Source of the DNA: Fidelibacterota bacterium
Lineage (GTDB): Bacteria > Fidelibacterota > Marinisomatia > Marinisomatales > TCS55
Assembly: GCA_002730315.1 (NCBI GenBank)
Contig: PBZW01000062.1
Location: 1-33,507, forward strand
DNA: 33,507 bases
Direction of reading: 5' to 3'
Part shown: piece after piece, positions 1 through 33,507 of the stretch
Position numbering within the stretch: position 1 is the stretch's first letter
Layout of the letters: every line of letters starts with the position of its first letter
The notes under the pieces: generated by a model
What the model saw: the letters and a program-made list of their open reading frames with translations, nothing else
Told to the model about the DNA's origin: nothing
The model's database searches: none
Translations under genes and position numbers: made by a program

Positions 1-510
1 TATAAAACATGTTTCTACATGCAAAAAAGCGCCCACCATCACAGTTAAGCGACCATAGGCCTTTGTTCCAACCGACCCTGTAAGGCGGTCAGCCATTTCT
101 TTCTGAACCATGAAAAATGCGTCTGTCCAATTGGCTCGCTGTTCAATCAGCCAGAACAGGATGGGCGAGGTAATATTGTAGGGAATATTGCCGATCACCT
201 TAACTGGTGTTGGAATTGACAACTCATGCAATTCCTGCGATAATACATCCTTATGAATGAATTGGCATTCCTGCAGATCAATTCGTCCATGCAGATATTC
301 AATCAGTTTAGGGTCAATCTCTACGGCTGCCATGTGTTTAACTAAAGGTAGTATACGCTCAGTCAGTGCACCTTCTCCTGGACCAATTTCCAATATTGAA
401 TCAGCAGCAACAGGATTAATGGTGCTAACGATCTTACGCAGTAAATTGGTGTCGGCCAGAAAATTCTGGCCCCATTTTCTCCTGAATGTATGCCGTGACT
501 TAACAGCCAT
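1..510 (-). CDS. rsmA: 16S rRNA (adenine1518-N6/adenine1519-N6)-dimethyltransferase RsmA/KsgA, N-terminal part (3' end off the window)
   Basis: Minus-strand reading from ATG at 510 gives MAVKSRHTFRRKWGQNFLADTNLLRKIV...DSILEIGPGEGALTERIL...VIGNIPYNITSPILFWL: SAM motif and the diagnostic GNIPYNI motif. Not in the ORF track because it runs off the edge. Confidence 0.95.
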   Translation of the reverse strand, partial: MAVKSRHTFRRKWGQNFLADTNLLRKIVSTINPVAADSILEIGPGEGALTERILPLVKHMAAVEIDPKLIEYLHGRIDLQECQFIHKDVLSQELHELSIPTPVKVIGNIPYNITSPILFWLIEQRANWTDAFFMVQKEMADRLTGSVGTKAYGRLTVMVGAFLHVETCFI

Positions 511-518
511 AGAGCAGA

Positions 519-1274
519 TTATAGACAAAAGAGTGCTGTAGCATTGGCAGTTGTTTTTTCTGCAATGACTTCCAAGGAAACATCATGGATCTCCGCCAGT
601 TTTTCCGCCACATACCGCGTTCGCCCAGGTTCATTTGATTTGCTGCGGTGGGGGACGGGGCTTAAATAAGGTGAATCTGTTTCTACAAGTAATTTATCCA
701 AGGGCAGTTCTTTGGCTACGTCAGGTAAATGACTGTTTTTAAAAGTGAGGTTCCCGGAAAATGAAATGTAAAAGCCCAAATCAATGAATGCTTTAGCCGT
801 TTCCAAATTACTGGAAAAACAATGGGCCACACCAATCACATCCGGAAATTCAGATAAAATCCTTAGCACATCTTCATCTGCATCGCGGTTATGAAAAATG
901 ACCGGTTTATGCAATTGACTGGCAATCTGCATTTGTTCACGAAAAACCTTGCGTTGAATTTCCGGTTCTGAAATATTGCGGAAATAATCCAAACCCATTT
1001 CTCCTACGGCTACCATGGAATCGAAAGTCATGAGGTCGTGAATCTGGTCAACATAATCTTTGGGTACATCTTTGGCATCGTGGGGATGAACACCGGCAGA
1101 AGCGTAAATATTTTCATGGGTTTCCCCTAAAGCCAGGCATTCCCGAGAGTCCTCCATATTTGTCCCCACACAAATAAAGCGGTTTACGCCCGATTCTTCA
1201 GCACGCTCGATGACACCAGGCAAATCATTTTTCAATTCGTCATAAAAGAGATGGCAGTGGGTATCTATAATCAC
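519..1274 (-). CDS. tatD: TatD family metal-dependent hydrolase/DNase
   Basis: IDTHCHLF N-terminus, GEMGLDYF, HNRDADEDVL, VETDSPYLSP motifs. GTG start at 1274. Confidence 0.93.
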   Translation of the reverse strand: MIIDTHCHLFYDELKNDLPGVIERAEESGVNRFICVGTNMEDSRECLALGETHENIYASAGVHPHDAKDVPKDYVDQIHDLMTFDSMVAVGEMGLDYFRNISEPEIQRKVFREQMQIASQLHKPVIFHNRDADEDVLRILSEFPDVIGVAHCFSSNLETAKAFIDLGFYISFSGNLTFKNSHLPDVAKELPLDKLLVETDSPYLSPVPHRSKSNEPGRTRYVAEKLAEIHDVSLEVIAEKTTANATALFCL

Positions 1275-1597
1275 GATTTTAGGTTTTTTTTTTGACAGCG
1301 AAGGTAACCGCTTGGCTTTGCATTCAATTCATTAGGTTTCAATTCAATAACTCTCGAAGAATTTCTGTTCCAATTTCTTTTTTGACAAGCCTGGGTCAGC
1401 CTGGACGGTATTCGTCTTCTATGATTAGCAATACCAATTCTAAATTATTTGTCTGCATAGCAGTCTGGCAAATGTCATCTGCGCTTAGTGTCATGGCTCC
1501 GGCCCTTTTTACCAGATCAAAATGGAGGGGTCCTTTGACATTGAATGCCCGGTAAATAATTTCCGTAAGATCATGTTATTTCTTGTGGAAATAAAAG

Positions 1598-3454
1598 TCA
1601 GTAGGCTTTTTTTCCTGAACTGACTTTTTCTTTATCAACAACAATAAGTGACAAATCTTTTTTCCGGGAAGCAGCCAAAAGCATGCCCTTTGATTCAACT
1701 CCTCTGATTTTCGCCGGTTCTAAATTTGAAACAACAACAATCATTTTACCGATTAATTCTTCTGGTGAATAATGTTCAGCGATTCCGGCTACGATTTGCC
1801 GTTCCTCATCTCCAAGCTTGATCTGCAACTTGAATAACTTATCAGCACCTTCCACCTTTTCAGCAGATAGCACTTCGGCTGTTTTTAGACCCAAATTTTT
1901 AAAATCTTCATATGTGACTGTATTTTTATCCTCATCAACTTTAGGGGTCTTTTCTTTTTTGATATTGATCCTTGGAAACAGAGGTGTATGTTTTTGAAGT
2001 TCAGTTCCGGGTGCTAATTTTCCCCATCTTAATTCTTTTCCTTCATCCTTAAATGTTTCCAATACAACTCCCGTTCGGTGGGGCATGACCGGGCTCAAGA
2101 GCAAGGTGCCGATTCGTAAGGCTTCCGCTGCTGTATACAAAACTCTGCCGGCTGAATCTTTATTCTCTTTGACCAATTTCCAAGGCGCTTGATCTTCCAT
2201 GTATTTATTCACTCCGCGGATGAATTGCAGTGTTTCTTCAATGGCCTCGTTCACTTTCATGGCATTAATCAATGATTGAACATTTGAAATTGTTCTCTCC
2301 GCAGATACAATCACATCTTGTTCTGTACCCTCTTTTTTTCCTGAATCAGGGACAATACCGCCAAAATTGCTCTGGATCAGCTTGGTTACACGGCTCAAAA
2401 GATTCCCATAATCATTCGCCAAGTCACTGTTATACCGCTTAATGAAAGATTCCATGGTAAAACTGGCATCCTGTCCCAGGACCATTTCGCGCATGAGGTA
2501 ATAGCGCACCGGGTCAACACCATATTCCTCGATTAAATCCAAGGGATTAACCACGTTGCCCAGGGATTTACTCATTTTTGATTCACCGCTCAACCACCAG
2601 CCATGGGCAAAAATGGATTTCGGCAGGGGCATTTTTGCCGACATAAGCATGGTCGGCCAGTATACGGCGTGGGTAGTCAAAATATCTTTCCCTATGAGAT
2701 GATATTCACAGGGCCACCATTTATTGTATGATTCATCATCCACACCAAACCCTGCTGCTGTAACATAATTGATTAGTGCATCAAACCATACGTAGGTGAC
2801 AAAATTATTGTCAAAGGGCAGGTCAATACCCCAGTTTAAACGAGACTTAGGCCTGGAGATACATAAATCACCCAGCGGTTTTCTTAAAAATCCCAAAACT
2901 TCATTTTTGCGGTGTTCCGGTTGTATAAAATTCGGATTGTCATTGATATGATCAATCAATGCTTGCTGGTATTTGGACATCTTAAAGAAATAATTTTTTT
3001 CCTGTAGTTTCTTAATGTCCCTGAATTCGCCGGATTCAGCTTCCTTTTCTGTAATAAACCGTTCTTCTGAAACAGAATAAAGTCCTTCATATTCGTCTTC
3101 ATAAATATCGCCGTTATCAAAAACGGTCTGCAGAATATCCTGTACTACCTTTACATGGCGGCCTTCGGTGGTGCGGATAAAATCATCATTTTCAATATGC
3201 AGCTTTTCCCACAGTTCCAGGAAACGAGGTGCCATTTCATCGCAGTGTTCTTTTGGGGATACACCCCTTTCTTCTGCTGCCTGCTGCACCTTCTGGCCAT
3301 GTTCATCCAAGCCGGTGAGGAAAAAAACTTCATTTCCTTCTGCTTTATGATACCTAGCAAGAACATCCGCCAGGATGGTGGTATAGGCATGGCCGATATG
3401 TGGTTTGTCATTTACATAATAAATGGGTGTCGTGATATAGAATTTGTCAGCCAT
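1598..3454 (-). CDS. metG: Methionyl-tRNA synthetase with C-terminal tRNA-binding (EMAPII/OB-fold) domain
   Basis: YYVNDKPHIGHAYTT, FLTGLDEHGQKVQQAA, ESKMSKSLGNVV (KMSKS), C-terminal KTAEVLSAEKVEGADKLFKLQI...ESKGMLLAA. Confidence 0.97.
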   Translation of the reverse strand: MADKFYITTPIYYVNDKPHIGHAYTTILADVLARYHKAEGNEVFFLTGLDEHGQKVQQAAEERGVSPKEHCDEMAPRFLELWEKLHIENDDFIRTTEGRHVKVVQDILQTVFDNGDIYEDEYEGLYSVSEERFITEKEAESGEFRDIKKLQEKNYFFKMSKYQQALIDHINDNPNFIQPEHRKNEVLGFLRKPLGDLCISRPKSRLNWGIDLPFDNNFVTYVWFDALINYVTAAGFGVDDESYNKWWPCEYHLIGKDILTTHAVYWPTMLMSAKMPLPKSIFAHGWWLSGESKMSKSLGNVVNPLDLIEEYGVDPVRYYLMREMVLGQDASFTMESFIKRYNSDLANDYGNLLSRVTKLIQSNFGGIVPDSGKKEGTEQDVIVSAERTISNVQSLINAMKVNEAIEETLQFIRGVNKYMEDQAPWKLVKENKDSAGRVLYTAAEALRIGTLLLSPVMPHRTGVVLETFKDEGKELRWGKLAPGTELQKHTPLFPRINIKKEKTPKVDEDKNTVTYEDFKNLGLKTAEVLSAEKVEGADKLFKLQIKLGDEERQIVAGIAEHYSPEELIGKMIVVVSNLEPAKIRGVESKGMLLAASRKKDLSLIVVDKEKVSSGKKAY

Positions 3455-3455
3455 T

Positions 3456-4592
3456 TCAGGTTTTATCTTGTAAATAGTGTTGAATATCCACCAGCATATT
3501 TGTCAGCGCCAAGGGCATATAATAATTTTTCTGCACAGATCCCATGGTCGTTTCAATTACGCCATTGACTGCAGTCAAGTCAGCACTGGGATAAGAAGTT
3601 GTGAATAATTGCAACCCTTCTGCAAAACCATTTTCTGCTAAAGGCCCAGCAATATTCCGGCGCAAGCGATACGCTTGCTGAAACCAGGTTTGGAGTAGAA
3701 ATAATTGAAATTTGAATTCATCAGGATCGCTGCGCACCATCCTGGACATATTGTTTATGTAGGAACGCCAGCCATGGCCATTGGAATTGACCACAGTTTC
3801 AACTTGATCTTTCATCAATTTCAAAATATCAGCAATAGGGCGGCCGGATAAAAACCGGGCCCTGTGCATATTGCCATCGGCCAAATATGCGTAAAATTCG
3901 GATTCGGTTGCTGGTACTCTTGCTTCCTCCAGGAATGCACATATCGTATTATTTTCTAAGGGAGGAAAATCAATGTGCTGGCAGCGGGACTGAATTGTGG
4001 ATAAGAGCATTGCTTTATGGTCGGTTACCAGTATAATAATGGTTTTATCCGGTGGTTCTTCCAGAATTTTCAGCAGTGCATTCGCAGAAGCGCCATCGCC
4101 GTCTGATAAAAAATGGGCATCAAAAATCAATACTGTTTTATACCCATAGTCAACGGATTTGAGGTACAGTTTTTTGCGTAATTCCCTGATAGAGTTAATT
4201 AATATTCTTTTTGCCTGGGGCAGTTTAATTTTTTGAAAAGGGTCCTTTCCTTTCTTCTGCAGCAGGTCAGTCAACAATGCAGCGTTGTCTTTGCCAATAA
4301 TGGTGAGTACATCCGTATCCTTATCAATACTGTCTTTCTTGCGGGGCAGGGGCACAACTACATGGAGATGCTCGTGCTGCAAAGTGGCAAACCGTATACA
4401 TGCTGAACATGTGCTGCAGACAGTTTCATTTTCCCGGCAATTTAATGCTGCACCCAGCGCCAAAGCTGCGGCTTCCTTGCCGACACCTTCTGGTCCGCTG
4501 AATAAATAAGCACTACCCACGCGTTTGGAAACAGCAATTTTTGCAATGCGCTGCCATACGTCTGGCTGGTATTTTTCCGCAGAGAATATCAT
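3456..4592 (-). CDS. holB: DNA polymerase III delta' subunit (clamp-loader AAA+ protein)
   Basis: SAYLFSGPEGVGKEAAALALGAALNC...CSTCSACIRF (Walker A plus Zn module), NALLKILEEPPDKTIIILVTDH. The ATG at 4592 overlaps the upstream stop (ATGA), so I prefer it to the track start at 4607. Confidence 0.93.
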   Translation of the reverse strand: MIFSAEKYQPDVWQRIAKIAVSKRVGSAYLFSGPEGVGKEAAALALGAALNCRENETVCSTCSACIRFATLQHEHLHVVVPLPRKKDSIDKDTDVLTIIGKDNAALLTDLLQKKGKDPFQKIKLPQAKRILINSIRELRKKLYLKSVDYGYKTVLIFDAHFLSDGDGASANALLKILEEPPDKTIIILVTDHKAMLLSTIQSRCQHIDFPPLENNTICAFLEEARVPATESEFYAYLADGNMHRARFLSGRPIADILKLMKDQVETVVNSNGHGWRSYINNMSRMVRSDPDEFKFQLFLLQTWFQQAYRLRRNIAGPLAENGFAEGLQLFTTSYPSADLTAVNGVIETTMGSVQKNYYMPLALTNMLVDIQHYLQDKT

Positions 4593-5830
4593 TTTTTCAC
4601 CAGCCATTTCTCCGGATCAAGTTTCTGGTCCTTGCCCCAGATCTCAAAATGCAGTTTAGAACCGTTGATGGAACCCGAATCACCCATATAAGCAAGTATA
4701 TCTCCTGCTCGTACTTCACTGTCCACAGTGGTTTGAATTTTAGTTACGTGGCTGTAGATCGTGAAAAAATCACCGCCATGGTCGATAATGATGATATTGC
4801 CGTAACCGCGTATAAAGGTGATGGTTGTAACGATACCGCCCATGACTGCATAAATCGGTGTTCCAGGTTTACCCTTAATATCAATTCCGGTGTTGTTGGT
4901 CGTAGTTTTCAATTCAGGATTCCACTTGCGGCCGAATTTGCTGATCACCCTTCCTTCAGCAGGCCAGGTTAACTGACCTTGCAGGGCGGCAAACGATTTC
5001 GTTTTTAATGCTTCCTGCTGGCGGCGGATACGTTCCGCGCGCTCCACGCGTGCTTTATCATCCTTTATCTTGCCGATCAGTTCTTCCAGCTGTTTTACAC
5101 CTGTTTCTTTTTCTTCAATGTATTGGGCCAGTTCCGTTTTGCTGTTACGAATCTTTTCTAATTCACGCTTTTTCTGCTGGCGCTTCACGCGCAAATCGGC
5201 CATCTGTTTTTCGCGCTCATTTTTCAAACTGTTGCTTTTACGGAGCATGGCCTCAACATTTAATTTCTTTTTACCGATACTCACCAGTAAGGAGCGGATC
5301 TGCTGTTTATGTTTTTTATCAATCCCTGAAATTATTTTCTGGTACTTTGTACGGTAAATAGCCTGCCGCCAGGATGTGGAACTCAATACTTTTTCAATAT
5401 CGGATAATGAACCTTTTTTATACACATGTATCGCCCGATTTGCGTACCGCAGCCTTAATTTCTTGAGTTCATTTTCATTTTCCGCTATTTCATTTTCTAG
5501 TATTGCAATTTCTTTCTTTGCTGCAGCTTCCTCTTTTTTCAATTGAGAGATCAAGCGCTCTACCAAAGAAATTTCTTCCTCAAGGTTGGCAATTGTCCTA
5601 GCGGCGGATTTTTCCCTGTCTTCTGCAGAACGCAGTTTTTTTCGATTTGATTCTATTTCATTTTTAAGGTCCTGAACCGCTTTGGATTGATAATTCAGTT
5701 CCTTTTCGAAATCCCGATCATCTGTTTGCGCCCAGCTAACCTGCGCCAACAGTATTAATATACATGTAATTCGGTTGAACATAGACTTTAAAAGTAGCCA
5801 GTCCATCAATCTTGTTACAATGTGTTTCAT
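4589..5830 (-). CDS. EnvC-like murein hydrolase activator: signal peptide, long coiled coil, C-terminal LytM/M23 domain
   Basis: N-terminal hydrophobic segment, ~200 aa of heptad-like K/E-rich coiled coil, then GRVISKFGRKWNPELKTTTNNTGIDIKGKPGTPIYAVMGGIV...GYGNIIIIDHGGDFFTIYSHV...LHFEIWG. Confidence 0.9.
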   Translation of the reverse strand: MKHIVTRLMDWLLLKSMFNRITCILILLAQVSWAQTDDRDFEKELNYQSKAVQDLKNEIESNRKKLRSAEDREKSAARTIANLEEEISLVERLISQLKKEEAAAKKEIAILENEIAENENELKKLRLRYANRAIHVYKKGSLSDIEKVLSSTSWRQAIYRTKYQKIISGIDKKHKQQIRSLLVSIGKKKLNVEAMLRKSNSLKNEREKQMADLRVKRQQKKRELEKIRNSKTELAQYIEEKETGVKQLEELIGKIKDDKARVERAERIRRQQEALKTKSFAALQGQLTWPAEGRVISKFGRKWNPELKTTTNNTGIDIKGKPGTPIYAVMGGIVTTITFIRGYGNIIIIDHGGDFFTIYSHVTKIQTTVDSEVRAGDILAYMGDSGSINGSKLHFEIWGKDQKLDPEKWLVKK

Positions 5831-5852
5831 ATCATTTTAATTGAACGTATTC

Positions 5853-5882
5853 TTGACTAGTCATTGATAAGGTGTCTATTTT
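5853..5882 (+). promoter_or_regulatory. Candidate sigma70-type promoter for the cNMP-domain/permease pair
   Basis: TTGACT (5853-5858), 18-nt spacer, TATTTT (5877-5882), ~27 nt before the GTG start with an AGGAG Shine-Dalgarno at ~5898-5902. Confidence 0.45.
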
Positions 5883-5908
5883 AGACCTTTAAACCACAGG
5901 AGAGAATT

Positions 5909-6409
5909 GTGAAAAGTCCATTTTGGTCAAATTTATTTCGTAACTGGAATTCCCAGGAAAGCGAAAAGGTAACAGCCTTGCGGCAGGTTCCGGTTTTTAA
6001 CAATTTAAGTGATAAAGAACTGGATGAAATAGAAAAACTCACCCACGAGAGAAAATACCAGGCCGGAGAGCATGTGTTTAAAAATAAGGCGCCTTCTGAA
6101 GGTATGTTCATCATTATATCCGGCTCTGTGGAGATATACCTGGACAGCGATGGATCCAAAAAAGTTCTTGCTGAGTTAAAGGAGCAGGATTTCTTCGGGG
6201 AAATTGCCCTTCTGGATACCGAACCCCGTTCAGCGGGAGCCGTCGCTACAGCTCCGTCTACATTGTTGGGCTTTTTCCGGCCGGATTTGCTGTCACTCAT
6301 GGAGCGTAATCCTGCTTTGAGCAGCAAGATCCTGACGAATCTTGGAGCTGTGCTCGCCGAGCGCCTGCGCAAAACAAACCAACTTTTGGCTGCTAAAAGC
6401 GATAATTGA
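5909..6409 (+). CDS. Stand-alone cyclic-nucleotide-binding domain protein (CRP/FNR-type sensor fold, no HTH)
   Basis: GTG start after AGGAG. Contains FGEIALLDTEPRSAGAVATAPSTLLGF, a good match to the cNMP phosphate-binding cassette; ends without a DNA-binding domain. Confidence 0.88.
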   Translation: MKSPFWSNLFRNWNSQESEKVTALRQVPVFNNLSDKELDEIEKLTHERKYQAGEHVFKNKAPSEGMFIIISGSVEIYLDSDGSKKVLAELKEQDFFGEIALLDTEPRSAGAVATAPSTLLGFFRPDLLSLMERNPALSSKILTNLGAVLAERLRKTNQLLAAKSDN

Positions 6410-7524
6410 TGAACCAGCAAAAAGATTATATCCAGCTGATTTACAGGTTACTGGTCGGGTTGCTTGGGATTGGTTTTCTATATGTTATTTGGCCTTACAT
6501 ATCATCTGTTTTATTAATGCTGGTGTTTGCCTTTCTTTTTACTACTGTCCTGCTTCCCAGCGTTGATGCCTTGGAACGAAAGATAAGGAATCGTGGCTTA
6601 AGTGTTCTTGCAGTAACTATAGGGCTGATTACCGCCATATCCATTTTTATCGGCAGCTTTGCTACCAATCTTGCCGACCAGGCTGGGGATTTTTCCCAGC
6701 GCCTGGAAACAGAATCATTCATGGATGATTTCAACACTTTCATTGATAATACAAAAGCTAAATTACCTTCTTTTGTACTAGGAGAAAGCGATGCACAAGA
6801 TCCGGCTGAAAAGCTCAATGATATTATGGGTGGTTTAATGTCCAAATTGCTAACATTTGCAGGCGCTTTAGGAGGATTTGTGTTTAACATGATCATGGTA
6901 ATTATTTTTACGATCATCCTGCTGTTGAATTATCATCAATTCAAGAAAACGCTCGTTAGTTTTATACCCAATAAATTTTTTGAAGTAGGCTTACGGCTCA
7001 TTTTTAACATTGAACAGCAAGTGTCTAATTATTTAAGAGGTCAATTTTTGGCCGCTACCAGCGTGGCAATTATGTCTATCGTTGGCTTGTATATACTTAA
7101 TTTTTTCGGGGCTAATTTGACCCTCGTGGTTTTTATCGGCATTATTGCCGGGCTAGCAAATATGATTCCTTTGGTAGGACCGTTTATTGGTATGCTTATC
7201 GCTTTTGCAGTAGCACTGATGAATAACCTAGGTATTGAAGCAGCCCAGGCCCATATGCTGTTTAATACTATTCCTTCACCGTTTTATATACTTGACGTTG
7301 TATTGTTGTTTATTATTGTACAGCAAATTGATAATAATTTTATTACACCATTGCTTGTAGGCGAAAGTGTTGGTCTCCATCCAATGATGGTCATGATCGC
7401 TCTATTGATCGGCGGAACGCTTATTGGTCCCATGGGCATGCTTTTTGCTGTACCTGCGGCGGGAATTATAAAAGTGGTTGGCCAGGAAATATCATTCGTG
7501 ACCAAAAACGCCCACTTGCTTTAA
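6409..7524 (+). CDS. AI-2E family transporter / PerM-like permease
   Basis: Multiple TM helices, ..GIIAGLANMIPLVGPFIGMLIA.., QQIDNNFITPLLVGESVGLHPMMVMIALLIGGTLIGPMGMLFAVPAAGIIKVV (family C-terminal signature). Start overlaps the upstream stop (TGATG). Confidence 0.92.
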   Translation: MNQQKDYIQLIYRLLVGLLGIGFLYVIWPYISSVLLMLVFAFLFTTVLLPSVDALERKIRNRGLSVLAVTIGLITAISIFIGSFATNLADQAGDFSQRLETESFMDDFNTFIDNTKAKLPSFVLGESDAQDPAEKLNDIMGGLMSKLLTFAGALGGFVFNMIMVIIFTIILLLNYHQFKKTLVSFIPNKFFEVGLRLIFNIEQQVSNYLRGQFLAATSVAIMSIVGLYILNFFGANLTLVVFIGIIAGLANMIPLVGPFIGMLIAFAVALMNNLGIEAAQAHMLFNTIPSPFYILDVVLLFIIVQQIDNNFITPLLVGESVGLHPMMVMIALLIGGTLIGPMGMLFAVPAAGIIKVVGQEISFVTKNAHLL

Positions 7525-9398
7525 GCACCCTTTTCAATCTTAAATAATTTAAAATCCTTAAACGATAAATACATATCTCCGCCTTCCTCCAAAGGGTAAA
7601 TCCACATTTCAATTATTGAACCATCACTATCTTTTTTTTCGATAATTTCATGTGGATAGCCCAGCAATGACTGGATATCGGGTACAGTCATCCCAACTGT
7701 CAGCGGTGGAACAGTTTTCTTTTGGACAGCTCGCTGGCGAATAGTTTCCATCCTTCGATCGATTCGTCCTGATATTTCACGGTCTTGGTCATGAGAAAAT
7801 TTGCTCAATAATTCATTAAGTATTTTTTCATTCTCCTCTCCCAACCCGCCTGTAAGATTGCTAGCATCTACCAGCATTTGTATAGCAGCACGCAATTCAG
7901 AATGATCCGTCACCTCATTGGCCATTGCCACCAAGTGGGTGGCTACCTGGTAACGAAGAGTGCTAACTTCAAATTCAAGACCACTGTCCTTCTGCAGCGC
8001 TTCATCAATCAAAGTTAAGGATTTACTGTAAAAGCCATAGCGAAGTGCTTTTTCTCCCTCCTGTAGCAATTTTCTGGCTTCAAAATAGGGTATTTTTTCT
8101 CCGGCTGCTTTTGAAAAATGAGCAATATTTTCCATAAGTTTGATCGCTTGATCAGCTTTTCCCTGTGAAGCGAGTAATTCAGCTTTTTCAATTTCAAGGA
8201 TAGCAATATGATCTAATTTCCCTTGGATCAATTCCTTTGTTTCACCTTCCGCCCTCAGCCGCCCGGCTATAAATCTTTCGATTGCTTTTTCAGTCATTCC
8301 TTTTCGTTCAAACTGGAGTCCTTCCTTATATAACTGTATCGGAATTTTCTTTTTACTTTCTGCTAAAAATTTTTCTGCTTTTCTACGATTAAAATGTTCC
8401 GGATAATTATTTAGAAATGTTTCGAAATATTCCTTGGCCGATACAAAATCTCCTCTGTAATAATGGTCTTTTCCCTGGTCCCCGGATGAAAGCATACCAC
8501 CGTATAAAACAGAAAAGGTTATATGTAATCCAAAATCCTGAAGATGAATTTTATTAATAGGTGTAATGTCATCCGGGTCATTAATAGAATTAAGTTTTGT
8601 ATATGCATAACGAAAATCCAGCCCTAGTGAAAAACGATTATGGCGTGAACGTGTTTTTTTACCTTTTTCATCCCCGTATTTCATACCAAGGTCTATAACA
8701 ACCCGGGGGCCCAGGGAAATGGACATGGATGGCCCTAGCCCGGATAAATTTGATAAAAGCACATCATCCTTATCCATGTAAAAATTGGAGTAACCATAAC
8801 CCCATGTATACCTAATATCAATATACCAGGGTTCAAACCATTGCAACATGGTCGTATGGCTTATTCCGAATGTTAATACCCTGGGTGCAAAACGAATTGT
8901 TCCCGGATTCCAGCTGCTTTGTATTTCTCCCCAACTGGATATTTGTTCAATTTTCCCGGGGACAAGCACGTTACTATAGCGGATGTTCAGACCAGTGTTC
9001 ATATCCAGCCAGCTTGCGTTTAATAAATAATAGAATAAATTCAATTTAACAACATCCATATCCAATTGGTGGCCAATCCTGCCTTTTATTGAACCACCGT
9101 CAAAACGAGAAACTGATGTTTCATAAGTTATCCAGTTTGATTTCACATTATCATCCATACCACCGCCATAAAAAAATACGCCATATCGAATTTCAGCTGG
9201 TAAAAATGTTACCGGCTCATGAAATTCACGGCGGAAAAGAATTTGATCTTTCCAGTAGCCCGGCTCGTAATTAATTGCTTTATCCGAGCTAAACTGAATT
9301 ATCCCCCAAAGATAAGATTTTATGGAATCTGCATCCGCGCCATTTAAAGGGCAAAGAGTGAAAAATAGGATGATGATATGTTTTAACCTCGGATGCAT
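7521..9398 (-). CDS. Hypothetical outer-membrane-barrel-like / TPR protein with C-terminal BamE/SmpA-like domain
   Basis: Signal peptide; N-terminal half with alternating aromatic beta-strand pattern (WYIDIRYTWGYGYSNFYM, SMSISLGPRVVIDLGMKYG); middle TPR-like helices (YRGDFVSAKEYFETFLNNYPEHFNRRKAEKFL); C-terminal LTVGMTVPDIQSLLGYPHEIIEKKDSDGSIIEMWIYPL. Confidence 0.7.
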   Translation of the reverse strand: MHPRLKHIIILFFTLCPLNGADADSIKSYLWGIIQFSSDKAINYEPGYWKDQILFRREFHEPVTFLPAEIRYGVFFYGGGMDDNVKSNWITYETSVSRFDGGSIKGRIGHQLDMDVVKLNLFYYLLNASWLDMNTGLNIRYSNVLVPGKIEQISSWGEIQSSWNPGTIRFAPRVLTFGISHTTMLQWFEPWYIDIRYTWGYGYSNFYMDKDDVLLSNLSGLGPSMSISLGPRVVIDLGMKYGDEKGKKTRSRHNRFSLGLDFRYAYTKLNSINDPDDITPINKIHLQDFGLHITFSVLYGGMLSSGDQGKDHYYRGDFVSAKEYFETFLNNYPEHFNRRKAEKFLAESKKKIPIQLYKEGLQFERKGMTEKAIERFIAGRLRAEGETKELIQGKLDHIAILEIEKAELLASQGKADQAIKLMENIAHFSKAAGEKIPYFEARKLLQEGEKALRYGFYSKSLTLIDEALQKDSGLEFEVSTLRYQVATHLVAMANEVTDHSELRAAIQMLVDASNLTGGLGEENEKILNELLSKFSHDQDREISGRIDRRMETIRQRAVQKKTVPPLTVGMTVPDIQSLLGYPHEIIEKKDSDGSIIEMWIYPLEEGGDMYLSFKDFKLFKIEKGA

Positions 9399-9516
9399 AG
9401 CTATTCAAAATAAAACCTCCGTACATTTTGAGCAAGAGAAAGAGAATAGCGGATGTAAATTATCACCCTGCCCGCTGATGGGAACAATTTTATAAACTGT
9501 TTATACTACAAATGAT

Positions 9517-10164
9517 ATGAGATTAAGGCAATTGACTATATTGATGATGCTCATTGCAACAGGTTATGCGCAACATTTTACCATCGCCCGCCTGCATTAC
9601 GGCGGCGGCGGCGATTGGTACAGCAATCCCAGCAGTTTGCCAAATTTATTGAATTATTTACAAACCCATACCACTATCATCGCCGCCGATAAAGAAGCGC
9701 GTGTAAAACTGACGGATGAAAACCTTTTTTCATACCCATATTTATACATGACCGGCCACGGTAATGTTCGCTTTACAGAAGCGGAGATCATCCGCTTAAG
9801 AACATTTTTACAGCGCGGGGGCTTTTTGCACGCGGATGACAATTATGGCATGGACCAATCATTTCGCAGGGAAATGAAACGCGTTTTCCCCGAAAAGAAA
9901 TTTGTAGAATTACCCCATGACCATCCTGTGTATTCCCAGGTGTTTGACTTTAAATACGGTCTACCCAAAGTCCACGAACACGATAATAAACCACCCCAGG
10001 CTTTAGCGCTTTTTGAAGATGAACGCATCATGATCCTCTATACTTATGAATGCGACCTGGGCGACGGCTGGGAAGATATTGAAGTCCACAATGATCCCCA
10101 GACTATCCGTGAAGCAGCGCTGCAAATGGGCGTCAATATCATTCATTTTGCACTGACCCAATAA
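9517..10164 (+). CDS. DUF4159 domain secreted protein
   Basis: Signal peptide MRLRQLTILMMLIATGYAQ; FTIARLHYGGGGDWYSNPSSLPNLLNYL...YPYLYMTGHGNVRFTEAEIIRLRTFLQRGGFLHADDNYGMDQSFRREMKRVFP matches the DUF4159 pattern as I remember it. Confidence 0.85.
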   Translation: MRLRQLTILMMLIATGYAQHFTIARLHYGGGGDWYSNPSSLPNLLNYLQTHTTIIAADKEARVKLTDENLFSYPYLYMTGHGNVRFTEAEIIRLRTFLQRGGFLHADDNYGMDQSFRREMKRVFPEKKFVELPHDHPVYSQVFDFKYGLPKVHEHDNKPPQALALFEDERIMILYTYECDLGDGWEDIEVHNDPQTIREAALQMGVNIIHFALTQ

Positions 10165-13100
10165 TGCAGTCCATCGAAAAACAACTTAAATCAATTCGCA
10201 ATGCAGCCCTGTTAAATGATGTGCGAACTGCAACCTGGATTCTTTATTCTATTGGACTACTTGTTGTTATTAGTGCAATTATACTTGAGGCTGTTTTTTA
10301 CTTTACACCGGAGATCCGTTATGGTTTTTGGCAGCTTGGATTGGTTGTTTTTTGTGGAGCAGTTTTTGGTATTATTCTCATTTATATACTTGCAGTCAAT
10401 AATAAGATCAACCGTTATCGCTGGTCTACATTAGCCAAGGCTGCCGGAAGACTGGCTTTTCCTAAAGAAGATACAATCATCAATGCCCTGCAATTGGAAC
10501 GGGGTTTGGAAACGAGCACCTCCAGGCAGTTGAGCAAATCGTTTGTAAAAGAGACGAATAAAAAACTTGGGAAACTCGATACAGCTGATTTATTCCATTC
10601 CAGCCGCGGGCAGCAATGGAAATCCTCTTCGCTGGTTATACTACTGGCGGGTGTATTCATCTTTTCAATAAATTGGAATAATAATGCCCAGGCTGTTTTT
10701 CGCTGGTCCCATCCCCGTACCACTTTTCCAGTACCACAACCATTTGCAATTCAAAATTTATCCGGGAATATCAACCTTTTGGGTGGGGAAACTGCTGAAC
10801 TTGCATTTACCGTTATTGGTGAGGCGCCCGATTCACTGTTTATAGACCTGCAGCCCTACACCACCCCGGACACCAGTCAACCTGTTTTAATAGCTAAAAA
10901 AGACAGCACAGGCATTTTTAAGTACACTATCAAAGATATCTCCCAGGATTATCGTTACCGGGCCTATTACAGTGCAGTTCATTTTTGGGAAGTATGGTCA
11001 GAAATATCTTCTCCTTTTCACGCCATCTCTGTTACAGACCGCCCGGTTATGGAGGATTTGACCATAACTCTTACACCACCAAGTTATACTCAGCTGAAGC
11101 CGGTTATTCAAAAAGGGAACCAGGCTGATATCAGCGGATTGGTCGGATCGAGCGTCCACGTATCTCTGCGTAGCAACCGTCCCTTAAAAAAAGGTGCTTT
11201 GATTATAAATGATAAAGCATTGCCAATGGCAATCAATGGCAAGAAAGCCACCGGGGAATTCATCATTAGTGAAGATGGCCAATTTGCTATACAACTGCAG
11301 GATATACGGGGAATTTCAAACCGTAATCCAATTCCATTTTATATTACAGCTGTCCAGGATTTATTACCGGATATATCCGTTTTTCAGCCCGAGCCGATAA
11401 TGGAACTGGGCAGTGATCAAATAATACCAATGCACGTGCATATTGAAGATGATTTTGGATTTTCCAATTTGCAGGTTGCCTATGAAATTCACCGTCCTGC
11501 TTACATTGCTGTAGATCCTTTACTTTCCCTGTTTACGATTCCCATAAATGAACCAATGAACGTAAACCAGGAATTGATCCATGTCTGGCAATTACTTGAG
11601 CTTGGCTTGATGCCTGAGGATGAAGTGCATTACCATTTTGAATTATCTGATAATGATCTGATCTCGGGACCGAAGAAAACTGTCACAAATGAATTCATAG
11701 CCCGTCTTCCGGGCCTGGCTGAATTATTTACCATGTTCGAGAATAAAGAAGAGACCATATTGGATGAGGTTACCTATTCTCAAGAAGAGCTGGAAGCAAT
11801 ACGTGAAAATATGGAACAACTGGAACTGGATATACTAAAGCAGGATGAATTAACTTGGGAGCAGCAGCAGGATCTGCAGAATATGCTGGAAGGTGTAAGA
11901 GAAGAAATGAAAAAGATGGAAGAAATTGCTGACGCATTAAACTCATTACAAGAAGCTGCAGATAAACACGATCTTTTTTCAACCGATTTATTGGAAAAGT
12001 TTAACCATCTGCAGGAGTTGATCGATGAATTACTTTCCGAAGATTTAATGAAAAACCTGCAAAACATCGATGAAATGATGGCGGAGATGGATCCCAAAAA
12101 ATTGCAGGATGCGCTGCAGTCCCTATCCAATAATCTTGAACGTGTTGAACAAGAACTGGACAGGTTTATTGATATTTTTGAACGCATTAAAGCTGAACAG
12201 AAAATGGATGAACTGCTCACTCGCCTGGAAACTCTGGCAGATCAGCAGGAAAAATTACATGACCGCATCGATCGCACCCATGAACAAACGGACCCTTCAA
12301 CATTCTCAAAACTGAGCGAAGAAGAACAGCGCCAGGTCGAAGAATTTTCCAATATTCGCAATGAAATGGAAGATGCCGCTGAAGCTGTGGAAAAATTTCA
12401 CGAAGAATCAGCTGATCTGCTAGAGGAATTAAAACGCGATCCTTTAATGAATCAAACCTATGCTGACCTGCAGCGCACCGTAAACCAACTGCGTAGGCAG
12501 AATTCGGATGATGCTTTAGAATACAGCGCCTCTGCCCTGGAAAATTTGCAGAACCTATTAAACGAAATGCAAAATATCCAAAAGGGATTCCAATCAGCAA
12601 CGACCCGGGAAATGGCGGCAAAATTTCAGCAGATCATGGGTGATATATTGAATATTTCAAAATCCCAGGAACAACTGCAAAACGAAACTGGATCAGTACC
12701 ATTCAATTCACCCCGTTTAGGAAATATGGCTGGACATCAGCAAATGCTTCAGGACCAGCTCCATCAAATCATGGAACAGCTCATGGAATTGTCACGGGAG
12801 ACATTTGCGGTTACACCGGAAATTGGCCGGGGGATGGGCATGTCCAACGCCATGATGCAAGAAGCCATCAATGCCCTGGCACAACGCAACGGCCGCGGTG
12901 CCGCCCAGCAACAGCAGCAAGCCATGAAATCATTAAATGAAACAGCTATGGCCATTCACCAATCCATGAACCAAATGCGCTCATCCGGTTCAGCCAGTGG
13001 CTACGAACAGTTCTTGGAACAAATGCAAAAAATGGCCGGCCAGCAGCAAGGTATTAACAGCCAAAGTATGCAGTTGGCCATGGGGCAAATGGCTGCGGCT

Positions 13101-13577
13101 GCACAGCAAGGATTATTGAAAAAACTCCTGCAGGAACAAAAACAAGTGCGCAAATCCCTGCAGGAAATGATGAATGAAATGAAACGCTCCGGAGAAAAGG
13201 GCTTGGGCGATATGGGTGGAATTGCCCAGGAAATGGACGAAGTGCTGAAAGATTTCGAGCGGCAGAAAATTTCCAGGAAAACGGTTGATCGACAGCAACG
13301 TATCCTTTCCCGCATGCTGGACAGCCAGAAGTCAATGACCCAGCGGGGTGAAAAAGAAGAACGCAAAAGTGAAACAGCAACAGAAATATTTATCAGCGGC
13401 CCGGCTGGGCTGCCGGCAGATATGGGCCAGCGCCGCAGTTTGACAATGGAGGCAATGAATCGCGCCCTGAAAGCCGGTTACCCCCGGGATTACCAAGCAA
13501 TGATCCGCAGGTATTTCAATGCCATCAGTGCGGAAGATTTCTCGATATCACCAACAGATACTTCAAATGCAAATTAA
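10164..13577 (+). CDS. Large membrane-anchored coiled-coil protein, DUF4175-like
   Basis: Two N-terminal TM segments (WILYSIGLLVVISAIILEAVF; FGIILIYILAV), a third at LVILLAGVFIF, beta-rich middle, then ~600 aa of E/Q/M/K-rich coiled coil. Start overlaps the DUF4159 stop (TAATG). Confidence 0.7.
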   Translation: MQSIEKQLKSIRNAALLNDVRTATWILYSIGLLVVISAIILEAVFYFTPEIRYGFWQLGLVVFCGAVFGIILIYILAVNNKINRYRWSTLAKAAGRLAFPKEDTIINALQLERGLETSTSRQLSKSFVKETNKKLGKLDTADLFHSSRGQQWKSSSLVILLAGVFIFSINWNNNAQAVFRWSHPRTTFPVPQPFAIQNLSGNINLLGGETAELAFTVIGEAPDSLFIDLQPYTTPDTSQPVLIAKKDSTGIFKYTIKDISQDYRYRAYYSAVHFWEVWSEISSPFHAISVTDRPVMEDLTITLTPPSYTQLKPVIQKGNQADISGLVGSSVHVSLRSNRPLKKGALIINDKALPMAINGKKATGEFIISEDGQFAIQLQDIRGISNRNPIPFYITAVQDLLPDISVFQPEPIMELGSDQIIPMHVHIEDDFGFSNLQVAYEIHRPAYIAVDPLLSLFTIPINEPMNVNQELIHVWQLLELGLMPEDEVHYHFELSDNDLISGPKKTVTNEFIARLPGLAELFTMFENKEETILDEVTYSQEELEAIRENMEQLELDILKQDELTWEQQQDLQNMLEGVREEMKKMEEIADALNSLQEAADKHDLFSTDLLEKFNHLQELIDELLSEDLMKNLQNIDEMMAEMDPKKLQDALQSLSNNLERVEQELDRFIDIFERIKAEQKMDELLTRLETLADQQEKLHDRIDRTHEQTDPSTFSKLSEEEQRQVEEFSNIRNEMEDAAEAVEKFHEESADLLEELKRDPLMNQTYADLQRTVNQLRRQNSDDALEYSASALENLQNLLNEMQNIQKGFQSATTREMAAKFQQIMGDILNISKSQEQLQNETGSVPFNSPRLGNMAGHQQMLQDQLHQIMEQLMELSRETFAVTPEIGRGMGMSNAMMQEAINALAQRNGRGAAQQQQQAMKSLNETAMAIHQSMNQMRSSGSASGYEQFLEQMQKMAGQQQGINSQSMQLAMGQMAAAAQQGLLKKLLQEQKQVRKSLQEMMNEMKRSGEKGLGDMGGIAQEMDEVLKDFERQKISRKTVDRQQRILSRMLDSQKSMTQRGEKEERKSETATEIFISGPAGLPADMGQRRSLTMEAMNRALKAGYPRDYQAMIRRYFNAISAEDFSISPTDTSNAN

Positions 13578-15465
13578 AGCACTTATATTCATTTTCCTGA
13601 TCTCCATTTGCTGTGCTCAAGTACAGGTCCAATCACTGGGTAAAAGCGGGCTGGAAAATGCCTTACTTATGGAACGTAAAGGTGATCTGCAGGAAGCACA
13701 AAAGATCTATGAATTAATATTGGAGACCAAACCCAAGAACAGGCAGGCGTATAACCGCCTGAAAAATATTTACAAGCGCCTTGGTAATTACATGGCCGCG
13801 GCTGAATTGATCAGCAACTGGTTAATCCATTCCCCCCATGACATCCAGCAGCGTGTTGAACTTGGAGAAATATTTTACATCAGCGATAACCACGAACAGG
13901 CAGAACGTGTTTGGGATGAGTTTATTATGCAGTATGGCCAAAACACCAGCGCTTACCGGATGCTTATACATACCTACAGCCGTTTAGGGCTTGGTGAAAA
14001 AATGATTCAACTGGTTTATGACGGACGGAAAATATTCACCGATCCGGACTTTATGGCGCTGGAAATGGGACATTTTTACCAATCCAGGCAAAACGTTGAA
14101 AAAGCGCTGGCAGAATATCTGGTTTTTGCACAGCACAACCCCCGCCAGCATAAAACAATTTTGGATAAACTTTTAATTATCAGCGATGATGAGGAAGCAG
14201 TGCCGATTATTGAAAATTATTTAATAAAGCAAATCGGTACTATTCCGAATATCGGTCACAGTTTCCTCGCAGCACTATATTTCAAGACAGGCAGATATGA
14301 AGAATCCCTCCAGCAACAACTGCAAATGAATGGCGACCAACAAAACCACTGGAAAAGTTTAAACACCTTTGCCATGAATCTTCGCCAGGAAAAACAATTC
14401 GACCTGGCTATTCACACCTATGAAATCCTTTTACAGGAAATTCGGGGTAATCCTGATAAAATTGAGGGCAAAGAACTGGGCAAAGTTCTGCTGGGGCTCG
14501 GACAAGTTTATGAAGACCAGATTATGCCGTACCAGATTAGCAATTCACTCATTTTGAACAGCGTTAATAACGTGTTTTTTTCCAGCGGCTTTTACCAAGC
14601 CAACAGCATTTCCACAGCATCATTGGAACAAGCGATTGTTTTGTACAACACTATATTGAATGAACTTGAAGCAACTTCCTTTTCACCCAAAGCCCATTTT
14701 CGCCTGGGTGAAATTCAATTCAATGTGCTTCAGGACCTGGATGGCGCCCGCCAGGCTTACGCAACAGCCCTGGCTTCAAACCCGGATAAAAAACTGGCGT
14801 TTAAAATCCACGCCAGCTTCATCGATCTATTGCTGGCGGAAGGTAAAATTGATGAGGCGCAATTATACATTAATCAACTTCCCAGGAATATAATTAAGGG
14901 CAATGAAAGCCAACTCATCATTAAGTCATTGAAAGCATTGCTTTTCAATGGTGAAATAGACAGCTCAATTATAATCCTTGATAATTACCTGGTACACTTA
15001 ACGCCCATGGATAAGCATTTCAACGATTTCATGGAACTCCAAGCCACGCTGCACGCCCATATGACAGATGGCAATGAAACAGATAAGGAAGCATTGCTGC
15101 ATTATTTCACAGGTGAAAAACTCATTACACAACATAAATTATCGGAAGCTGTATATATTTTTGCAAATATGCGCTTACATCTCCCCCAATCCAAAATAAC
15201 TGTAACTGCTGCTGTACGGGAAATTTTCAGCCGCCTGCAACTGGGGCAAACAGCGGAACTGGAACAATCGCTGGCGTGGCTGATCAGTTCCAGTGATGGC
15301 GCTAAAGGTCTTGCCCTTTCTGGTGAAATTTCTGAATTCATCAATCATGATACCCTGGCAGCCCTGGGTTTCTATGAGCAGTTGTTGCATGACCACCCCG
15401 AATCGCTGCTGGTTGAGCCGGTCCGCAAGCATATTCGCAAACTAAAATCTGAGGTAGAAAGCTGA
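13567..15465 (+). CDS. Secreted TPR-repeat protein
   Basis: MQIKALIFIFLISICCAQ signal peptide at the ATG at 13567 (track start 13519 is upstream in frame). Multiple TPR-like units (LLMERKGDLQEAQKIYELILETKPKNRQAYNRL; FRLGEIQFNVLQDLDGARQAYATALASNPDK). Confidence 0.85.
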   Translation: MQIKALIFIFLISICCAQVQVQSLGKSGLENALLMERKGDLQEAQKIYELILETKPKNRQAYNRLKNIYKRLGNYMAAAELISNWLIHSPHDIQQRVELGEIFYISDNHEQAERVWDEFIMQYGQNTSAYRMLIHTYSRLGLGEKMIQLVYDGRKIFTDPDFMALEMGHFYQSRQNVEKALAEYLVFAQHNPRQHKTILDKLLIISDDEEAVPIIENYLIKQIGTIPNIGHSFLAALYFKTGRYEESLQQQLQMNGDQQNHWKSLNTFAMNLRQEKQFDLAIHTYEILLQEIRGNPDKIEGKELGKVLLGLGQVYEDQIMPYQISNSLILNSVNNVFFSSGFYQANSISTASLEQAIVLYNTILNELEATSFSPKAHFRLGEIQFNVLQDLDGARQAYATALASNPDKKLAFKIHASFIDLLLAEGKIDEAQLYINQLPRNIIKGNESQLIIKSLKALLFNGEIDSSIIILDNYLVHLTPMDKHFNDFMELQATLHAHMTDGNETDKEALLHYFTGEKLITQHKLSEAVYIFANMRLHLPQSKITVTAAVREIFSRLQLGQTAELEQSLAWLISSSDGAKGLALSGEISEFINHDTLAALGFYEQLLHDHPESLLVEPVRKHIRKLKSEVES

Positions 15466-16715
15466 TGAAACGGTTTATCCTATTTATCCTGTTATTGAAT
15501 AGTATAAATGGCCAGAAAATATTGCTGCCCATGGATATCAGCCAGCGCGACCATTTGAAAGCCTACGGACTGGCGTTTTGGATCTTGGAGAATGATGTTA
15601 ATGTAGAATGGCTTTTGAATTATAGGGGCGGATCATTCCTCACGGATACGAACCCTGTAATTGAAAAAGAATGTCGGATCCGCGGTATCAATTATGAATT
15701 GATCAACGCCGTGGAGGTACTGAGCATTTACGGCCATATCGAGCAAAATAATATGGATATCGTGCTGCTGGAGAAAGCACCAAAAATTGCTATTTACACG
15801 CCGCCAAATAAACAGCCCTGGGATGACGCCGTTACCCTAGCCCTGACTTATGCCGAAGTTCCTTACGAAACATTGTGGGATGAAGACGTGTTTCAGGGCA
15901 AACTCGATAATTACGACTGGCTACACCTCCACCATGAAGACTTCACCGGCCAGTACGGGAAATTTTATCGGAATTATCATTCAGCCCCGTGGTATATTCA
16001 GCAACAAAAGGAATTTGAAGCCATGGCAGCAAGGCATGGTTTTTCTACGGTTCATGAAGAAAAAAAGGGTGTAGCCAGGGCTATAAAAGCTTATGTAGGT
16101 ACAGGCGGCTTTCTTTTTGCCATGTGCAGTGCCACCGATTCCTATGACATTGCATTAGCGAGTGAAGGCGTGGATGCGGTTCATTCTGTATTTGACGGCA
16201 CCGCAGTTGAACCCGATGTTCAGAAAAAAATGGACTTTTCCAAAACATACGCTTTCACTGGTTTTAATATTATGCCTGATCCCATGGTCTATGAATTTTC
16301 TGATATTGATTATCCTCCCAGCCATGATCCTGTCCTCCGCGGAGCCGAAGCCGACTATTTCACCCTATTCGAATTTTCCGCGAAGTACGATCCCGTACCC
16401 ACCATGTTAACCCAAAACCACGTGCCAGTGATCAAGGGTTTCATGGGACAAACTACCGGCTTCCACCGGGACCGCATCAAAAACCATGTGGTGGTCATGG
16501 GCGAGGACCCCACCACGCCGCAGGTGAAATACATTCATGGAAATTTTGGCAAAGGATCCTTCACCTTTCTCGGGGGGCATGACCCGGAGGATTACCAGCA
16601 TTTTGTGGGGGATCCGCCCACCGATCTTTCATTGCATCGAAATTCCCCGGGCTATCGTCTTATTTTGAATAATATCCTATTTCCTGCCGCTCGTAAAAAA
16701 GAACGTAAAACATAA
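15465..16715 (+). CDS. Secreted protein of the family annotated 'asparagine synthetase B' in Bacteroidetes (function unproven)
   Basis: Signal peptide then ILLPMDISQRDHLKAYGLAFWILENDVNVEWLLNYRGGSF...NKQPWDDAVTLALTYAEVPYETLWDEDVF...DWLHLHHEDFTGQYGKFY...FLFAMCSATDSYDIALASEGVD...GGHDPEDYQHFVGDPPTDLSLHRNSPGYRLILNNILFPAA, recognised from memory as this conserved family. No AsnB glutaminase or ATP-pyrophosphatase motif seen. Confidence 0.8.
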   Translation: MKRFILFILLLNSINGQKILLPMDISQRDHLKAYGLAFWILENDVNVEWLLNYRGGSFLTDTNPVIEKECRIRGINYELINAVEVLSIYGHIEQNNMDIVLLEKAPKIAIYTPPNKQPWDDAVTLALTYAEVPYETLWDEDVFQGKLDNYDWLHLHHEDFTGQYGKFYRNYHSAPWYIQQQKEFEAMAARHGFSTVHEEKKGVARAIKAYVGTGGFLFAMCSATDSYDIALASEGVDAVHSVFDGTAVEPDVQKKMDFSKTYAFTGFNIMPDPMVYEFSDIDYPPSHDPVLRGAEADYFTLFEFSAKYDPVPTMLTQNHVPVIKGFMGQTTGFHRDRIKNHVVVMGEDPTTPQVKYIHGNFGKGSFTFLGGHDPEDYQHFVGDPPTDLSLHRNSPGYRLILNNILFPAARKKERKT

Positions 16716-17660
16716 ATGGGATTCCCCCATTTCACTGATATTGAAAAGGCAGCTGAAACAATAGCGCCTTATGCTGAACGAACACCTGTTCGGTTCAACG
16801 CTGCAATCGATGAAATGTTTGGAGCGGAGATTTTTTTCAAATGCGAAAATTTTCAAAAAGTGGGTGCATTCAAATTTCGCGGAGCGTGCAATGCTGTTTT
16901 CAATTTGAGTGAGGACGAAGCAGCCAAAGGTGTAGCCACTCACTCATCCGGCAATCACGGGGCAGCTCTTTCATTGGCTGGATCTTTGAGAGGAATCCCT
17001 GTTCATGTGGTGATGCCCAATAATGCTCCCCGGATAAAGATCGACAATGTGGCCCAATATGACGCCAATATTACACTGTGTGAACCCACTCTAGATGCCA
17101 GGGAAACAACGTTAGATAAAATCATGGAGAAAACCGGAGCTGTGATGATCCATCCTTACAACGATGATAGGATCATCTGCGGCCAAGGGACAGCAGGGAG
17201 AGAATTACTCTTGGAATATTCTGATCTGGATGCGGTTATGGCTCCTATTGGGGGCGGCGGTCTCATATCCGGCACGTGCATAGCTGCCAAGGGCTTGAAC
17301 CCTAATATCTCAATCATTGGTGCTGAACCAAAAGGTGCCGATGATGCATATCAATCTTTTATTAAAGGCGAGATCGTCCCCCAAACAAACCCGCAGACTA
17401 TGGCCGATGGACTCTTGACCTCGCTGGGCGAAAAAACTTTCCCCATCATACAGAAATATGTAAAAGAGATCATCACTGTCAGCGAAGAACACATCACCGA
17501 AGCTATGCAGATCATTTTTCAAAAACTTGATATGATCATTGAGCCCAGTTCGGCTGTAGTACTGGCAACATTATTAGAAAATAATTCGTCCACCCAAGGT
17601 AAAAAAGTTGGAATGATCATTACTGGTGGAAATGCGGACCTGGATGATCTTCCATGGTAA
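16716..17660 (+). CDS. PLP-dependent threonine/serine dehydratase or serine racemase (fold type II)
   Basis: KCENFQKVGAFKFRGACNA (Schiff-base Lys), SSGNHGAALSLA, APIGGGGLISG, ITGGNADLDDLPW. Confidence 0.92.
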   Translation: MGFPHFTDIEKAAETIAPYAERTPVRFNAAIDEMFGAEIFFKCENFQKVGAFKFRGACNAVFNLSEDEAAKGVATHSSGNHGAALSLAGSLRGIPVHVVMPNNAPRIKIDNVAQYDANITLCEPTLDARETTLDKIMEKTGAVMIHPYNDDRIICGQGTAGRELLLEYSDLDAVMAPIGGGGLISGTCIAAKGLNPNISIIGAEPKGADDAYQSFIKGEIVPQTNPQTMADGLLTSLGEKTFPIIQKYVKEIITVSEEHITEAMQIIFQKLDMIIEPSSAVVLATLLENNSSTQGKKVGMIITGGNADLDDLPW

Positions 17661-17676
17661 ATCAATTTTCATGTAA

Positions 17677-18108
17677 ATGATCATTATTAAAACAGAAGAA
17701 TTACAAACAGCAGTTGATTTATCAACACAGATCCCGGAATTCGACGATCCCTATCCCGTAGAAGTATATTCTGATCGAATGAAAACGGGTCGTCTTATCT
17801 TGACAGCATATGTAAATAATGAGATCGCAGGATTCAAGGTGGGTTATGATCGTTTTGAGGATGGGTCATTTTATAGCTGGATGGGGGGTGTCCTCCCGGA
17901 ATTCAGGAAACAGGGTGTAGCAAAAACATTAGCTGATCACCAGGAAAAATGGGCCAAAAAAAAGGGCTTCAATTCCATCAAAATGAAAACCCGGAAGAAA
18001 CATGAAGCCATGATCACTTTTTCATTAAAAAGAGGTTTTGTTATCACGGGGGAAATTCCCAAAATTCCAGAAGAAAAATCTAGGATTTGGCTGGAGAAAA
18101 AACTGTAG
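17677..18108 (+). CDS. GNAT family N-acetyltransferase
   Basis: GGVLPEFRKQGVAKTLADHQEKWAKKKGF (acetyl-CoA binding motif A, Q/RxxGxA-like), ..FSLKRGFVITGE. Confidence 0.88.
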   Translation: MIIIKTEELQTAVDLSTQIPEFDDPYPVEVYSDRMKTGRLILTAYVNNEIAGFKVGYDRFEDGSFYSWMGGVLPEFRKQGVAKTLADHQEKWAKKKGFNSIKMKTRKKHEAMITFSLKRGFVITGEIPKIPEEKSRIWLEKKL

Positions 18109-18131
18109 GAGCGAGACATGCCTCGCCTCTA
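18106..18131. repeat. Imperfect palindrome TAGGAGCGAGACATGCCTCGCCTCTA overlapping the GNAT stop codon
   Basis: 10-nt arms TAGGAGCGAG / CTCGCCTCTA pair except one A-C mismatch and one G-T wobble, loop ACATGC. Confidence 0.6.
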
Positions 18132-18142
18132 TAAAAAAATAA

Positions 18143-18562
18143 ATGGTAATTCAAAAACAGATCACCCTCACCCAATTCCCCCGGGGATTTCATATCATTA
18201 CCGATGAAATTGAGAACGAAATTCCTGAAATCAGGGATATTTCTGCCGGCTTGCTCAATGTCTTTATTAAACACACCTCAGCTTCATTAACAGTTAATGA
18301 AAATTATGATCCCACCGTACTGGCAGACTTTGAGTCCCATTTTAACCAAATGGTGCCGGAAAATGCACCCTACTACAAACATACCATTGAAGGTCCCGAT
18401 GATATGCCGGCCCATTTAAAGTCAGCCATTTTGGGTTCTTCAGTAAGTATTCCCATTACAAATGGAAAACTGAATTTGGGGACATGGCAGGGAATATATT
18501 TATGCGAGCACAGGAATCGTGGTGGTCAGCGGAAATTGTTGGTGACTATTCAGGGAGAATAA
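18143..18562 (+). CDS. YjbQ / UPF0047 family protein
   Basis: ISAGLLNVFIKHTSASLTVNENYDPTVLADFESHFNQMVPE...LGSSVSIPITNGKLNLGTWQGIYLCEHRNRGGQRKLLVTIQGE is the classic UPF0047 signature. Confidence 0.93.
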   Translation: MVIQKQITLTQFPRGFHIITDEIENEIPEIRDISAGLLNVFIKHTSASLTVNENYDPTVLADFESHFNQMVPENAPYYKHTIEGPDDMPAHLKSAILGSSVSIPITNGKLNLGTWQGIYLCEHRNRGGQRKLLVTIQGE

Positions 18563-19339
18563 TTATTTTCTCTTGATGTCATTCCAGATCTCATCCATTT
18601 CCTCCAAATTTGAATCTTCCACCGTTTTGTCTCTTTTTTTCAATTCTGCTTCTACCTGAGCAAAGCGGTCCGTGAATTTTTGGTTGGTTTTCCTTAACGC
18701 GTCTTCAGCTGGTATGTCCAAGAATCGGGCCAGGTTTACAATTGCGAATAAGACATCGCCTATCTCTTCCACAATATGGTCTTTATCTTCGTTGCTCTGG
18801 GCTTCCTTCAATTCCTGGATCTCTTCATGGACCTTATCCCAAACCTGTTCCACCTTGTCCCAGTCAAACCCAGTATAACTGGCTTTTTGCTGGAGGCGCT
18901 GGGCCCGAATTAAAGCTGGTAACGTTTTGGGTACACCGTCCAAGCGTGATTCCCGCTTCTTTTCCTTGTGCTTGGCCGCTTCCCAGTTCTGCTTGGCATG
19001 AAAGGCCGCATCGGCTTCAGCATCACCAAACACATGGGGATGGCGGCGCACTAGTTTTTCATTCACATTTTTTAATGATTCTTCAATAGTAAAATGCCCA
19101 TTCTCCTCAGCGATGGCCGCTTGAAATACGGCGTGCAATAGAATATCTCCCAGTTCCTCTTTCAGCTCCGGCCAGTTTTCATTATCCACGCTTTCGATAA
19201 CCTCGTAGGCCTCTTCCAGAAAATAAGGGAGCAATGACGCGTTGGTCTGTTCCCTGTCCCAGGGGCAGCCATCCGGCGCTTTCAGTCGTTTGACAATCCC
19301 AACAAGTTCAGAGAATTTATTTGCTGTAGAATCACTCAA
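18563..19339 (-). CDS. mazG: Nucleoside triphosphate pyrophosphohydrolase MazG
   Basis: LKAPDGCPWDREQTNASLLPYFLEEAYEVIESV...ELKEELGDILLHAVFQA...RRHPHVFGD, second domain EEIGDVLFAIVNLARFL. Confidence 0.95.
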   Translation of the reverse strand: MSDSTANKFSELVGIVKRLKAPDGCPWDREQTNASLLPYFLEEAYEVIESVDNENWPELKEELGDILLHAVFQAAIAEENGHFTIEESLKNVNEKLVRRHPHVFGDAEADAAFHAKQNWEAAKHKEKKRESRLDGVPKTLPALIRAQRLQQKASYTGFDWDKVEQVWDKVHEEIQELKEAQSNEDKDHIVEEIGDVLFAIVNLARFLDIPAEDALRKTNQKFTDRFAQVEAELKKRDKTVEDSNLEEMDEIWNDIKRK

Positions 19340-19772
19340 TGATCAAATCCTGCCAATTGCATTGCTGTAAAAATTCATCTTCCTTTTTGGTCATGTTTTC
19401 TTTTTCAGCTTCTGTCCGGTCATCATAATTCAATAAATGCAGGCCACCATGGATGACCAGCCTGCAGACTTCCTTGGTAAATGGTTCATTAAATTCCTCC
19501 GCATTTCCCCGGGCCCGGGGAATACTGATATATATTTCACCTTCCACAATCTTTTCCTCATAATTATTGAGTCGAAAGGCGATCACATCGGTGAAATGAT
19601 CTTGATCAAAATATTCTTTTTTCAGTTCATTGAGGAGTGCATCACCACCGAAAATCAAGGACACATTTTCCGCAACAGCTCCTTCGGCATGGAATACTGT
19701 ATGCAGAGAGTTTTTTATTATTTCCTGATCAAAACTGTCGAATGCCGGATCAATATCAACAGTAATGGCCAT
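19332..19772 (-). CDS. ybeY: Endoribonuclease YbeY (rRNA maturation factor)
   Basis: DVIAFRLNN..EGEIYISIPRARGNAEEFNEPFTKEVCRLVIHGGLHLLNYDDRTEAEKENMTKKEDEFL. ATG at 19772 preferred; the track's extra upstream M is a TTG. Confidence 0.9.
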   Translation of the reverse strand: MAITVDIDPAFDSFDQEIIKNSLHTVFHAEGAVAENVSLIFGGDALLNELKKEYFDQDHFTDVIAFRLNNYEEKIVEGEIYISIPRARGNAEEFNEPFTKEVCRLVIHGGLHLLNYDDRTEAEKENMTKKEDEFLQQCNWQDLIIE

Positions 19773-22102
19773 CAAGCTTCAACTTTTGCTTCTGCTTGCT
19801 GCTCTTCCGGGTATTCAATGCGAATATGATAAATTCCGCGCAAAACCGGCAGCATCCCGGTTTGACCATCAATTTCGCCTTTGATCTTGCGTAGGTCATC
19901 GATGGTTAAGGGGCATTCATCCAATTGACCTTCTTCAAGGCGGTGTTTGAATATTTTATCGAGCATTTCTTCAATCTTGAATACATCCGGTTCCTTGATG
20001 GACCTGACCGCAGCTTCGACGGCTTCGCAGAGCATAAGGATGCCCGTTTCCTTGGAATTTGGTTTAGGCCCGGGATAACGAAATACCTGATCATCTACAA
20101 CTTTCCCATTGGATTTTTCCAGCGCCTTGCGGTAAAAATATTCAACACGTGTGGTGCCGTGGTGCATGGGAATAAAATCGCTGACAATTTTCGGCAGTCC
20201 GTACTCTTCTGCCAGTTTTAACCCCTCGCTCACATGGTTGCGAATGATCTTGGCGCTCATGGCCTCCGTAAGTCCGTCATGTTTATTTTCCCCGCTGTAC
20301 AGGTTTTCGATAAAATATTCCGGCCGTACCATTTTGCCAGTGTCGTGATAATATGCGCCAACCCTGCACAATAAGGCTCGTGCGTCAATGGCATCGGCAC
20401 TGGCCTCGGCCAGATTGCCCACCACGATGCTATGGCTAAACGTGCCGTTGGCATCCCGCTGCATGCGCTTCAACAGGGGATGATTAAAATCCAGCAGTTC
20501 CAGGAGGGTGAGATCCGTCGTGAGGCCAAAGGTCACTTCCACAATGCCGATCAAACCATAGGTAATTAGGGGCGTAAAGAGACTGGTAACCATGAGGTAC
20601 ACCAGGTCGAGCTGCATGTCCGGCCAAACGTGGCCTTTATAGAGTCCATGGGCAATAACAACAAACAAGCTGGCTGCGATCATGCCCAGGATGGTGGTTA
20701 TAAACTGGCTCCTGGTCCTTAAACGGCGGACCATATACATGGCTACCGATGAGATGAAAATCATCGTTACGATGAATTCCAAGTCATTACCGATCAAGAT
20801 GCCGCTTAAAAGCGCAATAGATATAGTGCCCATAAACCCAATTCTGGCGTCAAAAAGTATGGTCAGCAGCATGGCCGCTATGCTGATGGGAATCAGGTAT
20901 TCTGATAATTCAAACCGGAAAACAAACAGGTCCGTTAAGCTTATGATGATGGCAAAGATCAAGGCAATCAATAAAACCAATTTCCACTCATTAAAGATAT
21001 AGCTTCGATAGGTCAGCAAAAATGTGAAAAAGAATGATATCACCACCGCAACCATCATCAACCGCCCTAGGTAGGAGATAACCTGTTCCCAGCCTTTTTC
21101 ACGCTTATTCTGTTTAGTTATGGCAATGGACAACGATGACAATTTCTGATAAATGTCCGGCGTAATGCGCTGGTTGGCATCCACGATCATTTCATCCTGG
21201 AGCATAATACCCTGGTTTCGCGGAACACGGTCCAGCCTGTTTTGCTGGCGGCGCTCGGTGGTTTCCTTATCATAAATAATGTTGGGTTTCATGAATTCCA
21301 CCAGGATGATGTACCCCAACTCGCGTCGAATGTCCGTTTCATCGATGTATAATGAATTGATCTCCATTTTGGAGCGTGTCCAGGCATTATTCAAATCATT
21401 CAATTCTTCCGGTTTCAGCAAAATGGGAATATCGCCCTGGTCGATGGACACATCGTAACTATTAATACCTGCTGTTTGAATATCGATAATTCCCTCTGCC
21501 CACCTGTTCCTGCAAACCTGCAATAAATCATCACGAAATGAATCAATCTCTCTATCCACTTCGAAGGGTTCCTGGACATTAAAAATGGAAAAACGGCCAT
21601 TATCTCCCGACAGTGCCGGGTAATCCCCATTGTATTGATTCTGCAAAACTGCCAGGGTGGCGCTGTCGGCCTGGTACATTGAACGGACTTCCTCGTATTT
21701 TTCATCATGGCGGTAACGGTAGAGCAGTTCTTTCGTTTTTTCCAACTGCACCATTGCAGAACGAATCTCTTTGACCATGAGAAAATATTCCTGCAGGGCT
21801 GCTGCTTGTTCATTAACTGCTACCTGGTTGCGCTGAAACAGGTAAGGTTCAGAACGGAGCGCTTCATCCAGGTCTGTCTGCAGTTTTTCTTCTGTTTTCA
21901 GAATCGGAAAATTAAAAGGGGCAATCACTGGTTCACGGGCAATATCATCCACTTGATAGCTGTACTGCAAGATCCGACCCTGATGGAAGAAAAGGGAAAC
22001 TATGATCACCAGGGCTGTAAGCACGGTAATTTGGCGTGCATTCTGTTTTAAGACGTCTTTTGCTGACGCCATGGATTTTTGAATCTGTCTGGAATTGATC
22101 AC
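19772..22102 (-). CDS. 7TM-HD family cyclic-di-AMP phosphodiesterase, PgpH/YqfF-like
   Basis: N-terminal TM plus extracellular 7TMR-HDED region, ~7 TM helices, C-terminal HD domain HPLLKRMQRDANGTFSHSIVVGNLAEASADAI..RVGAYYHDTGKM..HDGL..IRNHVSEGLKLAEEYGLP..FIPMHHGT. Confidence 0.92.
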   Translation of the reverse strand: MINSRQIQKSMASAKDVLKQNARQITVLTALVIIVSLFFHQGRILQYSYQVDDIAREPVIAPFNFPILKTEEKLQTDLDEALRSEPYLFQRNQVAVNEQAAALQEYFLMVKEIRSAMVQLEKTKELLYRYRHDEKYEEVRSMYQADSATLAVLQNQYNGDYPALSGDNGRFSIFNVQEPFEVDREIDSFRDDLLQVCRNRWAEGIIDIQTAGINSYDVSIDQGDIPILLKPEELNDLNNAWTRSKMEINSLYIDETDIRRELGYIILVEFMKPNIIYDKETTERRQQNRLDRVPRNQGIMLQDEMIVDANQRITPDIYQKLSSLSIAITKQNKREKGWEQVISYLGRLMMVAVVISFFFTFLLTYRSYIFNEWKLVLLIALIFAIIISLTDLFVFRFELSEYLIPISIAAMLLTILFDARIGFMGTISIALLSGILIGNDLEFIVTMIFISSVAMYMVRRLRTRSQFITTILGMIAASLFVVIAHGLYKGHVWPDMQLDLVYLMVTSLFTPLITYGLIGIVEVTFGLTTDLTLLELLDFNHPLLKRMQRDANGTFSHSIVVGNLAEASADAIDARALLCRVGAYYHDTGKMVRPEYFIENLYSGENKHDGLTEAMSAKIIRNHVSEGLKLAEEYGLPKIVSDFIPMHHGTTRVEYFYRKALEKSNGKVVDDQVFRYPGPKPNSKETGILMLCEAVEAAVRSIKEPDVFKIEEMLDKIFKHRLEEGQLDECPLTIDDLRKIKGEIDGQTGMLPVLRGIYHIRIEYPEEQQAEAKVEA

Positions 22103-23262
22103 GCTGCTTTACTGAACGTTTTTACCAGTTCCCGGGCAATGATCATGCGCTGGACCTCGCTGGTTCCCTCGCCGATCTCCAATACTTTAGCATCCCGAAA
22201 AAAGCGTTCCACTTCGTATTCCTTGACATAGCCGTACCCACCGTGGACCTGAATAGCTTCCGTGGTGATGCGCATTGCTGCTTCGCTGGCAAAGAGTTTT
22301 GCCATGGCAGCTTGTTTGTGCACATCCATGCCCTGATCCTTCATCCAAGCGGCATGGAAGGTCAGTAATTTGGCTGCTTCAATTTCCGTGGCCATGTCAG
22401 CCAATTTGAACCCCACGGCCTGGAAATGATGAATTTCCTTACCGAATGCTTTTCGTTCTGTGGCATATTGAAGTGCCTGCTGATAAGCGCCTTCGGCAGT
22501 TCCGCAGGATAACGCTGCAACAGAAATACGCCCGCCGGTAAGCGTTTTCAGGAATGTTTTGAATCCTTGTGTCGGATGTCCCAGTAAATTTTCTTTTGGT
22601 ACGCGCATATTTTCAAAAAACAACTGGCGTGTATCGCTGGCCCGCCAACCCATTTTCTGTTCTTTAGGACCAATATTCAACCCGGGGTTATCCGTGTCCA
22701 CAATAAGTGCGCCTATGCCCAGATTTTCACCATTTTCAATAATATTTGCTGTCAAGGTCAGCAAGCCTGCAAGCCCGGAATTGGTAATAAATATTTTTCC
22801 ACCATTAACCACGTACTCATCACCATCTAATTCAGCGCTTGTTTTTGTGGAGCCGGCATCGCTCCCTGCTTCCGGTTCTGTCAGTCCAAAGGCGCCGATA
22901 ACTGCTCCAGATGCCAACTTGGGTAGATATGCCTGTTTTTGTTCTTCCGTACCAGCAATGACGATGGGCAGGGTTCCAAGGGAAGTATGCGCAGCCATGG
23001 TAATGGCAACCGAAGCATCTACTTTAGCCAATTCCATTACAGCGGCGGCATAGGCCACTGTATCCATCCCGGCGCCGCCATATTCTCCCGGGACAGGTAT
23101 ACCCATGAGCCCCAATTCAGCCATTTGGGCAATTATCTCTTTGGGAATCTCACACTTTTCATCCATTTCTCGAGTGATAGGAGCAATTTCTGTATTGGCA
23201 AAATCCCGGACCATGTTGACCAACATGGTATGTTCTTCGTTAAAAAATAAATTATCCATCAA
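22099..23262 (-). CDS. Acyl-CoA dehydrogenase
   Basis: AFGLTEPEAGSDAGSTKTSA, KMGWRASDTRQLFFENMRVPKENLLG, QVHGGYGYVKEYEVERFFRDAKVLEIGEGTSEVQRMIIARELVK. Confidence 0.96.
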   Translation of the reverse strand: MMDNLFFNEEHTMLVNMVRDFANTEIAPITREMDEKCEIPKEIIAQMAELGLMGIPVPGEYGGAGMDTVAYAAAVMELAKVDASVAITMAAHTSLGTLPIVIAGTEEQKQAYLPKLASGAVIGAFGLTEPEAGSDAGSTKTSAELDGDEYVVNGGKIFITNSGLAGLLTLTANIIENGENLGIGALIVDTDNPGLNIGPKEQKMGWRASDTRQLFFENMRVPKENLLGHPTQGFKTFLKTLTGGRISVAALSCGTAEGAYQQALQYATERKAFGKEIHHFQAVGFKLADMATEIEAAKLLTFHAAWMKDQGMDVHKQAAMAKLFASEAAMRITTEAIQVHGGYGYVKEYEVERFFRDAKVLEIGEGTSEVQRMIIARELVKTFSKAA

Positions 23263-23268
23263 TAAACA

Positions 23269-24264
23269 TTACCATTTTATAGCTGCCGAAGCCCAGGTGA
23301 ATCCTGAACCAAAGGCCGCAAGAATGATATGATCTCCTTGTTTAAATTTTCCTTCCTCAAACGCTTCACACATGGCAATGGGGATCGTTGCCGCTGTCGT
23401 ATTGCCATAACGATGTATATTGCTGTAGACCAAATCTCTGGCTACCCCCAACCGTTTTGCAACAGCTTCTGTTATCCTGTGGTTGGCCTGGTGGGGAATG
23501 ACCTGGGATATGTCATCCATTGTCAGATCGTTAGCATCCAGTGCTTCCTGAATCACTTCCGGGAAGCGCGTGACCGCATGCTTAAAAACTTCCCGGCCAT
23601 TCATTATTAACTTATGCCGTCCTTTTTCAATCATGTCATTTGAAAACCCACGGCCTTCCAACCTAAACGAAGGCAGTTCACACCAGAGTTCTTTTACATA
23701 TTTCCCTTCAGAATGCAGGTGGGTGGACAAGATTCCCTCTCCATTTTGACCAGGTTGTAAAATGACCGCACCGGCACCATCACCAAACAATACGCCTACA
23801 TCACGGCCATCGGGAGATTTCTCCAACGCCGGGGATAATACATCAACACCTACAAGCAATATGGTTTTACATTGCCCTGTTTTGATGAAATTATCTGCGA
23901 TAGCCAATCCATATATAAAGGCAGAACAGCCTACGCGAATATCGAAAGCTCCGATCGTATTTAAGGACAGCATATCCTGCAGTTGAGCGCCGATACCGGG
24001 AAAATAATAATCGGATGATGCAGTGCCCACAATGACCATATCAATGTCCTTGCCGGTTACACCCGCTTGCTCCATGGCCTTTTTACTGGCCACGAGTGAC
24101 AGGTCTGACCCCCCTTCATCATTTTCGACCCAGTGGCGTTTTTCTATACCGCTGCGGGTGCGTATCCATTCATCGCTGGTATTCATCATTTCTTCCAAGT
24201 CAGTATTGGTAACAATTTTGTCCGGAACATGAAAACTCATTCCTGTTATTGCAGTTCTATTCAT
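23269..24264 (-). CDS. fabH: 3-oxoacyl-[acyl-carrier-protein] synthase III
   Basis: GAFDIRVGCSAFIYGLAIAD (catalytic Cys), VIPHQANHRITEAVAKRLG (His), IHRYGNTTAATIPIAM (Asn), AFGSGFTWASAAIKW. Confidence 0.96.
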   Translation of the reverse strand: MNRTAITGMSFHVPDKIVTNTDLEEMMNTSDEWIRTRSGIEKRHWVENDEGGSDLSLVASKKAMEQAGVTGKDIDMVIVGTASSDYYFPGIGAQLQDMLSLNTIGAFDIRVGCSAFIYGLAIADNFIKTGQCKTILLVGVDVLSPALEKSPDGRDVGVLFGDGAGAVILQPGQNGEGILSTHLHSEGKYVKELWCELPSFRLEGRGFSNDMIEKGRHKLIMNGREVFKHAVTRFPEVIQEALDANDLTMDDISQVIPHQANHRITEAVAKRLGVARDLVYSNIHRYGNTTAATIPIAMCEAFEEGKFKQGDHIILAAFGSGFTWASAAIKW

Positions 24265-25961
24265 AATTCTGCTTGCTTAATATCTCTTACATTCAGTTGT
24301 ATTGATGTATTTCCTTGCCACTCATTGGTTTCCACCACACAGGCAATATCGACAGGTTGTCCTGTGATCAGTAATTCGTATTTACTGGATAAACCAAAGC
24401 CAACTGCGGGAAACGATTTTAATCCCTGTTTGATTTTAAACCTGATATGTTCACCTGTTTTGCCAATTACTCTTGGAGCACCAGAGACCTCTGCGTTCCG
24501 AATTGCAAACTTCGGACGCATATTCCCCGGACCATAAGGGCTTAATTTATCCAAAAATTCCATAAAGCGTGGCGTAATATCCTTGAGTGCCAATTCACTA
24601 TCCAAAACCAGGGTTGCCTGTAAATTTTCTACTGTTAGTGATTCATTGGCAACATCAATAAATGCTTTTTTAAAACTGCCCAGTTTATTTGTCGAAACTG
24701 TCAATCCCGCAGCCATAGGATGTCCGCCATAGCCATCAAGATGTTGCTTGCAGGCTGTGAGCGCTGTATACAGATCAAAACCGGGGATACTCCTGGCGGA
24801 TCCTTTTCCTGTCCCGTTTTCCAGGGCAATAATCACAGCGGGCCGGTTGAATTCTTCTTTGATCTTTGAGGCCACAATACCCACAACGCCAGGATGCCAA
24901 CCCTCGTTGGCTAAAACCAGGGCATGTTCATTTTTTAGATCCGCTTCAGCATTTACTTTTAACAATGCTTCATCCACCACAGCCTGCTGGATCAATTGGC
25001 GGCGTTTATTTTCCTCATCCAATTCCTTGGCCAACACACGGGCGTTGTGTTCATCTTCTGTAACCAATAATTCAACCGCTCGATTGGCGTCTCCCAGGCG
25101 GCCGGCAGCATTGATTCTGGGCGCAATATTGAATACCAATTGCCCTATAGAAATATTACCCTTTAATCCTGCCAGTTCCATTAATGATTTCAGGCCCGGC
25201 TTTTCCAGTTTATCGAGCATATTTAATCCATGGTGGACAATGGTCCTGTTTTCGTCTTTTATGGGCACAATATCCGCAGCAGTCCCCAAGGTGATCAAGG
25301 GGAGAATTTCATCATATTCAGATAAGGGTACATTTAATTCATTCCCTAAAGCTGAAATCAGCTTAAAGGCTACGCCCCCGCCGCATAGGCCCTTGAATGG
25401 ATAGTTACAGTCCGATCGCTTTGGATTAAGAATAGCATGGGCGTTGGGCAGTTGTTCATCGGGAGTGTGGTGATCGGTGATGATAATATTTATCCCCTTT
25501 TCATTTGCGTAATTAACCTGGTCAAAAGCATTAATGCCGCAATCACAGGTTATAATAAGATCAATATTATTATCCCTGGCAACTTCTATACCCTTTAATG
25601 ATAAGCCATAACCTTCTTTTTCCCGGTCCGGTATATAATAGGACACATTAGCTCCAAATTTTTGCAGTGCCAAATGAAGAGAAGCTACGCCCGTTGTACC
25701 ATCCACATCGTAATCGCCAAAAACCATGATCGGATTATCAGATTTGATATTTTTCAATACGCGTTCGACCGCCTTATCCATGTCCTGCATTAAGTAGGGA
25801 TCATTGAGTTTTCCCAATTCCGGGTTAAAGAAATTGTCAGCGACCGTTTTTGAATGGATATTTCGATTGGCCAATACTATGGCAATGACTTCCGTAGTGC
25901 GGAATGTTTTTTGAATGGACCTGACAGTTTTACTATCAGGATCTAAAAATGACCAATGCAT
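24261..25961 (-). CDS. recJ: Single-stranded-DNA-specific exonuclease RecJ
   Basis: VFGDYDVDGTTGVA (DHH motif I), ITCDCGINAFDQVN, IITDHHTPDEQLPNAHAILNPKRSDCNYPFKGLCGGGVAFKL, GGHPMAAGLTV. The start MHWSFLDPDSK at 25961 is preferred because the track's upstream extension lies inside rnpB. Confidence 0.95.
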   Translation of the reverse strand: MHWSFLDPDSKTVRSIQKTFRTTEVIAIVLANRNIHSKTVADNFFNPELGKLNDPYLMQDMDKAVERVLKNIKSDNPIMVFGDYDVDGTTGVASLHLALQKFGANVSYYIPDREKEGYGLSLKGIEVARDNNIDLIITCDCGINAFDQVNYANEKGINIIITDHHTPDEQLPNAHAILNPKRSDCNYPFKGLCGGGVAFKLISALGNELNVPLSEYDEILPLITLGTAADIVPIKDENRTIVHHGLNMLDKLEKPGLKSLMELAGLKGNISIGQLVFNIAPRINAAGRLGDANRAVELLVTEDEHNARVLAKELDEENKRRQLIQQAVVDEALLKVNAEADLKNEHALVLANEGWHPGVVGIVASKIKEEFNRPAVIIALENGTGKGSARSIPGFDLYTALTACKQHLDGYGGHPMAAGLTVSTNKLGSFKKAFIDVANESLTVENLQATLVLDSELALKDITPRFMEFLDKLSPYGPGNMRPKFAIRNAEVSGAPRVIGKTGEHIRFKIKQGLKSFPAVGFGLSSKYELLITGQPVDIACVVETNEWQGNTSIQLNVRDIKQAEL

Positions 25962-25976
25962 AATATATAAAGAAAC

Positions 25977-26389
25977 ATCTGAGCCGGCCTGTAAGCCGAG
26001 TTTTGTCCCTCCCATCTGCCAGCTGGCGGATGAGAATCAGTGGTCATTCCTCTGGGCCCAACATCACTGTCGGGATCAAGCAATCTACCCGCCCCTATTT
26101 GCGACGCGAACAACGTCTCGGAGCCTATTCGATCTTGCACCGGATGGGGTTTACCAAGCTCCCCGATTTGCAACGGGGACTGGTGGTCTCTTACACCACC
26201 GTTTCACCTTTATCCCGACATTTTTAATATCGGGAAAGTCTGCTTTCTGCTGCACTATCCATAACCCACCGTAATGGGCCTCCTCCCGTTAGGAGGCATC
26301 CTGTTCTGCGGTGCCCGGACTTTCCTCCCTGAACTGCTCCCGACACACGTGTCAAGACAGTTCAGAGTAACCACTCAGCCGACTCAGAT
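25977..26389 (-). ncRNA. rnpB: RNase P RNA (bacterial type A)
   Basis: Minus strand contains the universal cores CAGGGAGGAAAGTCCGGGC, GATAGTGCAGCAGAAAGCAGACTTTC, GGTAAACCCCATCCGGTGCAAGATCGAATAGG, CCCAGAGGAATGACCACTG, GACAAAACTCGGCTTACAGGCCGGCTCAG. Terminal P1 pairing ATCTGAGTCGGC / GCCGGCTCAGAT defines the ends. Confidence 0.97.
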
Positions 26390-26436
26390 TGTCAAATAAC
26401 GGTGTAATTTACTTTATTTATGAAATATAATAAAAA

Positions 26437-27147
26437 TCAATCATTTTCTGCAGGCCAGTACAGGAAGCGGCTACATACATCACAGGTTTGCAGGTTTTTA
26501 CTTTGCTTCAATTCAGCAATTTTTTGGGGCGGAACAATTGATCCGCAGCCTCCACAAGATGTACCAAATGTTTCGACAACAGCCATGCCATCCCGCGCTG
26601 CAAAAACACGATCATATTTTGAAATAATTGGAGCTGAAATATCTTTAATTATATTTAATCGTTCTTCTTCCAGATTGTTTTTCTCTTCTGAAGACTCTGC
26701 AATTAATGTTTCTAAATTTGTTTTCCTTGTATGGAGGTCGGCAGTTAATGATTCTAAATTATTTTCCCGTTCTTCTGTTTCGCTGGAAAGATTATCCTTT
26801 TCTTCTACCAGTTCGAGTTCATTCAATTCGATATTGTTTAATTCTTCCTTAAGAAAATCTATTTCCTGGGATAAGGCATCGTATTGCCTGTTTGTTTTTA
26901 CCAAAAATAACTGATCTTTCAACTTATCGATTTTAACTGTAAGACTTTTTACTTGTAGATCTTTTTTGGATACCTCAAGATCTATTTTCTTAATTCGACT
27001 TTTACGCTGCTCAATGTCTCCTTGCAGTTGTTGTTCCTCTTTGGTCAGTTCATCGACTTTTACAGGCAAGTCACCCAGTAATTCACTGATTTCCAGTAAT
27101 TGGGTATCAACATCCTGTAATTCAACCAATGAAGATGTTGTATTCAT
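26437..27147 (-). CDS. Coiled-coil protein with C-terminal C4-type zinc ribbon (zf-RING_7 family)
   Basis: Coiled coil LLEISELLGDLPVKVDELTKEEQQLQGDIEQRKSRIKKID..., KTNRQYDALSQEIDFLKEELNNIE, C-terminal SCGGCGSIVPPQKIAELKQSKNLQTCDVCSRFLYW. Confidence 0.92.
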   Translation of the reverse strand: MNTTSSLVELQDVDTQLLEISELLGDLPVKVDELTKEEQQLQGDIEQRKSRIKKIDLEVSKKDLQVKSLTVKIDKLKDQLFLVKTNRQYDALSQEIDFLKEELNNIELNELELVEEKDNLSSETEERENNLESLTADLHTRKTNLETLIAESSEEKNNLEEERLNIIKDISAPIISKYDRVFAARDGMAVVETFGTSCGGCGSIVPPQKIAELKQSKNLQTCDVCSRFLYWPAEND

Positions 27148-27169
27148 TTAATGTCTCCTATGCAGATAC

Positions 27170-27196
27170 AAAAAATGCACCTGTGCAGGTGCATTT
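27170..27196 (-). terminator. Rho-independent terminator of sat-cysC
   Basis: Minus strand AAATGCACCTG-CA-CAGGTGCATTTTTTG: 11-bp perfect stem followed by a T run. Confidence 0.8.
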
Positions 27197-27313
27197 GAAA
27201 ATTGGTTGGAAAAAGTGTTCCGAGGTGTTCGATCCATGTTCAATTGAGAACACCCCTTTCTCTTCGGATTATCTTATTCATGTAGCCTAGGAGTTTAAGC
27301 ATAATTCGTATTA

Positions 27314-29020
27314 TTATAAATAACCCATTTCTTTGATTTGGGCTAAAATCTTTTCAACAAGAATATCAGGTGAAATATTTGCAGATGTTATTTCAATTTC
27401 AGGATTTTCCGGTTCTTCATAAGGATCATCAATTCCCGTAAATTGCTTCAGTTTTCCTTCGCGGGCTAAGGCATATAATCCTTTCACATCTCGTTCTTCG
27501 CAGACTTCCAATGATGTATCCACGTATACTTCGATAAATCCACCCAGGGGAGCTATTAATTCACGGTTGAAGCGGCGGTCTGACTTATAAGGTGCAATGG
27601 GCGCACACAGAGCAATACCGCCGTTTTTGGTGATCTCACTGGCCACAAAACCAATACGGCGCACGTTTAATTTGCGGTGTTCCTGGGAAAAACCCAATTC
27701 ACTTGAAAGATGGGTGCGTACAATATCACCGTCCAATAGTGTTACGGGCCGCCGGCCGTCTTCCATTAGTTTGACCATCAGTCCATTGGCCAGGGTCGAT
27801 TTGCCCGACCCTGAAAGGCCTGTGAAGAAAACAGTAAAACCGCGCTTATCCAGCGCCGGCCGAAAGCGCCGCAATTCGTCGACAACTTCTGGATATGAAA
27901 ACCATTCAGGAATTTCTTCATCATTGCGGAGGCGACTGCGCAGTTCTGTCCCGGAAATCATTTGAAATTCATCATTTTCTGCCAACTCGTCCTTGGGTAA
28001 ATATTTTTCCTTTGCGGGTACGTAGACCATTAAGCGGAAAGGAACCATTTTGATGCCCAGTTCTTCTTCATGTTCTTTCAGCAAATCCTGGGCGTCATAG
28101 GGACCATAGAATGGCTGGCCGTCTTTGCCAGCACCCGGACTGGCATGATCACGGCCTACAATGAACATATTACAGCCGTAATTCTTGCGGATGATGGCGT
28201 GCCACAGCGCTTCCCGTGGTCCGGCCATGCGCATAGCCAATGGCAATAAACTTAATAGTGCTGAATTTTCCGGGTATTTTTCCAGAACATGCTGATAACA
28301 CCTTACACGGGTATAATGATCCACATCCCCGGGTTTGGTTAAGCCAACGACTGGATGAATGAGGATTTTGGCGTCATGTTCTGCTGCAGCGCGCTTGGTT
28401 AATTCCACATGGGCCCTATGCATGGGATTTCTTGTTTGAAAAGCCACCACATTTTCCCAGCCATTCTGCGCAAATATTTCACGTGCTTGCCGGGGCGTGT
28501 GGCGCAGTTCCTTGTAATCATACTGCTTGGGCAGCATGAGCCCTGTTACAGACCCCCCAACATAAACAGGGTTGGATTCGTTTAATAAATAATTAACTGC
28601 CGGGTGGCTTTCATCTGTTGTAAGTAATATTTTTTCAGCTTCTTCTGTTTTATTAGGGCTCCAGATGGATCCCACAGTCATAACAGCGACGATAAATCCT
28701 TCTTTATCTTTTAGAGAAAATTCAGCACTAACATTTATTGTGGATGAGAATTCTTCAGTTACATCAAGTGTGATGGGTATGGGCCATATGGTTCCATCCT
28801 CAAGGCGCATGTTCTCCAGCACGGTGTTGTAATCACCTTCATTCAAAAAGCCGGTTAATGGTGAAAAACCGCCATTAAGGATCATTTCCAGGTCGCAGAT
28901 CTGGCGGTCATTCAGCGTCCAGGAAGGCAGTGCTTTCGCTTTCTGCTTCAATACTGCGGATGCATCGCTGTCCACGACTAAATAACGCAGTTTTCCGCCG
29001 TGTGGTTCAATTAAAGACAT
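27314..29020 (-). CDS. Bifunctional sulfate adenylyltransferase / adenylylsulfate kinase (ATP sulfurylase-APS kinase fusion)
   Basis: N-terminal MILNGGFSPLTGFLNEGDY, VAFQTRNPMHRAHVELTKRAA, GRDHASPGAGKDGQPFYGPYDAQ; C-terminal APS kinase FTGLSGSGKSTLANGLMVKL, TLLDGDIVRTHLSSELGFSQEHR. Confidence 0.96.
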   Translation of the reverse strand: MSLIEPHGGKLRYLVVDSDASAVLKQKAKALPSWTLNDRQICDLEMILNGGFSPLTGFLNEGDYNTVLENMRLEDGTIWPIPITLDVTEEFSSTINVSAEFSLKDKEGFIVAVMTVGSIWSPNKTEEAEKILLTTDESHPAVNYLLNESNPVYVGGSVTGLMLPKQYDYKELRHTPRQAREIFAQNGWENVVAFQTRNPMHRAHVELTKRAAAEHDAKILIHPVVGLTKPGDVDHYTRVRCYQHVLEKYPENSALLSLLPLAMRMAGPREALWHAIIRKNYGCNMFIVGRDHASPGAGKDGQPFYGPYDAQDLLKEHEEELGIKMVPFRLMVYVPAKEKYLPKDELAENDEFQMISGTELRSRLRNDEEIPEWFSYPEVVDELRRFRPALDKRGFTVFFTGLSGSGKSTLANGLMVKLMEDGRRPVTLLDGDIVRTHLSSELGFSQEHRKLNVRRIGFVASEITKNGGIALCAPIAPYKSDRRFNRELIAPLGGFIEVYVDTSLEVCEERDVKGLYALAREGKLKQFTGIDDPYEEPENPEIEITSANISPDILVEKILAQIKEMGYL

Positions 29021-29071
29021 AATTTTTCAGAATGAATGTTAATATAATTGATTAATAAAGGGGCGGAAGTT

Positions 29072-29116
29072 ATGAAGAAAAAGAACAACTCTAAACGAAT
29101 CCTTTTACGTGTCTAA
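29072..29116 (+). CDS. Candidate 14-aa leader peptide MKKKNNSKRILLRV overlapping the start of the next ORF
   Basis: ATG preceded by the purine-rich GGGGCGGAAG; its stop (29114-29116) overlaps the GTG-initiated start region of the 29109 ORF. Not in the ORF track because of its length. Confidence 0.35.
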   Translation: MKKKNNSKRILLRV

Positions 29117-29765
29117 ATTATCATTAATGAAAAAGGCAGTTTTCCTATTGTTGGTATTATCAAGCGCTCTATACTTCGTTCAACACAGCTGGTTTTCCGC
29201 TACTGATACGGCTCAATCTTTAACAAAATTGAACAATGATTTAAAAGAGATGGCTACGTCGCCACATAAAGATCTATACCAGGAAGAAATACAAAAATTA
29301 GCTTTTCGGCTGCAACAGGAGCCTTATGTCCAATTAAACCAACGCTACAGCAGGAAAATACTAACTGCTGTACAAACCAAGAATAAAACTGAAGAATTGG
29401 TTCAAGTTGTACCAAATGATTTGAAGTCTGAGGTGGTAAATGAAGAATCTTTAAAATACACGATTCAGCGTACTGAACAATTGTCAGGTTCGTTCCAGCA
29501 AGCAAAAATATATGCCACTGTTAATAGCAGGGATAAAGGAGTTTTAAAATTATTATGCCGGGAAATCCAGGAACAATATTCTGGTTACAACAGTTTGGTC
29601 ATTTGTTTATACAGAGCAACTGAAACAGGAATTGCCCTGGCCAAAGGAAATAATGTGCAATATTCCGAACAGGATATTATAAATACATGGCTTGTTTTTT
29701 ATTCATACCATCCCGTTGAAGGAGATTATTTTGATGGTGAACCTGGAAAATACCTAAAGATGTGA
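29109..29765 (+). CDS. Hypothetical membrane-anchored protein
   Basis: N-terminal TM MKKAVFLLLVLSSALYFV; no family recognised for the C-terminal AKIYATVNSRDKGVLKLLCREIQEQYSGYNSLVICLYRATETGIALA..TWLVFYSYHPVEGDYFDG. Start is GTG 29109 or ATG 29127. Confidence 0.7.
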   Translation: MSKLSLMKKAVFLLLVLSSALYFVQHSWFSATDTAQSLTKLNNDLKEMATSPHKDLYQEEIQKLAFRLQQEPYVQLNQRYSRKILTAVQTKNKTEELVQVVPNDLKSEVVNEESLKYTIQRTEQLSGSFQQAKIYATVNSRDKGVLKLLCREIQEQYSGYNSLVICLYRATETGIALAKGNNVQYSEQDIINTWLVFYSYHPVEGDYFDGEPGKYLKM

Positions 29766-30029
29766 TATGGATCCATCTACACAATATAACAATTGCTACG
29801 ATGGACAAGTGTTAGATGTTGGACGTAATAGCAGCAGTGGCTGTGCGTAATGAAATTAAATTGAAGATTTTTGATTGAATAAAGTTATCCAAAGTTTATA
29901 ATTGAAAATATTGAACAAAAATGAAACAATACAAATATATAAAAATTGATAGTGAATAATCAATATAACGTTTTAGCTTTACTTTTTGTAATACATGATT
30001 AATTTCAATTTTTATCACCCAGGAACAAA

Positions 30030-32360
30030 ATGCGGACACTACTCATAATTCTAATGCTTTTTTCCGGCTTATTTAGCCAGAATGCAGCAGAAATCAAGAA
30101 ACAGATCAAGAAATCGGGCTTATCCGAAACCCAAATTCGGCAGTTGGCCAAACAGCGGGGTATGACCGATGCGGAAATTGACGCTAAAGCTCAAGACCTT
30201 GGAATTACTTCGCAGTCAAGGGGTGATATATCTGCACAACAGGAATTTGATGGTATAACACCATTCTTACCATTTGAAAGTGTTATTCAACTTCCGGCAG
30301 ATACCATTTTTGTCGAGGTTCCAATACAAGGTGATCTGCGTTATTTCGGTTATGACATGTTTCAAAGGGATCCAGCTATTTTCCAGGGATCAGGCCTGGG
30401 GGCGTTGGACCCGGGATATAACATTGGGCCTGGTGATGAAATCATCATTATGCTTTGGGGTGAAACTCAATTTCGTCAAGTGTTAATTGTTGACCGTGAA
30501 GGATTTGTTTTTATTCCGGAAGTGGGCCAAGTGTTTGTGAATGGATTAACCATGAACTTGCTGGAATCAAAATTATTTAAAGTTCTTTCTCAAAAATACT
30601 CAAGCCTGATAGCTGCCAATGGCGGAAACCCAACTACATTTCTGGATGTAAGTCTGGGCAACCTGCGGCCCTTGCGCATTCTCGTGGTCGGAGAAGTTAA
30701 TCAACCGGGAGCGTACCAAGTTAGTCCCGCCACTACAATTTTTACTTCCCTTTACTATTTTAATGGACCGAAACCTTTGGGAAGCTTGCGGGATATTCGT
30801 TTAATCAGAAATAGCAAAACAACTGCGTCTATTGATTTTTATGACTACCTGCTTTCAGGTAAAAAAATGAATGATTTACGTCTGCAATTGGATGATACGA
30901 TATTTATTCCTCCTAGAGGAAAAACAGTTACAATAAATGGAGAAATCAACCGTCCTGCCATCTATGAATTGAAAGATAAAGAAGGGTTACTGGATTTGGT
31001 TAGTATTGCAGGAGATTTTACCACAAAAGCGCATTTGGATCGGATACAAATTGATCGCATTGTTCCTGCCGAACAAAGAAAAACCCTGGGCATGGAGCGC
31101 ATGGTGATTGATGTTAATATGAATCACTTGCAAGCCGTCGGTACCCATTTAGAGTTGCTGGATGGAGATACTATTATTGTTTTTCCTGTACAAGATTTAA
31201 GAGAAAATTATGTAGACATTTCCGGGAATGTATCCAGGCCGGGGAGATACGAAATCAAGGAAAAATTAAAAGTAAATGACTTGGTTGAACTGGCCGATGG
31301 AATTATTAGTGATACCTATTTGGAAATGGCGCACTTGGTTCGCTTTAACAACGATTTAACAAGAGAAATGTTTGAACTGCACTTGGGTCAGGCACTCCAG
31401 AAAAATGAACAGGATAATATGGTTTTACAACCTCACGACAGCTTAATTATATTTAACAAAAATAATATTCTAAATGCCTTTAAATCCGTGAACATTCTTG
31501 GAGCTGTAAAATCACCCGGTGAATATATATTCTACGATAGAATGACTATTAATGAACTGCTTGTCCAGGCAGGAGGTTTTGCCAAAAATGTATACAAGGT
31601 AAAACTGGAAGTAATGCGGGTAGACCCGCAAACCACAAGTTTAAACAAATTTGGTAATTCCTTGGAAATGCAGGACTTTGTAACCATTGAAGAATTTGGG
31701 CAAATTTCTCAAAATGAAAAGTTCAATACTTTACAACCCCATGATATTGTGTTTGTCCGTGCAGATCCTAATTTCAAACTAAATCAATTAGTGAGTGTTA
31801 CCGGTGCAGTAACATTCCCTGGTGAATATGCTTTATTGTCACCGAAAGAACATGTGTCTGATTTAGTTAAGCGTGCAGGCGGAATTACACAGGATGCTTA
31901 CCCGGAAGCATCAGCTCTAATTCGGGACAGCATTGAAGTGAATATTGATTTATTAAAAATTATGAAAAATCCAGGATCAAACATTGATTTTAATGTTTTA
32001 TCAGGGGATGAAATACATATCTATAAGCATCCCAATATGGTTTTTATTTATGGAGAGGTCAATAACTCCGGAGCATATAAATATATACCAGGTCGTTCGG
32101 TGAACAAATATATAAATGAAGCGGGTGGATATTCATCGAAAGCTGATAGAAGAGATGTCTCCATTCGCTACCCAAACGGTGAAGGTGGTGAAATCAAAAG
32201 GTTTTGGTTTTCCCCTTCAGTAATGGATGGCTCTATCATTTCTGTTGCCACAGAAGAACGGGAAGAAATTAACAGAACTGAATTGGCTAAGGAAATTGCT
32301 TCTATACTTTCTGACTTCGCTCAAATAGCCTTGACACTTGCTTTAATTGCAAATATGTAG
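30030..32360 (+). CDS. Polysaccharide export outer-membrane protein (Wza/SLBB family) with multiple SLBB repeats
   Basis: Signal peptide; ..LDPGYNIGPGDEIIIMLWGETQFRQVLIVDREGFVFIPEVGQVFVNGLT (Poly_export); repeated SLBB motifs VGEVNQPGAY, NGEINRPAIY, SGNVSRPGRY, LGAVKSPGEY, TGAVTFPGEY, YGEVNNSGAY. Confidence 0.94.
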   Translation: MRTLLIILMLFSGLFSQNAAEIKKQIKKSGLSETQIRQLAKQRGMTDAEIDAKAQDLGITSQSRGDISAQQEFDGITPFLPFESVIQLPADTIFVEVPIQGDLRYFGYDMFQRDPAIFQGSGLGALDPGYNIGPGDEIIIMLWGETQFRQVLIVDREGFVFIPEVGQVFVNGLTMNLLESKLFKVLSQKYSSLIAANGGNPTTFLDVSLGNLRPLRILVVGEVNQPGAYQVSPATTIFTSLYYFNGPKPLGSLRDIRLIRNSKTTASIDFYDYLLSGKKMNDLRLQLDDTIFIPPRGKTVTINGEINRPAIYELKDKEGLLDLVSIAGDFTTKAHLDRIQIDRIVPAEQRKTLGMERMVIDVNMNHLQAVGTHLELLDGDTIIVFPVQDLRENYVDISGNVSRPGRYEIKEKLKVNDLVELADGIISDTYLEMAHLVRFNNDLTREMFELHLGQALQKNEQDNMVLQPHDSLIIFNKNNILNAFKSVNILGAVKSPGEYIFYDRMTINELLVQAGGFAKNVYKVKLEVMRVDPQTTSLNKFGNSLEMQDFVTIEEFGQISQNEKFNTLQPHDIVFVRADPNFKLNQLVSVTGAVTFPGEYALLSPKEHVSDLVKRAGGITQDAYPEASALIRDSIEVNIDLLKIMKNPGSNIDFNVLSGDEIHIYKHPNMVFIYGEVNNSGAYKYIPGRSVNKYINEAGGYSSKADRRDVSIRYPNGEGGEIKRFWFSPSVMDGSIISVATEEREEINRTELAKEIASILSDFAQIALTLALIANM

Positions 32361-32381
32361 GTGGTTAATAGTATTTAAATA

Positions 32382-33467
32382 ATGGACGAACAGCAGTACC
32401 CTCCCCAACCACCGCAGCAGCCGCAGTATTATTACGAAGAGGATACCATTTCCCTGTCAGATATTCTCCTTGTTTTAGCTAAACAGCTGAAGCTGCTGAT
32501 TATTACGCCACTAGTGTTCGGAGTTATCACTGCATTTTATGTCTTATTTATGGTTGGTCCCACATATGTATCATCAGCCAAAATCATGTCGTCCAGTGGT
32601 GGCAGTTCTACGTCGCAACTGCAGGGTTTGGCAGCACAATTTGGAGTTGCAGTTCCGGGCGGTAGTGAAGGTGCTCAATGGGTTTACCCGGAAATCGTAA
32701 AAAGCAGAACACTAGCAAAATCTGTATTGAAAAGAAAATTTGATACGGAAAAATATGGTCCGCAAAAATCCCTGCTACAGATATTGACTTATGGAGATGA
32801 AGAACCGACTGTCAGCATTGATACATTGGAGATACATGGGGCAAATGCATTAATCGACATGATTGAAATTGAAAGTCAAGGCTCTTTCTACAATCTATCG
32901 GTAAGTACATTTGAGCCGCAGTTTGCTGCGGATCTTTGTGCTGTACTTATCGAAGAACTTGATCGGCACCAGCGTGCATACAAAACAGAAAAAGTGAAAG
33001 AAACGCGGCTGTTTATCGAAGGGCGTATAGTTGATGTTCAAAAAGAACTGGAAGAAGCTGAAGAAGCATTAAAAGATTTTGTTGATCGAAATCGTCAAAT
33101 ACAGGGATCACCGGCATTATTACTGGAACAGCAGCGGCTGACCAGGGAGGCGTCTGTTTTAACGGGTGTTTTTACCACTCTTAAGCAGCAGCTGGAAATG
33201 ACCAAGATCGATGAAGTAAAGGAATCTGCTCTTGTTCAAGTCCTTGACCCTCCAGAAGCTCCATTATACCGGGATAAACCGAAAAGAAAACTCTCTGTTT
33301 TATTATCGCTTATACTAGGTTTTGGATTTGCAGTTGTTGTGGCTTTTGTAAAAGAATATGCCAGCAACAGTGATGATGAAGAAAAAGGGAAACTGCGAGA
33401 GATTACTGAACTGACTAAGTCGAATATTGCTGATCTGCTTCCGTTTAGAAAAAAGAAGCAGTTTTAA
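32382..33467 (+). CDS. Wzz/chain-length determinant (polysaccharide copolymerase) family protein
   Basis: ISLSDILLVLAKQLKLLIITPLVFGVITAFYVLFMVGPTYVSSAKI N-terminal TM, coiled coil, C-terminal LDPPEAPLYRDKPKRKLSVLLSLILGFGFAVVVAFVKEY. No kinase domain. Confidence 0.93.
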   Translation: MDEQQYPPQPPQQPQYYYEEDTISLSDILLVLAKQLKLLIITPLVFGVITAFYVLFMVGPTYVSSAKIMSSSGGSSTSQLQGLAAQFGVAVPGGSEGAQWVYPEIVKSRTLAKSVLKRKFDTEKYGPQKSLLQILTYGDEEPTVSIDTLEIHGANALIDMIEIESQGSFYNLSVSTFEPQFAADLCAVLIEELDRHQRAYKTEKVKETRLFIEGRIVDVQKELEEAEEALKDFVDRNRQIQGSPALLLEQQRLTREASVLTGVFTTLKQQLEMTKIDEVKESALVQVLDPPEAPLYRDKPKRKLSVLLSLILGFGFAVVVAFVKEYASNSDDEEKGKLREITELTKSNIADLLPFRKKKQF

Positions 33468-33480
33468 TTTTTAGAAAATA

Positions 33481-33507
33481 TCGTCATTCCGAGGAATAGA
33501 ATGACGA
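33481..33507. repeat. Palindromic repeat unit TCGTCATTC-CGAGGAATA-GAATGACGA (may continue past the window)
   Basis: Perfect 9-bp inverted arms 33481-33489 / 33499-33507, in non-coding sequence after the Wzz-like gene. Confidence 0.7.

Follow-up and report, generated by a model that had tools for sequence, protein, structure and literature searches.

The four consecutive genes at positions 9517–16715 of the analysed DNA (hereafter the window, 33,507 nucleotides in full) are best read as belonging to the MoxR-DUF58-BatA-DUF4159-DUF4175 envelope system, in a form whose genes lie scattered over the genome. The product of the last gene, an exported 'AsnB-like' protein named ASNB here, is in this reading a conserved and previously undescribed periplasmic subunit. 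The cluster is probably the periplasmic half of a conserved MoxR envelope-maintenance machine, the motor parts of which (MoxR, DUF58 and BatA) would be encoded elsewhere on the chromosome.

The DUF4159–DUF4175–TPR–ASNB cluster

The genes are arranged in the order DUF4159, DUF4175, TPR, ASNB (Table 1). The overlap of neighbouring start and stop codons reported in the first-pass annotation is evident from the ORF coordinates and amounts to 1, 11 and 1 bp. The DUF4159/DUF4175 junction reads TAATG at 10164, and the TPR/ASNB junction reads TGATG at 15465. The TPR reading frame opens at 13519; its signal-peptide start is the ATG at 13567, which overlaps the DUF4175 stop codon (13577) by 11 bp.

Table 1. 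Genes of the cluster and its flanks in the window
Product	Position	Strand	Remarks
Divergent outer-membrane/TPR-like protein	7521..9398	-	syntenic in most relatives
DUF4159 protein	9517..10164	+	215 aa; PF13709, E 1.1e-69
DUF4175 protein	10164..13577	+	1137 aa; PF13779, E 3.5e-14
Exported TPR protein	13567..15465	+	632 aa from ATG 13567; TPR Pfam matches, E to 3.5e-12
ASNB	15465..16715	+	416 aa; no Pfam/NCBIfam match
PLP-dependent dehydratase	16716..17660		fifth gene; abuts ASNB with 0 gap

The same gene order was found again in nearly all cluster-bearing relatives examined, and order and spacing are kept across the order to which the window belongs (Ca. Marinimicrobia). Most gene junctions in the relatives fall in the range from about -60 to +30 bp. 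L044, in which DUF4159 and DUF4175 are separated by a gap of 935 bp, and L053, in which DUF4175 and TPR are 8.4 kb apart, depart from this. This recurrence with close spacing indicates that the four-gene order is not due to chance. Strict translational coupling as a conserved trait was rejected, since the junctions in the relatives range from overlaps to short gaps. The PLP-dependent dehydratase gene occupies its place only in the closest genera and is thus not part of the four-gene unit. The downstream dehydratase, GNAT and YjbQ genes were rejected as members of the system because they differ from genus to genus. The gene for the outer-membrane/TPR-like protein upstream of the cluster is a candidate accessory.

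All four products had been described as exported or membrane-anchored, and their appearance agrees with this. Sec-like signal peptides were recognized by eye at the N-termini of the DUF4159 protein, the TPR protein and ASNB. The DUF4175 protein shows hydrophobic segments at residues 20–38 and 53–71 in the hydropathy analysis, and a third, likely near 153–169, was noted by eye. It passes the PF13779 cut-off with the best stretch at 302–517. Charged residues and glutamine make up 43–46% of residues ~500–800, and the charged, Gln/Met-rich region ~500–1080 that follows the N-terminal membrane helices is, judging from its sequence, a probable coiled coil. In the TPR protein, Pfam matched TPR families. 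The AlphaFold2 model of the DUF4159 protein (pLDDT 91) consists of a signal peptide followed by a class I glutamine amidotransferase-like (GATase-like) fold. Its top Foldseek match is 4i66 (TM 0.77/0.82), followed by GATase-like folds with modest scores. In the A3 alignment, the invariant Asp108 of DUF4159 occupies the place of Cys221 of ASNB; the DUF4159 protein lacks that cysteine and is probably non-catalytic. A plasmid search with DUF4159 gave only one orphan and one weak match, and the family is not mentioned in the literature searched, which names DUF4175 in a single paper.

Location and inheritance of MoxR, DUF58 and BatA

The first-pass annotation noted the absence of MoxR, DUF58 and BatA and took the cluster for a candidate undescribed system. 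The window indeed holds none of these genes, but a search for MoxR/DUF58 loci elsewhere in the genome located a matching pair on contig C24. The C24 pair falls into one clade with the ASNB-adjacent pairs of Gemmatimonadota and Latescibacterota and with the operons of L267 (Calditrichia) and L205 (Latescibacterota); support for this clade is 100/98 in the DUF58 tree and SH-aLRT 100 in the MoxR tree. In the Gemmatimonadota locus L101 the genes DUF4159-DUF4175-TPR-ASNB-MoxR-DUF58 form one run, and the same order is found in L098, with MoxR at 11313–12302. In the Latescibacterota loci L102, L104 and L106, MoxR-DUF58 lies ~1.5–2.6 kb downstream of ASNB. No single operon with all parts occurs in the order of the window, where MoxR-DUF58 lies apart from the cluster in all the genomes mapped. 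A BatA of ~690 aa (BatA-690) is present in 52 of 61 relatives; in the genome of the window, which is 73% complete, the search did not detect it.

Within the order of the window, families f13 and f15 lack the DUF58 of the C24 kind (the second copy, DUF58-2), BatA-690 and ASNB together, and keep the other MoxR-DUF58 pair. Among relatives at least 85% complete, DUF58-2 and BatA-690 are each present in 40 of the 41 genomes with ASNB and in none of the four without it, a co-loss that comprises two families, i.e. one or two events. Of 248 Bacteroidota genomes, 178 carry both ASNB and DUF4159, four DUF4159 only, none ASNB only, and 66 neither; since the genomes are not independent, the Fisher p of 6e-56 makes this co-occurrence look better supported than it is. 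The cluster genes are unlinked in the Bacteroidota genomes mapped, each in an unrelated housekeeping neighbourhood. The co-occurrence of the families in other genomes, suggested at the outset as a check, is very strong.

The lack of linkage in all mapped genomes of the window's order and the housekeeping neighbourhoods in Bacteroidota would suit an independent periplasmic system that acts without MoxR, DUF58 and BatA, the co-occurrence merely reflecting ancestral core genes of the superphylum. We regard this as improbable: the matching MoxR-DUF58 clade directly adjoins ASNB in Gemmatimonadota and Latescibacterota, canonical operons unite DUF4159, TPR, MoxR, DUF58, BatA and DUF4175, and the parts are jointly absent from f13 and f15 although the other MoxR-DUF58 pair is kept. 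The four genes are a conserved unit, its order being kept in relatives, whereas the idea of a separate system is not supported in view of the C24 pair, of MoxR-DUF58 beside ASNB in sister phyla and of the co-variation of BatA-690.

In the window's genome, contig C27 carries a separate BatA-BatB-TPR-BatD-TPR/SH3 run. The Bacteroides aerotolerance (Bat) operon follows the same MoxR/DUF58/VWA/TPR logic as the system described here, but it lacks DUF4159, DUF4175 and ASNB and has the other MoxR-DUF58 clade. As MoxR, DUF58, VWA and TPR proteins are common to both kinds, the cluster might be taken for a dispersed part of a classical Bat operon. This reading was rejected as highly improbable, given that the Bat genes have their own run on C27, that the BatA-type gene of the C27 kind is kept in the ASNB-less families f13 and f15, and that the trees separate the cluster-matching from the Bat-type MoxR-DUF58 clade with full support.

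Predicted fold and conserved residues of ASNB

At E<=0.1, neither Pfam nor NCBIfam has a family that matches ASNB; a search of solved structures with its sequence returned nothing useful, and a plasmid search gave zero matches. No published function for it was found in the literature search. Its database label, asparagine synthetase, had been doubted in the first-pass annotation and proved unfounded in view of the signal peptide, the missing Pfam/NCBIfam match and the predicted fold. Asparagine synthetase B was rejected as its identity because ASNB lacks the N-terminal Cys2 Ntn glutaminase and the C-terminal ATP-pyrophosphatase synthetase domains and shows no AsnB motif.

The AlphaFold2 model of ASNB (pLDDT 87.5) was assigned by Foldseek to the class I GATase-like fold. 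The fold is predicted to resemble those of STM3548 (2gk3, E 3e-6), lin1909 (3fij) and SpuA (7d53); the match is modest, with target TM of 0.52–0.56 and rmsd of 7–9 Å, and the best match reaches TM 0.36 (query) and 0.56 (target). Like these proteins, ASNB has a cysteine at a strand-helix turn and a histidine before the last helix; unlike them, it is exported, larger and carries an HLHHED motif, and identity is ~10–13%. As is the case in class I GATases, Cys221 of the model sits exactly between strand 216–220 and helix 222–232, and His372 follows the last strand ahead of the C-terminal helix. In the 68-row superphylum alignment Cys221 and His372 are present in all 68 rows and Glu375, the third residue of a putative Cys-His-Glu catalytic triad, in 66, and H-L-H-H-E-D (154–159) is invariant. 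ASNB is the most conserved part of the proposed machine, with 56–88% identity among the best 80 loci. When the profiles of ASNB and DUF4159 were compared, the alignment was confined to 16 columns at the GGFLxA motif; a similar fold is therefore claimed for the two, and not common descent.

ASNB looks like a periplasmic enzyme without prior study, found across the whole superphylum, and is possibly a Cys-dependent hydrolase. GH42 enzymes contain a GATase-like domain that is a non-catalytic trimerisation module. Many Foldseek matches of ASNB are such large GH42 enzymes, and DUF4159 lacks the cysteine, so ASNB could instead be a non-catalytic binding or structural protein and the machine purely a scaffold or sensor. 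This is a serious alternative, albeit the less probable one: it has to be weighed against the conservation of Cys221, His372 and Glu375 and the placement of the first two as in class I GATases. The alternative touches the enzymatic step only and is compatible with the rest of the explanation. In a more far-reaching and rather unlikely reading, ASNB would found a new FCB-wide family of periplasmic Cys-dependent amidases or hydrolases. Placed at the catalytic end of a trans-envelope machine powered by MoxR, these enzymes would edit a substrate in the cell wall or envelope, and DUF4159 would be the pseudoenzyme that partners ASNB.

Related systems and the proposed machine

The L267 operon is DUF4159-TPR-MoxR-DUF58-BatA-DUF4175-VWA protein, and the L205 operon is MoxR-DUF58-BatA-DUF4175-GATase1_like with a DUF4159 gene upstream. 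Both comprise the same protein families as the window's system; in place of ASNB, L205 ends in the GATase1_like protein and L267 in the VWA protein. Their divergent DUF4175 and DUF4159 are probably paralogues of those of the cluster. For Rhizobium leguminosarum, papers citing the original work ascribe to the cmdA-D operon (RL3499-RL3502) an effect on cell morphology and on the integrity of the envelope (PMC5700661, PMC3893208); in a transposon screen, growth was impaired for RL3499, RL3500 and RL0936, the last a TPR gene (PMC5118466). As described there, cmdA-D resembles the machine considered here in its MoxR ATPase and its DUF58 protein, which other envelope genes accompany, and RL0936 ties a TPR protein to envelope function, the cluster too having a TPR protein. 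The Rhizobium genes form a single operon, whereas the window's system is scattered, and ASNB is an extra subunit, not reported for cmdA-D in these papers as far as is known. AdvA of Acinetobacter, a cell-division protein labelled DUF4175, has two membrane helices and an envelope/division role (PMC7481262); the label, the two helices and the envelope role, which is putative for the cluster, are likenesses in description to its DUF4175 protein (PF13779). The DUF4159 and DUF4175 genes are adjacent (PF13709, E 1e-69; PF13779, E 3.5e-14), and MoxR and DUF58 of the operon clade are present in the same genome on C24. The window's system is best assigned to the already known MoxR-DUF58-BatA-DUF4159-DUF4175 kind, in a scattered variant.

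In the mechanism that we propose, BatA (~690 aa) and DUF4175 would make up a complex in the inner membrane, on which the AAA+ ATPase MoxR (copy 2) and its VWA-type adaptor DUF58 (copy 2), both in the cytoplasm, would act by remodelling or assembling it. DUF4175 would reach into the periplasm by its long coiled-coil arm. There the TPR protein would serve as a scaffold, and two GATase-like proteins, the Cys-less DUF4159 and ASNB, would dock. ASNB would probably be an amidase or hydrolase that depends on its cysteine and acts on a substrate in the cell wall or envelope. We infer the physical complex, the direction of coupling, the enzymatic activity and the substrate; the envelope role would follow by analogy with the phenotype of the Rhizobium operon.

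MoxR-DUF58-BatA loci are widespread and, to our knowledge, have no known working target. The co-inheritance described here provides a parts list for one such machine: MoxR-2, DUF58-2, BatA-690, DUF4159, DUF4175, TPR and ASNB. The list spans the superphylum, including Bacteroidota, where the genomic positions make the parts look unrelated. The analysis further does away with the misleading database name asparagine synthetase, and it points to ASNB, with its invariant cysteine and histidine and its high sequence identity, as the component most likely to be catalytic or to bind a substrate.

Conservation of the four-gene cluster

The positions which the first-pass annotation had given for the four open reading frames were borne out, with overlaps of 1, 11 and 1 bp between consecutive genes. 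The first two products match DUF4159 (E 1.1e-69) and DUF4175 (E 3.5e-14) in Pfam and the third contains TPR repeats. The fourth protein, which looks exported and is referred to here as ASNB, has no match to any Pfam or NCBIfam family, and a literature search for it gave no paper; it is regarded as a family new to us. The window corresponds to contig C57, from a 1.34 Mb genome that is 73% complete. Its closest named relatives, among the best 80 matches of the named scan, are Candidatus Marinimicrobia/Neomarinimicrobiota.

ASNB was detected in 56 of 61 genomes (the window's own and those of 60 relatives), and DUF4159 in 54. Almost every locus read that carries the cluster keeps the order DUF4159-DUF4175-TPR-ASNB, its junctions being short gaps or overlaps. 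The DUF4159-DUF4175 gap reaches 935 bp in L044, and in L053 (G038:C6) an insertion of about 8.4 kb, which holds several minus-strand genes, separates DUF4175 from TPR, the same split as in Calditrichota. No other member is nearly as conserved as ASNB, 164 of whose 416 residues are invariant across the order.

The spread beyond the order was read within the superphylum on the best 80 matches of the named scan; in these, ASNB occurs at ~56-68% identity in Calditrichota, Gemmatimonadota, Latescibacterota, Krumholzibacteriota, Cloacimonadota, Ignavibacteria and Bacteroidota. All four genes lie together in Gemmatimonadota and in one Krumholzibacteriota locus, Latescibacterota keep at least DUF4175-(TPR)-ASNB, and Calditrichota carry two pieces, DUF4159-DUF4175 and TPR-ASNB. 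In Bacteroidota the genes lie scattered, next to housekeeping genes (DUF4159 at rsmE, DUF4175 at ybeY/mnmG, ASNB at dnaB). Of 248 Bacteroidota genomes, 178 carry ASNB and DUF4159, 4 DUF4159 alone, 66 neither and none ASNB without DUF4159 (p = 6e-56, an overstatement for genomes of common ancestry). The lack of ASNB-only genomes is telling, despite this scattering and kinship.

Three Latescibacterota genomes have 8-12 DUF4159 matches each, a family expansion. In Bacteroidota an RsbW-like kinase gene comes after DUF4175, and kinase-like/STAS genes lie upstream of DUF4159-DUF4175 in Calditrichota (L195, L198-L204), which suggests regulation by partner switching. An orphan plasmid DUF4159 gene (L266), surrounded by resistance genes and insertion sequences, is probably a passenger from another phylum.

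Coordinates of individual features
Locus	Sequence	Position	Feature
L063	G050:C1	42082-42507	divergent DUF4159 gene or remnant, close to contig end, at syntenic place
L098		11313-12302	MoxR
L223		3788-4156	ORF between MoxR-2 and DUF58-2, four-helix-bundle protein by look
L062		9608-10684	TPR lipoprotein-like gene, convergent with DUF58-2
L266	NZ_CP015623.1, Corynebacterium crudilactis plasmid	5968-6585	orphan DUF4159 gene, ~50% identity to that of the window

A probable MoxR-DUF58 partner

The cluster had been described as lacking MoxR and DUF58 genes. This does not hold at genome scale: a MoxR-DUF58 pair (MoxR-2, DUF58-2) is present on contig C24. In Gemmatimonadota (L101) the genes form one run, DUF4159-DUF4175-TPR-ASNB-MoxR-DUF58, which recurs in L098, and in three Latescibacterota MoxR-DUF58 lies ~1.5-2.6 kb downstream of ASNB. 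The C24 copies fall into one clade with the ASNB-adjoining copies and those of two canonical operons, L205 and L267, in both the DUF58 (100/98) and the MoxR tree (100); solo Bacteroidota DUF58 genes, placed in the DUF58 tree only, belong to the same clade. The L267 operon reads DUF4159-TPR-MoxR-DUF58-BatA-DUF4175 plus a VWA protein; in L205 a DUF4159 gene lies upstream of MoxR-DUF58-BatA-DUF4175-GATase1_like.

DUF58-2 is present in 40 of the 41 ASNB-bearing vs 0 of the 4 ASNB-less genomes with a completeness of at least 85% (p 3e-5). The same counts apply to BatA-690, a ~690-aa BatA, the ASNB-bearing genome without it being G047. Two families without ASNB (f13, f15) also lack DUF58-2 and BatA-690 and retain DUF58-1 and the Bat-type BatA. 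BatA-690 has no match in the window genome, which may reflect its incompleteness; contig C27 carries a true Bat run (BatA, BatB, TPR, BatD, TPR/SH3). The ~0.9 Mb genome of L063 is without ASNB, DUF58-2 and BatA-690.

The order's second MoxR-DUF58 pair (DUF58-1) falls outside the C24 clade and adjoins Omp85/TamB-like genes; in L228-L235 these encode an Omp85 protein and a large protein resembling TamB, which may connect the pair with the assembly of the outer membrane. The 119-122 aa ORF tabulated for L223 is found in some genomes (also L219, L224). The L062 gene, kept in most relatives, is possibly a further part of the system.

Predicted folds and proposed function

The AF2 model of ASNB (68 sequences) has a mean pLDDT of 87.5. 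Foldseek against the PDB returned, with modest TM-scores, 2gk3, 3fij, SpuA and GH42 enzymes, families with a class I GATase-like fold. In the model Cys221 sits at the junction of strand 216-220 and helix 222-232, and His372 and Glu375 come after the last strand, ahead of the C-terminal helix; the three residues are retained in 68, 68 and 66 of the 68 sequences, respectively. The DUF4159 model (pLDDT 91) matches best 4i66, which is also related in sequence (E 3.7e-9), and, at lower strength, GATase-like folds, among them ThuA-like and the IFT52 N-domain. Its Asp108 aligns with Cys221 of ASNB.

A MoxR-type system is known in outline; its scattered arrangement and the parts list obtained by co-inheritance are, to our knowledge, new. 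The other genes of the Rhizobium MoxR-DUF58 operon encode membrane proteins. Membrane integrity and cell morphology are reported to depend on this operon (PMC3893208, PMC5700661), and MoxR ATPases are thought to be chaperone-like, maturing dedicated protein complexes (PMC3893208). VWA proteins help MoxR to localise to its substrates (PMC11834572). From these points we infer a MoxR-driven trans-envelope machine, whose parts would form a coupled complex and in which ASNB, with a putative enzyme activity and substrate, may be the periplasmic catalytic or binding subunit.
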